Assembly: GCA_947632175.1 (NCBI GenBank) | Contig: CANROC010000004.1 | Coordinates: 62,001 to 126,000 of the forward strand | Reading direction: 5' to 3' | DNA length: 64,000 bases | DNA from: an uncultured Oscillospiraceae bacterium | GTDB taxonomy: Bacteria > Bacillota > Clostridia > Oscillospirales > Oscillospiraceae | Shown: positions 1-64,000 of the stretch, in pieces | How positions within the stretch are numbered: the first letter of the stretch is position 1 | Layout of the letters: each line of letters starts with the position of its first letter | The notes under the pieces: model-generated | The model's input: only the letters and a program-made list of their open reading frames with translations | Told to the model about the DNA's origin: nothing | The model's database searches: none | Position numbers and translations under genes: made by a program

Positions 1-1
1 C

Positions 2-1147
2 CAGAAGCCCGCGAAGATCTTCATGCGCTCGGGCGCCGCTCTGCCCCTGGAGGTCCTGAACGGACGGCCGGGGTACATCAATTTCCTGGACGCCCTCAAC
101 TCCTGGCAGCTGGTGCGGGAGCTTCAGCGTGAGCTGGGCTTTCCGGCGGCGGCCAGCTTCAAACACGTCTCCCCCGCCGGGGCGGCGGTGGGCAATCCGC
201 TGTCCGAGGAGCTGAAAAGGGCCTGCTTCGTCCACGACATCAAGGGTCTCGATGATTCCCCTCTTGCCTGCGCCTACGCCCGCGCCCGGGGCACCGACCG
301 GATGAGCAGCTTTGGCGACTGGATCGCCCTCTCCGACGTGTGCGACGCCACCACCGCCAAGATCATCAAGCGGGAGGTCAGCGACGGCGTCATCGCCCCA
401 GGCTACACCCCCGAGGCGCTGGAGCTTCTCCGCCAGAAGAAGGGCGGCGGCTACAACGTGGTGAAAATCGACGCCGGGTACGTGCCGGAGCATGAGGAAA
501 CAAAGGACGTCTTCGGCGTCACGTTCTCCCAGGGGCGCAACGACTTCAAGATCGACCGTGAGCTTCTGAAAAACATGGTGACGGAGAATCAGGACATCCC
601 GGAGTTTGCGAAAAGGGACCTCATCATCTCCCTCATCACCCTCAAATATACCCAGTCCAATTCCGTCTGCTTCGCCGCCGACGGACAGGCCATCGGCGTG
701 GGCGCGGGCCAGCAGAGCCGCATCCACTGCACCCGCCTCGCGGGCGGGAAGGCCGACACCTGGCACCTTCGCCAGTCCCAGCGGGTCCTGGAGCTGCCCT
801 TTATAAAGGGCCTGGGCCGCGCCGACCGGGACAACGTCATTGACGGCTTCATCAACCACAACGAGGAGGACGTCACCGCCGACGGCGTCTGGCAGCGGTA
901 TTTCACCGAACAGCCCCGGTATTTCAGCGCGGAGGAGCAACGGGCGTATCTCGACACCATTACCGACGTCTCCCTGGGCTCCGACGCCTTCTTCCCCTTC
1001 GGCGACAACATGGAGCGGGCCCACAAGAGCGGCGTCAAATATGTGGCCGAACCCGGCGGGTCCGTGAGAGATGACAATGTCATCGAGGTCGCCAACAAGT
1101 ACGGTATGGCCATGGCCTTCACCGGCATGCGGCTGTTCCACCATTAA
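2..1147 (+). CDS. Phosphoribosylaminoimidazolecarboxamide (AICAR) formyltransferase, 5' end outside window
   Basis: Catalyses formyl transfer from 10-formyl-THF to AICAR, the ninth step of de novo IMP synthesis. The reading frame is already open at base 2 (QKPAKIF precedes the first Met at 23), and relatives start about 15-20 residues earlier with a GCNPNQKP-type N-terminus, so the first Met is internal and the gene is partial. The visible ~380 residues match the stand-alone AICAR transformylase type of Clostridia, with motifs such as NGRPGYINFLDALN, SFKHVSPAGAAV and SDAFFPFGDN. No MGS-like IMP cyclohydrolase domain is fused within the visible part. Followed 21 bp later by purD in the same direction, so part of a purine operon. 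Confidence 0.93.
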   Translation, partial: QKPAKIFMRSGAALPLEVLNGRPGYINFLDALNSWQLVRELQRELGFPAAASFKHVSPAGAAVGNPLSEELKRACFVHDIKGLDDSPLACAYARARGTDRMSSFGDWIALSDVCDATTAKIIKREVSDGVIAPGYTPEALELLRQKKGGGYNVVKIDAGYVPEHEETKDVFGVTFSQGRNDFKIDRELLKNMVTENQDIPEFAKRDLIISLITLKYTQSNSVCFAADGQAIGVGAGQQSRIHCTRLAGGKADTWHLRQSQRVLELPFIKGLGRADRDNVIDGFINHNEEDVTADGVWQRYFTEQPRYFSAEEQRAYLDTITDVSLGSDAFFPFGDNMERAHKSGVKYVAEPGGSVRDDNVIEVANKYGMAMAFTGMRLFHH

Positions 1148-1168
1148 GAGGAAGGGGAGGCGCGTTCC

Positions 1169-2440
1169 ATGAAGATTCTTGTTGTGGGCGGCGGGGGCCG
1201 CGAGCACGCCATCATCAAGGCGCTTCGGAAGAACCCGGCGGCGGACGTCATCTACGCCCTGCCGGGGAACGGGGGCATCGCCGCGGACGCCGTGTGCGTG
1301 CCCATCAAGGCCACGGACATCGAGGGTATCGTCCGATTCGCCGGGGAAAAGCACATCGACTACGCCGTGGTGGCCCCGGATGACCCCCTGGCCCTAGGGT
1401 GCGTGGACGAGCTGGAGAAGCTCGGCGTCCCCTGCTTCGGGCCGCGCAAAAACGCCGCCGTTATCGAGGCCAGCAAGGCCTTTTCCAAGGCCCTCATGAA
1501 GAAGTACGGCATCCCCACCGCCCAGCACCGGACCTTCACCCGCATGAACGAGGCTCTGGCCTACGTGGAGAAGATGGGCGCGCCCATTGTGGTGAAGGCC
1601 GACGGCCTGGCCCTGGGCAAGGGCGTCACCGTGGCCATGACGGTAGGGGAGGCGAAAGCCGCCATCCGGGAGATGATGGAGGGCGGCAAGTTCGGCGCCT
1701 CCGGCTCCACGGTGGTCATCGAAGAGTACCTGGAGGGGCCGGAGGTGTCGGTCCTCTCCTTTACCGACGGGAAGACCGTGGTCCCCATGGTGTCCAGCAT
1801 GGACCACAAGCGCGCCCACGACGGCGATACCGGCCCCAACACCGGCGGCATGGGCACTGTGGCCCCCAACCCCTACTACACCCCGGAGGTGGCACAGCGG
1901 TGCATGGACGAAATTTTCGTCCCCACCATTCGCGCCATGGCCGCCGAGGGCCGGCCTTTCAAGGGGTGCCTCTACTTTGGGCTGATGATAACCGCCGACG
2001 GACCCAAGGTCATCGAATATAACTGCCGCTTCGGCGACCCGGAGACGCAGGTGGTCCTGCCGCTCCTGGAATCCGACCTTCTCACCGTCATGCGGGCCGT
2101 CACCGAGGAGCGGCTTGCGGAGACGGAGGTCAAGTTCTCGGAGAAGTCCGCCGCCTGCGTGGTGCTGGCCTCCAAGGGTTATCCCGTGAAGTACGAAAGC
2201 GGCTTCCCCATCGAGCTTCCCAAGCTCGGTCCCGACCGGGACATCTACGTGGCCGGGGCGGAGACGCGGGACGGAAAGCTCCTCAGCCACGGCGGGCGGG
2301 TCCTGGGGTGCGTGGCCGTGGAGGACACGCTGGAAAAAGCCGTGGCCGGGGCGTATGAGGTGGCGGACGCCGTGCGCTTTGAAAACGGCTTTTGCCGCCG
2401 GGACATCGGAAAACGGGCGCTGGACGCCTTAAAGAAATAA
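1169..2440 (+). CDS. purD: Phosphoribosylamine-glycine ligase (GAR synthetase)
   Basis: ATP-dependent ligation of glycine to phosphoribosylamine, second step of purine synthesis. The 423-residue protein has normal family length. It begins with the glycine-rich nucleotide-like motif GGGGREHAI near residues 7-15. The central ATP-grasp domain (about 100-300) contains KADGLALGKGV and the metal-binding EYNCRFGDPETQ segment, and a GARS C-domain follows. A strong ribosome site (AAGGGGAGG) precedes the ATG. It sits between the AICAR transformylase and purL with short gaps (21 and 10 bp), consistent with one transcript. Confidence 0.97.
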   Translation: MKILVVGGGGREHAIIKALRKNPAADVIYALPGNGGIAADAVCVPIKATDIEGIVRFAGEKHIDYAVVAPDDPLALGCVDELEKLGVPCFGPRKNAAVIEASKAFSKALMKKYGIPTAQHRTFTRMNEALAYVEKMGAPIVVKADGLALGKGVTVAMTVGEAKAAIREMMEGGKFGASGSTVVIEEYLEGPEVSVLSFTDGKTVVPMVSSMDHKRAHDGDTGPNTGGMGTVAPNPYYTPEVAQRCMDEIFVPTIRAMAAEGRPFKGCLYFGLMITADGPKVIEYNCRFGDPETQVVLPLLESDLLTVMRAVTEERLAETEVKFSEKSAACVVLASKGYPVKYESGFPIELPKLGPDRDIYVAGAETRDGKLLSHGGRVLGCVAVEDTLEKAVAGAYEVADAVRFENGFCRRDIGKRALDALKK

Positions 2441-2450
2441 GAGGGCAGAC

Positions 2451-5400
2451 ATGGTTTACAGAGTATTTGTGGAGAAACGAAACGGCTTGACGCTGGAGGC
2501 CGACGCCCTGGCATCCGACCTCCGGGAGCTTCTGGGCGTCAAAAATCTGCGGGGCCTGCGGGTGCTCAACCGCTACGACGTGGAGGGCATCGACGAGGCG
2601 CTCTTCCGGACGGCGGTGCACACCGTCTTCTCCGAGCCCCAGCTGGATGTGACCTACGAGGAGCTGGAGGCGGAGGGGACCGTCTTCGCCGTGGAGTACC
2701 TGCCGGGACAGTTCGACCAGCGTGCGGACTCGGCGGCACAGTGCATCCAGATCATCTCCCACGGCGAGCGCCCCACGGTCCGCACCGCCAAGGTGTACGT
2801 CCTGCGGGGGCGGCTGTCGCAGAGCGACCTTCAGAAGGTCAAGAAGTACGTTATAAACCCCGTGGAGGCCCGCGAGGCGTCTTTAGACAAGCCCGAGACG
2901 TTGCGGACCGACTACGCTATCCCCACCGCCGTGGAGACGCTGGAGGGCTTCACCGCCCTCACCCACGACGGCATCGAGGACTTCGTCAAACGGTACGGGC
3001 TTGCCATGGACGCGGACGACCTCCTGTTCTGCCGGGACTACTTCGCCTCCGAGGGGCGGGAGCCCACCATCACCGAGATCCGCATGATCGACACCTACTG
3101 GTCCGACCACTGCCGCCACACCACTTTCCTCACACAGATCGACAGCGTGGAGTTTGAGGACCCCCTGTGCCAGGAGGAGTTTGAAATTTATCTGGCCATG
3201 CGGGAGTATTGCGGCGACAAGAAGCCCATGTGCCTCATGGACATCGCCACCGTGGGCGCCAAATACCTCAAAAAGCGGGGCCTTCTCCCCAAGCTCGACG
3301 AGTCCGAGGAGATCAACGCCTGCACGGTGAAGATCAAGATCACCGTGGACGGCGAGGAGCAGGACTGGCTTTTGCTTTTCAAAAACGAGACGCACAACCA
3401 CCCCACGGAGATCGAGCCCTTCGGCGGCGCGGCCACCTGCATCGGCGGCGCCATTCGCGACCCCCTCTCCGGGCGCAGCTACGTCTACGCCGCCATGCGC
3501 GTCACCGGCGCTTCAGACCCCACGGTGCCCGTCAGCGACACCATGGCCGGGAAGCTTCCCCAGCGCAAGCTGGTCACCGGCGCCGCGGCGGGGTACAGCT
3601 CCTACGGCAACCAGATCGGCCTTGCCACGGGAATCGTGGATGAAATTTATCACCCCGGATACGCCGCCAAGCACATGGAGATCGGCGCGGTCCTGGGCGC
3701 GGCGCCGGCCTCCAACGTCCGGCGGGAGGTCCCCGCGCCGGGGGATATCGTGATCTTACTCGGCGGCCGCACGGGCCGGGACGGCATCGGCGGCGCCACG
3801 GGCTCCAGTAAGGCCCACAACGCCCACTCGGTGGAGACCTGCGGGGCGGAGGTCCAGAAGGGCAACGCCCCCGAGGAGCGCAAGCTCCAGCGCCTTTTCC
3901 GCAATCCAGACGCCACCCGGCTCATCAAGCGGTGTAACGACTTCGGCGCCGGCGGCGTCAGCGTGGCGGTGGGGGAGCTGGCCGACGGCCTGCTCATCGA
4001 CCTCAACGCCGTGCCCAGGAAGTACGACGGCCTCGACGGCACGGAGCTTGCCATCTCCGAGTCCCAGGAGCGCATGGCCGTGGTGGTCGCCCCGGAGGAC
4101 CGGGACGCCTTCATGGACCTGGCGGACGGGGAGAATCTGGAGTCCACCGTCATCGCCGTCGTCACCGCCGAGCCGCGCCTCGTCATGGAGTGGAACGGCA
4201 AGAAGATCGTGGACATCTCCCGGGACTTTTTGAACACCAACGGCGCGCCCAAGCACACCGCCATCAAGGTCCCCGCCGAAAAGGCCGTGGAGACCCGGCC
4301 CGCCGGGACCTTTACGGAGGACCTGCTGGCCCTGGCCTCCGACCTCAACGTCTGCTCCAAGCGGGGCCTTTCCGAGCGCTTTGACTCCACTATCGGCGCG
4401 GCCAGTTTGCTCATGCCCTTCGGCGGGAAGAACCAGCTCACGCCCATCGAGGCCATGGCCCACCGCCTGCCTCTGGACCACGGCCACACCGACGCCTGCT
4501 CCTTCATGGCCTGGGGCTACGACCCCGCCGTCATGGAGGCCAGCCCTTTCAAGGGCGCGTATCTGGCGGTGGTGGAGTCGGTGAGCAAGCTCATCGCCGC
4601 CGGCGCGTCCTTTGAGGACGTGTACCTCACCTTCCAGGAATATTTCTGCCGCCCCGGCGCAAAGCCGGAGCGCTGGGGCCAGCCTCTGGCGGCGCTTCTG
4701 GGCGCGCTGAAAGCCCAGCGGGAGCTGGGCATCGGCTCCATCGGCGGCAAGGACTCCATGTCCGGCTCCTTTGAGGACCTGGACGTGCCGCCCACCCTCG
4801 TCTCCTTTGCCGTCACCATGGGCACCGAGGACCAGGTCCGGTCCCCGGAGTTCAAGGCCCCCGGCCACAAGGTCGTGTGGTTGAAGCCGGAGACGAAGGA
4901 CGGCCTTCCCACCGCCGACAGCCTCAAAAAGCTCTTCGACAAGGTCCACGGCCTTTTGATGAGCGGCGCGGCGGTCTCCGCCTGGACGCCCGCCAACGGC
5001 GGCGCGGCGGAGGGCGTCTTCAAGATGTCTCTCGGCAACGGCGTGGGCTTTGCTTTCGCGCCGGATGTGCGCAAGGAGGAGCTATTTGGCCGCGCCTATG
5101 GCTCCTTTATCCTGGAAATGACCGGCGACACCGAGGAAGCTGTCCTCGGCGAGACGACCCAGGACCCCGTCATCGTTCTCGGAGGCGAGAGCGTCCGGCT
5201 GGAGGACGTCCGGGCGGCCTGGGAGGGGAAGCTGGAGCGTGTCTATCCCACCCGTGCCGGGGACGCCGTCCCCGCGCCGGAGTACAGCTTCACCGCCATT
5301 ACCCGCGTGGCGCCCAAGGTCAAATGCGCCCGGCCCCGTGTGCTCATCCCCGTGTTCCCTGGCACCAACTGCGAGTACGACACCGCCCGGGCCTTTGAGG

Positions 5401-6125
5401 AGGCGGGGGCGGAGGCGAAGATCTTCGTGGTCCGCAACCAGACCAGCGCCGCCATCGCCCGCAGCGCCGAGGAATTTGCAAAGCAGGTGGGGGAGAGCCA
5501 GATCGTCTTCGTCCCCGGCGGCTTCTCCGGCGGCGACGAGCCGGACGGCTCCGGTAAGTTCATCACCGCTTTCTTCCGCGCCGGCGAGGTCCGGGACGCC
5601 GTCACCGAGCTTCTGGAGCGCCGGGACGGCCTGATGGGCGGCATCTGCAACGGCTTCCAGGCGCTCATCAAGCTGGGCCTGGTGCCTTTCGGCAAGATCG
5701 TGGACACCGACCCCGCCTGCCCGACCCTGACCTTCAACACCATCGGCCGCCACCAGTCGCGGCTGGTGCGCACCCGCGTGGCGTCCAACAAATCCCCCTG
5801 GCTGGCCCTGACGAACCCCGGGGAGGTCTACACCGTCCCCATCTCCCACGGCGAGGGCAAGTTCCTGGCCAGCGCCCAGACCGTGGCGCAGCTGGCGGAA
5901 AAGGGCCAGATCGCCACTCAGTACGTGGACTTTGCCGGCCGTCCCACCATGGACATCGCCCACAACCCCAACGGCTCCGTGGCCGCCATCGAGGGCATCA
6001 CCAGCCCCGACGGGCGCGTCTTCGGCAAGATGGGCCACTCCGAGCGCGTGGGCGGGCTCTATAAGAACGTCCCCGGCGAGTTCGACATGAAGCTCTTCCG
6101 CGCCGGCGTGGAATACTTCAAGTGA
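2451..6125 (+). CDS. purL: Phosphoribosylformylglycinamidine synthase, single-chain form with fused glutaminase
   Basis: Converts FGAR, ATP and glutamine to FGAM. At 1224 residues it is the large one-chain type rather than the split PurS/PurQ/PurL of bacilli. Seen in order: a PurS-like N-terminal region, the linker/active-site motif SDHCRHTTF near residues 217-225, two AIRS-type ATP-binding halves (for example GGATGSSKAHNAHS and the later GSIGGKDSMSGSF), and a class I glutamine amidotransferase domain from about residue 960 (VFPGTNCEYDTARAF). The nucleophile Cys1066 lies in GGICNGFQ, and SHGEGK follows. Ribosome site AGAGGG lies upstream of the ATG. A strong terminator follows directly, so this is the last gene of the purine operon. 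Confidence 0.97.
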   Translation: MVYRVFVEKRNGLTLEADALASDLRELLGVKNLRGLRVLNRYDVEGIDEALFRTAVHTVFSEPQLDVTYEELEAEGTVFAVEYLPGQFDQRADSAAQCIQIISHGERPTVRTAKVYVLRGRLSQSDLQKVKKYVINPVEAREASLDKPETLRTDYAIPTAVETLEGFTALTHDGIEDFVKRYGLAMDADDLLFCRDYFASEGREPTITEIRMIDTYWSDHCRHTTFLTQIDSVEFEDPLCQEEFEIYLAMREYCGDKKPMCLMDIATVGAKYLKKRGLLPKLDESEEINACTVKIKITVDGEEQDWLLLFKNETHNHPTEIEPFGGAATCIGGAIRDPLSGRSYVYAAMRVTGASDPTVPVSDTMAGKLPQRKLVTGAAAGYSSYGNQIGLATGIVDEIYHPGYAAKHMEIGAVLGAAPASNVRREVPAPGDIVILLGGRTGRDGIGGATGSSKAHNAHSVETCGAEVQKGNAPEERKLQRLFRNPDATRLIKRCNDFGAGGVSVAVGELADGLLIDLNAVPRKYDGLDGTELAISESQERMAVVVAPEDRDAFMDLADGENLESTVIAVVTAEPRLVMEWNGKKIVDISRDFLNTNGAPKHTAIKVPAEKAVETRPAGTFTEDLLALASDLNVCSKRGLSERFDSTIGAASLLMPFGGKNQLTPIEAMAHRLPLDHGHTDACSFMAWGYDPAVMEASPFKGAYLAVVESVSKLIAAGASFEDVYLTFQEYFCRPGAKPERWGQPLAALLGALKAQRELGIGSIGGKDSMSGSFEDLDVPPTLVSFAVTMGTEDQVRSPEFKAPGHKVVWLKPETKDGLPTADSLKKLFDKVHGLLMSGAAVSAWTPANGGAAEGVFKMSLGNGVGFAFAPDVRKEELFGRAYGSFILEMTGDTEEAVLGETTQDPVIVLGGESVRLEDVRAAWEGKLERVYPTRAGDAVPAPEYSFTAITRVAPKVKCARPRVLIPVFPGTNCEYDTARAFEEAGAEAKIFVVRNQTSAAIARSAEEFAKQVGESQIVFVPGGFSGGDEPDGSGKFITAFFRAGEVRDAVTELLERRDGLMGGICNGFQALIKLGLVPFGKIVDTDPACPTLTFNTIGRHQSRLVRTRVASNKSPWLALTNPGEVYTVPISHGEGKFLASAQTVAQLAEKGQIATQYVDFAGRPTMDIAHNPNGSVAAIEGITSPDGRVFGKMGHSERVGGLYKNVPGEFDMKLFRAGVEYFK

Positions 6126-6138
6126 TCCCAAAAGGGAA

Positions 6139-6168
6139 GAGGGCCGGACATCCGCCGGCCCTCTTTTT
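6139..6168 (+). terminator. Rho-independent terminator of the purine operon
   Basis: A 9-bp perfect GC-rich stem (GAGGGCCGG / CCGGCCCTC, 6139-6147 and 6155-6163) with a 7-nt loop is followed by TTTTTCTTTTT. It begins 13 bp after the purL stop codon. Confidence 0.93.
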
Positions 6169-6178
6169 CTTTTTCCCC

Positions 6179-6206
6179 TTGACAAATTTACGAAAAAGAC
6201 TATGAT
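6179..6206 (+). promoter_or_regulatory. Sigma-A promoter of the DUF975 membrane protein gene
   Basis: -35 TTGACA (6179-6184) and -10 TATGAT (6201-6206) with a 16-bp spacer, immediately after the purL terminator. Because the -10 box covers an upstream in-frame ATG at 6202, that ATG cannot be the start; the ATG at 6247 behind AAGGAG is. Confidence 0.85.
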
Positions 6207-6246
6207 GGATGGAGAAAAACCGACCCGTTGGAAGGAGATCGTGACC

Positions 6247-7038
6247 ATGGGTTCAACCTCGCGCGTTTTGAAGCTTCGGGCCAAGTCCACGCTGCGCCGG
6301 CGGCTTGGCGCCATTTTACTGATCGCCGTCATCTTCATCGTGGCGGACACTATGCTCTCCTGGCTGTCCGGGGAGCTGGACGGCAGCAATGCCTGGTTCC
6401 AGCGGTTCATGGAGCAGATCAACGCCTCCGCTGAGAAGATCGCGTCCGCTTCCCCCGAGGAGATGGAGCAGATCTTCACCGACCTTATGGGCAATATGCC
6501 GTCCGTGACCTCCTTCAGCAAGAATGCTTTCGGCATTGTCCTGTCGGTGCTGGTGTCCCTGATGAGCATTCCCCTGTCCGTGGGCTACACCAACCATATC
6601 CTGCGGGAGAGCCGGGGCGAGGAGACGCACGTCTCCAGCCTCCTCTTCGGCTTCCAGGTGATGTGGAAGGCCCTGGTCATCAGCCTCCTCACGGGCCTCA
6701 TCGTGGGCCTGGGCTCCATTTTCCTGCTGATCCCCGGCGTCATCGCCACGATGATGTTCAGCCTTTCCGTCATGATCCTGGTGGACGACCCCTCCAAGGG
6801 CCCCATCCAGTGCATGAAGGAGTCCGCGCGCCTCATGCGCGGCCATAAGTGGCGGCTTTTCAAGCTGGAGTTCTCTTTCTTCTTCTGGTACCTGGGCGCC
6901 AACCTGGTCACCGCCCTCATCGGCCTCCCCCTGCTGAACATCTACCTCACACCCTATCTCTACCTCACCCGCGCCGAGTTTTACAAGGAGCTCCTCCCCG
7001 TTTACCGCCCTGATCCCGGCCCCGAGATACAATTCTGA
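6247..7038 (+). CDS. DUF975 family integral membrane protein
   Basis: A 263-residue predicted inner-membrane protein of unknown function. The start at 6247 was chosen because AAGGAG lies 9 bp upstream and the longer frame begins inside the promoter -10 box. It starts with the family-typical RAKSTLRRRLG segment before the first membrane helix (about 19-36). Several further hydrophobic helices follow, and the conserved C-terminal block contains DDPSKGPIQCMKESARLMRGHKW then an aromatic LEFSFFFWYLG helix; this Asp-Asp/Ser-Met-Gly-Lys-Trp block is characteristic of DUF975. It is a single-gene unit with its own promoter. It is convergent with the yabP-S1 operon, and a repeat element with flanking terminators lies between them. 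Confidence 0.82.
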   Translation: MGSTSRVLKLRAKSTLRRRLGAILLIAVIFIVADTMLSWLSGELDGSNAWFQRFMEQINASAEKIASASPEEMEQIFTDLMGNMPSVTSFSKNAFGIVLSVLVSLMSIPLSVGYTNHILRESRGEETHVSSLLFGFQVMWKALVISLLTGLIVGLGSIFLLIPGVIATMMFSLSVMILVDDPSKGPIQCMKESARLMRGHKWRLFKLEFSFFFWYLGANLVTALIGLPLLNIYLTPYLYLTRAEFYKELLPVYRPDPGPEIQF

Positions 7039-7057
7039 CTCCCAGCCCTTTCGCACC

Positions 7058-7087
7058 AAAAAAGGACGCCGCAAGGCGTCCTTTTTT
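7058..7087. terminator. Bidirectional terminator hairpin, left flank of repeat copy 1
   Basis: AAAAAA-GGACGCC-gcaa-GGCGTCC-TTTTTT. It can terminate the DUF975 gene on the plus strand. An almost identical hairpin is repeated at 7299-7328 on the other side of the repeat element. Confidence 0.88.
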
Positions 7088-7298
7088 CAGCCTGTCGAAA
7101 AAGGCCTGCGGCCTTTTTCGACAAAGGGGAACGTGCGAAACTCCCGTCCTGAATTCTGCGGAATTCAGGACGGGAGTTTCTGCCGTTTTGCTCCGCGCAC
7201 GGCCCCGATGGGGCCGCACACTCCGCAAAACAAAAGGAATTTTTTCCGACGTACATGCCGCCGGAAAAAATGCTCGATTTGAGTTTTTTGACAACCTG
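7088..7298 (+). repeat. Structured ~210-bp intergenic repeat, copy 1 (candidate ncRNA or non-autonomous mobile element)
   Basis: No convincing ORF. Four hairpins are visible. P1: 14-bp perfect stem 7093-7106/7110-7123 (TGTCGAAAAAGGCC, loop TGC). P2: 19-bp perfect stem 7138-7156/7161-7179, loop TGCG. P3: GTTTTGC/GCAAAAC (7185-7191/7225-7231) enclosing CGGCCCC/GGGGCCG. P4: TTTTTTCCG/CGGAAAAAA (7240-7248/7262-7270). Constant single-stranded blocks are AAAGGGGAACGTGCG after P1 and TGCTCGATTTGAG near the end. The ends form imperfect inverted repeats (CAGCCTGTC...GACAACCTG). Three further copies are in this window. It lies between convergent genes. Confidence 0.85.
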
Positions 7299-7328
7299 AA
7301 AAAAGGACGCCGCACGGCGTCCTTTTTT
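7299..7328. terminator. Bidirectional terminator hairpin, right flank of repeat copy 1
   Basis: AAAAAA-GGACGCC-gcac-GGCGTCC-TTTTTT, differing from the left-flank hairpin by one loop base. On the minus strand it would terminate the yabP-yabQ-divIC-S1 operon, whose last stop codon is at 7343. Confidence 0.88.
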
Positions 7329-7342
7329 ATGTTCATACTGCC

Positions 7343-7780
7343 TTACCGTCTCCGTTTGGAGTTGCGGCGCTCGGTTTGGCGCATCATGTCGGAGATGCGG
7401 CCCTCGGAGTCCTTCATGAAGCGCTTGAGCTTATCCTCAAAATCAGCGTCCACGGGGGCGTCGGACTGGGGGTAATAGGCGTCCGGGCGCGGGGGATGAG
7501 AGGGACGGGACTGGGGACGGGGAGCGGGCTCCGTCTTGGGCTTGGGAGGGAGGGCCTGCTTGATGGAGAGGTTGATGCGGTTCTGCTCGTCGATGCCGAT
7601 GACCTTCACCGTGACCTCCTGTCCGACGGAGAGGAAGTCGGCCACGTTGTTCACGAAGGTGTTGGCGATCTCGGAGATATACACAAGCCCCGATCTTCCC
7701 GGCGCCAGCTGCACGAAAGCGCCGAATTTGGTGATGCCCGTGACCTTGCCTGTCAGGATCTGTCCCTTTTGAATGTCCAT
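7343..7780 (-). CDS. S1 domain RNA-binding protein, YabR-type
   Basis: A 145-residue protein with an N-terminal S1 RNA-binding domain (about 1-75: KVTGITKFGAFVQL, GLVYISEIA, GQEVTVKVIGID, RINLSIKQAL). A proline/arginine-rich linker and a short basic C-terminal tail follow. The ATG at 7780 is chosen because a TAGAGG site precedes it and the S1 fold starts at once; 48 upstream in-frame residues look like untranslated sequence. In Bacillus the equivalent yabR follows divIC in the yabP-yabQ-divIC-yabR order, and the same order is seen here. A role in translation or RNA metabolism is inferred from the domain only. Confidence 0.85.
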   Translation of the reverse strand: MDIQKGQILTGKVTGITKFGAFVQLAPGRSGLVYISEIANTFVNNVADFLSVGQEVTVKVIGIDEQNRINLSIKQALPPKPKTEPAPRPQSRPSHPPRPDAYYPQSDAPVDADFEDKLKRFMKDSEGRISDMMRQTERRNSKRRR

Positions 7781-7829
7781 ATTACCTCTAATTATCCTTT
7801 CTGCCCTCCCGCGGGGAGGGTCGAGCCTT

Positions 7830-8102
7830 TCAATGCTCGGCGGAGAAGATCTCCTCACCGGGGTAGACATACCCCTTGTCGCGAATGATGTCTTCAATGA
7901 CGGCGGGATCGTCCTTGTTGTCAATGGCGTACTGCATACCGTCCACGTCCGCGGCCAGCGCGGCGTTCTGCCGCCGCAGGTCCTCCAGCAGCGCCTTGGC
8001 GTCGCTGGTGCGCTCGCCGATGTGGATCAGCATCACCAGCGCGTAAACGACCAGGACCACCAGAACGATCTTCGTAAGTATACTTGAACGTTTGAGCCTC
8101 AT
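7830..8102 (-). CDS. divIC: DivIC/FtsB-type septum formation initiator
   Basis: A 90-residue bitopic membrane protein. It has a short cytoplasmic basic N-terminus, one hydrophobic helix (about residues 10-27), then an extracytoplasmic coiled-coil (about 30-58, rich in Ala/Leu/Arg/Glu) and the conserved end DIIRDKGYVYPGEEIF typical of DivIC/FtsB. It would work with FtsL/DivIB in the division complex. GAGGAGCGG precedes the ATG. The upstream yabQ frame runs 182 bp into this gene in another frame. Its position between yabQ and the S1 gene supports the assignment. Confidence 0.87.
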   Translation of the reverse strand: MRLKRSSILTKIVLVVLVVYALVMLIHIGERTSDAKALLEDLRRQNAALAADVDGMQYAIDNKDDPAVIEDIIRDKGYVYPGEEIFSAEH

Positions 8103-8577
8103 GGGTCCGCTCCTCCGTTATGGCCGCGGACTTCCCGCGGCCGGTCTTACCTGCTATTTTAAACCTTTTCCTCCAATAAGAAAAGCACTTTTTTGAAATT
8201 CTCCAAAATTTTTTTAAAATTTTCCCCAGAAACCGTACCGGAAAGAGCAAAACAGAGGCCACTTTGGCCAAAAAACCGGCGATCGCGTCTCCCAGCTCCA
8301 CCACAAAGCGGCTGACGGTCAAAAAATAGAGCGCCGCGCCCAGGGCGGCCAGCACCTGGCTGTACATCCGCTGCTGTCCCTCTCCGGCGGAGAGGCCCAG
8401 GGAGAAGAGCCCCAGGAAGGCCCCCGCCCAGAAGAGCAGATCCAGCAGAACCGTCACCGCGCGGCTTTTGAGGCTCCGCCGCGCCACCCGGAAGACGTCG
8501 TAGAGAAGCCCCGCCGCGATCCCCAGCGCCAGCGCCAGCGCGGCCTCGATGAGCTGCGCGCGAATCGAAACGCCCAT
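7921..8577 (-). CDS. yabQ: YabQ spore cortex membrane protein, C-terminus overlaps divIC
   Basis: Predicted membrane protein needed for spore cortex formation in Bacillus (family knowledge). Seen: hydrophobic segments near 8-25, 42-62 and 75-90, with the YabQ-type GLLYDVFRVARR motif after the first helix and LDLLFWAG in the second. From about residue 160 to the stop at 7921 the sequence becomes Arg/Gly/Ala-rich and lies out of frame over divIC; this tail looks like a read-through extension rather than a conserved domain. The start is 3 bp after the yabP stop. Expression by the mother-cell sigma-E programme is inferred from Bacillus. Confidence 0.8.
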   Translation of the reverse strand: MGVSIRAQLIEAALALALGIAAGLLYDVFRVARRSLKSRAVTVLLDLLFWAGAFLGLFSLGLSAGEGQQRMYSQVLAALGAALYFLTVSRFVVELGDAIAGFLAKVASVLLFPVRFLGKILKKFWRISKKCFSYWRKRFKIAGKTGRGKSAAITEERTHEAQTFKYTYEDRSGGPGRLRAGDADPHRRAHQRRQGAAGGPAAAERRAGRGRGRYAVRH

Positions 8578-8580
8578 ACG

Positions 8581-8865
8581 TCACCTGAAGAGCCGGGCGA
8601 AGAAGCCCTCGCTCCGGGGCTCCGGGTCCTCGTACTCCAGCGCGTCCACGCTGCCGGTGACCACCACATCGCCGCTGTCCACGCTGAGCTTCTCCATGTG
8701 CAGGTCCTCTCCCCGCACCGCCAGGGTCCCCCGAGTGGTGCCCATCAGGACCTCCTGCTCGTTGAAGCTCATGACCTCCGTCACCCCCGACACCAAAAGC
8801 CGTCCCCGGCCGTCCAGGCTCAGGGAATGGGGGGCCTTGTTCTCCCAACCTTCCTCCATTGCCAT
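8581..8865 (-). CDS. yabP: YabP sporulation protein
   Basis: A 94-residue protein of the YabP/YqfC family, required for spore coat/cortex assembly in Bacillus. Seen: the signature SLDGRGRLLVSGVTEVMSFNEQEV followed by GTLAVRGEDLHMEKLSVDSGDVVVTGSVDALEY, which covers almost the whole protein. AAAGGTGAA precedes the ATG at 8865; an alternative ATG two codons later is possible. First gene of the yabP-yabQ-divIC-S1 unit. Its presence is a good sign that the host belongs to a spore-forming lineage. No clear sigma-A promoter was found upstream, as expected if it is controlled by a sporulation sigma factor. Confidence 0.9.
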   Translation of the reverse strand: MAMEEGWENKAPHSLSLDGRGRLLVSGVTEVMSFNEQEVLMGTTRGTLAVRGEDLHMEKLSVDSGDVVVTGSVDALEYEDPEPRSEGFFARLFR

Positions 8866-8986
8866 TTTTCTTCACCTTTTTCCGTGATTTGGATTAGCCC
8901 AGAGGGGCTTGTTCTATGTATATCGCCCAACCCCTGCGCGTATGTGGTATTTTTATGTCTATTTTTAATTTTTTGCCCCGCTGCCC

Positions 8987-9015
8987 TTGACAGGGTGTGG
9001 GAAAAGGTGTATAGT
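8987..9015 (+). promoter_or_regulatory. Sigma-A promoter of the M23 peptidase gene
   Basis: -35 TTGACA (8987-8992), 17-bp spacer, -10 TATAGT (9010-9015). It lies about 60 bp upstream of the ATG at 9078. Confidence 0.82.
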
Positions 9016-9077
9016 ACGTTTCGTTACTATTTGTAACCATCTTGTAATCTTTTATCATAAATGAGGTCTAAATCCGT

Positions 9078-10319
9078 ATGAAACGCCAAAATCTTTCCGC
9101 CGGAAAGCTCCGCCGCAGGGGATTGCTCCTGTCGGTGCTGGCGGCTGTGTGCGTGATCTCGATCATCCTGGCCGCCGTTTCCGATTCCTTTGTCTGCTAC
9201 GCCGTCGCCTACGACGGAGAAGTTGTGGGCACCGTCGCCTCCCGCACGGACCTGGACGCCGCCATTGAGGAGGCGGACGCCGTGGCCGCCATGATTTTAG
9301 GGGAGGAGCACCCGGTCTATGGCGGAGTGTCCGTCTCCACCACCTTAAGCTCCGGCGCGGGCTCCGCCGAGGACCTGGCCGGCGCCCTCTTAGACAGCCT
9401 GGAGGGCATCGCCCTCCGTCCTTTCCTCACCGTGGACGGCCAGATTGTGGCCGCCATGGACAGCGAGGCCGCCATCGAGGCGGTGCTCCAGGGCATTCTG
9501 GACCGTTACAGCGACGAGAACACCATCTCCGCTGCCTTTGCCCAGGAGACCGAGATCGTCACCTCCTACATCAGCGATGAGCTGGTGACCGATGCCGCCG
9601 CGCTGGCCTACATGCTGGACCCGGAGAATGCCGATTCCCCCTGGGCCCTCACCGTAGTGACCCACGAAAGCGCGGAGAACATCGAGTCCCTGCCCTATGA
9701 GGAGATCGTCACCTACGACGAGAACGCCTGGTCCGATGAGATCACCGTCACCCAGGAGGGCTCCGAGGGCCAGCGCCTGAACACCTACACCCTGGTGCTG
9801 GAAAACGGCGCGGAGGTCTCCCGCTATTTGAGCCAGTCCGCTATCCTGACCCAGCCCGTGAACAGGGAGGTCACCGTTGGCGCCATCCCCGGCTCCCGCA
9901 CCGACTCCACCGGCACCTATATCTGGCCCACCACCGGCGTCATCACCTCGCCTTTCGGCAGCCGTGAGATCAGCGTCGGTTCCACCAACCACAAGGGCGT
10001 GGACATCGGCAACAAGGTGGGCACTGACGTCTGGGCCGCCGACGGCGGCACCGTCATCTACGCCCAGGATTCCAAGGGCAGCTACGGCAACTTCATCAAG
10101 ATCCAGCACGATAACGGCGTCGTCACCTGCTACGCGCACTTAAGCGAGATCCTGGTCAGCGTCGGCGACAAGGTGGCCCAGGGCGACATCATCGCCAAAA
10201 TGGGCGCCACCGGCCGCGTCACCGGCCCGCACCTGCACTTCGAGATCCGCCCCGACGGCGTCACCGCCGTCAACCCCGTCAACGCCAACAAGTACCTTTC
10301 CGGGAAACCGAATCGTTAA
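9078..10319 (+). CDS. G5-domain M23 (LytM-type) peptidoglycan endopeptidase
   Basis: A 413-residue secreted or membrane-anchored cell-wall hydrolase. Seen: a basic N-terminus, a membrane/signal helix at about residues 14-34, an acidic Ala/Glu-rich spacer, a G5 domain (about 230-290) and a C-terminal M23 zinc metallopeptidase domain (about 300-405). Zinc-site motifs are complete: His305-x3-Asp309 (HKGVD) and HLH at 385-387. Family members cleave peptide cross-links in peptidoglycan; some clostridial relatives act in sporulation. It has its own promoter and a terminator directly after. The substrate cannot be read from the sequence. Confidence 0.9.
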   Translation: MKRQNLSAGKLRRRGLLLSVLAAVCVISIILAAVSDSFVCYAVAYDGEVVGTVASRTDLDAAIEEADAVAAMILGEEHPVYGGVSVSTTLSSGAGSAEDLAGALLDSLEGIALRPFLTVDGQIVAAMDSEAAIEAVLQGILDRYSDENTISAAFAQETEIVTSYISDELVTDAAALAYMLDPENADSPWALTVVTHESAENIESLPYEEIVTYDENAWSDEITVTQEGSEGQRLNTYTLVLENGAEVSRYLSQSAILTQPVNREVTVGAIPGSRTDSTGTYIWPTTGVITSPFGSREISVGSTNHKGVDIGNKVGTDVWAADGGTVIYAQDSKGSYGNFIKIQHDNGVVTCYAHLSEILVSVGDKVAQGDIIAKMGATGRVTGPHLHFEIRPDGVTAVNPVNANKYLSGKPNR

Positions 10320-10332
10320 AACCGTCAACCAT

Positions 10333-10363
10333 GGGCCGCCTTTTGGCGGCCCTGCTCTTTTTT
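10333..10363 (+). terminator. Terminator after the M23 peptidase gene
   Basis: Stem GGGCCGCC/GGCGGCCC (10333-10340 and 10345-10352) with a TTTT loop, followed by TGC and a run of seven T. Confidence 0.88.
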
Positions 10364-10364
10364 G

Positions 10365-10393
10365 TTGATTTTTTCCCTCCTTTGGGTTACAAT
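10365..10393 (+). promoter_or_regulatory. Sigma-A promoter of the MurT/GatD-like pair
   Basis: -35 TTGATT (10365-10370), 17-bp spacer, -10 TACAAT (10388-10393), about 45 bp before the start codon at 10438. Confidence 0.7.
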
Positions 10394-10437
10394 AGCCCTA
10401 TCATCCATACCGCCGGAGGGCGGAGAAAGGCGTTGGG

Positions 10438-11844
10438 ATGGGTACGAAGGAAAAGCCCCGCGGGTTTACGCGGGTGAGATTTATGCTGGCGCTGTGGGCG
10501 GCGAAGCTGTCCGTGCCGGTGCTGAAGCTGACGCGGCACAACGGGACCAACTTCCCCGGCGAGCTGGCGATGAAGATCTGCCCGGATTTTCTGCGCTATG
10601 TGGCGCGCCCCGGGAAGATCATCACCGTCACGGGGACGGACGGCAAGACGAGCGTTGTGAACCTCCTGTGCGATATGCTGGACAACGCCGGGCAGAAGGT
10701 CCTCTCCAACCGCCTCGGCTCCAATGTCAACTCCGGCGTGGCAACGAGCCTCATCACCGGTTGCACCGTCTTCAACCGGGCGAGGTTCCCCCTGGCGGTG
10801 CTGGAGGTGGACGAGCGCTCCTCCGGGAAGATATATCCCTGGGTCATGCCCGATCTCACCGTCATCACCAACCTTTTCCGGGACTCCATCATGCGCAACG
10901 GGCATCCGGAGTACATCGCCGGGGTCCTCACCGACAACATGCCGCCGGAGACAAAGCTCCTTTTGAACGGCGACGACCTCATCTGCGCCGGCGTGGCGCC
11001 GTCCAACGACCGGTCCTATTTCGGGCTGGAGCGCATGGCAACGGATGGGACGGCGTGCCTCAACAGGATCAACGACCTGCGTATCTGCCCGCACTGCGCG
11101 GGGAAGCTGCGCTACGAGTTCGTGCGCTACCACCACATCGGCCGGGCCATGTGCCTCGACTGCGGGTTCCGCTCCCCCGACTGCGACTACTCCGGCGGAG
11201 ATGTGGACACCGCGGCAATGACCATGACCGTGCGGGACGCCGGCGGCGAGGGAACGTACAGGCTGCTTTCCGACAGCGTCTTCAATATCTACAACGAGCT
11301 CACCGCTATCGCGGTCTTCCGGGAGCTGGGCTATGACCACCCGGCCATTCTGAAGCTCATGGACGGCCTGAAGATCGCCGAGAGCCGCTACCGCGCCGAC
11401 AGGGCCGGGCAGGTCGAGGTGGTCATGCACCTGGCCAAGGACCGCAACGCGCTGGCGTGTTCCCGGGTCTTCGATTACGTGGCCTCCTGCCCCGGCGAGA
11501 AAGAGCTCATCCTGATGATGAACAACCTGAACGATGACAAGAACTGGTCGGAGAACACCTGCTGGCTCTATGACTGCGACTTTGAGTTCCTCAACACGCC
11601 CTCCGTCACGCACATCATCGTCACCGGGCCCCGCGCCAAGGATTACCGTCTGCGGTTGCTGATGGCCGGCGTGCCAGCTGAGCGTATCGACTGCGTGCGG
11701 GAGGAGCTCATGAGCGTGGACAAGCTCCGGCTCGTCCCGGACAGCCATATCTACATTCTTTACGGCACGGACACCATGAATCTCAAGCTCGCCGCCCAGG
11801 TCCGGGAGGCGGCCATCCGCAAGGCGGAGGAGGCGGTAAAATGA
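10438..11844 (+). CDS. MurT-like Mur ligase family protein (DUF1727), divergent
   Basis: A 468-residue Mur-ligase-fold protein. Walker A-type GTDGKTS lies at 66-72, LEVDE at about 122-126, and NLFRDS at 145-150. A four-cysteine zinc ribbon inserted in the middle domain (C217, C220, C239, C242) is diagnostic of MurT. The C-terminal DUF1727 region follows. In Gram-positive cocci MurT with GatD amidates the D-Glu of lipid II. Here family motifs are altered: NLFRDQLDR-type is NLFRDSIMR, and the GxDxSWxxD catalytic segment reads SENTCWLYD, with Asn at the expected Asp. The stop overlaps the next gene by 4 bp (ATGA). The role may therefore be a variant ligase rather than standard amidation. Confidence 0.8.
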   Translation: MGTKEKPRGFTRVRFMLALWAAKLSVPVLKLTRHNGTNFPGELAMKICPDFLRYVARPGKIITVTGTDGKTSVVNLLCDMLDNAGQKVLSNRLGSNVNSGVATSLITGCTVFNRARFPLAVLEVDERSSGKIYPWVMPDLTVITNLFRDSIMRNGHPEYIAGVLTDNMPPETKLLLNGDDLICAGVAPSNDRSYFGLERMATDGTACLNRINDLRICPHCAGKLRYEFVRYHHIGRAMCLDCGFRSPDCDYSGGDVDTAAMTMTVRDAGGEGTYRLLSDSVFNIYNELTAIAVFRELGYDHPAILKLMDGLKIAESRYRADRAGQVEVVMHLAKDRNALACSRVFDYVASCPGEKELILMMNNLNDDKNWSENTCWLYDCDFEFLNTPSVTHIIVTGPRAKDYRLRLLMAGVPAERIDCVREELMSVDKLRLVPDSHIYILYGTDTMNLKLAAQVREAAIRKAEEAVK

Positions 11845-12548
11845 CGATCGAGATCCTCTACCCGGAGCTGTGCAACCTCTATGGGGACCTGTCCAACATT
11901 GAATACCTGGCCAGGAGCACGCAGGCCGAGGTCATCAGCACCTCCCTGAAGGAGACGCCGCGTTTCCCCACGCAGGACGTCGCCCTGGTCTACATGGGCA
12001 CCACGACGGAGCGCGGGCAGGAGCTTGTGCGGGACGCTTTCGCGCCGCACCTGGAGGCCCTGCGCAGGCGCACCGACGCGGGCGGCGTCACCCTGGTCAC
12101 CGGCAACGCGATGGAGATCTTCGGGGAGTACATCGAGCTTGACGGCGGGGAGCGCCTGCCCATGCTGGGATTTCTCCCCATCCATTCCACCAGGCGGCTC
12201 CTCAAACGCTACAACTCCCTCTACCTCGGGCAATTCGGGGACCTGAAGATCGTGGGCTACAAAAGCCAGTTCGGCCACTCCTGGGGCGATGTGGGGGAGG
12301 GACTCTTCACCACCCTGCGCGGCGCGGGCCTCAACCCGGATGTCAAGCCCGAGGGCGTCAGAATCCGCAATTTCATGGCGACCTACCTCATCGGCCCCCT
12401 GACGGTGCTCAACCCCCTCTTCGCCAAGGAGCTCCTGCGCCTCATGGGGGTAACGGACCCCAAGCTCCTCTTCGAGGAGGAGGCCATGGACGCCTACCGC
12501 GCCCGCCTGGAGGAATACTCCGATCCCAAACGGCACTTCACCTATTAA
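11841..12548 (+). CDS. GatD-like class I glutamine amidotransferase homologue lacking the catalytic residues
   Basis: A 235-residue partner of the MurT-like protein, translationally coupled to it (4-bp overlap). The GatD start (LYPELCNLYGDLSNIEYL) and overall length fit the family. From memory of GatD sequences, the conserved motifs GGGQD, CGG(F/Y)Q and FHGP are here GTTTERGQ (53-60), VTGNAMEIFG (86-95) and YLIGP (182-186). The nucleophile Cys is thus Thr87 and the catalytic His is Ile184. Glutaminase activity is unlikely; the protein may be structural, bind another ligand, or the complex may use free ammonia. No frameshift is evident and the frame is intact. Confidence 0.75.
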   Translation: MTIEILYPELCNLYGDLSNIEYLARSTQAEVISTSLKETPRFPTQDVALVYMGTTTERGQELVRDAFAPHLEALRRRTDAGGVTLVTGNAMEIFGEYIELDGGERLPMLGFLPIHSTRRLLKRYNSLYLGQFGDLKIVGYKSQFGHSWGDVGEGLFTTLRGAGLNPDVKPEGVRIRNFMATYLIGPLTVLNPLFAKELLRLMGVTDPKLLFEEEAMDAYRARLEEYSDPKRHFTY

Positions 12549-12556
12549 AATTCCCC

Positions 12557-12585
12557 TTGAATAAATACGAACAATGTCGTATAAT
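12557..12585 (+). promoter_or_regulatory. Sigma-A promoter of the YegP-like gene pair
   Basis: -35 TTGAAT (12557-12562), 17-bp spacer, -10 TATAAT (12580-12585). The perfect -10 box and the strong AAGGAGGG ribosome site downstream suggest high expression. Confidence 0.88.
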
Positions 12586-12622
12586 GGACGTATCCATTAA
12601 AAATACAAGGAGGGCTCTTAAC

Positions 12623-12991
12623 ATGGGCAAATTCGTTATCCGCACCACCAAGACCGGCACCAAGTTTGACCTGAAGGCTTCCAACGGCGAGGTCATCGCC
12701 ACCAGCGAGGTCTACGCCTCCGAGGATGCCTGCCGCAACGGCATCGCCTCCGTGGCCAAAAACGCCCCCATCGCAAATGTGGAGGACCAGACCGTGGAGA
12801 ACTTCGAGACCGCCAAGCACCCCAAGTTCGAGATGTACACCGACAAGGCCGGCGAGTTCCGCTTTCGCCTGAAGGCCGCCAACGGCCAGATCATCGCCAC
12901 CAGCGAGGGCTACAAGTCCAAGAAGAGCTGCGAGAACGGCATCGAGTCCGTCCGCAAGAACGCCGTGGACGCTCCCGTCGTGGAGGAGTGA
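12623..12991 (+). CDS. YegP family protein with two DUF1508 repeats
   Basis: A 122-residue soluble protein made of two copies of the ~50-residue DUF1508 unit: residues 1-55 (MGKFVIRTTKTGTKFDLKA...NGIASVAKNAP) and 62-115 (FEMYTDKAGEFRFRLKAANG...NGIESVRKNA). Each has the typical LKA-NG-I-ATSE-Y core and C-NGI-SV-KNA end. Function is unknown. The ATG at 12623 is fixed by AAGGAGGG nine bases upstream; earlier in-frame codons lie inside the promoter. Transcribed with the next small gene, whose ATG follows two bases after this stop codon. Confidence 0.9.
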   Translation: MGKFVIRTTKTGTKFDLKASNGEVIATSEVYASEDACRNGIASVAKNAPIANVEDQTVENFETAKHPKFEMYTDKAGEFRFRLKAANGQIIATSEGYKSKKSCENGIESVRKNAVDAPVVEE

Positions 12992-12993
12992 GC

Positions 12994-13230
12994 ATGGACA
13001 TCAAGGCGAAGATCGAGGAGGTCGTCTCCAAGGTCAAGTCTGACGGCAAGCTCGCCCAGGAGTTCAAGGACGACCCCGTCAAGACCGTAGAAAAGCTCAT
13101 CGGCGTAGACCTCCCGGACGACGCCCTCTCCAAGATCGTGGACGGCGTCAAGGCCAAGATATCCTTAGACGAGCTGGGCACCGCCGCCGGCGGCGTCATG
13201 GACAAGGTCAAGGGACTGTTCAAAAAGTAA
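12994..13230 (+). CDS. Small acidic/lysine-rich protein resembling a leader-peptide-type helical domain
   Basis: A 78-residue protein, not identified. It reads as one helical domain: KIEEVVSKVKSDGKLAQEFKDDPVKTVEKLIGVDLPDDALSKIVDGVKAKI. The F-x2-DP-x(3-5)-EK-x-GVDLPDD pattern resembles the Nif11/nitrile-hydratase-type leader segment of RiPP precursors. The C-terminal part (GTAAGGVMDKVKGLFKK) is short, basic at the end and has no Cys, Ser-rich or double-Gly core, so a bacteriocin role is not supported. No modification or export genes lie nearby. The GGAGGAG in the end of the preceding gene is its ribosome site. Confidence 0.6.
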   Translation: MDIKAKIEEVVSKVKSDGKLAQEFKDDPVKTVEKLIGVDLPDDALSKIVDGVKAKISLDELGTAAGGVMDKVKGLFKK

Positions 13231-13248
13231 GAAGTCACCCAAAAAAGC

Positions 13249-13293
13249 GCCCCCGTGAAAGGCACACACGCTTTCCACGGGGGCATTTTTTTT
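13249..13293. terminator. Bidirectional terminator between convergent genes
   Basis: Stem GCCCCCGTG/CACGGGGGC (13249-13257 and 13276-13284), extended inside by GAAAG/CTTTC-type pairing. It has an A-run before it (13241-13246) and eight T after it. It serves the YegP pair (+) and the anti-sigma gene (-). Confidence 0.88.
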
Positions 13294-13300
13294 GTTTCGT

Positions 13301-14455
13301 TTATTCAAACACCAGCGTCCGGTCCCCTACGGTGACGGACACCACCGTGTTGGCGTCGATGGGGGCGGAAAAGTCGATGTTCCCCACCGCCCGGCCATCC
13401 AAACCGCCGTTCTGCCTTTCCAGGAAAAGGCTGGCATCGGAGACGGACCCGTCTGAGAACGTGAGGACGACCGTTCCATTATGGACGACCCCGGTATCCT
13501 CCGCGCTCCCCCGGATGGCAAGGCCGATGTCGGAGAGGACCACCTCCAGGTCGCCTGCCTGGGCGCGGCGCGTGGGAAGCCCTTCGATATCGGCGGCGAG
13601 ACCCCAGCCGTATATCGTGGTCCCGGACCGGAAGTCCTGCAGGGACTTCAGGACCTCGGAAAGGTCCAGCTCGGCGCCGGACACCTCAAGCGGAAACACG
13701 CTTCCCTCCGGCGCGTCCTCGACGGCGAAGCCGGGCTCCCCGGACTGGGACTTACTTTCCTCCATTTCCTCCAGGGCCTTCGCAAGCTCCTCGGACGTGA
13801 GGCCGAACAGCGAAAGCTGGGACCGGTGGTCCTTCAGGGCCTCCAAAATGTCCCCGGCGATGAAAACGGTCACCCGGTCCACCCCCTCCGGGGGATTAAA
13901 GGCCCTGGTGGTGAGCTCCACCGTCAGCACGCCGGTCTCGTTGTCAAAGCCAAGGACCCGGGGCCGTTCAATCACCCCGACATCGAAATCAGAGAAGTCC
14001 CCGACGCGTCCCGAGGAACTCAGGATATCCAGGCTCGTAAAGCAGCTGAAATACCCCTGCTCATCGGTGTCGCGGGCCTCATAGGCGCTCCTCACCCTGT
14101 TCGCGTCCGTCGTATCCCGGAGCTCCACGTGGACCTTCAGCAAAAACCCGTCCGTCATGGCCGAGGTCAGCCGCGCCTCGATGCCGTCGAGGACCTGCGT
14201 GTTCTCCTCATCGGCCTCAAAATGCTGGACCACCGGCTCAAAGCCGCCCCACAGGAGGTCCCGCAGCTCCGGACTCACCGCCAGAGCCGTGCCGGTAAGC
14301 AGGCACACCGCCAGCACCGCCGCCAGCGCGATCTTCAGGGGCCTGGATATCCGCACCGTCCCGCCGCGCTCCTCCGCCGCCTCCAGGATCCGCTCCCGCG
14401 CATCAGGGGAGAGCCGCACCTCAGAAAACGCCTCTTCAAACTGTGTATTTTTCAT
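13301..14455 (-). CDS. Membrane-bound anti-sigma factor-like protein (DUF4179-type)
   Basis: A 384-residue single-pass protein: a 38-residue cytoplasmic N-terminus (SPDARERILEAAEERGG, typical sigma-binding start), one membrane helix at about 40-60 (IALAAVLAVCLLTGTALAV), then a ~320-residue extracytoplasmic part with beta-rich sequence. Its start overlaps the ECF sigma gene stop by 4 bp, so translation is coupled. It probably holds the sigma factor at the membrane and releases it on an envelope signal. The signal cannot be read from the sequence. DUF4179 assignment is by overall resemblance and is less certain than the role. Confidence 0.78.
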   Translation of the reverse strand: MKNTQFEEAFSEVRLSPDARERILEAAEERGGTVRISRPLKIALAAVLAVCLLTGTALAVSPELRDLLWGGFEPVVQHFEADEENTQVLDGIEARLTSAMTDGFLLKVHVELRDTTDANRVRSAYEARDTDEQGYFSCFTSLDILSSSGRVGDFSDFDVGVIERPRVLGFDNETGVLTVELTTRAFNPPEGVDRVTVFIAGDILEALKDHRSQLSLFGLTSEELAKALEEMEESKSQSGEPGFAVEDAPEGSVFPLEVSGAELDLSEVLKSLQDFRSGTTIYGWGLAADIEGLPTRRAQAGDLEVVLSDIGLAIRGSAEDTGVVHNGTVVLTFSDGSVSDASLFLERQNGGLDGRAVGNIDFSAPIDANTVVSVTVGDRTLVFE

Positions 14456-14943
14456 CCATCTTCCTCCTTCAAAAGCTCCCGCAGCCTCTCTCGGGCGCGG
14501 GAGAGCCTGGACCGTACCGTGGCCTCGGGGCAGGAGACAAGCCTCGCGATCTCCCGCGTGGAGTACCCCTCGTAGTAGAAGAGGTACGCCGCCGTCCGCA
14601 GCTTCTCCGGAAGCTCCATCACCGTCTCCAGGAGCTCATTCTCCGGCTCCTCCGGGGCCTCCGAGGGCACCTCCTCCACCGCCAGATTGCGCCGATACCA
14701 CCGCATGGCCCGCCGGCACTCGTTGACCGTGACCCGGATGAGCCAGAACCGCCGGTGTTCCTCGGACTCGAAGACCTTGTCCGTCCGCCAGAGCTTCAAC
14801 AGCGCCTCCTGGGCCGCGTCCTCCGCGTCCTCCCGCCGCCCCAGCGCGCTGAACGCCACCCGGTAGACCATGTCGCCATACAGCTCCAGGGCCTGAACAA
14901 ATTCCTCCCGCGTCACCGTCTCACTTCCTTTCCGAATGGCCAT
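14452..14943 (-). CDS. ECF-type RNA polymerase sigma factor
   Basis: A 163-residue sigma-70 family protein. Region 2 (about 12-90) contains DMVYRVAFSALGRREDAEDAAQEALLKLWR and FWLIRVTVNECRR. Region 4 (about 105-158) contains LPEKLRTAAYLFYYEGYSTREIARLVSCPEATVRSRLSRARERLRELL, the DNA-binding helix-turn-helix for the -35 box. No region 1 or 3, as usual for ECF factors. Followed with a 4-bp overlap by its anti-sigma gene. Upstream lies a long repeat region, and no self-regulated promoter could be picked out with confidence. Confidence 0.95.
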   Translation of the reverse strand: MAIRKGSETVTREEFVQALELYGDMVYRVAFSALGRREDAEDAAQEALLKLWRTDKVFESEEHRRFWLIRVTVNECRRAMRWYRRNLAVEEVPSEAPEEPENELLETVMELPEKLRTAAYLFYYEGYSTREIARLVSCPEATVRSRLSRARERLRELLKEEDG

Positions 14944-15076
14944 TCACCCTAAATATCCCCCACCGGAGCAAAATGTGCCGTCATAAAACAAAAAAATTTG
15001 AGCAGCAACACAGGCGGCCATATGCGCCCGCCCCCGCCGCCCACGGCGGCCCATGCCCCCGTTGACCACCATTTTC

Positions 15077-15635
15077 CGTTTTATCGGAACCGTTCCCGTC
15101 ATCCAACGTGGGCACGGGCGGACACATGGGTCCGCCCCTACGGGGAATATGGAATGTTATCCCATTCAACCGACATCGGAGGTTATCGCAACGCGGGTCG
15201 CCGGGGACGGCGACCCCTACGGCGTTCATTGGAAGCAATCCAAACCCTGCAACGTGGGCCGCCAAGAGTGGCGGCCCCTACAGGGCGCGTTGTCCGAACG
15301 GTTTCGATAAAACGAATCCGGCCCAATTATGCCGTAGGGGCCGCCACTCCTGGCGGCCCGCACGCAGCACATCCGGTTTCCCGGAAACATCCATTACGCT
15401 CCACGGGCTCGAATACCCCGGCCCTGCGGGGCCACCCCTTTTTCCGAAAAAGGGGTCAAGGAGAATAAGGTTGCGGCGCTTCGCGCCGCCTTTATAAAAA
15501 ATTGCGCCGCAAAGCGGCGCAAACCTTTTTTTCGCCCCCTCCTCGTAGGAGGGGGGCAGGGGGCAGCGAAGGTGGGACATGAGAGCAGTTCCGATGAACG
15601 CACCCGCCACCCCCCTCCCATGGGAGGGGCAGGGC
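15077..15635. repeat. Composite palindromic repeat region A
   Basis: A non-coding stretch between the sigma factor and icd genes. It is built of hairpin units: GGGCGGACACATGGGTCCGCCC-like (about 15116-15138), GGTCGCCGGGGACGGCGACC (15196-15215), GGGCCGCCAAGAGTGGCGGCCC (15256-15277) and GGGGCCGCCACTCCTGGCGGCCC (15337-15359). Several units carry CCCCTAC or GTAGGGG next to the stem. An outer inverted repeat (about 15077-15095 against 15297-15316) brackets the first three. Further hairpins follow: AAAAAGGGG-type (15434-15454), GCGGCGC/GCGCCGC and GCGCCGC/GCGGCGC (15473-15520), then CCCCTCC-type ones to 15630. Region B (39.96-40.5 kb) repeats most of this in the same order. Confidence 0.85.
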
Positions 15636-15639
15636 TTTT

Positions 15640-16839
15640 TTATTTCTCCAGCCTCTCCCTCACGGCCTTCAAAAATCCCGTCGTGCTGACCTTCCGGACA
15701 TCCGGGTCCGGGCAGAGGAGCGCCAGGTCCCCGGTCATGACGCCGGCGTTGATGGTGTCCAGGACCGCCTTCTCCAGCCTGTCGGCGAAGGCCGCGAGAG
15801 GCGCGTTCCCGTCCAGCTCGCCCCGCTTGCGGAGGGCCCCGGACCAGGCGAAAATCGTGGCCACGGGGTTGGTGGACGTCTCCTCTCCTTTCAAATACCG
15901 GTAGTAGTGGCGCGTTACCGTCCCGTGGGCGGCCTCGTATTCGAAGTTCCCGTCGGGGCTGACGAGCACGCTGGTCATCATGGCCAGAGACCCGAAAGCG
16001 GTGGACACCATATCGCTCATCACGTCGCCGTCGTAGTTCTTGCAGGCCCAGATGAACCCGCCCTTACTGCGGATCACCCGCGCCACGGCGTCGTCAATGA
16101 GCGTGTAGAAATACTCAATGCCCGCGGCGGCGAATTTCTCCGCGTACTCCTGGTCAAAAATGCGCTGAAAGATGAATTTGAAGGTCTGGTCGTACTGTTT
16201 GGAGATGGTGTCCTTGGTGGAGAACCACAGGTCCTGCCGGACCGACAGGGCGTACTCAAAGCAGCTGCGTGCAAACGCCTCGATGGAGCTGTCCTTGTTG
16301 AACATGGACTGCAAAACCCCGGCACACTCGTAGTCGTAGACGGTCTTTCGAAAGCTCTCCCCGTCCTCCCCGGTGAACACCAGCTCCGCCCTCCCCGGTC
16401 CGGGGACCCGGTACTCCGTGGCCTTGTAGACGTCGCCGTAGGCGTGACGGGCGATGGTGATGGGGGCCTCCCACGTGCTGACCACCGGCTTTATCCGGTC
16501 CGTCATGATGGGCGCGCGGAACACCGTGCCGTCCAGGGCCGCGCGGATGGTGGCGTTGGGGCTTTTCCACATCTCGTGGAGCTTATATTCCTCCACCCGC
16601 TGGGCGTTGGGAGTGATGGTGGCGCACTTCACCGCCACATGGAGCCTTTTCGCCGCCTCGGCGGCGTCCACGGTGACCTTGTCGCCGGTGGCGTCCCGGT
16701 TGGGAAGGCCCAGGTCGTAATATTCCGTATTGAGCTCCACAAAGGGGCTCAAAAGCTCGTCCTTGATCGCCTGCCAGATGACGCGGGTCATCTCGTCCCC
16801 GTCCATCTCCACGATGGGGTTCATCTTGATTTTAGCCAT
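15640..16839 (-). CDS. icd: NADP-dependent isocitrate dehydrogenase
   Basis: Oxidative decarboxylation of isocitrate to 2-oxoglutarate. The 399-residue protein is of the dimeric type shared by eukaryotes and some anaerobes (N-terminus KIKMNPIVEMDGDEMTRVIWQ), not the E. coli type. Seen: the substrate loop KSPNATIRAALDGTVFRAPI, the catalytic segment around DDAVARVIRSKGGFIWACKNYDGDVMSD, and the NADP-binding AHGTVTRHYYRYLKGE. It starts 4 bp after the aconitase stop, behind GAAGG. With aconitase and the divergent citrate synthase it forms the oxidative half-cycle that supplies 2-oxoglutarate for glutamate. Confidence 0.95.
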   Translation of the reverse strand: MAKIKMNPIVEMDGDEMTRVIWQAIKDELLSPFVELNTEYYDLGLPNRDATGDKVTVDAAEAAKRLHVAVKCATITPNAQRVEEYKLHEMWKSPNATIRAALDGTVFRAPIMTDRIKPVVSTWEAPITIARHAYGDVYKATEYRVPGPGRAELVFTGEDGESFRKTVYDYECAGVLQSMFNKDSSIEAFARSCFEYALSVRQDLWFSTKDTISKQYDQTFKFIFQRIFDQEYAEKFAAAGIEYFYTLIDDAVARVIRSKGGFIWACKNYDGDVMSDMVSTAFGSLAMMTSVLVSPDGNFEYEAAHGTVTRHYYRYLKGEETSTNPVATIFAWSGALRKRGELDGNAPLAAFADRLEKAVLDTINAGVMTGDLALLCPDPDVRKVSTTGFLKAVRERLEK

Positions 16840-16843
16840 ATGC

Positions 16844-19048
16844 TCAACCCTTCTTCCTATTGGCGGAATACCAATTCATAAGGCACCCGGTGAGAATGAT
16901 CTCCCGCTCCTTCTGCGTAAGCTCCGGGAGCTTCAATGTGATCTCGTGGACCTGCCCCCCGGACAGCACCTTCGCCCGGACCTCTCTCGCCCCCTCGGCC
17001 ACCGCCTTGCGGATGCCGGGGACGTACACGCAGTCGCCCACCTCGTAGGGGAACGCCGTCCCCTCGTCCAGGTTGAAGGGCAGCATCCCCCAGTTGATGC
17101 AGTTGGAGCGGTAGCGCTTGGTGGCGTACTCGTAGCAGATGTTGGCCGCGCCCCCCAGCACCCGCTGGCAGGAGGCCGCCTGCTCCCGTGCCGAGCCGTC
17201 GCCGGGGCGGTTGGCAAAAATCGCGCTGGCGTAGGCGGTGTTTCCCGCATCCTCGACGCCCAGCTTCGCATACACTTCCCCGCGGGCCTCTTCGGACTTT
17301 TGGGCGATGTCCTTGGCACGCCCCACATACCCCGGGTCCCGGCGGGAGAGCGCGAAGGTCGCCAGCTTCAACGGGTTGGAGCGGTAGCTGGAGGTATCGC
17401 CGGAGGGGATGAGCTCGTCGGTGGTGGTCACCGGGTCCCGGAGGACGCTTGCCAGCTCCAGCACGATGTTCTCCTTGAGCGCCGGGATCTTGGGCCACTC
17501 GGTGATGTTGGGGCCCAGCTTCAGCTCCTCCTCCGGATGGGGGTTCCCGAAGCCGTTGTAGACCCGCCGGTCGTAGGCGCTCCTGTCGTAGCGCCGCTCC
17601 ACCGGCGCGGGCGCGTCATAGTCGATCTCATCCGCCCCGGTGAGCACGCCGCCGTTTCGTGCCGTGGCGGCGATGGACCGGGCGTCCATCAGCGCCACCG
17701 CCGAAAGCTGCCCGTCGGCGGGCTTGGACCCCTCGCGGTTGGGGAAGTTGCGGGTACAGTGGCGGACGGAGAGCCCACCGTTCATGGGCACATCCCCGGC
17801 CCCGAAGCACGGCCCGCAGAAGCAGGGCTTGAAGACCGCCCCCATGGCGGTGAGCCTCTGGGTCACGCCGCTCGCCATAAGCTCCATGGCCACGGGCAGG
17901 CTGGGCGGGTAGACGGTGAGGCCGAAGCCGCCGCTTCCGATGTCGCCGCCCTCCAGAATGGCCGCTGCCTCGGCGATGTTGTCGTACATCCCGCCGGAGC
18001 ACCCGGCGATGACGCCCTGGTCCACGTATAATTTGCCGTCTTTGACCTTGCTCAGCAGGTCCAGCTTCACCTTGCCCTTGAATTTTCCCTCAGCGGATTT
18101 CTCCGTCTCCCGCAAAATGTCGGTGAGGTTGGCCTTGAGCTCCCGGATGGTATACGCTTCGCTGGGATGGAACGGCAGGGCGATCATGGGCTCCACGGCG
18201 CTCAGGTCGATCTCAATACAGGCGTCGTACCACGCCCCCGCCTCCGGCTCCAGTCGCTTGAAGTCCTGGGACCGGCCGTGGACGCGGTAGTATTCCTCCA
18301 CCCGCCCGTCCGTCTGCCAGACGGAGGAAAGGCACGCCGTCTCCGTGGTCATCACGTCGATGCCGATGCGAAAATCCATGGGAAGATTGGCAACGCCGGG
18401 CCCCGCGAACTCCAGCACGGAGTTTAAGACGAAGCTATTCTTGTAGGTAGCCCCGCACAGGGCGATGGCCACGTCCTGAGGCCCAACGCCCCGGCGCGGC
18501 GCGCCGGTGAGCCACACCAGCACCGTGCGCGGGTAGGCGATGTCGTAGGTGGCCTCCAGAAGCTGCTTGACGATCTCGGGCCCGCCCTCGCCCACGCCCA
18601 TGGTGCCCAGCGCCCCGTAGCGGGTATGGCTGTCGGAGCCCAAGATCATCCTCCCGCATCCACTGAGCTCCTCCCGGGCGTACTGGTGGATGACGGCGAA
18701 GGAGGGCGGCACGAAGATGCCGCCGTATTTCCGGGCCGCCGAGAGCCCGAAAGCGTGGTCGTCGGCGTTGATGGTCCCACCCACGGCGCACAGGGAGTTG
18801 TGGCAGTTGGTCATGACGTAGGGCACCGGGAACCGCTCCAGCCCCGATCCCTTGGCCGTCTGGATGATGCCCACGTAGGTGATGTCGTGGGAGATGAGGC
18901 TGTCGAACCGGATCCGCAGATTCTCCCCGTCCCCGCCCCGGTCGTGGGCGGCAAGGATCCGCCCGGAGACGGTGCGCCGCCGGCCCTCGGCCTTGGAAAG
19001 CCCCCGGTCGCCGCCGAAAAAGAAGCCCTTATCGTGCAATCTGATCAT
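16844..19048 (-). CDS. Aconitate hydratase (aconitase/hydratase family)
   Basis: Isomerises citrate to isocitrate with a [4Fe-4S] cluster. The 734 residues cover the complete aconitase fold. Seen: TNCHNSLCAVGG, SDSHTRYGALGTMGVGEGG, the cluster cysteines in VIAGCSGGMYDN and CFCGPCFGAGD, and the swivel-domain RSNCINWG segment near the C-terminus. It resembles the clostridial hydratase subtype more than E. coli AcnA/B. First gene of an acn-icd unit with its own promoter, divergent from citrate synthase; GAGGTGAC precedes the ATG. Assignment as citrate aconitase rather than another hydratase rests partly on this context. Confidence 0.9.
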   Translation of the reverse strand: MIRLHDKGFFFGGDRGLSKAEGRRRTVSGRILAAHDRGGDGENLRIRFDSLISHDITYVGIIQTAKGSGLERFPVPYVMTNCHNSLCAVGGTINADDHAFGLSAARKYGGIFVPPSFAVIHQYAREELSGCGRMILGSDSHTRYGALGTMGVGEGGPEIVKQLLEATYDIAYPRTVLVWLTGAPRRGVGPQDVAIALCGATYKNSFVLNSVLEFAGPGVANLPMDFRIGIDVMTTETACLSSVWQTDGRVEEYYRVHGRSQDFKRLEPEAGAWYDACIEIDLSAVEPMIALPFHPSEAYTIRELKANLTDILRETEKSAEGKFKGKVKLDLLSKVKDGKLYVDQGVIAGCSGGMYDNIAEAAAILEGGDIGSGGFGLTVYPPSLPVAMELMASGVTQRLTAMGAVFKPCFCGPCFGAGDVPMNGGLSVRHCTRNFPNREGSKPADGQLSAVALMDARSIAATARNGGVLTGADEIDYDAPAPVERRYDRSAYDRRVYNGFGNPHPEEELKLGPNITEWPKIPALKENIVLELASVLRDPVTTTDELIPSGDTSSYRSNPLKLATFALSRRDPGYVGRAKDIAQKSEEARGEVYAKLGVEDAGNTAYASAIFANRPGDGSAREQAASCQRVLGGAANICYEYATKRYRSNCINWGMLPFNLDEGTAFPYEVGDCVYVPGIRKAVAEGAREVRAKVLSGGQVHEITLKLPELTQKEREIILTGCLMNWYSANRKKG

Positions 19049-19077
19049 GTCGTCACCTCGAAAATTTATCTCCTTAA

Positions 19078-19106
19078 AGTATACCAGTAAACCCGCCGCG
19101 TTGCAA
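19078..19106 (-). promoter_or_regulatory. Promoter of the aconitase-icd operon
   Basis: On the minus strand: -35 TTGCAA (19101-19106), 17-bp spacer, -10 TATACT (19078-19083), about 30 bp from the start codon. Confidence 0.8.
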
Positions 19107-19189
19107 GTGCCGGCGTTTGTTTCTTTGCATAAAAGTCGGCGGGGGAAGGGCGGATTCTTTGGGCAAACATGAATTTATTTTTTAAGAAC

Positions 19190-19218
19190 TTGCATTTTTC
19201 ACTCCGGCGCTCTATAAT
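19190..19218 (+). promoter_or_regulatory. Promoter of the citrate synthase gene
   Basis: -35 TTGCAT (19190-19195), 17-bp spacer, -10 TATAAT (19213-19218). Divergent from the aconitase promoter with about 84 bp between the -35 boxes, room for a shared regulator. Confidence 0.85.
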
Positions 19219-19262
19219 TATACCTGAATCCCGGCCCTTCTCCGGGACCCCGAACCATTCCG

Positions 19263-20639
19263 ATGAAAGAAGGCGACATTTTGAATGCAAATTTGACAGC
19301 TTCCCGGGAGTACGCCAGCCTCATTACCGAAAAGCTCCTGGCGGAATACCGCATCCCCGCCTCGGCCTACGATGAGAACGTCAAGCGCGGCCTGCGCAAC
19401 GCCGACGGCTCCGGCGTTATCGCCGGCATCAGCAAAATCGGCTCCGTCCAGGGCTACTACATCGAGGACGGCCAACGCGTCCCCCACGAGGGCAAGCTTT
19501 TCTATCGCGGCTACGATGTTTCGGAGATCGTCGCCGCCCACCGGGCGGCCGACACCTTCGGCTACGAGGAGGTGGCCTACCTCCTGCTGTGCGGCTCCCT
19601 GCCCACGGCGGACCAGCTGGGACGGTTCGTGGAGATTTTATCCGCGGCCAAGACCCTCCCCGACGGCTTTTTTGAAAACGAGCTCATGAAGCGTCCCTCC
19701 AACAACATCATGAACGCCCTCGCCAGCACCGTCCTGTCCCTCTACGCCTACGACGACAACCCGGACGACACCTCCGTGGTCAACGTCCTCCGCCAGTCCA
19801 TCGAGCTTATCGCCCGCTTCCCCACCATCGTGGCCCAGACCTACGCCATGAAGCGCCACTACTACGACGGCGCGTCCCTCTACATCCACAACCCCAAGAC
19901 GGACCTGACGTTAGCCGAGAACTTCCTGCGCCTTGCCCGCCGGGACAAGAGCTACACCGATAAGGAAGCCAAGCTTCTGGACGCCCTCCTGATGCTCCAC
20001 GCCGAGCACTCCGGCGGCAACAACTCCACCTTCACCTGCCGGGCGGTCACCTCCACCGGCGCGGACACCTACGGCGCCATCGCCGCCGCCATCAGCTCCC
20101 TGAAGGGCCCCCTCCACGGCGGCGCCAACGAGGCCGTCATGCGCATGATCGGCAACATCCTGGAAAACGTCCGCGACCCCCGGGACGACGGGGAGGTGGG
20201 CGCGTACCTCGACAAGATCCTGGACGGCGAGGCCAATGACCGCTCCGGCAAGCTCTACGGCCTCGGCCACGCGGTCTACACCGTCTCCGACCCCCGCGCC
20301 CAGATCCTCAAGGGCCTCATCGAGGAGATGGCCCGGGACCGGGGCTACAGCGATGAGTACCTCATCGCCGAGCGCGTGGAGCGCCTGGGCATCCCCAAGC
20401 TCATGGAGCGCAAGGGCAAGAGCATCCCCGTTCCCGCCAACGTGGACCTCTACTCCGGCATCGTCTACAAGCTTCTGGGCATCCCCGAGGATCTCTATAC
20501 CCCCCTCTTCGCCGTCAGCCGCATCTCCGGCTGGTGCGCCCACCGCCTGGAGGAGCTCATCACCTCCGGCCGCATCATGCGCCCCGCCTACCGCTCCGCC
20601 GCCAAGCGCAACCCCTACATCCCCCTCTCCCTCCGCTGA
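19263..20639 (+). CDS. gltA: Citrate synthase
   Basis: Condenses oxaloacetate and acetyl-CoA to citrate. The 458-residue protein carries the catalytic triad of the family: His285 (PLHGGANEAV), His336 (GLGHAVYT) and Asp395 (NVDLYSG). A long N-terminal extension is typical of the clostridial/type II-like branch; a 2-methylcitrate synthase role is less likely beside aconitase and icd. The ATG at 19263 has no clear ribosome site, whereas an in-frame TTG at 19281 lies 7 bp after GAAGG, so the true start may be six codons later. It ends near an antisense promoter and repeat copy 2. Confidence 0.95.
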   Translation: MKEGDILNANLTASREYASLITEKLLAEYRIPASAYDENVKRGLRNADGSGVIAGISKIGSVQGYYIEDGQRVPHEGKLFYRGYDVSEIVAAHRAADTFGYEEVAYLLLCGSLPTADQLGRFVEILSAAKTLPDGFFENELMKRPSNNIMNALASTVLSLYAYDDNPDDTSVVNVLRQSIELIARFPTIVAQTYAMKRHYYDGASLYIHNPKTDLTLAENFLRLARRDKSYTDKEAKLLDALLMLHAEHSGGNNSTFTCRAVTSTGADTYGAIAAAISSLKGPLHGGANEAVMRMIGNILENVRDPRDDGEVGAYLDKILDGEANDRSGKLYGLGHAVYTVSDPRAQILKGLIEEMARDRGYSDEYLIAERVERLGIPKLMERKGKSIPVPANVDLYSGIVYKLLGIPEDLYTPLFAVSRISGWCAHRLEELITSGRIMRPAYRSAAKRNPYIPLSLR

Positions 20640-20667
20640 CAGACGCCCCCGTTTCTCAGCTAAGCGT

Positions 20668-20696
20668 ATTATACCACAAAACGAACGATTTGTCAA
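20668..20696 (-). promoter_or_regulatory. Consensus promoter pointing antisense into citrate synthase
   Basis: Minus strand: -35 TTGACA (20691-20696), 17-bp spacer, extended TGTGG next to -10 TATAAT (20668-20673). No minus-strand gene start lies downstream; transcription would enter the 3' end of gltA from the opposite strand. Confidence 0.75.
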
Positions 20697-20778
20697 GTAT
20701 TTTTTAGTAAAATAGAAATAAATTTACGCAAATCCCTCTCCCGCCCCTCCCAATACCCTCCCCCTGTTCACCACATGC

Positions 20779-20808
20779 AAAAAAGCCCCTCCATCCGGAG
20801 GGGCTTTT
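20779..20808. terminator. Bidirectional terminator hairpin, left flank of repeat copy 2
   Basis: AAAAAA-GCCCCTCC-atcc-GGAGGGGC-TTTT; terminates gltA on the plus strand. The same stem recurs at 21016-21043. Confidence 0.87.
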
Positions 20809-21015
20809 GAGCCTGTCGGAAAAGGCCTGCGGCCTTTTCCGACAAAGGGGAACGTGCGGAAGATTCCGCGTGAATTTTGCGAAATTCACGCAAAATCTTC
20901 CTGCCGTCGCCCTGCGCGCACGGCCCTTTGGGCCGCACACTTGGGCGACAAAAGGTATTTTTTCCGACGTACATGCCGCCGGAAAAATGCTCGATTTGAG
21001 TTTTTTGACAGACTG
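20809..21015 (+). repeat. Structured intergenic repeat, copy 2
   Basis: Same architecture as the copy at 7.1 kb with compensatory changes. P1 is TGTCGGAAAAGGCC/GGCCTTTTCCGACA (20814-20827/20831-20844). P2 is a 20-nt arm pair 20858-20877/20882-20901 with one 2-nt internal loop and loop TGCG. P3 is GTCGCCC/GGGCGAC (20906-20912/20943-20949) enclosing CGGCCC/GGGCCG. P4 is TTTTTTCCG/CGGAAAAA (20958-20966/20980-20987). Shared blocks AAAGGGGAACGTGCG and TGCTCGATTTGAG are unchanged. It lies between convergent gltA and the M16 peptidase gene. Confidence 0.85.
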
Positions 21016-21043
21016 AAAAGCCCCTCCGGATGGAGGGGCTTTT
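21016..21043. terminator. Bidirectional terminator hairpin, right flank of repeat copy 2
   Basis: AAAA-GCCCCTCC-ggat-GGAGGGGC-TTTT; on the minus strand it ends the M16 peptidase transcript. The stem is identical to that at 20779-20808; the loop is its reverse complement. Confidence 0.87.
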
Positions 21044-21068
21044 CCATGATTTGTCTAACCTGTATCCC

Positions 21069-23963
21069 TTACTGCACGCTTTCGATCTTCTCCAGCTTCT
21101 CTCCGCAGGCGTCCAGGACGTTTTGGCCGCCGATGACGCATGTCTGGGCGTGGGCGCGCATGGCGTCCAGGGCGTCGGCGAAAGCGGTGAGGTCCGCCGG
21201 GCCGGTGTGCAGGATCTCGGAGCGCTGGCGCAGGAGGTCCGCCTGCGTGCGGCCGGTGAAGTACATGGAGGCGGCGCGGGCCTTCTCCTGCCGCGGGGTC
21301 ATGTAGGGCTCCAGCCCGCCGATGGTGGAGATGATATATTTGTCCAGCGTCTCGCCGCTCTCCGCCGCCTCCCGCAGGACCTGGCCCGCGCCGGCGAAGA
21401 TATCGAGGCTCCCGGCGCAGTTGGGATCCCGGTAGCTGGAGAACGCCACGCTGCCCATGGGGCTGACGGCCAGGGTAACCCCGTAAGCGCCGCCCTTGAC
21501 CCGCACGTTGTTCCAGAGGTAGTCCAGGCTCAGAAGCTGAGCCGCCACGCGCATGGAGCCAGCGTACTCCCGGCCTGCGTTCCGGAGTCTGCCCACAAAG
21601 CCCGTGAAGCCGATACCGGCGGGGATGGTATAGCCCTCGGCCTGGAGGTCCAGCGCCCCGTAAGCCGTGCTCGCGCCGGGCCCGCCTTCGGGCAGGAGCT
21701 CCAGCGCCCCCTTGACGTAACCGTCATCCGCCGGACCCGTCAGGGAGACGGTGACCCGGCCACGGACGAAGAGCTTCCGCAGCAGCGCCCCGAACGCCTC
21801 CGTCACGGCCTTGCCGTCGGCCTCAAAGCTCTTCTCGGCGCTCTGGAGCCACCGCAGCTGTCCCACGCCGGAGATGGCGTCGCCGACCGCGCCGGCGGCG
21901 GTGAGGCCGGCGGTCGCCCGTATCACGGCATAGGAGCTGCCGGCGGACATGAACCCCTGCTCCAGCCCGATGCGGGCCTGACGCAAAAGGTTGTAGACGG
22001 CGGCGGTGTCGTCCAGACTCGTGGTGAGCAAAATTTCCCGCAGGAGCTCCAGGCTCTCCGCCTTCCGCTCCGGCAGCACGGCCACGCTCACGTTCACCAT
22101 GGGGACCGCCTTCCCGTCCGGCGTCTCGGGGCAGGTGACGCTCACCTCAAACCGGCCCAGCTTCTCCCGGATGAGGCTGGCCAGCTCCAGCGCCCCGTGC
22201 GTTTCCGTAGCCATCTTTCCCAGAAGCTGGCAGGCGACAGGAAGCTTGTCCAGCTCCTCCATGGTCAGATCGTCCGCCCGGAAATAGAGATCCAGATACG
22301 TGATCCCGCCGGTCTCCACGTCCTGCCACAGCAGGGGCCGCCCGCCGCGCTCGTCCACGTGATAGGGGAGTGCCGGCGTCGTCTCGGGGATATCGGAGAG
22401 GGACAGAAGCGGCAGGCTCGCCAGCGCCTCCGGCGTATCCGCCTCGCTCTGGTGGCGGCGCAGGGCGGCAAACTCGTCCATGACCTTTTTCGTCTCGGCT
22501 TCGCTCCAGCCGGCCTTGATGGCGGCAAGCTCCGCCTTATCCCGCTCCCGGGCCTCCTGGCCCAGGGTCTTGGAGGGCACCAGCACCACCCGCGCGGTGT
22601 GGCCGTTTTCCAAAAAGACCTCCCGGAGGAGCTTTTCGAACCACCCCTCGTCGATCCGGCGGCGCAGGGAGGCGAAAGTCTCCTCAAAGCTCAGATTCTG
22701 CGCCGGATCGCCGCCGTAGAGCCAGCTCTCCATGGCGTTTATGGCGAAGACAAGGCCCCTGGGCATCCGCCCGAAGTCCTTCTCGCGGCTGGCAAACTCC
22801 ACCTGATTCAAAATGGCGTGGAGCTCCGCGTGGTCAAGGCCCTTTGCCTGCTCCTCCAGCACCCGGTAGACGGTCCTGACGAGCTCGTCCTTCTTCTCCA
22901 GGGACGTGTTCCGGGCCACCATCACCAGATAGTTTTGCTGGATGCCGTCGTAGTTCCCCAGGCTCAGATCCTGGCACAGCCCCGCCTCCAGCACGGCCTT
23001 CTTGAGGGGCGACTCGTTGGTCCCGCACAGCGCCTGGGTCAGCACCGCGCAGGCCATGCTCCGCTCCTGCTCGTTGAAGGCGCCGTAGACCCAGCCCTCG
23101 CCCACCAGGACCTTGTCCGTCCCGTCGTCCTCGGGCCCGATCTCGTACGCCGCCGTGCCCTCCTCGGGATGGACCGGCTTTTGCATGGGGATGTCCGCGT
23201 CCGGGTCGATGCGGTCATACTGGCAAAGAAAGCTGTCCAGCTTTGCCAGCACCGCGTCAAGGTCCATCTGCCCGTCCAGGAAGATATAGGAGTTGGAGGG
23301 GTGATAGTACCGGGCGTGGTTGGCAAGGTAGCTTTCATACGTCAGCTCCGGGATGTGCTCCGGATGTCCGCCGGACACGAAGCCGTAGCAGTTGTCCGGG
23401 AAGAGCCGCCGGCCCAACTCGAAGCTCAACACCTCGTCCGGGTCCACGAAGGCGCCCTTCATCTCGTTGTACACCACGCCGTTGCGGGTAAGCTCCCCGT
23501 CGGGGGCCTCCAGCTCATAGTGCCAGCCCTCCTGCCTGAACCCCATGGGGTCCGTCACCGACAGGGGATGGAGCACCGCGTCCATATACACGTCCACCAG
23601 GTTCAAAAAGTCCTGGTCGTTCCGGCTGGCCACGGGGTACATGGTCTTGTCCGGGAAAGTCATGGCGTTCAAAAACGTCTGCAGGGAGCTTTTCAAAAGC
23701 TCCACAAAGGGCTCCCGCACCGGGTACTTCTCCGACCCGCACAGCACCGAGTGCTCCAGAATGTGGAAAACGCCGGTGGAATCCGAGGGGATGGTCTTGA
23801 AGGCGATGGAGAAGGTCTTGTTGTCGTCGGGCCTGTCCAGATACACCAGGTCCGCTCCGTTCTTCTCGTACTCCATCCGGTAGAGCGTCCCTCTGAGCTC
23901 CGGCAGCGGCTGGCAGTACCGCACCGCAAATCCGTGCATGTTGTCTCCTGCTTTGAGTTCCAT
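21069..23963 (-). CDS. M16C family zinc metallopeptidase (presequence protease/insulinase type)
   Basis: A 964-residue cytoplasmic-type inverzincin with the inverted zinc motif HILEH at residues 67-71 in HILEHSVLCGSEKYPVREPF. A long four-domain M16 layout and the M16C-associated middle domain follow. Length matches clostridial and yeast Cym1/PreP-like peptidases, which degrade short unstructured peptides in an enclosed chamber. No signal peptide. AAAGGAAG precedes the ATG. Located 54 bp downstream of the glycosyltransferase-CsaB gene in the same direction, so possibly co-transcribed, with no obvious functional link. Confidence 0.93.
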   Translation of the reverse strand: MELKAGDNMHGFAVRYCQPLPELRGTLYRMEYEKNGADLVYLDRPDDNKTFSIAFKTIPSDSTGVFHILEHSVLCGSEKYPVREPFVELLKSSLQTFLNAMTFPDKTMYPVASRNDQDFLNLVDVYMDAVLHPLSVTDPMGFRQEGWHYELEAPDGELTRNGVVYNEMKGAFVDPDEVLSFELGRRLFPDNCYGFVSGGHPEHIPELTYESYLANHARYYHPSNSYIFLDGQMDLDAVLAKLDSFLCQYDRIDPDADIPMQKPVHPEEGTAAYEIGPEDDGTDKVLVGEGWVYGAFNEQERSMACAVLTQALCGTNESPLKKAVLEAGLCQDLSLGNYDGIQQNYLVMVARNTSLEKKDELVRTVYRVLEEQAKGLDHAELHAILNQVEFASREKDFGRMPRGLVFAINAMESWLYGGDPAQNLSFEETFASLRRRIDEGWFEKLLREVFLENGHTARVVLVPSKTLGQEARERDKAELAAIKAGWSEAETKKVMDEFAALRRHQSEADTPEALASLPLLSLSDIPETTPALPYHVDERGGRPLLWQDVETGGITYLDLYFRADDLTMEELDKLPVACQLLGKMATETHGALELASLIREKLGRFEVSVTCPETPDGKAVPMVNVSVAVLPERKAESLELLREILLTTSLDDTAAVYNLLRQARIGLEQGFMSAGSSYAVIRATAGLTAAGAVGDAISGVGQLRWLQSAEKSFEADGKAVTEAFGALLRKLFVRGRVTVSLTGPADDGYVKGALELLPEGGPGASTAYGALDLQAEGYTIPAGIGFTGFVGRLRNAGREYAGSMRVAAQLLSLDYLWNNVRVKGGAYGVTLAVSPMGSVAFSSYRDPNCAGSLDIFAGAGQVLREAAESGETLDKYIISTIGGLEPYMTPRQEKARAASMYFTGRTQADLLRQRSEILHTGPADLTAFADALDAMRAHAQTCVIGGQNVLDACGEKLEKIESVQ

Positions 23964-24017
23964 ACAATCTTCCTTTCGTAAAATGTTTTATAAAAAGCAA
24001 GGCGTTCGCCTCATTTT

Positions 24018-26213
24018 TTACGGATCCAAAAGCGCCCGCATGATCGCCCCGTTCACACAGGCCTTCTCCTTGAGCTCGTCCCGGAGGGCCTTGAGGGACG
24101 CGGCGACCTCCTCCCGGCGCTCCAAAAGCCCCGTCAGGGCCTCCAGGGCGGCGTCCCGGTCGATGCCGCCGTCCCCGGCGGAGGGCTGGCGCAGCAGCTC
24201 TAAGTAGCTGCGCACCTTGGGGTCGTAGACGAACCCCAGCGCCGGCACGGCGCACCGGGCGGCGAAGATGAGGGCGTGCAGCCGCATGGAGAGCACGGCG
24301 CGGCTTTCGCCGATGACGCCCATGAGCTCCTCCGGCGTGTAGGTCCCGGCGAGGACGGCGCTTTTCTCCGTCATCCGCCGGCGCACGGATTCGCTGACGG
24401 CGTCGTCCACCGCCCCCTGCATGTTGACGAAGAGGGGCGTGACCTTGAACCGCCGCGCCGCCTCGTCGCACACCGCCGCGAAGTCGTCGAAATACCCCGC
24501 CCCGCCCTTGCTGTAGGGCCGCACGGACACGGCGATATAGTCGCCCTCCACGCCGGCTTCCCGCAAGATGGCCCGGGTCCTCTCCGGGTCCGGTTCGGGG
24601 AGCGTGAACACCGGGTCGGCGGTGACCGTCAGGTCCTCCCGCGTAACGCCCATGTCCCGCAGCTCCTTCAGGGAATCCGGGTCCCGCAGCGTCACCGCGT
24701 CCACCCGCTCCGCCGCCGCCCGGACACGGGCGCGGTTTTTCTCCCGGCGCACCGGCCCGATGCCGTTGGCGTAGATGAACGTCCGCTTGCCCCGCCGCAG
24801 GGCCAGATGGAGGATGCCCAGGTAGTATAAAAGGGACCTGGTGGAGGTGTTGTCCTGCAAGAGACTCCCCCCGCCGGACACCAGCAGATCGCACTGCCGC
24901 AGGACCTTGGACACCTTCCCCGGCGAAAACCGGGGCACCGCCTCCACGCCGAAGCTCTTCCGGGTCGCCTCGGCGTCCCGGCTGAGAACGGTGACCCGCG
25001 CCTTGGGGGAGATGGACCGCACGGAGGCGATGAGCGCGCGCAAAATGGCCTCGTCCCCGGCGTTGCCGTAGCCGTAGTACCCGCTGAGCACCACCCGGCC
25101 CCCGGCCCGGGCCTCCCGGTAGGCGTAGAGGGCGTCCTTGGCCATGCGCTCCACGCTGTAATGCTCCAGCACCACCTGCCGCCCAAAGGCGGAAAGCCTC
25201 CGGCGCTCGTCCTCCGGCAGGGACAGCGCTTTCAAGACGTCCTCCAGGAGCGTCTCCTTTGTCAAACGCGGACACCCCCGGCAGCAGAAGTTCCCCTCGA
25301 TGCCGGTCTGGAGCTTCGTCTCGTCAAAGAGCCCCATGGTCCCCTCGTTGCCGGCGACGACCACGGGCTTGGCCGCCGCCATGGCCTCCAGCGCCGCCCG
25401 GGACACGCCCACGAAGACGTCCCCGGCGGCGCAGACGGCGTTCACGTCCGTCCGGGGCCCGGTGAGGATGACACAGGGCCGCCCCAGCGCGGCGTTCACC
25501 GCCTCGGCCTCATGCTTGAGCTTATCGAAGACGTCCCCGCCGCCGGCGATGAGCACCACCGCGCCGGGGAAGCGTCCGGCGATCTCCGGCGCCGCCTGGA
25601 TGAGCGCCGCCGCCGCGTCGGCGCGGCTCTCGTCGAGCCTGCTCACATGGGCCACCACGGGCGCCTCCGGCGCGATGCCGAACTCCCGCCGGACCGCCTC
25701 GCCGGAGACGGCGGGGGAGAACTTCTCCGTGTCGATGCCGTTGATGGTCACGTTGATGTGGTCCTCCGGGACGCCGTAGCTGTCCATGAGGTAGCGCTTG
25801 ATGTCCTCGGAGACCGCCACGGTCCGGTCCCCCCAGTTGGTCAGCGCCCCCGCCGCGCCGCCAGCGGCGAAGACCCAGTGGGCGGTGGTGACCAGGGGAA
25901 AGCCCATGCGCTTTTGGAGAAGCCCGCACAAAAAGGCGGGGATCCTGGCGTGGGCGTGGACTACGTCCGGGCGCGTATCCCGGACGGCCTTTTTCAAAAG
26001 CCCCAGGGACTTTGCCATCAGGGCGGGGGAGCGCCGGTGCATGGGGATCCGGATATGCCGCGCCCCGGCGGCCTCGATCTCCGGGACGTACACCCCGCCG
26101 TTGGAGGCGACGGTGACCTCATGCCCCAGCCGCGTAAGGGCGCGGGTCAGCTCCACGATATGCGTCTCCGCCCCGCCGATATCCAGCCCCATGGCGGCCA
26201 TCAGGATCTTCAT
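24018..26213 (-). CDS. GT4 glycosyltransferase fused to CsaB-type polysaccharide pyruvyl transferase
   Basis: A 731-residue two-domain protein. Residues ~1-365 form a GT-B glycosyltransferase (MKILMAAMGLDIGGAETHIVELTRAL, VVHAHARIPAF, VSRLDESRADAAAAL). From ~375 a CsaB-like domain begins (RVVLSGYYGYGNAGDEAILRAL) with the GGSLLQD, YANGIGP, MRLHALIFAA motifs of pyruvyl transferases. CsaB adds ketal-pyruvate to secondary cell-wall polymer, the ligand of SLH domains. The start at 26213 is set by GGGAGGG and fits the Rossmann start; ten upstream in-frame residues overlap little of value. Last but one gene of the polysaccharide cluster. Usually these activities are separate proteins. Confidence 0.88.
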   Translation of the reverse strand: MKILMAAMGLDIGGAETHIVELTRALTRLGHEVTVASNGGVYVPEIEAAGARHIRIPMHRRSPALMAKSLGLLKKAVRDTRPDVVHAHARIPAFLCGLLQKRMGFPLVTTAHWVFAAGGAAGALTNWGDRTVAVSEDIKRYLMDSYGVPEDHINVTINGIDTEKFSPAVSGEAVRREFGIAPEAPVVAHVSRLDESRADAAAALIQAAPEIAGRFPGAVVLIAGGGDVFDKLKHEAEAVNAALGRPCVILTGPRTDVNAVCAAGDVFVGVSRAALEAMAAAKPVVVAGNEGTMGLFDETKLQTGIEGNFCCRGCPRLTKETLLEDVLKALSLPEDERRRLSAFGRQVVLEHYSVERMAKDALYAYREARAGGRVVLSGYYGYGNAGDEAILRALIASVRSISPKARVTVLSRDAEATRKSFGVEAVPRFSPGKVSKVLRQCDLLVSGGGSLLQDNTSTRSLLYYLGILHLALRRGKRTFIYANGIGPVRREKNRARVRAAAERVDAVTLRDPDSLKELRDMGVTREDLTVTADPVFTLPEPDPERTRAILREAGVEGDYIAVSVRPYSKGGAGYFDDFAAVCDEAARRFKVTPLFVNMQGAVDDAVSESVRRRMTEKSAVLAGTYTPEELMGVIGESRAVLSMRLHALIFAARCAVPALGFVYDPKVRSYLELLRQPSAGDGGIDRDAALEALTGLLERREEVAASLKALRDELKEKACVNGAIMRALLDP

Positions 26214-26226
26214 ACGACCCTCCCCG

Positions 26227-26733
26227 TCAGCCCACGCTGACAACGACCCCGGTTACGGAGTCGTAGATGGTGGTGAGTTGGATGGCCATGTTCCTGTTGA
26301 GCTCAATGGACCCGCCCAGGTAATAGCCGTTAGCGCCGGTGGTACACTGGGATTCCACGGTGATGTAGATGTCGCTGTACCCCTCCATCGGCATGGACAG
26401 GATCTTCCCCCCCGGTGTGCTCACCAGGGCGTGGGCCGGTTCCGTCCGTACATCGGTGACGGAGCCCAGCAGGGGTCCCTCATCGCCGTTATAGACCGTA
26501 TCTCCGGGCCTGAAGGCGTTCGCGTGACAGTCTCGGGCGGAGGTAACCTTGACCACATACTCCACTTTTACCATTTCGGGGTTCGAGTAGCCTACATTCT
26601 CATCCCCCTGAGTGAAAAAGCGGACATAGACCATGACCCCAATGGCCGCCACCAGCGCGACCGCCATGATATCCACCACACTGATCTTCCCAAAAAGGAA
26701 GCCGCGCTCATCGATAAGCTTTCTCTTCTTCAT
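26227..26733 (-). CDS. DUF4330 family membrane-anchored protein (second copy)
   Basis: A 168-residue protein: a basic cytoplasmic start with the typical LIDERGFLFGKISVVDIMAV, one membrane helix (about 20-38), then an outside beta-rich domain (about 55-168). DUF4330 proteins occur in polysaccharide clusters but have no assigned activity. It is related to its upstream neighbour by layout and family, so the two are probably a tandem duplicate pair that has diverged. The start overlaps the upstream gene's stop by 4 bp, showing tight coupling. Function unknown; a scaffold or assembly role for the glycan machinery is only a guess from context. Confidence 0.75.
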   Translation of the reverse strand: MKKRKLIDERGFLFGKISVVDIMAVALVAAIGVMVYVRFFTQGDENVGYSNPEMVKVEYVVKVTSARDCHANAFRPGDTVYNGDEGPLLGSVTDVRTEPAHALVSTPGGKILSMPMEGYSDIYITVESQCTTGANGYYLGGSIELNRNMAIQLTTIYDSVTGVVVSVG

Positions 26734-27242
26734 TTCTCCACCCTCTCAACGGCCACTACGGTGCCATTGAACACACAGCCGGGTACCTTGCCTTGAATGC
26801 TCTTTCCGATCCGGATCACATAGCCGCCGTCTACCGTGATGTTGCGCTCCTCCAGCACCGCGTCGGCGGTGACGGTCAACAGGAGCGTATATCGGTCCGG
26901 CTCCTCCGCGAGGACCTGTTCCTCCCTCTCAAAGTCCGTCACAAGCCTGCGCGAGGGGCCTTTCTCCACGGACTCCACCGTTCCCAGAATATACTTCTTC
27001 ACCACATCGATGAGGGCGTCGCCCGCCTTGAACTGGTCGGCCACGTCCTCGGTGAGGCTCGAGACCTCCACGGTGTAGCGGACAGTCGTTTTTTTCGCGG
27101 AGATCACCGGCACATCCTGCCCCGGCGTGCCTGCCTGCCGGTTGACGTAGTACAGGAGACCCCCCAGGGCCAGCGCCACAAGGATGAGCGCTATATCAAA
27201 AAGATTCACTACGCTCCGGCCTTTTTTATCTTTCTTTTCCAT
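26730..27242 (-). CDS. DUF4330 family membrane-anchored protein (first copy)
   Basis: A 170-residue protein with a charged N-terminus (MEKKDKKGRSVVNLFDIALI), a helix at about 14-32, and an extracytoplasmic domain with the repeated pattern of a short beta-sheet followed by a charged insert (for example VRYTVEVSSLTEDVADQFKAGD). It is matched to DUF4330 by the N-terminal anchor and the KVEYVVKV/VRYTVEV-type strand shared with the following gene. It overlaps the GT4 gene end by 17 bp. Reaction unknown. Confidence 0.7.
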   Translation of the reverse strand: MEKKDKKGRSVVNLFDIALILVALALGGLLYYVNRQAGTPGQDVPVISAKKTTVRYTVEVSSLTEDVADQFKAGDALIDVVKKYILGTVESVEKGPSRRLVTDFEREEQVLAEEPDRYTLLLTVTADAVLEERNITVDGGYVIRIGKSIQGKVPGCVFNGTVVAVERVEK

Positions 27243-28350
27243 ATCGCTCCTCCATGACCTTTGTATAGACTTCCTCGATCCGCGCGGCGTACCGCTCCCC
27301 GGTGAAGCTCTTGAGATACGCCTCTCTGGCGCCCAGGCCCAGCCTCTCGATCTCGCCGCGTTCTCCGGCCAGACGCCTCAAAATGTCCGCCAGGGCCGCG
27401 CTGTCCCTGGGCGGGAACAGCAGTCCCGAAACGCCGTCCTCCACGAGCCACGGGTTCCCGCAGCAGTCCGAGGCTACGGCGGGGACGCCCAGGCTCATAC
27501 CCTCGATGAGGGCGAGGCTGGAGGTCTCGGAAAGATACGAGGCGTTGATTTGCACGTCCGCCACGCTCATCACCGGCGTCACGTCCTCCAAAAAACCGGT
27601 AAAGACCACGCGGTCTCCCAGCTTCAACTCCTCCGCCCGCCGTCGGACCTGTTCCTCAAAGGAGCCCGTACCGGCGACGATCAGCCGCACGCCGTCATCC
27701 CGCAGGCGGTCCATGGCCTCCAGAACGTCCAAGTGCCCCTTGTACTCCTCGATTCTGGACACCATCACCGCCACCATGTCCTCGGGGCTGATGCCGTATT
27801 TTCGCCGAAGAGCGGCCTGTTCGGAAAGAGGCCGGCGCGTCAGGGGCTTGACGCCGTTCATCATGACCTCCAGCTTTCTCTCCGGTACGCCCAGGTCCGT
27901 CAGGAGCTTCGCCCCCGCCGGGGAGATGACGATGATCCTGTCCGCCCAGTGCGTGTAGAGCGCCCGGTACGCGTACCGCAGAGGTGTCTTCGTCACACGG
28001 TCCGGGAAAGGGAAAGCCGAGTGCCGGGTAAAGACCACCGGCTTTTTCTCCATGGACGCCGCCAGCCTCCCGGACAGAGACCCGTGAGTGTGGACAATAT
28101 CCGGCCCACAGCTGCGGATGACCTGCCGCAGGGGCCCCAGGGCTTTCAGGTCCATGGACCGGTCCTCCATGGCGTCCACCTGGAGGACCCGGACGCCCTG
28201 CCGCTCCAGGGGCTGCACCAGGAGACTGCCCCTGGGCACACACGCCGCCGCCTCAAAGCGCTCCCGGTCCATGAACTCCAAATAGTTGAGCACCGCCCGG
28301 CCCGCGCCGCCGATATTCGTGTCGCTGAGGATATTCAGCACCTTGATCAT
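27226..28350 (-). CDS. GT4 family glycosyltransferase
   Basis: A 374-residue GT-B fold enzyme, cytoplasmic face. Seen: N-terminal MIKVLNILSDTNIGGAGRAVLNYL, DIVHTHGSLSGRLAA, the nucleotide-sugar half with VAVMVSRIEEYKGHLDVLEAM and VVFTGFLEDVTPVMSVADVQINASYLSETSSLALIEGMSLGVPAVAS, which holds the EX7E-type donor-binding motif. The sugar is not predictable. It starts within the last codon of the ligase/polymerase gene (4-bp overlap) and overlaps the DUF4330 gene, all pointing to one operon for a surface polymer. Confidence 0.92.
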   Translation of the reverse strand: MIKVLNILSDTNIGGAGRAVLNYLEFMDRERFEAAACVPRGSLLVQPLERQGVRVLQVDAMEDRSMDLKALGPLRQVIRSCGPDIVHTHGSLSGRLAASMEKKPVVFTRHSAFPFPDRVTKTPLRYAYRALYTHWADRIIVISPAGAKLLTDLGVPERKLEVMMNGVKPLTRRPLSEQAALRRKYGISPEDMVAVMVSRIEEYKGHLDVLEAMDRLRDDGVRLIVAGTGSFEEQVRRRAEELKLGDRVVFTGFLEDVTPVMSVADVQINASYLSETSSLALIEGMSLGVPAVASDCCGNPWLVEDGVSGLLFPPRDSAALADILRRLAGERGEIERLGLGAREAYLKSFTGERYAARIEEVYTKVMEERYGKER

Positions 28351-29753
28351 GAGGCCGCCTCCGTTTCCCTCGCCGACAGGGCCCCGATAAGGCCGATGAC
28401 GATGAAAAACACCAGCAAGACCCGGTAGTTATAGAAGCTGTACTCCGCCACGGACTGGATGAGGAATCCGGCCACGCCGGAGAGCAGGGCCAGGAGCAGA
28501 ACCCGCCGCTCCTTGTCCGCCCCGCGGGAAAGAGTCCCCACCGCGGCCCGCAGGGCCGAGCCCACTAGCCCGCCGAAGGTGAAAAGGCCAAGAACGCCGG
28601 AGTCGCACACCAGCTGGAAATAAAGATTGTGGGCGTGCGTAGCGATCGCGGCATTCAGGGAGTATTGGGGATAGATTACGGCGAAGGCCCCGGGGCCCAC
28701 ACCGGCCAGCCAGCAGTCCCGGAGCATCCGCATGGTGCCCGTCCAGATGCTGAACCGGTAATAGGCCGAGCTGTCGGCCATGGAGCCCACACTCAGAAGT
28801 CTGTCCAGGATCCCCTGAGGCAGGACCGCCACCGCCACCGCCGCGCACAGGAGCCCCGGCAAAAGGAACCGCCTGTCCATCAGCACCAGGAAAAGGGCCA
28901 GCTCCACCAGCAGCCCCACCCATCCGGCTCTGGACCAGGTGAGGAACATGCAGGCCACCATCACCGTTGTGGCGGCGATTGCGGCGATCCGCCCGTTGGC
29001 GGTCTTGGCGTTGACGGTCAGCGCCACGCCCAGGGGGATGATGAGCAGAAGATACTCCGAAAGGATATTGGGGTTATCAAGAGTGGAGTATACCCGCAGG
29101 GCAATGTTGCTGAAAAGCCTCTCATCGATCCAGTTGGCCGAAGTCTCGTCCCCCAGGACAGCCTGGAGGATGCCATATCCGGCCACCAGTGTTCCGCCGG
29201 CCACCAGCAGGGCGACGAGGCGCTTTCCGTCGGCGTAGGTCCGGTGGGAGTCCAGCATCGCCACGGCGAAAAGGGCGAAAGCCGTGGTCATCAGCGTGGC
29301 CCTCACCATACTCTCCAGCGCCAGCGAAAAGGCCGCCGAGATGGCATACACAAGGGCATAGGCCACGAACCACTTCTTCACCGGGGAATACATCGCCCTC
29401 CTCTCCCGGTCCCGGGCGTACCCCAGGACCACGGACGCCATGGCGATCAGCGCCAGCACCAGCACCGCCATGGTGGGCAGCAGCGGCGCCAGAAACGCCG
29501 TCAGCCCCAGCCAGAAAAATTCCTTTGTAAAAAGGGACCCCTCAAAGAGCCTGTCCAGCTTCAGCGCGTGAAAGGCCCTCCACAGCCCCTCGTGGACGCC
29601 GTGGCCTATTTTCCCCGTCAGCGACCCGGAGCCGCCGACGCCGGAGCCGGCCAGGGCCAGCGCCAGAAAGCTTTTCCGCCACTGCCGGTCGATCCACCCC
29701 GCCGCGGCGGTGAGGCCCCGGACGATGAGGCTGTGCTTGAATATCTCCTTCAC
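28347..29753 (-). CDS. O-antigen ligase/polymerase family membrane protein
   Basis: A 468-residue polytopic protein with about 12 hydrophobic segments and the Wzy/WaaL-like region around GVGPGAFAVIYPQYSLNAAIATHAHNLYFQLVCDSGVLGLF, whose H-x-H-N and long outside loop are the family hallmark. It probably polymerises or ligates lipid-linked polysaccharide on the outer face. GTG start behind GGGGGTGA, 4 bp after the murJ-like stop. A mobile linker of Gly/Ser residues near 36-46 is unusual and may be a cytoplasmic loop. Confidence 0.85.
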   Translation of the reverse strand: MKEIFKHSLIVRGLTAAAGWIDRQWRKSFLALALAGSGVGGSGSLTGKIGHGVHEGLWRAFHALKLDRLFEGSLFTKEFFWLGLTAFLAPLLPTMAVLVLALIAMASVVLGYARDRERRAMYSPVKKWFVAYALVYAISAAFSLALESMVRATLMTTAFALFAVAMLDSHRTYADGKRLVALLVAGGTLVAGYGILQAVLGDETSANWIDERLFSNIALRVYSTLDNPNILSEYLLLIIPLGVALTVNAKTANGRIAAIAATTVMVACMFLTWSRAGWVGLLVELALFLVLMDRRFLLPGLLCAAVAVAVLPQGILDRLLSVGSMADSSAYYRFSIWTGTMRMLRDCWLAGVGPGAFAVIYPQYSLNAAIATHAHNLYFQLVCDSGVLGLFTFGGLVGSALRAAVGTLSRGADKERRVLLLALLSGVAGFLIQSVAEYSFYNYRVLLVFFIVIGLIGALSARETEAAS

Positions 29754-29757
29754 AAGG

Positions 29758-31302
29758 TCACCCCCTCAGCTTCTTCTTCACGGCCCCCAGCACGGTCTTC
29801 GTCTCGGGGACCTTCAACAGGACAGTTAGCGCGGCGTACACCGCCACCCCCACGGCGGCGGGCACAAGGAGCGCTAAAAGCTTCCCCACGCGCCCGTCAA
29901 GCATCTCCATGACCCCCCACACGGCCCCGGCCATGAGGGCCGTGGCCGCCAGGAGCTTGGCCATGTCCAGCACGAACGCCTTATCCAGGAACCCCAGCCC
30001 CCGCCGCCGGAGCGGCAGGGCCAGCACCAGGGCGTTGACGGTGAAGGACACCGCCGAGGCCGCGGCGATGCCCGCCACATCCCAGAGCGGCGTCAAAACC
30101 GCGCACAGCGCGGCGTTAACCGCGATGGAGACGGCGCCCGCGATGAGCGGCGTCTTCCCGGACTGGCCGGCGAAGTACGCCCGCGACACCACCGCCTGGA
30201 CGGCGTACCCCACCATCCCCAGGGCCATGATCCCCAGGGCCCGAGAGGTGATGGACACGGAGAAATCCCCGAACTGTCCCCCGCCGAAGATGAACGCCAC
30301 CAGGGGCCGCGCCATCACCGCCAGCCCTGCCGTCATGGGCGCCACCACGAAAAGCGTGGTGTGGAGCGTATCCCGCAGCGTCTGCCGCAGGGTCCCCGCC
30401 TCCCCGGCGGCGGACTCCTTGGACATGCGGGGGAAGACGTAGTTGGTGACGGACAGCACGAACACCCCGGCGATGACGGTGTAGAGCGTGTAGGCGTGCT
30501 CCACGGCGGACACCCCCGCCCCGTCGAAGAGCCGGGAGCCGAACTTGGCGTTCACCGTCTGGTTGATGGGCAGGACCCAGGTGCTCACCATCACCGGGAG
30601 GAGAAGCCGCCCCACCTTTTTCATGTCGTCGTTCCGGAGGGACAGGGAGGGCCGGAACCGGAACCCCTTTTTCCACAGCGCCGGGATCTGCACCAGCGCC
30701 TGGAGCGCCCAGGCCGCCAGAAACGCCACGGCGAGCCCCGTGATGCCGTACCGGTCGTTGAGCGTCACGTAATAGACGATGACCGCCAGGTTCGAGATAA
30801 GGCTGATGGCGGCGGGGATGTTAAATTCGTCAAAGGTCTGCAAAATGCCCACAAACGAGAAGGCAAGGCCGGTGAAGAAGACCGTGGGCATCATGATCTG
30901 CGTGAGTTTGGCGCACAGCGCCGCCGTTTCCGCGTCGTACCCGTCGGCGAAGAGCGCCGTGAGCTGCGGGGCGAACACCGTCCCCAGCACCGTGAGCACG
31001 GCGCACAGCACCCCCATCACCGTCATGAAATTCCCGGCAAAGCGGAAGGCGTCCTTTTTCCCCCGCTTGGTCAGCACCTCCCCCAGCACGGGGATGAGAC
31101 ACGCGGAGATGGCGGAGGCAAAGACAGTGTCAAAGAACACCCGGGGGATGCGGCTGGCCGTCAAAAAGGCGTTGGCCTCGCTGCCGGAGCCGTAATTCAC
31201 CGTCAACAGCCTGTCCCTGACAAGCCCCAGCACCTTCCCCCCGAGGGTAATGCCCATCATCACCCCCACCGTGACCGCCGGGTTTTTCTTCTTCTCCTTC
31301 AC
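29758..31302 (-). CDS. murJ: MurJ/MviN-family lipid flippase
   Basis: A 514-residue MOP-superfamily transporter with about 14 membrane helices. Seen: GKVLGLVRDRLLTVNYGSGSEANAFLTASRIP at the N-terminus, the MurJ signature, followed by PMTAGLAVMARPLV and YAVQAVVSRAYFAGQ. It may flip lipid II or, given the location, the lipid-linked polysaccharide of this cluster. A second MurJ elsewhere in the genome cannot be excluded. GTG start behind GAGGTGG and a canonical promoter just upstream, so it is the first gene of the cluster. Confidence 0.92.
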   Translation of the reverse strand: MKEKKKNPAVTVGVMMGITLGGKVLGLVRDRLLTVNYGSGSEANAFLTASRIPRVFFDTVFASAISACLIPVLGEVLTKRGKKDAFRFAGNFMTVMGVLCAVLTVLGTVFAPQLTALFADGYDAETAALCAKLTQIMMPTVFFTGLAFSFVGILQTFDEFNIPAAISLISNLAVIVYYVTLNDRYGITGLAVAFLAAWALQALVQIPALWKKGFRFRPSLSLRNDDMKKVGRLLLPVMVSTWVLPINQTVNAKFGSRLFDGAGVSAVEHAYTLYTVIAGVFVLSVTNYVFPRMSKESAAGEAGTLRQTLRDTLHTTLFVVAPMTAGLAVMARPLVAFIFGGGQFGDFSVSITSRALGIMALGMVGYAVQAVVSRAYFAGQSGKTPLIAGAVSIAVNAALCAVLTPLWDVAGIAAASAVSFTVNALVLALPLRRRGLGFLDKAFVLDMAKLLAATALMAGAVWGVMEMLDGRVGKLLALLVPAAVGVAVYAALTVLLKVPETKTVLGAVKKKLRG

Positions 31303-31334
31303 AAGGCCACCTCTTTACACATCGCTAACATCCT

Positions 31335-31363
31335 ATTATACCACACCCTCCCCATCTTTTCAA
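31335..31363 (-). promoter_or_regulatory. Promoter of the surface polysaccharide operon
   Basis: Minus strand: -35 TTGAAA (31358-31363), 17-bp spacer, TGTGG-extended -10 TATAAT (31335-31340), about 32 bp upstream of murJ. Confidence 0.85.
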
Positions 31364-31471
31364 CCCATATTAAGCCCCTCCTCGCGGGGGAGGGCAGGGG
31401 GGCGGCGGGCGTGGGAGGACGGAGCGGGTCCGAATCAAGCGGGCGGGTCGCAAGACCCGCCCACATATGAT

Positions 31472-34400
31472 CTACAGCTTCGTCCCGCACTTTGTGCAGA
31501 ACTTGTCAACCTCACGGTTTTCACTGCCGCAGTTGGGGCACAGGCGCTTCGCCGGCTGGGCCGGAGCCGCCGCCCGCTTTTTCTTCGAGTTTGCCCGGAG
31601 CGCCAGCGCCGCGATCACCGCCGCGACCGTCAGGATGAAGATGAGCAGAAAGAGCATCCACGCGAGCAGCATGGAGGGATCTCCCTCTTCCGTCTCGACG
31701 GGAGCCGTGCCGCCGGGCTGGCTCGACGGCGTCAGATCCGTTCCGCCCTGGCCGCCCTGACCGCCCTGGCTTTCCTGATCTCCCTGGCTTTCCTGACCGC
31801 CTTGACCACCTTGGCTACCTTGACCGCCTTGACCTCCCTGACCTTCCTGGCCGCCCTGACCGCCTTGACCTTCCTGGCTACCCTGGCCGCCTTGGCCGCC
31901 TTGACCGCCCTGACCTCCTTGGCCTTCCTGGCCGCCGGGGCCCTCCGGGAGCGTGGGCAGGGGCAGCTCCACGGGACGCACGGTGTGGAGCATCAGGAAG
32001 AGACGGTACAGGATGAGCGCCCCCTGGGCCCGGGTCACCCCCGCCTGGGGATAAAGGGACCCGCCCAGATCGATGAGCCCCTCCCGCACGGACAGCGCCG
32101 TGGAGGACTGGGCCCAATCGGCCACCTGGTCCCCGTCATCGTAAGCGTACAGATACCGCCAGGGGTCCGACGGGGGCAAATAGCCCCGCTGCTCCTGGAG
32201 GGTCCTGCCCGTCAGCGTCAGCATCTGCTCCACCGTGAGCTTCTGCTCGCCGCCGAACTCGGTGAAGGAGATGCCCTTCACGATCCCGGCGCTCTGGCCG
32301 GAGGCCACATAGACGTAATACGGGCTGTCCGCCGGCACATCGACGAAGGTAGACACGGCCCCCCGGTCCAGGGCGAAGAACATCCCCACCAGCACCTTGG
32401 CGAAATGGTATCTCTGCATGATCCCCTGGGGATCGAAACGCCCGCCCGGCGCGGTGAAGAAGCCCTTGGACACCAAAAACCGTATGGCCGCCCGGGTCTC
32501 CTCGTCGTATCCGTCGATGTCCGTCACCTGTACGGCGTTTTCGATGACCTCATACTCGCCGGAGTAGGGCGTGTCGAAGCTGAGCACCCCGGAGGACGGG
32601 TCGTACTGCCCGCCCCAGTTGTCCGCGCCGTCGGCGTAGCTGACCATGACGGTGCAGGTGGCGCTCTCCGCCGGAAGACCCACGGTCACCGGGCAGATGA
32701 GCTTTTCCAGCACCCTGCCGCTCCCGTCCAGGAACGTGAGCGTATAGCTCCCGTTTGCCCCGGAAAGCTGTATGGACAGGCTCCCGTAGGCGGCGATGAG
32801 GCGCTTGAGGTTCTCCGCGCTCACCTGGATGTAGTGCCGGCCGTCGGCCAGCAGCAGCTGGAGGGAGCACCCCTCCAGGGCCTCGGCCAGGTCGCCGGTC
32901 AGCGTCACCTGGAGGGGGTTGGAGAGGTCGGCGTTGGTCCACAGGAGCCGGATCACCACCGTCACGCCCCTGTTGAGCGTGGCGCCGCGGCTTTCCAGGA
33001 CCTCCTTTGCCTGCCGCCAGGCGTCCAGAGCCCCGGAGGCCAGGTCCCCGGCGGAGGCGGCGTTCACCGTCAGCCTGCCGTTCCCGCCGGACACCGTCCC
33101 GATGTACAGCTTGGAAAGGGCGTTCTCCACGAACCGCGCCAGGTCCGACTTGGCCGGGTCGTTGGGGAAGATGCCCGGCATGTTGTCCAGCTTGTCCTTC
33201 AGGTAGTCCAGAAGGTCCTCAAGGTCCCGGACGCCGTTGACGTCCTCAAAGTCTATGTCCACGTTGGGCCGGGAGAGCTCCTCCTGGGAGACGCGCTCCA
33301 CCTCGTCGGTGGACGCCGGCGCTTTCCGGTCCTCCACGACCCACCGGATCTGCCCGTTCACCCGCCGGCCCCGGACGTAAGCCCCGCTCAGCGCGCCGTC
33401 CACCCGGACGATCACGTAATAGACCCCGTCCGCCAGCCGGTAGATCGCCACGATCTCCCCGCCTATGGCGTCCTGTACGGCCTTTTTCACCTGCTCGGTG
33501 AAGTCGTCCGGTTCCTGGACCGTATCCGGATAGCGATACCGCGGGTTCCCGCAGTTCTCCGCGTATACCCGCAGCGCCGCGGCGGTGACGGTCGTCCGGC
33601 CCAGCTCCACATCCTCCATATAGTGGCCCAGCGGCCCGTTGGAGTAGAGCTTGGTCCCGCCGCCCAGCTCCAGCTCCCCGACGGGGCTCTGACTGCCGCG
33701 GGCGCTTCCGTCCAGATACCACGTGCTCCCGCGCTGGATGACGGTGTGCCACAGCCTCAGGTGCCCCTTGTCCGAATAGTAGTATTTCGCGCCGCGCGGA
33801 TTGTAGAAGTCATCATAGGTGATCCCTTTATCGGCCCGGAGCATCAGCCCCTCGGCGGTGGGGACCAGCGTATAGGAGTAGTCCGGATCATAGTCTGTCT
33901 GCCCGTCCAGAGACTTGAAATTCGAGCGGACGGCCCTGCCGTTCTGATACTCCCAGAAGATAGGATCCGTGCATGTGTGGTCACTGTACGGGTCCGGCGG
34001 CAGCGTTGAGCAGACTATCACCGGATACCCGTCCCCCAGGTCGATGAGGGTGGCGTACTCCTCGTCCGTCCCCTCCAGCGCCTCGGCGTACTCCAGGGCC
34101 ATCTGGGCGTCCATTTTGCACTTCGTCCGGTCCCCCATATACGCCACGCTGGCCAGCGGGTCGTTGGGGTCGATGCGCGCGATATTTCCCGTATCGGCCC
34201 GGTCCCAAAGCCGGCGCATCAGGGAACTTGCGTCATTAAACCGAAATGTGAAATCCGTAGAGAAAGGCGTGCCTTGAAAGATCTCGACCCACTGGTCTTG
34301 CCGCCACTGCTCCCGGATGGCGTCCGCCTGGTCCGAACCGGGATTCCCGCCGGGAGGGCTCCACTCGAAGAGCGCGTCCTCCGCCGTCTTCCCGTCGATG

Positions 34401-34987
34401 ACCAGGGTGTAGCGGTAATGGTACGGCTCCTGGTCAAAGAGGGGCCCCCAGGTCTCGGTCATGGATACCACCTGGCGGAAGCTGCCGTTGGCGTACGCAA
34501 AGACGTTGAGGGTCTCTGTTTCTTCCATGTCGCCGCCGTTCATGTAGGTGATGAGGTAGACTTTTCCGTCCTTACGGACCAATTCCCTGGAAAACTGGAA
34601 GTCTATCGAAGCGGCCGAGAGGTTCACCTTCTCCGCCCCGGAGCCGTTGAAGCGCCAGATCTCCTCCAGCGGCAGCTTATCGATTCCCTGCGCCATGTAC
34701 AGGTACAGCTCCGGCACGCCGTCCCCCTCGAAGTCGATGAGGTCCGCGTAGCACAGCCCGTAACAATCGGATGCCCACGTTTTGGAATGATCATACTCGT
34801 CCCAGACGAGCGGCCATTCCGTCATCTTGTCCTCCAGCACCTTGGCGTACGCCCCCGCCGCCTCCGGCGAGAGGCTGTCCACAGACGCGCTGACCTGCGT
34901 CCCCGCGGCGGACGCCCTCACCGGCAGGGCCGGAATAAGCGCCGCCAGGACGGCAAAAATAAGGACAAAAGAGAGTATTTTCCTCAT
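31472..34987 (-). CDS. Large SLH-domain surface protein with (G/E)GQ-repeat linker, membrane helix and C-terminal zinc ribbon
   Basis: A 1171-residue protein. Seen in order: a signal peptide (MRKILSFVLIFAVLAALIPALPVRASA); a ~750-residue extracytoplasmic part; SLH-like repeats at about 840-1025 (VTDIDGYDEETRAAIRFLV, FVDVPADSPYYVYVASG, VTRAQGALILYRLF); a ~65-residue Gln/Gly triplet repeat (encoded at 31741-31940); a membrane helix (LLAWMLFLLIFILTVAAVIAALAL); and a final CPNCGS...CTKCGTKL zinc ribbon. Start at 34987 behind GGGAGG, with its own promoter. SLH domains bind pyruvylated wall polymer, which the neighbouring CsaB could make. An SLH protein that is also tethered to the membrane is unusual. 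Confidence 0.85.
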   Translation of the reverse strand: MRKILSFVLIFAVLAALIPALPVRASAAGTQVSASVDSLSPEAAGAYAKVLEDKMTEWPLVWDEYDHSKTWASDCYGLCYADLIDFEGDGVPELYLYMAQGIDKLPLEEIWRFNGSGAEKVNLSAASIDFQFSRELVRKDGKVYLITYMNGGDMEETETLNVFAYANGSFRQVVSMTETWGPLFDQEPYHYRYTLVIDGKTAEDALFEWSPPGGNPGSDQADAIREQWRQDQWVEIFQGTPFSTDFTFRFNDASSLMRRLWDRADTGNIARIDPNDPLASVAYMGDRTKCKMDAQMALEYAEALEGTDEEYATLIDLGDGYPVIVCSTLPPDPYSDHTCTDPIFWEYQNGRAVRSNFKSLDGQTDYDPDYSYTLVPTAEGLMLRADKGITYDDFYNPRGAKYYYSDKGHLRLWHTVIQRGSTWYLDGSARGSQSPVGELELGGGTKLYSNGPLGHYMEDVELGRTTVTAAALRVYAENCGNPRYRYPDTVQEPDDFTEQVKKAVQDAIGGEIVAIYRLADGVYYVIVRVDGALSGAYVRGRRVNGQIRWVVEDRKAPASTDEVERVSQEELSRPNVDIDFEDVNGVRDLEDLLDYLKDKLDNMPGIFPNDPAKSDLARFVENALSKLYIGTVSGGNGRLTVNAASAGDLASGALDAWRQAKEVLESRGATLNRGVTVVIRLLWTNADLSNPLQVTLTGDLAEALEGCSLQLLLADGRHYIQVSAENLKRLIAAYGSLSIQLSGANGSYTLTFLDGSGRVLEKLICPVTVGLPAESATCTVMVSYADGADNWGGQYDPSSGVLSFDTPYSGEYEVIENAVQVTDIDGYDEETRAAIRFLVSKGFFTAPGGRFDPQGIMQRYHFAKVLVGMFFALDRGAVSTFVDVPADSPYYVYVASGQSAGIVKGISFTEFGGEQKLTVEQMLTLTGRTLQEQRGYLPPSDPWRYLYAYDDGDQVADWAQSSTALSVREGLIDLGGSLYPQAGVTRAQGALILYRLFLMLHTVRPVELPLPTLPEGPGGQEGQGGQGGQGGQGGQGSQEGQGGQGGQEGQGGQGGQGSQGGQGGQESQGDQESQGGQGGQGGTDLTPSSQPGGTAPVETEEGDPSMLLAWMLFLLIFILTVAAVIAALALRANSKKKRAAAPAQPAKRLCPNCGSENREVDKFCTKCGTKL
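31741..31940. repeat. 9-bp tandem repeat array encoding a (G/E)-(G/S/D)-Q triplet linker
   Basis: About 21 degenerate copies of a 9-bp unit (plus-strand form CCGCCTTGA/CCGCCCTGG) inside the SLH gene. The encoded peptide reads as GGQ, EGQ, GSQ, ESQ and GDQ triplets. Such arrays change length by slippage, so the linker length is probably variable between strains. Confidence 0.85.
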
Positions 34988-35017
34988 AGAGCTCCCTCCC
35001 TCATAGGAATCAGGCAC

Positions 35018-35046
35018 ATTTTAGCAGATTTTGGCCCTCTTGGCAA
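35018..35046 (-). promoter_or_regulatory. Promoter of the SLH protein gene
   Basis: Minus strand: -35 TTGCCA (35041-35046), 17-bp spacer, -10 TAAAAT (35018-35023), divergent from the obg promoter. Confidence 0.7.
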
Positions 35047-35064
35047 GCGTTCTTCGCATCCGTC

Positions 35065-35093
35065 TTGAAAATCCCGCGCCAATCTGCTACAAT
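35065..35093 (+). promoter_or_regulatory. Promoter of obg
   Basis: -35 TTGAAA (35065-35070), 17-bp spacer, -10 TACAAT (35088-35093), 29 bp from the start codon. Confidence 0.8.
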
Positions 35094-35122
35094 ATTCTCA
35101 ATGAAAACAAAGGATGATGGCT

Positions 35123-36388
<1,266 letters not shown>

Positions 36389-36392
36389 CCCA

Positions 36393-36421
36393 TTGACTTT
36401 TGTCAGGAAAAATACTACAAT
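36393..36421 (+). promoter_or_regulatory. Promoter of the xpaC-like gene
   Basis: -35 TTGACT (36393-36398), 17-bp spacer, -10 TACAAT (36416-36421), starting 4 bp after the obg stop codon. Confidence 0.8.
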
Positions 36422-36449
36422 ATTGTAAGCCATGAAAGGGGGCCGGCCC

Positions 36450-37094
36450 ATGAAAAAAACGATCCGCCATCCCTCCGCCATTCCGCTCTACGGCGCGGCG
36501 GCGGTGTGGCTTATATGGTGCCTCTTCCTGCCGCTCTACCGCCTGTGGCACTTCGCCGCCCTCATTGCCCTCGCCGCCGGGGCTTTCTTCGGCCTACGGG
36601 CGCTCTTCCCGGGGACCACGGAGGAGATCGAGGTGAAGCTGCCCCCGGCAACGACCGGCGACCCGGAGCGCGACAGGCTCCTGGAGGAGGGACAGAAAGC
36701 CGTGGAGGAGCTTACGCGCCTGCGCGGGACCATCCCCGACCCCACGGTCCAAAGCCGCGTGGACGAGCTTCGCGATCTCACTGACAAAATCTTCAAGGAC
36801 ATCGTGGACGACCCCAAGGACGTGCCGCAGGTCAAACGCTTCGCCGGCTACTACCTGCCCACCACCATGAAGCTCCTGAACGCCTACGACCGCATGAGCG
36901 GCCAGGCCCCCGGCGAGAACGTCTCCGCCACCCTTAAGCGCATCGAGGACATCCTGGACACCACCGTGGCGGCCTACCGCAAGCAGTACGACGCCCTCTT
37001 CGCCAACGAGGCGCTGGATATCGAGACGGACATCACCGTTCTGGAGGCCATGCTCAAGCGCGAGGGCCTGTCCGGCACGGATTTTAAAATCTAA
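36450..37094 (+). CDS. XpaC-like (5-bromo-4-chloroindolyl phosphate hydrolysis family) protein
   Basis: A 214-residue protein with two close hydrophobic helices near the N-terminus (about 7-55) and a soluble alpha-helical domain after residue 60 (DRLLEEGQKAVEELTRLRGTIPD, VKRFAGYYLPTTMKLLNAYDRM, ALDIETDITVLEAMLKREGL). This matches the XpaC family, usually found next to TelA as here. Despite the family name, no phosphatase motif is visible and the true role is unknown. The start at 36450 is preferred over 36432 because AAAGGGGG lies upstream of it. An antisense-oriented promoter begins directly after the stop codon. Confidence 0.82.
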   Translation: MKKTIRHPSAIPLYGAAAVWLIWCLFLPLYRLWHFAALIALAAGAFFGLRALFPGTTEEIEVKLPPATTGDPERDRLLEEGQKAVEELTRLRGTIPDPTVQSRVDELRDLTDKIFKDIVDDPKDVPQVKRFAGYYLPTTMKLLNAYDRMSGQAPGENVSATLKRIEDILDTTVAAYRKQYDALFANEALDIETDITVLEAMLKREGLSGTDFKI

Positions 37095-37098
37095 GCAT

Positions 37099-37127
37099 AT
37101 TATACCACAAAATCCCGAAATTGTCAA
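37099..37127 (-). promoter_or_regulatory. Consensus promoter pointing antisense into the xpaC-like gene
   Basis: Minus strand: -35 TTGACA (37122-37127), 17-bp spacer, TGTGG-extended -10 TATAAT (37099-37104). It resembles the orphan promoter at 20668-20696 over its whole length. No minus-strand gene start lies downstream. Confidence 0.72.
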
Positions 37128-37192
37128 GAGAAAATTCATATCTTAAAGTAATTTTTTTGTCCATAAACTCAATTTCAGAAAGGAAGACCGAC

Positions 37193-38350
37193 ATGACCGA
37201 AGAATACACCCCCACCCTGACCTTCAACGCCACCACCGACACCCCCGCCGGACAGGCCGCCGCCGCGGCGGCAGCCGCCCAGGCCCAGCCCGAGACTCCC
37301 ACCGTCACCGCCACCGAGCACGAGGAGAGCCAGCTCACCCCCGAGGAGCTCAAGCAGGTGGAGGACTTCTCCCAGAAGATCGACATCACCGACACCAACG
37401 CCATCCTCCAGTACGGCGCGGCCAGCCAGAAGAACATCGCCGACTTCTCCGGCGCCACCCTCCAGAACGTCCGCACCAAGGACATGGGCGAGGTGGGCGA
37501 CATGCTCTCCGACCTCGTGGTAGAGCTCAAGGGCTTCGACTACGACGGGGAGGAGCGGGGGTTCCTCGGCATCAAGAAGAAGGTGAAAAACCAGATCGCC
37601 TCCCTCAAGGCCCAGTACGACAAGGCCGAGGTCAACGTGGACAAGATTGCCGGGATGCTGGAGGGCCAGCAGCTCACCCTTTTGAAGGACATCGCCACCC
37701 TCGATAAGATGTACGAGCTCAATCAGGGCTACTTCAAGGAGCTGACCATGTACATCCTGGCCGGCAAGAAGAAGCTCCGCGAATGCGAGGAGGTGGAGCT
37801 GCCCCGCCTGCGTGAGAAGGCCCAGCAGACCGGCCTTCCCGAGGACGCCCAGGCGGCCAACGACTACCAGAACATGATCAGCCGCTTCGACAAGAAGCTC
37901 CACGACCTGGAGCTGACGCGGATGATCTCCATCCAGATGTCCCCCCAGATCCGCCTCATCCAGAATAACGACACCCTCATGGTGGAAAAGATACAGACGT
38001 CCATCGTGAACACCATCCCCCTCTGGAAGAGCCAGATGGTCCTGGCCCTGGGCCAGCAGCACTCCCAGCAGGCCATGGAGGCCCAGCGGGAGGTCACCAA
38101 CATGACCAACGAGCTTTTGAAGCGCAACGCCGAGAAGCTCAAGCAGGGCTCCGTCGAGATCGCCCGGGAGTCCGAGCGGGGCGTGGTGGACCTGGAGACG
38201 CTGAAGGCCACCAACCAGTCCCTCATCGAGACGCTGGAGGAGGTCCGCACCATCCAGGCCGAGGGCGCCGCCAAGCGCCGCGCCGCCGAGGTGGAGCTGG
38301 GCAAGATCGAGTCCGACCTGAAGTCCAAGCTCCTTGAGCTCAACAAGTGA
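37193..38350 (+). CDS. telA: TelA/KlaA family toxic-anion-resistance protein
   Basis: A 385-residue soluble helical protein with the TelA family core: DMGEVGDMLSDLVVELKGFDYDGEERGFLGIKKKVKNQIASLKAQYDKAEVNVDKI and the later NNDTLMVEKIQTSIVNTIPLWKSQMVLALG. The N-terminal ~55 residues are Ala/Pro/Thr-rich and disordered. Family members are linked to tellurite and antimicrobial resistance, but the mechanism is not established. The ATG at 37193 follows AAAGGAAG; upstream in-frame codons are unlikely to be used. Partner of the XpaC-like gene. Confidence 0.92.
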   Translation: MTEEYTPTLTFNATTDTPAGQAAAAAAAAQAQPETPTVTATEHEESQLTPEELKQVEDFSQKIDITDTNAILQYGAASQKNIADFSGATLQNVRTKDMGEVGDMLSDLVVELKGFDYDGEERGFLGIKKKVKNQIASLKAQYDKAEVNVDKIAGMLEGQQLTLLKDIATLDKMYELNQGYFKELTMYILAGKKKLRECEEVELPRLREKAQQTGLPEDAQAANDYQNMISRFDKKLHDLELTRMISIQMSPQIRLIQNNDTLMVEKIQTSIVNTIPLWKSQMVLALGQQHSQQAMEAQREVTNMTNELLKRNAEKLKQGSVEIARESERGVVDLETLKATNQSLIETLEEVRTIQAEGAAKRRAAEVELGKIESDLKSKLLELNK

Positions 38351-38913
38351 TGAAGAGGCTTGTAACCGACTGGCGCGCGGGCGTCGCCGTCCTCACCCTG
38401 GTGGTCCTGATCTTCACCCCTTATGGCGCGAGAGCGAGCCTTAAACGCGCCGTCCAAAAGGTGGAGGAGCAGTTCTTCACCGGAGTGGACGGCCGCGGGG
38501 CCGTGGCCGACTACCTCTCCGACTGCGCCGACGCCGCCCTGGGGCTCATCACCGTGGGCGACAAATACGAGGCCGCCGAGGAGGAGACTTACGAGCTCCG
38601 GGAGGACAGGCACATTATGCTGGAATCGCTGGAGGACAAGGACGTTTTCCTGATCGTCAACGCAATTGACCTGCTGGACTACTCCTTCCAGATGCTGCGG
38701 GACGCCCTTCTGGCCCTCCCCCTCACGGAGGAGGATGTCCGGTCCCTGAAGCTCTATGTCAAAAACTTTGACGGCGCCATGGGCGCCATAGCCCACGCCG
38801 GCTACGACGAGGCGGCGAAGGCGTTCATCGCCGACGTCTACGAGCGCTTCCCCGCCTCCCTCATCGCCTCTGCCCTGGGCGTCGAGCCGCCCCAAATCAT
38901 TTATCCTTCATGA
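38350..38913 (+). CDS. Hypothetical secreted or membrane-anchored protein
   Basis: Not recognised. 187 residues; the ATG overlaps the telA stop (TGATG), so it is translated with telA. It has one N-terminal hydrophobic helix (about 10-25: GVAVLTLVVLIFTPYGARA) that could be a signal peptide, followed by a helical, acidic domain with no Cys and no known motif (GLITVGDKYEAAEEETYELREDRH). It lies between telA and the TPM-domain gene, which suggests a part in the same envelope or stress unit. Confidence 0.75.
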   Translation: MKRLVTDWRAGVAVLTLVVLIFTPYGARASLKRAVQKVEEQFFTGVDGRGAVADYLSDCADAALGLITVGDKYEAAEEETYELREDRHIMLESLEDKDVFLIVNAIDLLDYSFQMLRDALLALPLTEEDVRSLKLYVKNFDGAMGAIAHAGYDEAAKAFIADVYERFPASLIASALGVEPPQIIYPS

Positions 38914-38923
38914 GGTGTAAGCC

Positions 38924-39874
38924 TTGAAAAAAACCGTATCTGCGCTTTTGACCGTCCTTCTGGCTCTGTGCCTCGCCGTCCCGGCCCTGGCCCTCGCCCA
39001 AAGCGGGGACTTCTACGTCACCGACGAGACGGGCTCCCTCTCCCAAGAGACGGTGGAGCACGTCCTGGAGGTCAACTATGACCTGGAGGAGTCCTGCGGC
39101 GGCGCCCAGATCGTGGTGGCGTTCATCAATTACTTCGGCGACGTGGGCGCCGACGAGTACGCCGTCGGCCTCTTTAACGACTGGCAGCTCTCCGACCGGG
39201 CCATGCTCCTGGCCGTCTCCCCCCGGGAGGGGCGGGGCGGCCTCGTGGTGGGCACGGCCCTGGACAGCCGCTTCACCTCCCGCGACATGGAGGACTACCT
39301 GGACCGGTACTTCTGGGATGACTTTGACGACGGGAAATACGACCGGGCCGTGACCACGCTGGTGGATGAGCTGGCCGGCTGGTTCTACGACGAGTATAAC
39401 GTGGCCCCGCCCTCCCAGGGCGCGTCGAAGTCCTCCGGCGCGCTGGCGGGCCTGGGTATTTTCGGCGCGGTCCTGGGGTTCCTCCTGCGCAATATTTTTC
39501 TTATCCTGATTTTCGTGGCGATCGTCGCCGTGATCATCCTCGCCGACCGGCGGCGCTACCGGGGCTACTACACGTCCCTGGGGATGCCCATCCCCCGCTA
39601 CTACCCCTGGTACATGTTCACCTCCCGCCCCTACCGCCGCTACACCCCGCCCCCGCGCCCCCGGCCCGCCTCCCGCGGCCCTCACGGTCCCGGCCCCGAC
39701 AGGCACAGCCCTCACGGACCGGCCCCCACGTCCCGCCGTTCCTCCCGCCCCTCCGCCCCGGCCCGCCGCTCCGGCAGCGCCGGCTCCTTCGGCGGCCGCT
39801 CCTCCGCCCCCAGCCGCCCCTCCCACCCCACCACCGGCGGCCGCTCCAGCGGTTCCTTCGGCGGGAGAAGATAA
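38924..39874 (+). CDS. TPM-domain (YgcG-like) membrane protein
   Basis: A 316-residue protein: a signal peptide (1-26), an extracytoplasmic TPM domain (about 28-165; DFYVTDETGSLSQETVEHVLEVN, LLAVSPREGRGGLVVGTALDSRF), a membrane helix (about 180-206: GLGIFGAVLGFLLRNIFLILIF) and an Arg/Pro/Ser/Gly-rich C-terminus ending with SFGGRR-type repeats, as common in this family. TPM proteins include chloroplast phosphatase-related TLP18.3; bacterial roles are unclear. TTG start behind GAGGTG, 10 bp after the previous gene. Confidence 0.85.
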   Translation: MKKTVSALLTVLLALCLAVPALALAQSGDFYVTDETGSLSQETVEHVLEVNYDLEESCGGAQIVVAFINYFGDVGADEYAVGLFNDWQLSDRAMLLAVSPREGRGGLVVGTALDSRFTSRDMEDYLDRYFWDDFDDGKYDRAVTTLVDELAGWFYDEYNVAPPSQGASKSSGALAGLGIFGAVLGFLLRNIFLILIFVAIVAVIILADRRRYRGYYTSLGMPIPRYYPWYMFTSRPYRRYTPPPRPRPASRGPHGPGPDRHSPHGPAPTSRRSSRPSAPARRSGSAGSFGGRSSAPSRPSHPTTGGRSSGSFGGRR

Positions 39875-39884
39875 CCGAAACGAA

Positions 39885-39919
39885 TTTGCCCCACCTCCGG
39901 GATTTGGAGGTGGGGCAAA
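39885..39919. terminator. Hairpin after the TPM gene, probable terminator
   Basis: Perfect 14-bp stem TTTGCCCCACCTCC/GGAGGTGGGGCAAA (39885-39898 and 39906-39919). The following T-run is weak (CCTTTG), so termination efficiency is uncertain. Confidence 0.6.
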
Positions 39920-39954
39920 CCTTTGCGCGGCGGGGAATCGGAAGCGCTCCCGTC

Positions 39955-40500
39955 ACGTAACGTGGGCACGGGCGGACACATGGGTCCGCCCCTACAGGAA
40001 ATATGGAAAGTTATTCCATTTAACTGACCCCGGAGGTCATCGCAACGCGGGTCGCCGGGGACGGCGACCCCTACGGCGTTTATCGGTGGCAATCCGAAAC
40101 AACAACGCGGGCCGCCAAGAGTGGCGGCCCCTACAAGGTGTGTTGTCGCAACGGTTCCGATAAAACGAATCCGCCCCAATTATGCCGTAGGGGCCGCCAC
40201 TCTTGGCGGCCCGCACGCAGTATGTCTCGTTTACCGGAAACATCAGTTACGTCGAACGGGCTCGAATACCCCGCCGCTGCGGCGGCACCCCATCTCCGGC
40301 CCAAGAGCCGCCGCTGCGCGGCGGTTGGCCTCCGAAACACGCCTGCGGGCGTAGTTTTTCCGAAAAAGGGGTCAAGGGGAATAAGGATGCGGCGCTTCGC
40401 GCCGCTTTTATAAAAAAATTGCGCCGCGAAGCGGCGCAACCTTTTTTGCCCCCTCCTCGTAGGAGGGGGGCAGGGGGGGAAGCGAGCGGGGGAGGACGGG
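39955..40500. repeat. Composite palindromic repeat region B
   Basis: Repeats the order of hairpin units in region A at 15.1 kb: the GGGCGGAC/GTCCGCCC unit at about 39969-39990, the GGTCGCCGGGGACGGCGACC unit at about 40050, GGGCCGCCAAGAGTGGCGGCCC at about 40110-40131 and GGGGCCGCCACTCTTGGCGGCCC at about 40190-40212. The same spacers (GTTCCGATAAAACGAATCCG, TTATGCCGTAGGGG) are present. The right end differs by an extra CGCCGCTGCGGCGG hairpin before the GCGGCGC units. No credible ORF. Confidence 0.85.
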
Positions 40501-40520
40501 ATGCTTTCGAAAAAGCGCGC

Positions 40521-40558
40521 AAAAAAAACGGAAAGCCCCCGGCCGTTCGGCCGGGGGC
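40521..40558 (-). terminator. Terminator of the NlpC/P60 gene
   Basis: Minus-strand hairpin GCCCCCGGCCG/CGGCCGGGGGC (40535-40545 and 40548-40558) followed, in that orientation, by TTTCCG and a run of eight T. Confidence 0.85.
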
Positions 40559-40575
40559 TTGGAGGTTTCTTGGCT

Positions 40576-41487
40576 TCAGATGACTCTCGCGCCGCTGTAG
40601 AAGCGCTGGGAATAGTGGGTGCTGTCGAGGTCGGAGATGATGACGCCGACGCGGGAGTTGGAGGCGTGGACGAACTGGCCGTTGCCGATGTACATACCCA
40701 CGTGGTACATGGTCTGGCCGCCGTTGGTGGAGAAGAACACCAGGTCGCCGGGCTGGAGCTCATCGCGCTTTAAGTGGGTGGAGAGGCCGTTGTACTGGGC
40801 GGTGGCGCCGCGGGCGATCTTGTAGCCGAACTGGCCGTAGACGTAGTACATAAGGCCGGAGCAGTCAAAGCCGCGGGAGGGGGATTCCTCGCCGTAGACG
40901 TATTTGTAGCCCACGAACTGGAGGGCGTAGTTGGCGATCTCCTGGCCCAGGGAGGTGGTCTCGGACTTGACGGTGGTGTAGCTGGGGCCGCCGCCGGTGA
41001 TCTTTATGTAGTCGGAGCGTATGTAGCCGGTGCCCTCCTGAGTGACCACCTTGTACCAGCCGTTGTTGATGCCGATGACGGAGAGCGTCTCGCCCTCGTT
41101 ATACATGGTGATGACGGCCTTGTCGGTGGAGGGGCCCTTGCGCATCCGGACCTTGTTGCCGATGACCGTGCCGGTGGCCTTGAAGTTCTCGGCCTTCAGC
41201 ACGTCGGTGAGGTACTCGCTGGCCACGTAGCCCACGGTGCCGGCGTAGTTGATCTTGTACCAGTCCTTGGTGGTCTTTTCCAGGATCACCACGATGGTGC
41301 CGCCGGCGAGGATGCCCACCCGGTCGTAGTCGGTGGAGGGGCCGGAGCGGATGTTGAGGGCCGCGGTGTCCACCGTGGCGGCGCCCCAGGCGATCTCCAC
41401 GGAGTCGGCCAGGGCGGTGACGCCCATGAGACCCGTCAGGATCACCAGCGCCATCAGGAATGCCAGGACTTTCTTTTGTGTCTTCAT
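40576..41487 (-). CDS. SH3-domain NlpC/P60 peptidoglycan endopeptidase
   Basis: A 303-residue secreted hydrolase: a signal peptide (1-27), two bacterial SH3 domains (about 37-95 TAALNIRSGPSTDYDRVG and 103-165 NKVRMRKGPSTDKAV), and a C-terminal NlpC/P60 catalytic domain. The nucleophile lies in GFDCSGLMYYVYGQFG, the catalytic His in YHVGMYIGNGQFVHA, and a polar third residue follows. These enzymes cut gamma-D-Glu-diamino acid bonds. The GTG/ATG start lies 21 bp after the preceding gene, with which it shares a promoter. Confidence 0.93.
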   Translation of the reverse strand: MKTQKKVLAFLMALVILTGLMGVTALADSVEIAWGAATVDTAALNIRSGPSTDYDRVGILAGGTIVVILEKTTKDWYKINYAGTVGYVASEYLTDVLKAENFKATGTVIGNKVRMRKGPSTDKAVITMYNEGETLSVIGINNGWYKVVTQEGTGYIRSDYIKITGGGPSYTTVKSETTSLGQEIANYALQFVGYKYVYGEESPSRGFDCSGLMYYVYGQFGYKIARGATAQYNGLSTHLKRDELQPGDLVFFSTNGGQTMYHVGMYIGNGQFVHASNSRVGVIISDLDSTHYSQRFYSGARVI

Positions 41488-41508
41488 TCTATGTCCTATG
41501 TCCTTTCG

Positions 41509-41805
41509 TCATTTGGCGGAGAGCGCCCGCTCCAGCCACACCGAGGCCACGTCCATGGCGGCGTACAGCCCGCTTTTCTCTGTCTTCTTGACCACCCGGT
41601 CGCGGGATTTGAGGTCGGGGTCCGTCAGCTGGAGCTGGACGGAGACCCGCGTGGCTACGTCCATGTCGTCTACCTTTTTTGTGTCCGTGACCTGCATCAT
41701 GATGATGTATTTGTCCGCCATGCTGCCGTAATAGAGGATGTTGTCCAGCCTGCGCAGGGGCCGGCCGCGATACTCCAGCAGCTTATTACCGGTTGCATTA
41801 GCCAT
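41509..41805 (-). CDS. Conserved hypothetical 98-residue protein
   Basis: Not assigned. A soluble mixed alpha/beta protein starting MANATGNKLLEYRGRPLRRLDNILYYGSMADKYI, with a strand-rich core and DMDVATRVSVQLQLTDPDLK. No Cys and no membrane helix. The start at 41805 follows GGGAGG; 14 upstream in-frame residues overlap the -10 region and are rejected. It is the first gene of a unit with the NlpC/P60 hydrolase. Confidence 0.72.
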   Translation of the reverse strand: MANATGNKLLEYRGRPLRRLDNILYYGSMADKYIIMMQVTDTKKVDDMDVATRVSVQLQLTDPDLKSRDRVVKKTEKSGLYAAMDVASVWLERALSAK

Positions 41806-41837
41806 TTGGGAACCTCCCGGATCAATATCGTAACCAA

Positions 41838-41866
41838 ATTGTAACACATTGTTTCCTCTTTGTCAA
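41838..41866 (-). promoter_or_regulatory. Promoter of the hypothetical-nlpC/P60 unit
   Basis: Minus strand: -35 TTGACA (41861-41866), 17-bp spacer, -10 TACAAT (41838-41843). The rest of the gap up to 42044 is AT-rich and shows nothing else. Confidence 0.85.
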
Positions 41867-42044
41867 CATCATTTTTTCTTGCCGCCAAGGGGCGCTTTCG
41901 GAGAGGTTTTGCCGCAAAATGTGGGGTTTTGGCGGATTTTTTCCGCAAAATCTTGTAGACCCTCCCCGAATTTGCCAAAATCCGGACAAAAAGGAGCGAG
42001 GGAAAAAGGTTACAAAATTGTAAATATTTTTTCCGCAGATTCCC

Positions 42045-42073
42045 TTGACGTCCCGCCGCGCCTGTGCTATACT
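42045..42073 (+). promoter_or_regulatory. Promoter of the metal-efflux operon
   Basis: -35 TTGACG (42045-42050), 17-bp spacer, -10 TATACT (42068-42073). Confidence 0.8.
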
Positions 42074-42085
42074 CTGACCATCAAC

Positions 42086-42105
42086 ACATGAACACTTGTT
42101 CATAT
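42086..42105. promoter_or_regulatory. Operator for the ArsR/SmtB regulator
   Basis: Inverted repeat ATGAAC-actt-GTTCAT (42088-42103), the form of SmtB/CadC operators (ATGAACA...TGTTCAT-like). It sits just downstream of the -10 box, where the bound repressor would block transcription until metal is present. Confidence 0.8.
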
Positions 42106-42121
42106 GAAAGGATGAACCAAC

Positions 42122-42481
42122 GTGGAAGAGAAAAACGAGCTCATGTGCGACGAGCCGGGCACCCATCTGGACGTGGTGGGCCGCGTCCGGGACGTCCTGC
42201 CGGAGGACGACACGCTCTACGAGCTGGCGGACCTTTTTAAGATGTTCGGCGACTCCACCAGGATGAAGATCCTCTTCGTGCTCATGGAGTCGGAGATGTG
42301 CGTCTGCGACATCGCGGAGCTGCTGGGCATCAGCCAGTCGGCCATCTCCCACCAGCTGCGCATTTTGAAGCAGGCCAAGCTCATCTCCTCCCGCCGGGAG
42401 GGGAAGAACATCGTGTGCTTCCTGGCGGACGACCATGTGCGGAGCATTATTGACCAGGGCTTGAACCACGTTCTGGAGTGA
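42122..42481 (+). CDS. ArsR/SmtB family metal-sensing repressor
   Basis: A 119-residue winged-helix dimer. Helix-turn-helix around VCDIAELLGISQSAISHQLRILKQAKLI. Both metal sites known in this family seem present: an alpha3N-type site (N-terminal Cys9 plus CVC in ESEMCVCD) and an alpha5-type site (Asp/His in ADDHVRSIIDQGLNHVLE, giving Asp-His-His-Glu as in SmtB). That points to Cd/Zn/Pb response rather than arsenite. GTG start behind AAAGGA. It would repress the operon through the palindrome at 42088-42103. Confidence 0.93.
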   Translation: MEEKNELMCDEPGTHLDVVGRVRDVLPEDDTLYELADLFKMFGDSTRMKILFVLMESEMCVCDIAELLGISQSAISHQLRILKQAKLISSRREGKNIVCFLADDHVRSIIDQGLNHVLE

Positions 42482-42552
42482 GCGCCGGTCTTTTTCGCGC
42501 CGCTCAAATCAAAAGCATGACCAATTCAAAATCATATAAGGAGGACTTACAT

Positions 42553-42771
42553 ATGAAAAAGATTTTTCGCCTCAAGGACTTGGACTGCGCCAACTGCGCG
42601 GCCAAGATGGAGCGGCATATCAGGAAGCTGGACGGGGTCAACGACGCCAGCGTCAATTTCCTGACCCAGAAGATGACCGTGGACGCCGAGGACGCCCGCT
42701 TCGAGGAGATCATGGACGAGGTGGTGAGGCTTTGCCGCAAGGTGGAGCCTGACTGCGTGATCGTGAGGTGA
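42553..42771 (+). CDS. Stand-alone heavy-metal-associated (HMA) domain protein
   Basis: A 72-residue metallochaperone-like ferredoxin-fold domain with the CxxC metal site in LKDLDCANCAAKMERHIRKLDGV. AAGGAGG precedes the ATG at 42553. The sequence matches the N-terminal HMA domain normally fused to CadA/ZntA ATPases. Here it is a separate gene six bases before the ATPase gene, so it probably delivers metal to the pump or regulates it. Confidence 0.92.
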   Translation: MKKIFRLKDLDCANCAAKMERHIRKLDGVNDASVNFLTQKMTVDAEDARFEEIMDEVVRLCRKVEPDCVIVR

Positions 42772-42777
42772 GGGACC

Positions 42778-44637
42778 GTGACGCGCCGTCATAAGCTGAC
42801 CCTCGCCCGCATCCTCGCCGCCCTCGCCCTGCTCGTCGCGGCGGAGCTTGCCCCGCTGGAGGGGATCTGGAAGCTCCTTTTGTTCCTCGTACCCTACTTC
42901 CTGGTGGGCGGGGACGTGCTGTGGAGGTCGGTCATCAACATCTGCCACGGGCAGGTGTTCGACGAGAACTTCCTCATGTCCGTGGCCACCGTGGGGGCCA
43001 TGGCCACCGGCGAGTACGCCGAGGGCGTGGCCGTGATGCTCTTCTACCAGGTGGGGGAGCTCTTCCAGTCCGTGGCCGTGGGCAAGTCCCGGAGGTCCAT
43101 CGCCGCCCTCATGGACATCCGCCCGGAGTACGCCAACGTCCTCCGGGACGGGGAGACGCTGGAGGTCGCCCCGGAGGACGTCCTGGTGGGGGAGACCATC
43201 GTCCTCAAGCCCGGCGAGCGGGTCCCCCTGGACTGCGTGGTCACCTCCGGCGCGGGGAGCATCGACACCGCCGCCATCACCGGCGAGTCCGCGCCCCGGG
43301 ACGTGGCCGTGGGCGACGAGCTGGTGTCCGGGTCCATCAATTTAAGCGCCGTGCTGGAGGCCCGGGTCAAGAGCGTCTACGCCGAGTCCGCCGTGGCGCG
43401 GATCTTGGAGCTGGTGGAAAATTCCTCCGAGCGCAAGGCAAAAACCGAGAACTTCATCACGAAATTCGCCCGCTGGTACACTCCGGCGGTGGTCTTCGCC
43501 GCCCTGGCCCTGGCGCTCATTCCCCCGCTGGCGCTGGGGGAGCCCTGGATGAAGTGGGTCCACCGGGCGCTGGTGTTCCTGGTGGTCTCCTGCCCCTGCG
43601 CGCTGGTGATCTCCGTGCCGCTGAGCTTCTTCGGCGGCATCGGCGGGGCGTCCAGGCGGGGGATTTTGGTGAAGGGCTCCAACTATCTGGAGGCCCTGTC
43701 CAAGGTCCGCGCCGTGGTTTTCGACAAGACCGGCACCCTGACCCAGGGCTCCTTTAAGGTCCGCGCCCTGCGTGAAGCGGGGGGCTTTCGTTCCGAGGAG
43801 CTGCTGTCCCTCGCCGCCGGGGCCGAGGCGTGGTCTACCCACCCCATCGCCCGCGCCATCGTGGCGGCGGCGGGTCCGGCGGCGCAGGCCCGCGAGGACG
43901 CCGCCCCCGCCCAAGTGGAGGAGCTGGCGGGCCTGGGCGTCCGCGCGCAGGTGGACGGGAGGACCGTCCTGGCCGGCAACGCCCGCCTCATGGCCTCGGA
44001 GGGTATTGAGGTCCCCGAGACGGAGGAGGGCGGCGCGGTGGTCCACGTGGCCTGCGACGGCGTCTACGCCGGGGCCATCCTCATCGCCGACGAGCCCAAG
44101 CCCGACGCCAAGGACGCCGTGGCCCGCCTGCGCGCCCAGGGAAAGCGCACGGTGATGCTCACCGGCGACAGGAAGGCCTCCGCCCGGGCCGTGGCGGAGG
44201 AGCTGGGCGTGGACGACTTTATGAGCGACCTCATGCCCCAGGACAAGGTCGCGGCCTTAGAGAAGCTCATGGACGAGACTCCCGGCGGCGTGGCCTTCGT
44301 GGGCGACGGCATCAACGACGCCCCGGTCCTCACCCGCGCCGACGTGGGCCTGGCCATGGGCGCCCTGGGGTCCGACGCCGCCATCGAGGCGGCGGACCTG
44401 GTGCTCATGGACGACAAGCCCTCCCGCGTCCCCGAGGCCGTGGCCATCGCCCGCCGGACCATGACCATCGTCCGGGAAAACATCGTCTTCGCCCTGGCCG
44501 TGAAGCTGGCCATCCTCATCCTCGGCGCCCTGGGCTATGCCAACATGTGGCTGGCCGTCTTCGCCGACGTGGGCGTCGCCGTCCTCGCCATCCTCAACGC
44601 CCTGCGCGCCATGAACACCAAAAAAGTCGCGGGATAA
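42778..44637 (+). CDS. Heavy-metal P1B-type ATPase (Zn/Cd/Pb efflux, CadA/ZntA-like)
   Basis: A 619-residue membrane pump. The metal-channel motif SCPCALV has Cys272 and Cys274; the phosphorylation site is Asp316 in DKTGTLTQG. The TGESAP actuator motif, HP locus (STHPIARA) and GDGINDAPVL hinge are all present. Membrane segments number about eight, with a short N-terminus beginning just before the first helix, so there is no HMA domain of its own. The CPC channel and absence of Cys/His extras fit the P1B-2 (Zn/Cd/Pb) group. GTG start; last gene of the operon, followed by a terminator. Confidence 0.94.
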   Translation: MTRRHKLTLARILAALALLVAAELAPLEGIWKLLLFLVPYFLVGGDVLWRSVINICHGQVFDENFLMSVATVGAMATGEYAEGVAVMLFYQVGELFQSVAVGKSRRSIAALMDIRPEYANVLRDGETLEVAPEDVLVGETIVLKPGERVPLDCVVTSGAGSIDTAAITGESAPRDVAVGDELVSGSINLSAVLEARVKSVYAESAVARILELVENSSERKAKTENFITKFARWYTPAVVFAALALALIPPLALGEPWMKWVHRALVFLVVSCPCALVISVPLSFFGGIGGASRRGILVKGSNYLEALSKVRAVVFDKTGTLTQGSFKVRALREAGGFRSEELLSLAAGAEAWSTHPIARAIVAAAGPAAQAREDAAPAQVEELAGLGVRAQVDGRTVLAGNARLMASEGIEVPETEEGGAVVHVACDGVYAGAILIADEPKPDAKDAVARLRAQGKRTVMLTGDRKASARAVAEELGVDDFMSDLMPQDKVAALEKLMDETPGGVAFVGDGINDAPVLTRADVGLAMGALGSDAAIEAADLVLMDDKPSRVPEAVAIARRTMTIVRENIVFALAVKLAILILGALGYANMWLAVFADVGVAVLAILNALRAMNTKKVAG

Positions 44638-44655
44638 GAAGCGGCGAAAGCATGC

Positions 44656-44690
44656 AAAAAAGGGACTGTGAGCTTTCACAGTCCCTTTTT
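44656..44690. terminator. Bidirectional terminator between the ATPase and ireB genes
   Basis: AAAAA-AGGGACTGTGA-gctt-TCACAGTCCCT-TTTT (44656-44690), an 11-bp perfect stem between convergent genes. Confidence 0.92.
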
Positions 44691-44755
44691 GTTTGGGCCA
44701 AATGATTTCCGGCGCCAGGGCGCGGCCCTTGAGGGCGTCAGGGGAGAAACGAGGG

Positions 44756-45010
44756 TCAGCTGTCCTTCTCAAGGTAGCTGATGACCAGCTCCTGGAGGAG
44801 CTCGTCGCGGTCGATGCGGGTGATGAGGGCGCGGGCGTTGTTGTAGTTGGTGATGTAGGTGGGGTCCTCGGACAGGATGTAGCCCACGATCTGGTTGATG
44901 GGGTTGTAGCCCTTGAGCTTCAGGGAGTCGTATACCGAGGATAGGATCTCCCGCGTGCCTATTTTTTTGTCTACCACATTGAATTTCCTGGTGAAATCAA
45001 GATCATCCAT
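44756..45010 (-). CDS. ireB: IreB family regulatory phosphoprotein
   Basis: An 84-residue protein (former DUF965/YrzL) with near-universal family sequence: [42 protein letters not shown] and [13 protein letters not shown]. In Enterococcus IreB is phosphorylated on N-terminal Thr residues by the PASTA kinase IreK and affects cephalosporin tolerance. Here Thr7 could be the equivalent site. AGGAGGGA precedes the ATG. Usually followed by the Holliday-junction resolvase gene ruvX, which is absent here. Confidence 0.95.
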
Positions 45011-45067
45011 GTCCGTTTCCCTCCTGTCTTATGTTTATCTTTTGCCGTTTGAACGGAATCTATCTCA

Positions 45068-45095
45068 ATTATATCAAAAAATTCCACCGTGTAAA
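45068..45095 (-). promoter_or_regulatory. Promoter of ireB
   Basis: Minus strand: -35 TTTACA (45090-45095), 16-bp spacer, -10 TATAAT (45068-45073). Confidence 0.65.
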
Positions 45096-45133
45096 GAAGG
45101 GAAAGCCATTTTTCATCAAAATTTTATAATTTC

Positions 45134-45769
45134 TTAAGCGATTTTTCCCTCCCGGACCCGGAAGACCAGGTACGACCGGCCCTCGATGTCCTGGGCCGCG
45201 CCGAAGCGGAAGGCCGGGAGCATGGGGAAGGGCATGGAGGGGGAAAAGGGGAAGGCCAGCAGGACGTTCTCTCCGTCGGGCATCATGAGGGCGCCGGTGA
45301 CCTCCCGGGCGCAGGCGATGAGGTCCGGATCGGCAAAGTACCGCGCCGGGTCGGGCTCCGGGGTCCAGGCGGCGGGCGCGGGGGCGGGCTCCGGGTCGGG
45401 GACAGGCTCGGGGACAGGTTCGGGGACGGGGGCGGGGGCGGGTTCCGGTTCAGGTTGGACCGGCTCCGGCGGCTCCGGCGGGGCCAGAGGCGGGACGGCC
45501 TCCCCCAGGGGGACCAGCAGCGCCGACACCGCCGCCGCGGGCTCGCGTGGGCCCAGCTCCAGGGGGGAGAGCTTCTTTGTCAGCGCCTGCCCGCCGTCCC
45601 GGGGGGTGGGGATGCCCAGGCTCAGGTCCCCGTCGGGGAACCGGAGGATGAGCCTTGCGGGCGGCAGGAGCTCATCGCTTTTGTAGGTAAACGCGGTCTT
45701 CACCCCGGCGGGCGCGACCGTCAGCTCCCCGGCGGGCCGTCCGCCGGGAGTGGTGACATCAAAACGCAC
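45134..45769 (-). CDS. Hypothetical protein with a proline-rich PEP/PAP linker
   Basis: Not recognised. 211 residues in three parts: an N-terminal beta-rich domain (about 1-90), a ~50-residue linker of repeated Pro-Glu/Pro-Ala/Pro-Val dipeptides ([19 protein letters not shown]), and a C-terminal domain (about 145-211: ARYFADPDLIACAREVTGALMMPDGENV). No signal peptide or membrane helix. GTG start behind AAGGAGG. The linker is encoded by a GC-rich repeat. An adaptor or scaffold role is possible but unsupported. Confidence 0.65.
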   Translation of the reverse strand: MRFDVTTPGGRPAGELTVAPAGVKTAFTYKSDELLPPARLILRFPDGDLSLGIPTPRDGGQALTKKLSPLELGPREPAAAVSALLVPLGEAVPPLAPPEPPEPVQPEPEPAPAPVPEPVPEPVPDPEPAPAPAAWTPEPDPARYFADPDLIACAREVTGALMMPDGENVLLAFPFSPSMPFPMLPAFRFGAAQDIEGRSYLVFRVREGKIA

Positions 45770-45792
45770 AGCAAAAACCTCCTTAGGTCCTT

Positions 45793-45953
45793 ATACTAAT
45801 ATCTAATTAAAAGGAGCCATTCGCGACGGTCTTTTTCGCGTCATGCGGCGTCAGCCGCCTTGGGAATACACAAAGTATTCCCTGCGGCGTCTTCCTTGCC
45901 TGACGCGAAAAATCCTCGCCGCTCGGTGTCTCCCTTTAAATAGATATTAGTAT
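45793..45953. mobile_element. MITE-like element with terminal inverted repeats
   Basis: 161 bp. Terminal inverted repeats 45793-45816 and 45930-45953 share ATACTAATATCTA as a perfect 13-bp pair, extended with few mismatches to TTAAA-GG-G. Inside are a second inverted pair TTTTTCGCGTCA/TGACGCGAAAAA (45832-45843 and 45900-45911) and a GGGAATAC/GTATTCCC hairpin in the centre. AT-rich ends and GC-rich core differ from the flanks. No transposase and no ORF. No clear target duplication (ends TT/TA). Confidence 0.75.
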
Positions 45954-45958
45954 TATGG

Positions 45959-45997
45959 CAAAAAAATACCCGGACGTCAAAGTATACGTCCGGGTAT
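45959..45997 (-). terminator. Terminator of the membrane-anchored hypothetical gene
   Basis: Stem ATACCCGGACGT/ACGTCCGGGTAT (45966-45977 and 45986-45997). In minus-strand orientation it is followed by a T-run (A at 45959-45965 on the plus strand). Confidence 0.82.
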
Positions 45998-46023
45998 GGT
46001 GAAATATGTATGCTTGCGCGGGG

Positions 46024-46554
46024 TCAGGACACCGTATAGTCTCCGCGGATGAGGATCTTGGTGTTGTCCCTGGTGGCCTTGACGCCGTTGCCCTTGATGG
46101 TGACCATGTACATGTGGTTGCTGAGAAGCTCCGCGTCGGCATAGGGGACGCTCTGGGCGTCCGTCTCGTCCACCAAACGCGGGTTGTTGGGCCCGAAGGA
46201 CACCACCGTGCCCAGGCGCGGCATGATCTCCGTGCCCACGCCGCAGGTGACGGTCTGGCCCTTGGAGAGCGTCAGCACCTCAAAGCCCGAGACCACGGCG
46301 CCGTTGCCGGTGGAGGTCTCGTTCTCCTTGGTAAGCTCGTCAAGGCGCGCCTCGAACTCCGCCAGCTTCCCGCCGGTCATCTCTTGGAGCTTGTCCATGA
46401 TGGCGGGGGTCAGCGTTTCGTTTAAGTAGCTCAGCGTCACCAGCGGGTCGTCCTTCGTGCCGTAGTTGGTGACGGCCATGGTGGTGAGCCCCGAGACCAG
46501 CGCCACGGCCACCAGAACGGCCACGGCGATAACGGCTTTCTTTCCTTTGCTCAT
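46024..46554 (-). CDS. Membrane-anchored hypothetical protein
   Basis: A 176-residue protein with an N-terminal helix (about 7-28: AVIAVAVLVAVALVSGLTTMAV), a predicted coiled-coil (about 50-80: PAIMDKLQEMTGGKLAEFEARLDELTKENE) and a beta-rich C-terminal domain. Gly/Thr/Val-rich strands (VLTLSKGQTVTCGVGTEIMPR) suggest a small outer-face sensor or shape/division accessory. No family recognised with confidence. It follows mazF on the same strand by about 75 bp. Confidence 0.68.
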   Translation of the reverse strand: MSKGKKAVIAVAVLVAVALVSGLTTMAVTNYGTKDDPLVTLSYLNETLTPAIMDKLQEMTGGKLAEFEARLDELTKENETSTGNGAVVSGFEVLTLSKGQTVTCGVGTEIMPRLGTVVSFGPNNPRLVDETDAQSVPYADAELLSNHMYMVTIKGNGVKATRDNTKILIRGDYTVS

Positions 46555-46629
46555 ATGTATGGTACCTCTCTTTGTGTCCGCCCCCGGCGCGCCGGGGCCC
46601 GGGGAGCGCTTTGCGCCCCCCGGATGTTC

Positions 46630-46992
46630 CTATCCGTGCAATCCAAAGCTGACGGCGATGGCGTCGTCCACTTTATTCATGAGCTCCTCGTCCACCCGGC
46701 CCATGCGCTCCCGGAGGCGCCGCTTGTCGATGGTGCGGATCTGCTCCAGAAGGACCACGGAGTCCTTGGTGAGGCCGAAGGACCTGGCCTCCAGCTCGAT
46801 GTGGGTGGGCAGACGGGCCTTGCCGATCTGCGAGGTGATGGCCGCGGCGATCACCGTGGGACTGTGCTTGTTGCCGGTGTCGTTCTGGACAATAAGTACA
46901 GGCCGCATGCCGCCCTGCTCCGAACCCACTACGGGGCTCAGATCGGCATAGTAGATGTCTCCTCTTTTGACTGCGCTCGACACACTCTTCAC
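46630..46992 (-). CDS. mazF: MazF/PemK-type endoribonuclease toxin (NdoA-like), no adjacent antitoxin
   Basis: A 120-residue type II toxin that cleaves mRNA at short motifs. Family residues are present: [29 protein letters not shown], the [19 protein letters not shown] strand and [13 protein letters not shown]. In Bacillus the order is alr-ndoAI-ndoA, with the antitoxin between. Here only 136 bp separate alr from mazF and no ribbon-helix-helix reading frame fits. The antitoxin must be elsewhere, lost or replaced. GTG start behind CGGAGAG. Confidence 0.92.
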
Positions 46993-47128
46993 TCTCCGAC
47001 GAATTGATAGCCGCCCGGCCGATGCTGGGCCGGACTACCATAATTCTTTCACAAAGAGGCGTAATTTATACAGCACTGCAAAATTACCCGGACGGATTTT
47101 TCCGCCCGGTCCATTGTATGCCGGGGGA

Positions 47129-48250
47129 TCAGTCGATGTAAACGCGGGGCACGCGCTTGGAGACGGCGCAGAGGAGCTCGTAGGAGATGGTCCCCGCCGC
47201 GCGGGCAAGCACATCCGCCGGCTGGCGCGGGCCGAAGATCTCGATGAGGCTCTCCAGATTGACGCCGGGCAGGTCGGTGAGGTCGATCATGCACATGTCC
47301 ATGCAGATCCGCCCGCGCTGGGGCGCCGGACCGTCCGCCGTGATGAAAGCGCAGCGGTTGGAGAGGGAGCGCAAAAGCCCGTCGGCATAGCCGATGGGGA
47401 CGACGCCCATGCGGGTGCGCCGGCCGGTGACGTAGGTGCCGCCGTAGCTGACGGGCAGGCCCTCATCGATATATTTGATGGTGCTCACGTGGGTCATAAG
47501 GCGCATGCAGGGCCGCAGATCCAGCGCCCCGCCGCCCTCATAGCCGTAGAGCAGGATGCCGGGGCGAACCATGTCGAGACACGTCTCCTTATAGTGTATC
47601 ACAGCTCCCGAATTTGCGCAATGCCTTATTTCAAAGGAAATACCTGCCTTTTTCAGGGAATCGATCACCGACAAAAAGAGGGCGAACTGCCCGCGGGTGA
47701 ACCGCTCCGCCTCCTCCCCCGGCTCGTCGGAGACGGCGAAGTGGGTGTAGATGCCCTCGGGGACCAGGTTCTTCTGGCGGCAGGCGGAGATGATGTTCTC
47801 GATGCCCTGGTCGTAGTGGGGCCCGGCGGTGAGAAAGCCGAGGCGGGACATGCCGGTGTCCACCTTGATGTGGACGCGCAGGGGCTTGCCGAGCCGCACG
47901 GCCTCCTGGGAGTACTCGATGGCCTTGGCCTCGCAGGTGACGGTCTGAGTGAGGTCGAGGTCGATGAGCTCGGAGACAAATTCCCTGGGCGTGTGGCCTA
48001 AAATGAGGATGGGAAGGCCGATGCCGGCCTTGCGCAGCTCCACGGCCTCGTCGAGGCACGAGACGGCCAGATAGTCCGCCCCCAGCGCCTCCAGCCGCCG
48101 CGATACCGCCACCGCCCCGTGGCCGTAAGCGTCGGCCTTCACCACGCCCAGGAATTTGCACCCCTCCGGTATGGCGGCCCGAATGGCCCGGTAGTTGTGG
48201 GCGATATTCTCCAGGCTCACCTCAGCCCAGGTTCTCTTTCGTAAGTCCAT
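47129..48250 (-). CDS. alr: Alanine racemase
   Basis: A 373-residue PLP enzyme producing D-alanine for peptidoglycan. The PLP lysine is Lys38 in GVVKADAYGHG. The catalytic Tyr of the second monomer lies in SYGGTYVTGRRTRMGVVPIGYADG, and MCMIDLTDLPGV follows near the C-terminus. Normal length and both domains are present. It starts in the normal place with ATG at 48250. The mazF gene downstream keeps the alr-toxin order found in many Firmicutes. Confidence 0.96.
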   Translation of the reverse strand: MDLRKRTWAEVSLENIAHNYRAIRAAIPEGCKFLGVVKADAYGHGAVAVSRRLEALGADYLAVSCLDEAVELRKAGIGLPILILGHTPREFVSELIDLDLTQTVTCEAKAIEYSQEAVRLGKPLRVHIKVDTGMSRLGFLTAGPHYDQGIENIISACRQKNLVPEGIYTHFAVSDEPGEEAERFTRGQFALFLSVIDSLKKAGISFEIRHCANSGAVIHYKETCLDMVRPGILLYGYEGGGALDLRPCMRLMTHVSTIKYIDEGLPVSYGGTYVTGRRTRMGVVPIGYADGLLRSLSNRCAFITADGPAPQRGRICMDMCMIDLTDLPGVNLESLIEIFGPRQPADVLARAAGTISYELLCAVSKRVPRVYID

Positions 48251-48274
48251 AGTGATCCCAGCTTTGTTATAGAT

Positions 48275-48475
48275 GGTTTGCGCCTACGGCGCATTTTTTT
48301 AAGGCGGCGAAGCCGCAACCTTTTTAGCCTCCCCTGTAGGGGAGGTGCCGCGAAGCGGCGAAAGGGTTGCCTTCCCCGCAGGGGAAGGCGTCGCCGCAGG
48401 CGACTGATGTGCGCGGTTGGAGTGCAGCACCACCCCGGCGCTTCGCGCCGCCCCTCCGTTGGAGGGGCAAAATCA
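48275..48475. repeat. Cluster of short GC-rich palindromes between the lipoprotein and alr genes
   Basis: Hairpins in a row: TGCGCCTACGGCGCA, GCGGCGAAGCCGC, CCTCCCCTGTAGGGGAGG, GCCGCGAAGCGGC, CCTTCCCCGCAGGGGAAGG, TCGCCGCAGGCGA and GGCGCTTCGCGCC. They resemble the right-hand ends of regions A and B in style. One stem followed by seven T (48290-48300) could act as a terminator on the plus strand. No ORF. Confidence 0.7.
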
Positions 48476-48489
48476 CGTACGCGCCCCCT

Positions 48490-49074
48490 TCACCCGACCT
48501 CCACGTTATAAAACCTTACCGTGATGACGGTGTGCCCGTCGAAGATGAACTCGGCGGCGGAGGGGAGGCCTGTTCGTTCGGTGAACCAGGTGCGAAGGTC
48601 GGTGTCGTCGTCGATGCGGAAGAGGGCGGCGATACAGCGCTCTCCCTCGTATTGTTCCCGGACGGTCTCGGTGACGAGGCCCCGCGTCCAGGCGTTTGTC
48701 ATCACCGGGACGGCGTCCACGGGGGAGAGGCCGCCGGGGAGGATCTCGCCGGTGTAGACCTCCACGTCCCCCACCGCCAGGGTCGTGCCGCCGTCGGCGT
48801 AGCGGACCTGGGCACCGGCGATGAGTTCGGGGGCGGTGACGGTCAGGATCCCCCCATCGCCGGAGGAGGCGTAGTCCACGGTGAAGTCGAAGACCCGCTC
48901 GCCGTAATCGGCGCGGATGTCGGCGGTAAAGCGGAGGGACGACGCCGCGCCCAGCTCGGCGCGGACGCGGTCAAGGGCGTCGTCCGTGGCGGCCTTGCCG
49001 CAGGAGCACAGAGTAAGCGCGAGAAACAGCGCGAGGAAAAAAGAGAGAAGACGGGCTGGACGCAAAAGACTCAC
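48490..49074 (-). CDS. Predicted lipoprotein, possibly LolA/GerS-like fold
   Basis: A 194-residue protein with a lipoprotein signal (LLSFFLALFLALTLCSC; cleavage before the second Cys most likely), followed by a beta-rich domain with alternating strands (SLRFTADIRADYGERVFDFTVDYASS, GGILTVTAPELIAGAQVRYADGGTTLAVG). The pattern resembles LolA-type domains such as clostridial GerS, but this is a fold impression, not an identification. GTG start at 49074 overlaps the nnrD stop (GTGA), so it is coupled to nnrD. Confidence 0.7.
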   Translation of the reverse strand: MSLLRPARLLSFFLALFLALTLCSCGKAATDDALDRVRAELGAASSLRFTADIRADYGERVFDFTVDYASSGDGGILTVTAPELIAGAQVRYADGGTTLAVGDVEVYTGEILPGGLSPVDAVPVMTNAWTRGLVTETVREQYEGERCIAALFRIDDDTDLRTWFTERTGLPSAAEFIFDGHTVITVRFYNVEVG

Positions 49075-49916
49075 CTCATGAAAAATCTGAGATAGTCTAT
49101 CATGTCCGAGGGGGTCATGGCGTACTGGTTCTCCGCCTCGGCGCACCGGTCCCCCGCGGCCCCGTGGAGGTACACGGCTTTCCACACCGCGCCGGGGATC
49201 CTCTGGCCGAGAAAGGCCGCGATCATCCCCGCCAGCACGTCGCCGGAGCCGCCCTTGGCCATGCCGGGGTTGCCGGTGGGGTTCACATAGCACGCCCCGT
49301 CCGGCTGGGCGGTGACGGTGCGGTGTCCCTTCAGGACCACCGTGACGCCGTGGGCCGTGGCAAATTCCCGGGCCGCCTCCTCCCGGGACTTCCGGGCGAG
49401 GGCGTCGGTGAGGCGGGCAAACTCCCCCTCATGGGGGGTGAGGACCACGGGACATGACAGCTTATCCAGCCTATCTATATGCCGGGAAACGGCGGTTATG
49501 CCGTCCGCGTCCACAACGAGTGGGACGCGGCAGGTCTCCAGCACGGCGAAAGTCAGCTCCCGCGCCCAGGCCGAGAGGCCCAGGCCGGGACCGAGAACCA
49601 CCGCGTCGGCCTTTGCCACATGGGGCGCAAGCGTCTCCAGCGCCTCCGGCAGGGAGGGGGAGAGGGGGAGGACCATGGCCTCGTCGTTCTTCACGGCCTC
49701 CACGGCCCAGATCTCTTGCGGCACGGCCAGGAACACCAGCCCCGCGCCGGAGCGCACCGCCGCTTTTGCGGCGAAAGCCGGCGCGCCGGTGAAGCCCACG
49801 GACCCGGCCACGATGAGCACCCGCCCGAAGTCCCCCTTGTGCGCCTCCGCCCGCCGGAGGGGCAAAGTCACGTCCGCGGCCTGCACCTCAAAGATCCGAT
49901 CGCCCAGGGAGATCAT
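49071..49916 (-). CDS. nnrD: ADP/ATP-dependent NAD(P)H-hydrate dehydratase
   Basis: A 281-residue ribokinase-fold repair enzyme that restores damaged NAD(P)H hydrates. Seen: KGDFGRVLIVAGSVGFTGAPAFAAKAAVRSGAGLVFLAVP, VVLGPGLGL, VVDADGI, LTPHEGEFARL, VVLKGHRTVT and the catalytic NPTGNPGMAKGGSGDVLAGMIAAFLGQ. There is no fused epimerase (NnrE) domain, unlike many bacterial versions. Start at 49916 behind GGAGGTGG; a long upstream in-frame extension overlaps glpK and is rejected. Own promoter. Confidence 0.94.
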   Translation of the reverse strand: MISLGDRIFEVQAADVTLPLRRAEAHKGDFGRVLIVAGSVGFTGAPAFAAKAAVRSGAGLVFLAVPQEIWAVEAVKNDEAMVLPLSPSLPEALETLAPHVAKADAVVLGPGLGLSAWARELTFAVLETCRVPLVVDADGITAVSRHIDRLDKLSCPVVLTPHEGEFARLTDALARKSREEAAREFATAHGVTVVLKGHRTVTAQPDGACYVNPTGNPGMAKGGSGDVLAGMIAAFLGQRIPGAVWKAVYLHGAAGDRCAEAENQYAMTPSDMIDYLRFFMR

Positions 49917-49943
49917 CCAACCACCTCCGGGAGAGTTTTTGAC

Positions 49944-49972
49944 AGTATAGCACAGTTTCGGGAAAAGGTAAA
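49944..49972 (-). promoter_or_regulatory. Promoter of nnrD
   Basis: Minus strand: -35 TTTACC (49967-49972), 17-bp spacer, -10 TATACT (49944-49949). The whole 36-bp site resembles the glpK promoter closely. Confidence 0.8.
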
Positions 49973-49986
49973 GCCCGGCGCGGCGG

Positions 49987-51471
49987 TTATTTGGCCCAGT
50001 CCCGGCTGCGGGAGACGGCCTTTTGCCAGCCGGAGAGGAGCTTTTGGCGCTGGGCGTCCTCCATCTGGGGGACGAACTCCGCCTCCGTCCGCCGGAGGGA
50101 GGCAAGCTCGCCGGCGTCCTTCCAGACCCCGGCGGCGAGGCCCGCCAGGTTCGCCGCCCCCAGGGCGGTGGTCTCCCGGATGACGGGCCGCCGGACGGGC
50201 TTTTGGAGGATGTCCGCCTGGAACTGCAAAAGGAATCCGTCCCGGCTGGCCCCGCCGTCAGCCCGGAGGGCGTCCATGGGGATGCCGGCGTCCGCCTCCA
50301 TGGCGCGGACCAGGTCCGCCACCTCGTAGGCGATGGCCTCCTCGGCGGCGCGGACGATGTGGGCGCGGGTCGCGGCCCGGGTAAGGCCGAGAATGGCGCC
50401 CCGGGCGTACATATCCCAGTGGGGCGCGCCAAGGCCGGTGAAGGCGGGAACGAGGTAGACCCCGCCGTTGTCCGGCACGGACCGGGCCACGGTCTCGGCC
50501 TCCTTGGCGTCGCTGATGAGCCCCAGCTCGTCCCGGAGCCACTGGATCACGGCCCCGCCCACGAAGACGCTGCCCTCCAGGGCGTACTGCACCTTTCCGG
50601 GGAGGGCGGCGGCCAGAGTGGTGATGAGGCCGTTGCGGGACGCGGTGGGGTCCCCGCCGGTGTTCATCAGGAGGAAGCATCCGGTGCCGTAGGTGTTCTT
50701 GGCCTCCCCCTTTTCAAAGCATCCCTGGCCGAAAAGGGCCGCCTGCTGGTCCCCGGCGATGCCGGTGATGGGGATGTCCGTCCCCCGCACACGGGCCGTG
50801 CCGTAGACCCAGGAGGAGGGGAGGGGCGTGGGCAGCATAGCGGCGGGAATGTCCAGGGCGCGCAGGAGCGTCTCGTCCCAGGCGAGCTTCCGGATGTCAA
50901 AGAGCATGGTGCGGCTGGCGTTGGTGAGGTCCGTGGCGTGGACCTTGCCGCCGGTGAGGTTCCAGAGGAGCCAGCTGTCCACCGTGCCGAAGAGGATGTC
51001 CCCCCGCTCGGCCCGCTCCCGGACGCCGGGGACGTTGTCCAGGATCCATTTGATCTTCGTCCCGGAGAAGTAGGCGTCCGGCACAAGGCCGCAGGTTTGG
51101 CGGATGTGGTCCTCCAGCCCCTCGGCCACCAGTGCCTCCACGATGGGCGCGGTCCGGCGGCACTGCCAGACGATGGCGTTGTAGACGGGCTTGCCGGTGT
51201 GCTTATCCCACAAGATCGCCGTCTCCCGCTGGTTGGTGATGCCGATGGCGATGACCTCCTCCGGCGCGACGCCGGTCCTGTCCAGGACCTCCAGCATCAC
51301 CGCGTACTGACTGCCCCAGATCTCCAGGGGGTCGTGCTCCACCCAGCCGTCCTGGGGGAAATACTGGGTAAACTCCCGCTGTGCCTGCCCCACCAGATTC
51401 TGCCGCGTGTCAAAGAGAATAGCCCGTGAGCTCGTAGTGCCCTGGTCCAGGGCAAGAAGATACTTTTTCAT
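49987..51471 (-). CDS. glpK: Glycerol kinase
   Basis: A 494-residue FGGY kinase phosphorylating glycerol to sn-glycerol 3-phosphate. Seen: [71 protein letters not shown], and [19 protein letters not shown] near the C-terminus. The start at 51471 follows GGAGGG and gives the normal N-terminus ([15 protein letters not shown]); 49 in-frame upstream residues are not typical. It stands alone, without glpF or glpD nearby. Confidence 0.97.
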
Positions 51472-51507
51472 GCCGCGCCCTCCTTTGTCCGTATCGGTTT
51501 TGACAGT

Positions 51508-51536
51508 ATTGTACCACAGTTTATCCGGAAGGTAAA
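51508..51536 (-). promoter_or_regulatory. Promoter of glpK
   Basis: Minus strand: -35 TTTACC (51531-51536), 17-bp spacer, TGTGG-extended -10 TACAAT (51508-51513). Confidence 0.78.
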
Positions 51537-51544
51537 GGAAAAAA

Positions 51545-51690
51545 GGGACCGTGGGCGAAGGACGGGCGGACCCATGTGTCCGCCCGTGCCACGTTGCGGG
51601 ACAGACCAGTCCCGACAAATCGCACCCGCCCCCGTCCCGGAGCCCCCTCCTCGTAGGAGGGGGGCAGGGGGGAAGCGAGCGTTGGATGTC
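51545..51690. repeat. Short palindromic repeats between the antitoxin and glpK genes
   Basis: GGGCGGAC/GTCCGCCC hairpin (51564-51571 and 51578-51585), the first unit seen in regions A and B, and a CCCCCTCCTCGTAGGAGGGGG palindrome (51643-51664) that is also at about 15536-15556 and 40450-40470. No ORF. Confidence 0.75.
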
Positions 51691-51734
51691 AGAACGATAT
51701 CGAAAAAACGGGCGGGTTTGGAACCCGCCCTTAC

Positions 51735-52019
51735 TTATTTGGCCAGCTTGTAGAGCATGTATTGGTTGAGGCTGACGCCCTCGGCGGCGGCTTTCCGCTT
51801 CAGGTCGCGGTGGAGACTGCGGGGGATGCGCAGGACGAGACGGCCGCTGTAGTCCTCCAGGGAGCGCCTGAAGTCCTCCAGGTCCACAAGCGTCCCGTCG
51901 TTGATGGCCTCGGCCTCGGCGAGGCTTTCTGCCTCCTCGGGAGTAAGCGCCACAGCGGGGCGGGCGTTGATCTCGTCAAACCGGCGCTGGATCTCTTCCG
52001 GAGTGAGTTCGTGTTTCAT
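51735..52019 (-). CDS. Antitoxin-like protein with a C-terminal RHH/HicB-type DNA-binding segment
   Basis: A 94-residue protein: an acidic N-terminal part that would wrap the toxin (about 1-60) and a ribbon-helix-helix-like end [34 protein letters not shown]. It starts 12 bp after the toxin gene stop. The end resembles HicB/toxin-antitoxin DNA-binding tails. It probably neutralises the neighbouring RelE/ParE-like toxin and represses their shared promoter. Confidence 0.85.
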
Positions 52020-52031
52020 GGCAGATCCTCC

Positions 52032-52277
52032 TCAATAGTGGATGTTGGTCCTGGTGTTAATCTCGATGACGCGGATCACGATGGTATTTTTGATCCATTC
52101 AAAAACAATACGGTAATGGTCCATCTTGTAACGGTAGCGATTCTTCATTCCCTGAATGGGATCGATGTCGCCCTCGAGGCGGGAGAGCTTATCCAGGGCG
52201 CGTTCAAGCTTTTCACGCGTGGGAGCGTCCAAACTGCGCAAGTACTTTCGCGGCTGCTTTTCCAGCTTTATCTCCAT
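52032..52277 (-). CDS. RelE/ParE-superfamily toxin
   Basis: An 81-residue basic protein of the ParE/RelE fold: KLEKQPRKYLRSLDAPTREKLERALDKL helix, then RYRYKMDHYRIVFEWIKNTIVIRVIEINTRTNIHY strands. Toxin-first order (toxin then antitoxin) is unlike classical relBE but known for higBA-like pairs. Whether it cuts mRNA or poisons gyrase cannot be told from the sequence. A promoter lies just upstream. Confidence 0.88.
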   Translation of the reverse strand: MEIKLEKQPRKYLRSLDAPTREKLERALDKLSRLEGDIDPIQGMKNRYRYKMDHYRIVFEWIKNTIVIRVIEINTRTNIHY

Positions 52278-52307
52278 CCGTCCATCTCCCTTGTATAGGA
52301 TATGCTA

Positions 52308-52336
52308 ATAGTATCATAAATAGTACCGCATGTCAA
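52308..52336 (-). promoter_or_regulatory. Promoter of the toxin-antitoxin pair, with repeated TACTATT boxes
   Basis: Minus strand: -35 TTGACA (52331-52336), 17-bp spacer, -10 TACTAT (52308-52313). TACTATT occurs twice, inside the spacer and at the -10 box, and could be part of the operator for the antitoxin. Confidence 0.8.
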
Positions 52337-52352
52337 CAAAAAAGGTCATTTT

Positions 52353-53876
52353 TTAGACCGGGGAGCCCTCGGGCGGCTCCGGCGGGGTTTGGCCGTCGAA
52401 GTTCTCCGGGGGCTGGCTGGACTCGGGGGGCTGGGGGCGCTGGCCGTCCTCGGGGCGCTGGCCGTCGAAGCCCTCGGGGGGCTCGCCGCCGTCCATGCCG
52501 TGGCCGCCCATGCCGGGACCGAAGCCGCCGGGTCGGCCCATGCCGCCGGCGGTGGCGCCGGGGGTAGCGGAGGACACCAGGGTATCGCCGGTATAGAGGG
52601 CCGCCAGCCCGTCCGTCAGGGCGGGGGAGGAGACGAGGAGGAGGGAGAAGCGGTTGGCGGTGGGGACCTCCATCATGGCGTTTCCTTCGGCGTCCTTCAG
52701 GGTGAAGACGGTCCCCGTGAAGTCCCGGGAGTCCAGGGACAGATTGAAGAGGACGTATTTCTGAGTGCTGGCGGCGTCGATGGCGTCCAGCATGTTGCCG
52801 GTGGCCACGATCTCACCGCCGTTTAAAATGATGCCCATGTCGGAGTCGATGCCCGCGTCGCCGGAGGTGGCGCAGGCGTAGGCGTGGACGGTGCCGCCGT
52901 TGATGACGAGCCAGCCGTTGGAGTCGATGCCGTCGCCCTCGCCGGTGGAGCCGTTGACGGTGACGGTGAGCTTGCCGCCGTTCACCGTGGTGACGGAGAC
53001 GCCGTCCTCGTTGGTGTTGATGCCGTCGTTGCCGGAGTCGATGTCGATGACGCCGCCGTTGACGGTGAGGTGCAGCTCGGAGTCCAGGCCCTCGTTTTCG
53101 GCGTGGATGGTGAGACGCCCGTCGTTGCCGGAGACGTTCATGCTCATTTTGGCGTACACCGCGCCGTCATATTTGTGGAGCTTCTTGCTGTCCACCACGC
53201 TCTTGCCGTCCTCGGAGAGCTCCACGGACTTGTAGATCCGGGCCACGTAGGAGCCGTTTACCGTGTTCTCCGACCCGTCGGCCAGGAAAATGTTGGCGCC
53301 GGCGGCGGAGGTGTCCACGGTGGAAGAGGGGTTATCCTTGTCGCCGCACTCGTAGACGTTGTAGAAGATGATGGCCGGGGCCACGGTGCAGGTGATGTCA
53401 AGACCGTCCAGGACCAGGTTCACCACCGCCTCGGGGTCGTCCTCCGCGTCCTCGCCCAGGTCCACGGCGATCTGGCCGTGGGAAAGCTTACCGCTGATGA
53501 CATAGGTGCCGGGGGCGGAGATGTGCAGGACCGTGTGGGCGGCGGCCTCCTCGGCAGAGTGCTCGTCCTCCGCCGTGCCCTCGCCGTAGGTGAAGTCATG
53601 GCCGGATTCGTAGTAGACGATGTCGTGGGCGGCGGAGATGTCGTCGCGGCCCTCGCCCAGGGCCTGCCCGTCTACGGTGATGCCCTCGTCGGAGAGGACG
53701 ATACGGACCCCGTCGGGGATGTCCACGTCCGCGGGGACCGTCGGGCTCGTGGGGGTCGATGCGTCCGCGGGGGACGCTGCGTCCGTGGGGGACTGCTCCT
53801 CGTCCCCGGACCGGGAGCAGGCGCACAGGGAGAGGACCAGAGCGGCGGAAAGGAGCAAAAGGACGAATTTTTTCAT
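52353..53876 (-). CDS. DUF4353 (carbohydrate-binding domain-containing) lipoprotein
   Basis: A 507-residue surface lipoprotein. Lipobox LSLCACS near residues 16-22, a Ser/Thr/Pro/Ala spacer, then a right-handed beta-helix-like region of repeated Asn-Gly-Gly turns (GGVIDIDSGNDGINTNEDGVSVTTVNGGKLTVTVNGSTGEGDGIDSNGWLVINGG) which is the DUF4353 pattern, and a Gly/Pro/Met/Gln-rich C-terminal tail (GGMGRPGGFGPGMGGHGMDGG). DUF4353 proteins are often near CotH kinases, which are absent here. Start at 53876 behind GAGGTG. Ligand unknown. Confidence 0.85.
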   Translation of the reverse strand: MKKFVLLLLSAALVLSLCACSRSGDEEQSPTDAASPADASTPTSPTVPADVDIPDGVRIVLSDEGITVDGQALGEGRDDISAAHDIVYYESGHDFTYGEGTAEDEHSAEEAAAHTVLHISAPGTYVISGKLSHGQIAVDLGEDAEDDPEAVVNLVLDGLDITCTVAPAIIFYNVYECGDKDNPSSTVDTSAAGANIFLADGSENTVNGSYVARIYKSVELSEDGKSVVDSKKLHKYDGAVYAKMSMNVSGNDGRLTIHAENEGLDSELHLTVNGGVIDIDSGNDGINTNEDGVSVTTVNGGKLTVTVNGSTGEGDGIDSNGWLVINGGTVHAYACATSGDAGIDSDMGIILNGGEIVATGNMLDAIDAASTQKYVLFNLSLDSRDFTGTVFTLKDAEGNAMMEVPTANRFSLLLVSSPALTDGLAALYTGDTLVSSATPGATAGGMGRPGGFGPGMGGHGMDGGEPPEGFDGQRPEDGQRPQPPESSQPPENFDGQTPPEPPEGSPV

Positions 53877-53885
53877 ACAAAACAC

Positions 53886-54214
53886 CTCTAATCAAAAGGA
53901 TGGACGCAGTTTATCCCACGGATTTGGCGGTTTCGTGAATGGGAGGTAAACCAATTGTGAACAAAAACCGGATTTTTTGTGTCCGACCGGGCGAAGATAG
54001 GCGGAATTTGTGCAATTTCTTCAAAGTCAACGGAGATTTTTGAGGATAACAGTAAAAAATAACGAAAAACGCCGGTCAAAACCTATGGAAAACGGTGGAC
54101 AAATCGAAAAGGGTCTGGTATAATATCTCATGGCGGCCGGTACGCTGTGGCTTTGCCTGCCGCCAAATGGGAGAGAAACCCCCTGGGGAAGCCATTACCA
54201 TAGGAGGATGCGAT
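53886..54214. other. Intergenic region between the DUF4353 gene and glgB
   Basis: About 340 bp between divergent genes. AT-rich with no long ORF, no repeat and no strong hairpin. It contains the glgB promoter at 54096-54124 and an ~85-nt 5' leader; no riboswitch was recognised in it. Confidence 0.6.
54096..54124 (+). promoter_or_regulatory. Promoter of the glycogen cluster
   Basis: -35 TGGACA (54096-54101), 17-bp spacer, TGG-extended -10 TATAAT (54119-54124), about 90 bp before the glgB start. Confidence 0.82.
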
Positions 54215-56101
54215 ATGGAGACAAAGCTTTTATCCGATGACCGCGCCTGGGAGTTTGCCGAGGGCACGTGGACCCACGCCTTTGAGGTCTTCGGGGCCCA
54301 TCGGGAGGGGGACGGCTTCCGCTTCACCCTCTGGGCGCCGGGGGCCAAGTCCGTGCGCCTCACCGGCTCCTGGTGCGACTGGGACCCGGAGCGGCATTTC
54401 ATGGAGACCACCGGGGATAAGGGGATCTGGACGGTCTTCATGCCGGGGCTTCAGACGGGCGTCAGCTACAAATACGTGGTGGAGACGAAGAAGGGCGAGC
54501 TCCTCTATAAGGCCGACCCTTACGGCTTCGGGAGCGAGTGCCCGCCGGAGACGGCCAGCCGCGTGATGGAGCCGGACGCCTTCCGTTGGACGGACCAAAA
54601 GTGGATGGAAAAGCGCAAAAAGGTCCGGCACCTGGAAAATCCCCTGAACATCTACGAGGTACACCTGGGCTCCTGGCGGCGGCACGAGGACGGGACGGTG
54701 CTTAGCTACCGGGAGCTGGCCGAGACGCTGGTCCCCTACGCCGTGGATATGGGCTACACGCACCTGGAGCTCATGCCCGTGATGGAGCACCCCTTTGACG
54801 GGAGCTGGGGCTATCAGTGTACCGGCTACTACGCCCCCACCGCCCGGTACGGGGAGCCCCAGGACTTCCAATACTTCATGAACGCCGCCCACAGGGCGGG
54901 CCTGGGCGTGATTTTGGACTGGGCGCCGGCGCACTTTTGCCGGGACGCCCACGGCCTGGGCAACTTCGTGGGCGAGCCCCTTTACGACGGCGGGTCCCAC
55001 CCCCAGTGGGGCACCTATAAATTCGACGTCAAGCGCGGGGAGGTCCGCTCCTTCCTCATTTCCAACGCCATTTACTGGCTGGAATATTTCCACGCCGACG
55101 GCATCCGGGTGGACGGCGTCACCAGTATGCTCTACCTCAACTTCGGCATCGACGACGAGCGCCTCAAGAAGCACGCCGCCGACGGCACGGAGCACGACTA
55201 CGACTCCATCGCCCTGGTGCAGAAGATCAACGCCACCGTGGGCCGGGAGTACCCGGACGTGATGATGATCGCCGAGGAGTCCACCGCCTGGCCCTTGGTG
55301 ACCTACCCGCCCTCCGAGGGGGGCCTGGGCTTCCACTACAAGTGGGACATGGGCTGGATGCACGACACCTTAAATTATATGAAGACGGACTTCCCCTACC
55401 GTCCCGCCCACCACGGGGGCCTGACGTTCTCCATGATGTACGCTTTCAACGAGAACTTCATTTTAGCCCTCAGCCATGACGAGGTGGTCCACGGCAAGGC
55501 GTCCCTCATCGGGCGGATGCCGGGGGACTACTGGCGGCAGTTCGCGGGCCTGCGGGTCCTGGCGCTCTACCAGATGCTCCACTCCGGGGACAAGCACAAC
55601 TTCATGGGCGCGGAGATCGGGCAGTTTATCGAGTGGCGCTACTATGAGGGGCTGGAGTGGTTCCTTCTGGACTATGACGCCCACCGACAGCATCAGGCGT
55701 ACATAAGGGAGCTCAACCGCCTCTTCCTCCGGGAGAAAGCCCTGTGGCAGCTCAACCACTCCTGGGACGGCTTTGAGTGGCTGGACGCGGACGACGCCAA
55801 GCAGTCCATTCTCACTTTCATCCGCCACGGAAAGAAGCCCACCGACGATTTGGTGTGCCTGCTGGCCATGGTGCCGGAGGTCTTTGAGGAGTACAGGATC
55901 GGCGTGCCCCGCAAGGGGACGTATGTGGAGGTCTTCAACTCCGACGACAGCCGCTTCGGCGGCTCGGGCCGGATCAACGCCGGGCCTCTGGAGGCCGAGA
56001 AGGTCCCCATGCACGGGAAAAAGTGGTCCGTGGTGGTGCGCACGCCGCCCATCGGGGGGCTGGTCCTGAAGAGACTGCCGCCCAAAAAGGAAGAAACCTG
56101 A
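54215..56101 (+). CDS. glgB: 1,4-alpha-glucan branching enzyme
   Basis: A 628-residue GH13 enzyme making alpha-1,6 branches. Seen: an N-terminal CBM48/E-set domain (about 30-120: FTLWAPGAKSVRLTGSWCDWD), a (beta/alpha)8 barrel with YEVHLGSW, catalytic Asp in GIRVDGVTSMLYL, catalytic Glu in MMIAEEST and the HDEVVHGKASL segment with the transition-state Asp, and a C-terminal beta domain. Start at 54215 behind TAGGAGG; the longer in-frame ATG region upstream covers the promoter. First gene of the glycogen cluster. Confidence 0.96.
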   Translation: METKLLSDDRAWEFAEGTWTHAFEVFGAHREGDGFRFTLWAPGAKSVRLTGSWCDWDPERHFMETTGDKGIWTVFMPGLQTGVSYKYVVETKKGELLYKADPYGFGSECPPETASRVMEPDAFRWTDQKWMEKRKKVRHLENPLNIYEVHLGSWRRHEDGTVLSYRELAETLVPYAVDMGYTHLELMPVMEHPFDGSWGYQCTGYYAPTARYGEPQDFQYFMNAAHRAGLGVILDWAPAHFCRDAHGLGNFVGEPLYDGGSHPQWGTYKFDVKRGEVRSFLISNAIYWLEYFHADGIRVDGVTSMLYLNFGIDDERLKKHAADGTEHDYDSIALVQKINATVGREYPDVMMIAEESTAWPLVTYPPSEGGLGFHYKWDMGWMHDTLNYMKTDFPYRPAHHGGLTFSMMYAFNENFILALSHDEVVHGKASLIGRMPGDYWRQFAGLRVLALYQMLHSGDKHNFMGAEIGQFIEWRYYEGLEWFLLDYDAHRQHQAYIRELNRLFLREKALWQLNHSWDGFEWLDADDAKQSILTFIRHGKKPTDDLVCLLAMVPEVFEEYRIGVPRKGTYVEVFNSDDSRFGGSGRINAGPLEAEKVPMHGKKWSVVVRTPPIGGLVLKRLPPKKEET

Positions 56102-56166
56102 TTTTTGGCGCAAAGCGCTTGAAATAGAAACCCAATAACCCAATGAAGTAAGGAGTTACCCAATTT

Positions 56167-58584
56167 ATGTTCAAGGACAAAAAGGATTTCACACGGCAGA
56201 TCGAGGCCACCGCCATCGCCAACTTCGGCAAGCCCTTCGGCAGGCTGGAGCCCAAGTTCAAGTATTACACACTGGCCAAGACCATCGCCACCAACGCCCG
56301 GAACGTCCGAGTGCTGGCCGACGATACCCGCCAGGAGGAGAAAAAGCGCGTCTACTACTTCTCCATGGAATTTCTGGTGGGCCGGCTTTTGGAAAACTAC
56401 ATCATGAACTTCGGCATCAAGGACGTGGTGGAGGAGGGCCTTGCCGATTACGGCGTGACCATCGCAGACCTCGCCGCCCAGGAGGTGGACGCGGGCCTGG
56501 GCAACGGCGGCCTTGGAAGGCTGGCCGCGTGCTTCATCGACTCCCTGGCGTCCCTCGGGTACATCGGCCAGGGCAACGGCATCCGCTACCGGTACGGCCT
56601 TTTCAGCCAGCGTATCGTGGGCGGCTGTCAGGTGGAGGACCCGGACAACTGGCTGGAGGACGGCTACCCCTGGGAGATCGAGCGCCCGGAGGAGGCCGTG
56701 CGGGTGCGCTTCGGCGGCACCGTGGTGCATAAGTATTCCGGCAACTCCATGAGCTATGAGTGGACCGGCGGCGAGGAGATCTTGGCCGTTCCCTACGACG
56801 TGCCCATCGTGGGCTACGGCGGGCAGACGGTGAACAACCTGCGGCTTTGGAGCGCCGAGCCTGCCAAGCAGAACTTCGATATGGACGCCTTCAACCGGGG
56901 CGACTACGCCGGGGCCATGAAGTTCCGGTCCGACGTGGAGGCCATCACCTCCGTTCTCTACCCCAACGACAACGCCGACCCCGGCAAGGTCCTGCGCTTG
57001 AAGCAGGAATATATGTTCGTGGCCGCCGGCCTTAAATCCATCCTGCGGTATTATAAGCGGGAGTACGGCCGCCACGCCTGGAAGCGCTTCCCCGAGCTCA
57101 TCGCCATCCACACCAACGACACCCATCCGGCCCTGTGCGCCCCGGAGCTTCTGAGGCTCCTCATCGACGAGGAGGGGCTGGACTGGGACACCGCCTGGGA
57201 GATCGTGACCAAGTCCATCTCCTACACCAACCACACCATCCTGCCCGAGGCGCTGGAGAAGTGGCCTATCGACATGTTCCAGCGGCTCCTGCCCCGGGTC
57301 TACGACTTCGTGGAGGAGATCGACCGCCGCTACCGGGAGAGCTTCGCCAGGAACCGGGTGAACAACCAGGAGCTTCTGATGAACACCGCCATCCTCTGGG
57401 GCGGCCAGGTGCGCATGGCCAACCTCTCCGTCATCGCCGGCCACGCCGTCAACGGCGTCGCGGCCCTGCACACGGAGATTTTGAAGGCCGACGTCCTCAA
57501 GGACTTCTACGCCCTCACTCCGGAGAAATTCAACAACAAGACAAACGGCGTCACTCACCGGCGCTTCCTGGCCCAGGCCAACCCCACCTATGCCGCCCTG
57601 ATCACTGAGGCCATCGGAGACAGGTGGTACACCGACGCCATGGAGCTTGCGCGCCTCAAGGACTTCGAGAACGACCCGGTGTTCCTGGAGAAGGCCGCCC
57701 GGTCCAAGGCCAAGAACAAGCAGGCCCTGGCCCGGTACATCAAGGACACCACCGGCATCATCGTGGATACGGACTCCATCTTCGACATCCAGGTCAAGCG
57801 CTTCCACGCCTACAAGCGCCAGCTTTTGAACCTCTTCAAGATCATGGACCTCTATAACCACATTCTGGAGGACCCCAACTTCGACGTGAAGCCCACCACC
57901 TTCATCTTCGCCGGCAAGGCCGCCCAGGGGTACGAGTTTGCCAAGAACACCATTAGGCTCGTCTGCTCCGTGGCGGACGTCATCAATTCCGATCCCCGGG
58001 TGCGCGGGCGCATCCGCGTGGTGTTCGTGCCCAACTTCTCCGTGAGCAACGGCCAGCTCATCTATCCCGCGGCGGATATCTCCGAGCAGATCTCCACCGC
58101 CGGCATGGAGGCCTCCGGCACGGGGTGCATGAAGTTCATGATGAACGGCGCCTTGACCCTCGGGACTCTCGACGGGGCCAACGTGGAGATCGTGGAGCAG
58201 GTGGGCCTTGAGAATGCGGAGATCTTCGGCCTCAAGACCGAGGAGATCGCCGAGCTCAAGCGCAGCTGGAGCTACTTCGCCCGGGGCGAGGTGGACGCCA
58301 ACCCGCGCCTGCGCCGGGTCATGGACCAGCTCACCGACGGGACCTACGCCAAGCTCTCCGGCGGGTTTGACAGCGTCTACTCCAACCTCATGAACTCCAA
58401 CGACGAGTTTTACGTCCTCAAGGACTTCCAGCCCTACGTGGACGCCTGGCACCGGCTGGAGACGCTCCACGCCGACAAGAACGCCTGGTATAAAAAATCC
58501 GTCCACAACACCGCCTGCTCCGGCATCTTCTCCTCCGACAGGACCATCCGGGAGTACGCGCAGGAGGTCTGGAACCTCAACTGA
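56167..58584 (+). CDS. glgP: Glycogen/maltodextrin phosphorylase
   Basis: An 805-residue GT35 enzyme that releases glucose 1-phosphate from alpha-glucan ends. Seen: YFSMEFLVGRLLENYIMNFG, the AGLGNGGLGRLAACFIDSLA motif, the glucan-binding HTNDTHPAL region, and the PLP-binding lysine in ASGTGCMKFMMNGALTLGTLDGANVEI. Ribosome site AAGGAG upstream. It ends directly at repeat copy 3, whose hairpin begins within a few bases of the stop codon. Confidence 0.97.
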   Translation: MFKDKKDFTRQIEATAIANFGKPFGRLEPKFKYYTLAKTIATNARNVRVLADDTRQEEKKRVYYFSMEFLVGRLLENYIMNFGIKDVVEEGLADYGVTIADLAAQEVDAGLGNGGLGRLAACFIDSLASLGYIGQGNGIRYRYGLFSQRIVGGCQVEDPDNWLEDGYPWEIERPEEAVRVRFGGTVVHKYSGNSMSYEWTGGEEILAVPYDVPIVGYGGQTVNNLRLWSAEPAKQNFDMDAFNRGDYAGAMKFRSDVEAITSVLYPNDNADPGKVLRLKQEYMFVAAGLKSILRYYKREYGRHAWKRFPELIAIHTNDTHPALCAPELLRLLIDEEGLDWDTAWEIVTKSISYTNHTILPEALEKWPIDMFQRLLPRVYDFVEEIDRRYRESFARNRVNNQELLMNTAILWGGQVRMANLSVIAGHAVNGVAALHTEILKADVLKDFYALTPEKFNNKTNGVTHRRFLAQANPTYAALITEAIGDRWYTDAMELARLKDFENDPVFLEKAARSKAKNKQALARYIKDTTGIIVDTDSIFDIQVKRFHAYKRQLLNLFKIMDLYNHILEDPNFDVKPTTFIFAGKAAQGYEFAKNTIRLVCSVADVINSDPRVRGRIRVVFVPNFSVSNGQLIYPAADISEQISTAGMEASGTGCMKFMMNGALTLGTLDGANVEIVEQVGLENAEIFGLKTEEIAELKRSWSYFARGEVDANPRLRRVMDQLTDGTYAKLSGGFDSVYSNLMNSNDEFYVLKDFQPYVDAWHRLETLHADKNAWYKKSVHNTACSGIFSSDRTIREYAQEVWNLN

Positions 58585-58783
58585 CCTGTCGAAAAAGGCC
58601 GTTGGCCTTTTCCGACAAAGGGGAACGTGCGGGGAATTCCGCGTGAATTTTGCGAAATTCCCGCGAAATTCCCCTGCCGTCACGGTTCGCGCACTCGCAA
58701 CGCTTCCCACTCACCGTGACAAAAGGAATTTTTTCCGACGCACATGTCGCCGGAAAAAATGCTCGATTTGAGGTTTTGACAAG
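58585..58783 (+). repeat. Structured intergenic repeat, copy 3
   Basis: Between glgP and glgC. P1 58587-58600/58604-58617 (13 of 14 pairs, loop GTT instead of TGC). P2 58631-58650/58655-58674 (18 of 20 pairs, loop TGCG). P3 GTCACGGT/ACCGTGAC (58679-58686/58713-58720), a sequence wholly different from copies 1 and 2 but still fully paired. The inner GC hairpin inside P3 is lost. P4 is as in the other copies with one loop change. Constant blocks are retained. Only the right side has a nearby terminator. Confidence 0.82.
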
Positions 58784-58799
58784 TTTATTTAAGGGCATC

Positions 58800-58819
58800 A
58801 AAGCCCGACGGGGCTTTTT
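58800..58819 (+). terminator. Terminator-like hairpin downstream of repeat copy 3
   Basis: AAAGCCC-gacg-GGGCTTTTT: a short stem with a T-run, upstream of glgC. Confidence 0.65.
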
Positions 58820-58862
58820 GAAAAAGGTTTGATCAAATATCTATATCAAGGAGGGTCATCCA

Positions 58863-60002
58863 GTGGTAAACAAAAAACCGTTCATAGCCATGCTGCTCGC
58901 GGGAGGGCAGGGCAGCAGGCTCGGCGCTCTCACCAAGCACGTTGCCAAGCCCGCCGTCTCCTTTGGCGGCAAGTACCGCATCATCGACTTCGCCCTCTCC
59001 AACTGCGCCAACTCCAACATCGACACCGTGGGCGTCCTGACCCAGTATAGGCCGTACCTCCTCAATACCTACATCGGCACCGGCTCGAGCTGGGACCTGG
59101 ACTCCCACGACGGCGGCGTCTCCATCCTGCCGCCCTACGCCACCGAGACGGGCGGACAGTGGTACGCCGGCACGGCGGACGCCATCTATCAGAACCTGGA
59201 CTACATAAACCTCTACGACCCGGACTATGTGATCATCCTCTCCGGCGACCACATCTACCGCATGGACTACCGGAAGATGCTCCGCACCCACATCGACAAC
59301 CAGGCCGACCTCACCATCGCGGTGATGACCGTCCCCTGGGAGGAGGCCCCGCGCCTGGGCATCCTGGCCGCCGACGAGACGGGCCGGATCTACGACTTCG
59401 AGGAGAAGCCCAAGCAGCCGAAATCCAACCTCGCCTCCATGGGCATCTACATCTTCTCCAAAAAGGTGCTGGAGGAGTCCCTCATCGCCGACGCCCGCAA
59501 CGCCGACAGCGAGCACGACTTCGGCAAGAACATTATCCCCACGCTCCTTGCCCAGGGCAAGCGCCTCTTCGTCCACAGGTTCGAGGGCTTCTGGAAGGAC
59601 GTGGGCACCATCCCCAGCTTCCACGAGACGAGCATGGACCTCCTGGAGGCCGAGCCGCAGTTCGACATCCGGGCGGAGGACTTCCCGGTCCTCACCCAGG
59701 ACGACTCCCTGCCGCCCCACTTCGTGGGCCCCAAGGGCAGCGTGGACCGGGCTTTCGTGGCAAACGGCTCCATCATCTTAGGCAGCGTGGTACACTCCGT
59801 CATCTCCAAGGGCTGCACCATCGAGGAGGGGGCCGAGGTCGTGGACTCCGTCCTCCTGCCCGACGCCACCGTGGAGAAGGGCGCCAAGGTCGTCCGCGCC
59901 ATCGTGGGCGAGGGCGCCACGGTCAAGGCCGGCGCCGTCTTCGGCACCGAGGATACGAATCAGCCCATCGCCGTCTGCGGCGACGATGCGGTCGTGGAAT
60001 AA
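58863..60002 (+). CDS. glgC: Glucose-1-phosphate adenylyltransferase, catalytic subunit
   Basis: A 379-residue enzyme making ADP-glucose. Seen: [35 protein letters not shown], the [12 protein letters not shown] active-site block, EEKPKQPKS and a C-terminal left-handed beta-helix of hexapeptide repeats ([32 protein letters not shown]). GTG start behind AAGGAGG. Next to glgD with a 13-bp gap, as in GlgC-GlgD heteromers of Firmicutes. Confidence 0.97.
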
Positions 60003-60015
60003 GGAGGCGTAGAAA

Positions 60016-61098
60016 ATGGATAGAGTGATCGGACTTATCGCCGGGAACTTTGAGACCAAGGACATGGGCGAGCTCACCGAGGACCGCACCATCGGCTCCC
60101 TGCCTTACGGCGGCAACTACCGCCTGGTGGACTTCCCCCTCTCCAACATGGTCAACTCCGGCATCAACACCATCGGCCTTATTACCCCCTACAAGTACCG
60201 CTCCATCATCGACCACGTGGGCGCGGGCAAGGCCTGGGACTTAGACCGCAAGAACGGCGGCCTCTTCGTCCTCCCCGGCTCCGTCTTCGGTGTCCACAGC
60301 GAGAACAGCCACTTCCTCCTGCGGGATATCCGCCGCAACGTCATCTATCTCCAGCGTTCCCCCGCGCCCTACATCCTGGTGAGCGCCGCCAACGTCATCT
60401 CCCACATGGACTATAAGCCCCTCATCATGGAGCACATCCGCTCCGGCGCGGACATCACCATGGTCTACAATACCGCCGACCGGGACGAGCCCCACAGGCT
60501 TGGCGTCACCGTGGAGAACGGCGCCGTCACCGGCTTTAAGCCCAACCCCAAAAAGTACGAGGACGTGATGCTCGATACTTTCGTCATCTCCCGGGACCTC
60601 CTCATGAAGATCATCGAGTGGTACGCCGCCATCGACTACCTCGATTTCTTCGAGGCCATCGAGGGGGACCTGGACAAGATGGACGTCCGGGCCTATAAGT
60701 ACGAGGGCTACGCCCGCCAGATGTTCACCAGCCGCGACTACTTTGAGTATTCCATGGAGCTTCTGAATCTGGATGTGGCCAAAGAGATCTTCACCCGGGA
60801 GAACCCCATCGCCACCAAGGCCGCCGAGGCCGCGCCGGCCAAGTACTTAGACGGGGCCAAGGTGAAAAATTCCCTCATCTCCTCCGGCAGCCTCATCGAG
60901 GGCGAGGTGGACCACTCCATCCTCTTCCGGGGCGTCAAGGTGGGCAAGGGCGCCAAGGTCCGCAACTCCATCATCATGCAAAGCTGCGTGGTGGAGGACG
61001 GCGCCGTGGTGGAGAACGTCATCCTGGACAAGTCCCAGGTGGTGAAGGCCGGCTCCGTCATCAAGGGCACCGGCGACACCACGTTTATCAAGAGCTGA
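60016..61098 (+). CDS. glgD: Glucose-1-phosphate adenylyltransferase regulatory subunit
   Basis: A 360-residue GlgC paralogue typical of Firmicutes. It begins MDRVIGLIAGNFETKDMGELTEDRTIGSLPYGGNYRLVDFPLSNMVNSGI, lacks the GGQGSRL nucleotide loop and the SGDH core is SAANVISH, so it is non-catalytic and modulates GlgC. The C-terminal beta-helix is retained (LIEGEVDHSILFRGVKVGKGAKVRNSIIM). AAGGAGG precedes the ATG. Confidence 0.95.
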   Translation: MDRVIGLIAGNFETKDMGELTEDRTIGSLPYGGNYRLVDFPLSNMVNSGINTIGLITPYKYRSIIDHVGAGKAWDLDRKNGGLFVLPGSVFGVHSENSHFLLRDIRRNVIYLQRSPAPYILVSAANVISHMDYKPLIMEHIRSGADITMVYNTADRDEPHRLGVTVENGAVTGFKPNPKKYEDVMLDTFVISRDLLMKIIEWYAAIDYLDFFEAIEGDLDKMDVRAYKYEGYARQMFTSRDYFEYSMELLNLDVAKEIFTRENPIATKAAEAAPAKYLDGAKVKNSLISSGSLIEGEVDHSILFRGVKVGKGAKVRNSIIMQSCVVEDGAVVENVILDKSQVVKAGSVIKGTGDTTFIKS

Positions 61099-61164
61099 CG
61101 ACCGCTTTCTGATCTTTCTCCCCACCCCGTGTGGGGAGAAAAGCGAACAAGAAGGAGGAACACC

Positions 61165-62667
61165 ATGAGGAGAAAATTAAGAGTCCTGTTCGCCGCCTTT
61201 GAGGCCGTGCCGTTCATGAAGACCGGCGGGCTCGGGGACGTGGGCGGCTCCCTGCCCCAGGCGCTGAAGGCCGCCGGGTGCGAGTGCCGGGTCATCATGC
61301 CCAAGTTCATGACCATCCCGGAGGAGTACAAGACGAAGATGACCCACGTCACGGACTTTTACGTCAGCCTCGGCTGGCGCAACGTCTACTGCGGCATCGA
61401 GAAGCTCACCTACAAGGGCGTGGTCTACTACTTTGTGGACAACGAATACTACTTCAACCGGGAGCGGGCCTACGGCTACTTTGACGACGGCGAGCGCGTC
61501 GCCTACTTCTCCAAGGCCATTGTGGAGGCCCTGCAATATCTGCCGGATTTCAAGTGCGACGTCCTGCACTGCAACGACTGGCACACCGCCCTGGCCCCCG
61601 TCTTCCTGCGGGAGTTCTACCAGGGCCTGCCCCTCTATGAGAACGTGAAGACGGTCTTCTCCGTCCACAACCTGAAGTTCCAGGGCCAGATGAGCGACTA
61701 TGTCTTGGGGGACATTCTCGGCCTCTGGGGCATCCCCGCCGCCGCCAGCCAGCTTCGGCAGGACGAGGGGAGCATCAACTTCATGAAGGGCGCGCTCCTC
61801 TATTCCGACATCCTCAGCACCGTCTCCAAGACCTACGCCGAGGAGATCCGCACGCCTTTCTTCGGCGAGCGGATGGACGGCATCTTCCGGGACCGCCAGA
61901 GCATCCTCTACGGCGTCATGAACGGCATCGACACCGAAACCTGGGACCCCGCCACGGACAAGCTCATCCTCGCCAACTTCAGCGCGGAGGACATGTCCGG
62001 CAAGGCCAAGTGCAAGGCCGCGCTCCAGGAGGAGCTGGGGCTGGAGGTGGACCCGGAGCGGCCCCTCATCGTCATGATCGGGCGGCTCACGGAGCAGAAG
62101 GGCATGGACTTAGTGCAGCGGGTCATCGGCGAGATGCTGGACCGTTCCGTGCAGATCGCGGTGCTGGGCACCGGCGACAAGCAGTATGAGGACATGCTCA
62201 GCTACTACGCCTGGGAGCGCAGCGGCAGCTGCTCGGCCAACCTCCGGTTCGACGAGGCGCTGAGCCACCGGATGTACGCCGGGGCGGACATTTTGCTGAT
62301 GCCCAGCCTCTTTGAGCCCTGCGGGCTTTCCCAGATGATCGCCATGCGCTACGGGACCCTCCCCGTGGTGCGGGAGACGGGGGGCCTCAAGGACTCCGTG
62401 ACGCCTTACAACCAGTACACTCAGGAGGGCACGGGCTTCAGCTTCGCCAACTACAACGCCCACGAGATGCTCTTCACCACCATGAACGCCTGCGAGCTCT
62501 TCTGGACCGACAAGGAGACCTGGAAGAAGCTCCAGCACAACGCCATGTCCGCCGACTTCAGCTGGGACCGCGCCGCCAAGGAATATATGGCCATGTACCA
62601 GCTCACCCACCCGGAGATCGAGCCCTGGGGCAAGAAAAAACCGGAGGAAGCCGAGGAAGAAGTATAA
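61165..62667 (+). CDS. glgA: Glycogen synthase (GT5)
   Basis: A 500-residue ADP-glucose glucosyltransferase. Seen: FEAVPFMKTGGLGDVGGSLPQAL (donor-binding KTGGL), HCNDWHTALAPVFL, and the C-terminal EX7E region MPSLFEPCGLSQMIAMRYGTLPVVRETGGLKDSV. Start at 61165 behind AAGGAGG gives the family N-terminus (RKLRVLFAAFEAVPF); 12 in-frame upstream residues are rejected. Final synthesis gene of the cluster, followed by repeat copy 4 in reverse. Confidence 0.97.
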   Translation: MRRKLRVLFAAFEAVPFMKTGGLGDVGGSLPQALKAAGCECRVIMPKFMTIPEEYKTKMTHVTDFYVSLGWRNVYCGIEKLTYKGVVYYFVDNEYYFNRERAYGYFDDGERVAYFSKAIVEALQYLPDFKCDVLHCNDWHTALAPVFLREFYQGLPLYENVKTVFSVHNLKFQGQMSDYVLGDILGLWGIPAAASQLRQDEGSINFMKGALLYSDILSTVSKTYAEEIRTPFFGERMDGIFRDRQSILYGVMNGIDTETWDPATDKLILANFSAEDMSGKAKCKAALQEELGLEVDPERPLIVMIGRLTEQKGMDLVQRVIGEMLDRSVQIAVLGTGDKQYEDMLSYYAWERSGSCSANLRFDEALSHRMYAGADILLMPSLFEPCGLSQMIAMRYGTLPVVRETGGLKDSVTPYNQYTQEGTGFSFANYNAHEMLFTTMNACELFWTDKETWKKLQHNAMSADFSWDRAAKEYMAMYQLTHPEIEPWGKKKPEEAEEEV

Positions 62668-62700
62668 AAACCGCGCTATCAGGGGGGCGGAGGCCCCCAC

Positions 62701-62903
62701 AGCTTGTAAAAAAACTCCAATCGAGCATTTTTTCCGGCGGCATGTACGTCGGGAAAAATACCTTTTGTCGCCCAAGTGTGCCGCTTGCGGCGCGCGCAGG
62801 GCGACGGCAGGGAAATTTCGCATGAATTCCGCAGAATTCACGCGAAATTTCCCGCACGTTCCCCTTTGGCGGAAAAGGCCGCAGGCCTTTTTCGCCAAGT
62901 CAG
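62701..62903 (-). repeat. Structured intergenic repeat, copy 4 (reverse orientation)
   Basis: Reads on the minus strand, opposite to the flanking glgA and GH13 genes. In element direction P1 is TGGCGAAAAAGGCC/GGCCTTTTCCGCCA (plus-strand 62867-62880/62884-62897); both arms changed together from TGTCG/CGACA to TGGCG/CGCCA. P2 arms at 62810-62829/62834-62853 pair at 19 of 20. P3 is GTCGCCC/GGGCGAC (62767-62773/62799-62805) around a GCCGC/GCGGC stem. Constant blocks are intact. It is flanked by GC hairpins at 62683-62698 and about 62905-62925. Confidence 0.82.
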
Positions 62904-62966
62904 AGGGCGGGGACCCCGCCCCCTGACCCATTTTACCGATTCATTCATCAAAGGAAACCCGATTTT

Positions 62967-64000
62967 ATGAGAGCTTATCACAACTCCCGCGAGCTGAAAT
63001 TCCGCGACCCCTTTGGCGCTGTCGAGGTCGGCGGCGCTGTTTGTGTTTCCATCGACACCTGGGACGGCGAGGCCGATGCCTGCGACCTCATCCTCCACGT
63101 GGACCAAAAGGAGGACCGGGTCCTCCCCATGGCAAAAAATTGGGGCCGGTACACCGTGACCTTCACGGCCGAGACCCCGGACATTTACTGGTATCAATTT
63201 CTTTTCCACTTCCCGGACGGGAACATCTGCCGCTACGGGCCGAAGCCCGGCCGCGTGGGCGGCGAGGGGGACATCTACGGCTGGGACGCCCAGTGTCCCT
63301 TCTACCAGGTGACGGCCTACGTCCCCCGGAAGACCCCGGCGTGGTACCGGGACGCCATCGTCTATCAAATCTTCCCCGACCGCTTCTACCGGGGCGCGGG
63401 CTGGCGGGAAAACGCCGAGAGGGTCCTCTCCAGGCCCCGTAACGGCACCCCCAAGGCCCTTGTGGAGAAGTGGGACACGCCGGTGGGCTACAAGCGCCTG
63501 CCCAACGGGCGCATCAAGGTCTGGGAGTTCTACGGCGGCACTCTCTCCGGCATCCGGGAGAAGCTGGACTACCTCCGAAACCTGGGCGTCACCGCCCTCT
63601 ACCTCAACCCCATCTTCGAGGCCGCCAGCAACCACCGGTACGACACCGGCGACTACGAGCGCATCGACGGGATGCTGGGGGACGAGGAGGACTTCCGTAC
63701 CCTCTGCCGGGAGGCGGAGGAGCATGGCATCTCCCTCATTCTCGACGGCGTCTTCAACCACACCGGGTGCGACAGCCGCTACTTCAACAAATTTGAAAAC
63801 TACCCCGGCCCCGGCGCCTGCCAGGGCGAGGGGTCCCCATATTCCCACTGGTTCCGGTTCTACGATTTCCCCAGGACCTACGAGTGCTGGTGGGGCATCG
63901 ACGACCTGCCGGACGTGGAGGAGCACGACCCCGGCTACAAAAACTACATCTACGGCGGGGAGAACTCCATCGTCCGCCGGTGGCTGCGCGCCGGCGCCAA
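62967..64000 (+). CDS. GH13 alpha-glucan hydrolase (neopullulanase/cyclomaltodextrinase-like), 3' end outside window
   Basis: The first 344 codons of a gene cut by the window edge. Starts MRAYHNSRELKFRDPFGAVEVGG, with an N-terminal E-set/CBM34-like beta domain (about 1-115), then the barrel: AIVYQIFPDRFYRG (first strand, typical of the neopullulanase group), GTLSGIREKLDYLRNLGVTALYLNPIFEAASNHRYDTGDYERIDGMLGD, and GISLILDGVFNHTGCDSRYFN, which is conserved region I. Catalytic residues lie beyond the end. It fits breakdown of glycogen or imported dextrins beside the glg genes. AAAGGAAA lies upstream of the ATG. Confidence 0.9.
   Translation, partial: MRAYHNSRELKFRDPFGAVEVGGAVCVSIDTWDGEADACDLILHVDQKEDRVLPMAKNWGRYTVTFTAETPDIYWYQFLFHFPDGNICRYGPKPGRVGGEGDIYGWDAQCPFYQVTAYVPRKTPAWYRDAIVYQIFPDRFYRGAGWRENAERVLSRPRNGTPKALVEKWDTPVGYKRLPNGRIKVWEFYGGTLSGIREKLDYLRNLGVTALYLNPIFEAASNHRYDTGDYERIDGMLGDEEDFRTLCREAEEHGISLILDGVFNHTGCDSRYFNKFENYPGPGACQGEGSPYSHWFRFYDFPRTYECWWGIDDLPDVEEHDPGYKNYIYGGENSIVRRWLRAGA

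What the first reader, a model, noticed from the sequence alone, without database searches (positions are those of the whole stretch)
7088..7298. Four-copy structured repeat with covarying helices: candidate new RNA class or RNA-like mobile element
The copies at 7088-7298, 20809-21015, 58585-58783 and 62701-62903 (reverse) share a fixed four-hairpin plan, but helix sequences differ while pairing is kept. P3 is GTTTTGC/GCAAAAC, GTCGCCC/GGGCGAC, GTCACGGT/ACCGTGAC and GTCGCCC/GGGCGAC. P2 is a 19-20 bp stem with different sequence in each copy and a 4-nt loop of similar type. P1 changes TGTCG/CGACA to TGGCG/CGCCA. Between the stems, blocks AAAGGGGAACGTGCG and TGCTCGATT are constant. Paired change with fixed loops is the classic sign of selection on structure. 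The first arm of P1 can also pair with the 3' TTTTTTGACA end, so two exclusive folds are possible.
Basis: seen in the sequence. Interest (0 to 1): 0.82.

Follow-up and report, generated by a model that had tools for sequence, protein, structure and literature searches.

The report
Terminator-hopping mini-transposon full of hairpins
The four look-alike hairpin clusters are copies of a tiny gene-less transposon that tends to jump into the hairpins marking the ends of genes and duplicate them, and it carries an older, widespread hairpin module whose own job is not known.

Summary
The four copies share one plan (P1, P2, P3/P3b, P4) and their helices covary. I examined 58 copies in the window's genome; 19 of 24 other same-genus genomes match. 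Rfam has no family for it.

A new RNA class is not supported for these copies. Their ends (about CAGSYTGTCRAAAA...TTTTTGACA..CTG) match those of complete IS1182-family insertion sequences in four relatives. Most two-ended copies, and all four insertion sequences, sit between two copies of one hairpin, mostly about 20-35 bp and terminator-like. Relatives lacking the insertion have one hairpin (copy 2) or no insert (copy 3). So they are IS1182-type MITEs that mostly duplicate a whole target hairpin; IS1272 of that family is reported to delete it.

The covariation lacks an RNA signature: G·U and A·C mismatches are equally rare (29 vs 27 of 2446 cells; SRP RNA 312 vs 12 of 2103). That suggests palindromes kept perfect as DNA. 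A small model-fitted set from divergent relatives leans to RNA (24 vs 2 of 645).

The inner module also occurs without full transposon ends, often directly behind stop codons in sense orientation (22 of 34 copies), and in 19 of 148 sampled genera. Its function is open.

The parts
7088..7298 (+). Copy 1: complete element, CAGCCTGTCGAAAA ... TTTTTTGACAACCTG
   Evidence: IS1182 ends
7058..7087 (.). Left copy of the target hairpin AAAAAAGGACGCC-GCAA-GGCGTCCTTTTTT
7299..7328 (.). Right copy of the same hairpin (loop GCAC), direct orientation
   Evidence: score 28 direct vs 24 inverted
7093..7123 (+). P1 hairpin of copy 1; its 5' arm overlaps the left terminal inverted repeat
20809..21015 (+). Copy 2: complete element
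20781..20808 (.). Left target hairpin AAAAGCCCCTCCATCCGGAGGGGCTTTT
   Evidence: single hairpin in relative L265
21016..21043 (.). Right target hairpin, loop inverted relative to the left one
   Evidence: score 28 inverted vs 20 direct
58585..58783 (+). Copy 3, directly after the stop codon of the glycogen phosphorylase gene; against the insertion-free sites the insert is about 58586-58791; no duplicated hairpin
   Evidence: (L386, L387)
62700..62902 (-). Copy 4, right end degenerate (TTTTTTTACAAGCTG)
62903..62927 (.). GC-rich hairpin at the left end of copy 4 (5' side on the minus strand)
62683..62698 (.). GC-rich hairpin at the right end of copy 4; only weakly similar to the left one
   Evidence: score 12, below the 99th percentile of cross pairings

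Best explanation
The four sequences are non-autonomous mobile elements (MITEs) moved by an IS1182-family DDE transposase supplied from elsewhere. Shown by sequence: the element ends match those of complete IS1182-family insertion sequences in the same genus; both kinds of element mostly sit between two copies of one hairpin, usually terminator-like; a relative without copy 2 has one hairpin, and two relatives without copy 3 have no insert. Inferred: the transposase recognises an extruded hairpin or cruciform rather than a base sequence, joins the element's 3' ends to the 5' feet of the hairpin on the two strands, and repair synthesis copies the whole hairpin onto both sides. This is the 'pathway b' that Wan et al. 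2017 (PMC5678879) drew as one possibility when modelling IS1272. In at least six of 41 copies the second hairpin fits better inverted, which I read as later cruciform flipping (inference). The inner module (P2, P3, P4) is a palindrome-rich sequence that also occurs without full transposon ends and is probably older (inference). Its arms are probably kept perfect at the DNA level, by template-switch correction or by selection for DNA hairpins, because the changes in the own and same-genus copies show no preference for G·U pairs (inference).
For: TIRs: five IS1182 transposase loci over the NCBIfam cut-off came from 5 of 24 genomes. Four of the five (L070-L073) have, at both ends, CAG, two variable bases and TGTCAAAAAA, each at most one mismatch from the element's end consensus; the fifth (L069) shows one such end only, with two mismatches. 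The four are flanked by identical hairpins of 31, 31, 23 and 21 bp and score 339-384 bits against IS1182 (cut-off 270). Target duplication: same-copy flanks match above the 99th percentile of cross pairings in 17 of 25 own copies and 12 of 16 relatives' copies; 0 of 2000 permuted pairings reach the observed mean in either set. Insertion-free sites: L265 has one GCCCCTCC..GGAGGGGC hairpin at the place of copy 2; L386 and L387 read CTGACAGGGCATC and CTGACACGGCATC where copy 3 is inserted. Same target reused: at the gene beside copy 2, L275 has an IS1182-like end directly after its terminator hairpin, and L281 has a related element (R1 93 bits) between two near-identical hairpins. No RNA wobble signature in own and genus copies.
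Against: No IS1182 copy with these ends was found in the window's own draft genome: its two family hits (L076, L085) are partial and lie near GGGGCTGTGAAAAAAG ends. 8 of 25 own and 4 of 16 relatives' copies do not pass the duplication threshold, among them window copies 3 and 4. Copy 3 went in without duplicating any hairpin. One duplication (L047) is mostly not a hairpin. The copy 2 site is verified through the gene on one side only. Copy 1 has no clean insertion-free site: L358 has one matching terminator but also a remnant terminal hairpin. Copy 4 was not tested. On the DNA-level reading: cells are not independent (copies share ancestry), and the 15 divergent rows of A4 lean to RNA, GU 24 vs AC 2 of 645 cells and 11 vs 1 in variable columns, though that alignment is fitted to the structure and its P4 has 0 and 0 of 180. 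A finder that treats both mismatches alike gave GU 4 vs AC 9 of 752 pairs for 17 sequences of other genera.
Confidence: 0.85

Rival explanations
1. The inner module is a functional structured RNA (a 3'-UTR cis element on the plus strand, or a small RNA transcribed from the minus strand and stopped at P1), and the IS1182 ends only captured it as cargo.
For: Covariation and fixed linkers and loops. Of own copies failing my two-end rule 22 of 34 start within -3 to +5 bp of the stop codon of a co-directional gene, against 1 of 24 that pass it. By eye, 12 of 27 printed tuf 3' flanks carry a member in sense orientation, as do 12 of 18 relatives' spacers between glycogen phosphorylase and glgC. 10 of 34 have a perfect TTGACA-17-TATAAT promoter reading into the minus strand, 0 of 34 a promoter of 10/12 or better into the plus strand from the left. 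The A·C mismatch of P4 would be G·U on the minus strand. The divergent rows of A4 have GU 24 vs AC 2 of 645.
Against: Own and genus copies lack G·U enrichment: 29 GU vs 27 AC of 2446 cells against 312 vs 12 of 2103 for SRP RNA; variable columns 21 vs 21 against 89 vs 4. Orthologous spacers: glycogen phosphorylase-glgC GU 6 vs AC 8 of 562 pairs, tuf 0 vs 2 of 284. The ten promoters are near-copies of one repeat. Presence is sporadic: 14 of 27 tuf flanks show no member within 250 bp. No transcription data.
Confidence: 0.25
2. Ordinary tandem terminators with a structured spacer, not a mobile element.
For: Copies lie at gene ends beside terminator-like hairpins.
Against: Sharp shared ends like IS1182 ends, two unlinked copies 95 and 98% identical to copy 1, insertion-free sites.
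Confidence: 0.03
3. A REP/BIME-like or hairpin element mobilised by a Y1 (RAYT/IS200-like) transposase or an integron-like integrase acting on folded single-stranded DNA.
For: High copy, palindromic, mosaic composition, and a stop-codon position recalling integron attC sites (the comparison is from memory).
Against: Two-ended inverted repeats and hairpin-length duplication fit DDE transposition. No RAYT or integrase search was made here.
Confidence: 0.05

Closest known systems
IS1272 / TnSha1 (IS1182 family; PMC4923244, passages seen; PMC5678879, abstract, two Results sections and first part of the Discussion read)
   Same: IS1182-family transposase; targets are hairpins, several of them transcription terminators, without sequence specificity.
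   Different: IS1272 is reported to delete or replace the target stem-loop and make no target duplication; here the stem-loop is mostly duplicated. Wan et al. drew whole-stem-loop duplication only as an alternative pathway.
Bacterial MITEs such as Correia/NEMIS, ERIC, BOX/RUP/SPRITE (review PMC10969869, passages seen)
   Same: Short, gene-less, high copy, terminal inverted repeats, intergenic, fold strongly when transcribed.
   Different: The term IS1182 does not occur in the review's main text. This element has duplicated hairpins as target sites and a covarying inner module shared with other genera.
REP/BIME palindromes (PMC2817692, search listing only)
   Same: Palindromic, mosaic, high copy, between genes.
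   Different: REPs go with Y1 (REP-associated tyrosine) transposases; here the ends and flanks are those of a DDE element.
Candidate structured RNAs from human microbiomes (PMC8040213, passages seen)
   Same: That set includes palindromic candidates read as terminators or REPs.
   Different: Whether this motif is among its 3161 candidates could not be checked, since supplements were not open to me.

Membership tests
MITE of the IS1182 family | Terminal inverted repeats matching an IS1182-family insertion sequence | tested here: met
   4 of 5 over-cut-off IS1182 loci have both ends within one mismatch of the element end consensus
MITE of the IS1182 family | Short and without a transposase gene | tested here: met
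   About 205 bp in the window, too short for a transposase of about 430 aa; the copies printed show the hairpin module inside (longer ones up to 434 bp)
MITE of the IS1182 family | Multiple dispersed copies and insertion-free sites | tested here: met
MITE of the IS1182 family | Target-site duplication | tested here: met
   17 of 25 own copies and 12 of 16 relatives' copies above the 99th percentile; not at window copies 3 and 4
MITE of the IS1182 family | Autonomous partner in the same genome | tested here: not met
   Own draft genome: two partial IS1182 hits near different ends; partners present in relatives. A lost partner or one missed by the draft is possible; this is not a required feature
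MITE of the IS1182 family | Mobilised in trans by the transposase | not testable with these tools
   Needs a transposition assay
IS1272-type stem-loop replacement | Target hairpin lost and no duplication | tested here: not met
   Hairpin duplicated at most two-ended copies and at 4 of 4 complete two-ended IS1182 elements. Copy 3 shows no duplication but also no lost hairpin
Known Rfam RNA family | Match at or above gathering score | tested here: not met
   0 matches in the window; in 20 loci of divergent members the only match above gathering score is an L10 leader outside the element
Structured functional RNA | Covarying helices | tested here: met
   58 of 60 pairs with changes on both sides; 37 of 61 on the unfitted alignment
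Structured functional RNA | G·U wobble tolerated more than A·C on the RNA strand | tested here: inconclusive
   Not met in own and genus copies: 29 vs 27 of 2446 cells, SRP control 312 vs 12 of 2103. Divergent rows of the fitted alignment: 24 vs 2 of 645
Structured functional RNA | Transcribed | not testable with these tools
   No RNA-seq

The most novel reading that the evidence does not exclude
The inner module is an uncatalogued structured element spread over many genera of this order. It often sits directly behind stop codons in sense orientation, in some copies with a consensus promoter reading its minus strand, and acts on mRNA 3' ends (as RNA or as DNA hairpins). One lineage of it was captured between IS1182 ends and became a MITE that duplicates terminators, so the transposon now seeds gene ends with new copies.
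Probability: 0.3. Interest if true: 0.85.

Novelty: new variant of a known kind. Interest (0 to 1): 0.6.

Why it matters
It gives sequence evidence for whole-stem-loop target duplication by IS1182-family transposition, which the papers I read had drawn only as a model. It offers many natural insertions for dissecting how a DDE transposase reads DNA hairpins. It is also a cautionary case: strong covariation by itself does not prove an RNA, and the balance of G·U against A·C mismatches helps to separate the two readings. Related elements occur behind core genes such as tuf, so they may reshape gene ends in these bacteria.

Tried and rejected
Rfam at gathering score and at relaxed E-value: nothing that fits the element. 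Phage and plasmid collections: no match. Tandem-terminator reading: rejected by insertion-free sites. Pseudoknot between GTGCG and CGCAC: considered while reading the alignment and not pursued, because the columns hardly vary. A hairpin finder that treats G·U and A·C alike was not used as the main wobble test: it found only 17 hairpins in 24 SRP sequences (GU 3, AC 2 of 186 pairs), and its A·C excess in the 41 copies (37 vs 8 of 1782) may come largely from the constant A·C in P4, which I did not separate. Reverse-strand RNAalifold gave a lower energy (-155 vs -134), but I did not treat it as proof of strand. The R2 class-wide search scored eight candidates per genome and gave 5 of 391 genomes, and R1 over the order scored nine per genome: floors, not distributions.

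Rows dropped: of 106 R1 rows I examined 58 copies; the rest are opposite-strand echoes, fragments or weaker rows. Of 28 SRP loci 24 were aligned (four loci too short). Some truncated or expanded copies were left out of A1 and A4. The split into 24 two-ended and 34 other copies is a regular-expression rule, under which some of the 34 still have one recognisable or degenerate end; L030 (window copy 4) was added by hand to the 24. Distances to stop codons come from my own codon-based gene caller and were counted by eye, as were the tuf and glgC flanks. Insertion-free sites were sought for copies 1, 2 and 3; copy 1 gave no clean result and copy 4 was not tried.

Literature: eight searches showed no paper naming this element; ISfinder was not available.

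Full report
WHAT IS THERE. The four copies are present at the stated places. A complete copy runs from CAG (7088) to CTG (7298). The order is P1 hairpin, AAAGGGGAACGTGCG, P2 (loop TGCG), P3 enclosing P3b, AAAAGG, P4 with the 7-base loop TACATGC, then TGCTCGATTTGAGTTTTTTGACA..CTG. In the own genome the DNA query gives 57 matches and covariance model R1 gives 106 rows; I examined 58 copies. In the 40-genome set (own genome included) 21 genomes match: the own one, 19 of 24 others of the genus (16 of these 24 with eight or more matches) and one of another family. Model R1 matches 29 of 295 genomes of the order, in 19 of 148 genera, own genus included (nine candidates scored per genome). Model R2, built from 14 divergent sequences (one from the genus, none from this genome), finds all four window copies.

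STRUCTURE. On 86 copies 97.6% of cells pair (shuffled 76.3%), 58 of 60 pairs change on both sides, and 949 cells do so (shuffled 214); sliding the partners by one to three columns drops pairing to 42-59%. That alignment was fitted to the model. The unfitted 41-copy alignment gives 95.8% and 37 of 61 pairs.

RNA OR DNA. If a plus-strand RNA were under selection, G·U should be tolerated more than A·C. On the unfitted alignment G·U and A·C are 29 and 27 of 2446 cells. In SRP RNA of the same genus, aligned by MAFFT and folded by RNAalifold, with similar mean identity (0.79 vs 0.78), they are 312 and 12 of 2103 (the element's structure was the one I had given, and its RNAalifold structure gives 38 and 30 of 2689). 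In variable columns only: 21 and 21 for the element against 89 and 4 for SRP. In the fitted alignment the own-and-genus rows have 24 and 44 of 4156, and the 15 divergent rows 24 and 2 of 645 (variable columns 11 and 1). The divergent rows thus lean to RNA, but they are few, fitted to the structure, and their P4 has 0 and 0 of 180. With a symmetric hairpin finder, 17 other-genera sequences give 4 and 9 of 752 pairs, the glycogen phosphorylase-glgC spacers 6 and 8 of 562, the tuf flanks 0 and 2 of 284 (constant A·C of P4 not separated). I conclude that the paired changes of the near copies arise or are kept mainly at the DNA level. Template-switch correction of quasi-palindromes is a known process (recalled, not searched) and would give paired changes without wobble intermediates.

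MOBILITY. The guess that the ends are IS1182-like came from memory and was then tested. In the same genus four of five over-cut-off IS1182 transposase loci have both ends within one mismatch of the element's end consensus and are flanked by identical hairpins of 31, 31, 23 and 21 bp. The element's copies show the same: in 17 of 25 own and 12 of 16 relatives' copies the two flanks resemble each other above the 99th percentile of cross pairings, and 0 of 2000 permuted pairings reach the mean in either set. The repeated unit is mostly a whole terminator-like hairpin of about 20-35 bp; L047 is an exception with a 34-bp repeat that is mostly not a hairpin, and L032 has a short one. In L012, L018 (window copy 2), L035, L132, L062 and L067 the second hairpin fits better inverted. 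Insertion-free sites: for copy 2 the ortholog L265 (86% identical protein; other side not checked) has one hairpin; for copy 3 L386 and L387 (99% identical GlgC) have no insert between the glycogen phosphorylase stop codon and the leader of the next gene. Copy 3 therefore entered without hairpin duplication. Copy 1 gave no clean site and copy 4 was not tested. The own draft genome shows no IS1182 element with these ends.

PRIOR WORK. IS1272 and TnSha1 of this family are reported to target hairpins, several confirmed as terminators, with deletion of the stem-loop and no duplication (PMC4923244, passages; PMC5678879, abstract, two Results sections and first part of the Discussion). Wan et al. 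draw joining at the 5' feet with whole-stem-loop duplication as pathway b. Most copies here fit pathway b. I found no paper describing this element in eight searches.

STAND-ALONE FORM. 34 of the 58 own copies fail my rule for two transposon ends. 22 of these 34 begin within -3 to +5 bp of the stop codon of a co-directional gene, against 1 of 24 two-ended copies (Fisher p 1.8e-6, not corrected for shared ancestry). Upstream genes include tuf, acpP, htpG and rny, named by me from their translations. By eye, of 27 printed tuf 3' flanks 12 carry a member in sense orientation (one interrupted, some partial or behind a terminator), one carries a related element on the other strand, and 14 show none within 250 bp. 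Between glycogen phosphorylase and glgC, 12 of 18 relatives carry a member and 6 do not (by eye; glycogen phosphorylase, glgC named by me). 10 of 34 have a perfect sigma-70-type promoter on the minus strand to the right; these ten are near-copies of one sequence. 17 of 24 divergent members (22 of other genera, two of this genus) have a further conserved block, about (A)ACTCTGCGAGGC, after P4, usually behind a P5 hairpin. Some of these loci, such as L103 and L109, also have an IS1182-like right end and duplicated hairpins; L109 lacks the tail block.

VERDICT. IS1182-type MITEs, mostly with whole-hairpin target duplication, carrying a module whose own role is unknown. Shown: ends, duplicated flanks, insertion-free sites, copy number, lack of a wobble signature in near copies. 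Inferred: the transposase in trans, the cruciform target, the joining geometry, and DNA-level upkeep of the palindromes.

Noticed in passing
window 20660-20715 (minus strand): A stand-alone consensus promoter (TATAAT and TTGACA read on the minus strand) lies shortly after the citrate synthase stop codon and reads antisense into that gene's 3' end; near-copies of it adjoin 10 of 34 element copies.
   Followed up: partly
L025, L031, L141, L142 and L033, L034, L135, L136 right flanks: Copies without full transposon ends are followed by one of several other intergenic repeat families, as if composite repeats are assembled.
   Followed up: no
L299 (G015), tuf 3' flank: A sequence beginning GGGGCTGTGAAAAAAGTC, resembling the ends near a second IS1182 group in this genus, interrupts the P2 palindrome of the tuf-linked copy near its foot.
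   Followed up: no
L325 (G322), tuf 3' flank: A terminator-like hairpin takes the place of P1, directly followed by the constant block AAGGGGAACGTGCG.
   Followed up: no
L032, L035-L038, L132, L141: Some copies are longer (up to 434 bp) because P3b is replaced by a larger hairpin-rich insert that is itself repeated.
   Followed up: no
G000:C5:149780 and G017:C11:14059: An element copy lies within a few hundred bases of an SRP RNA gene in two genomes.
   Followed up: no
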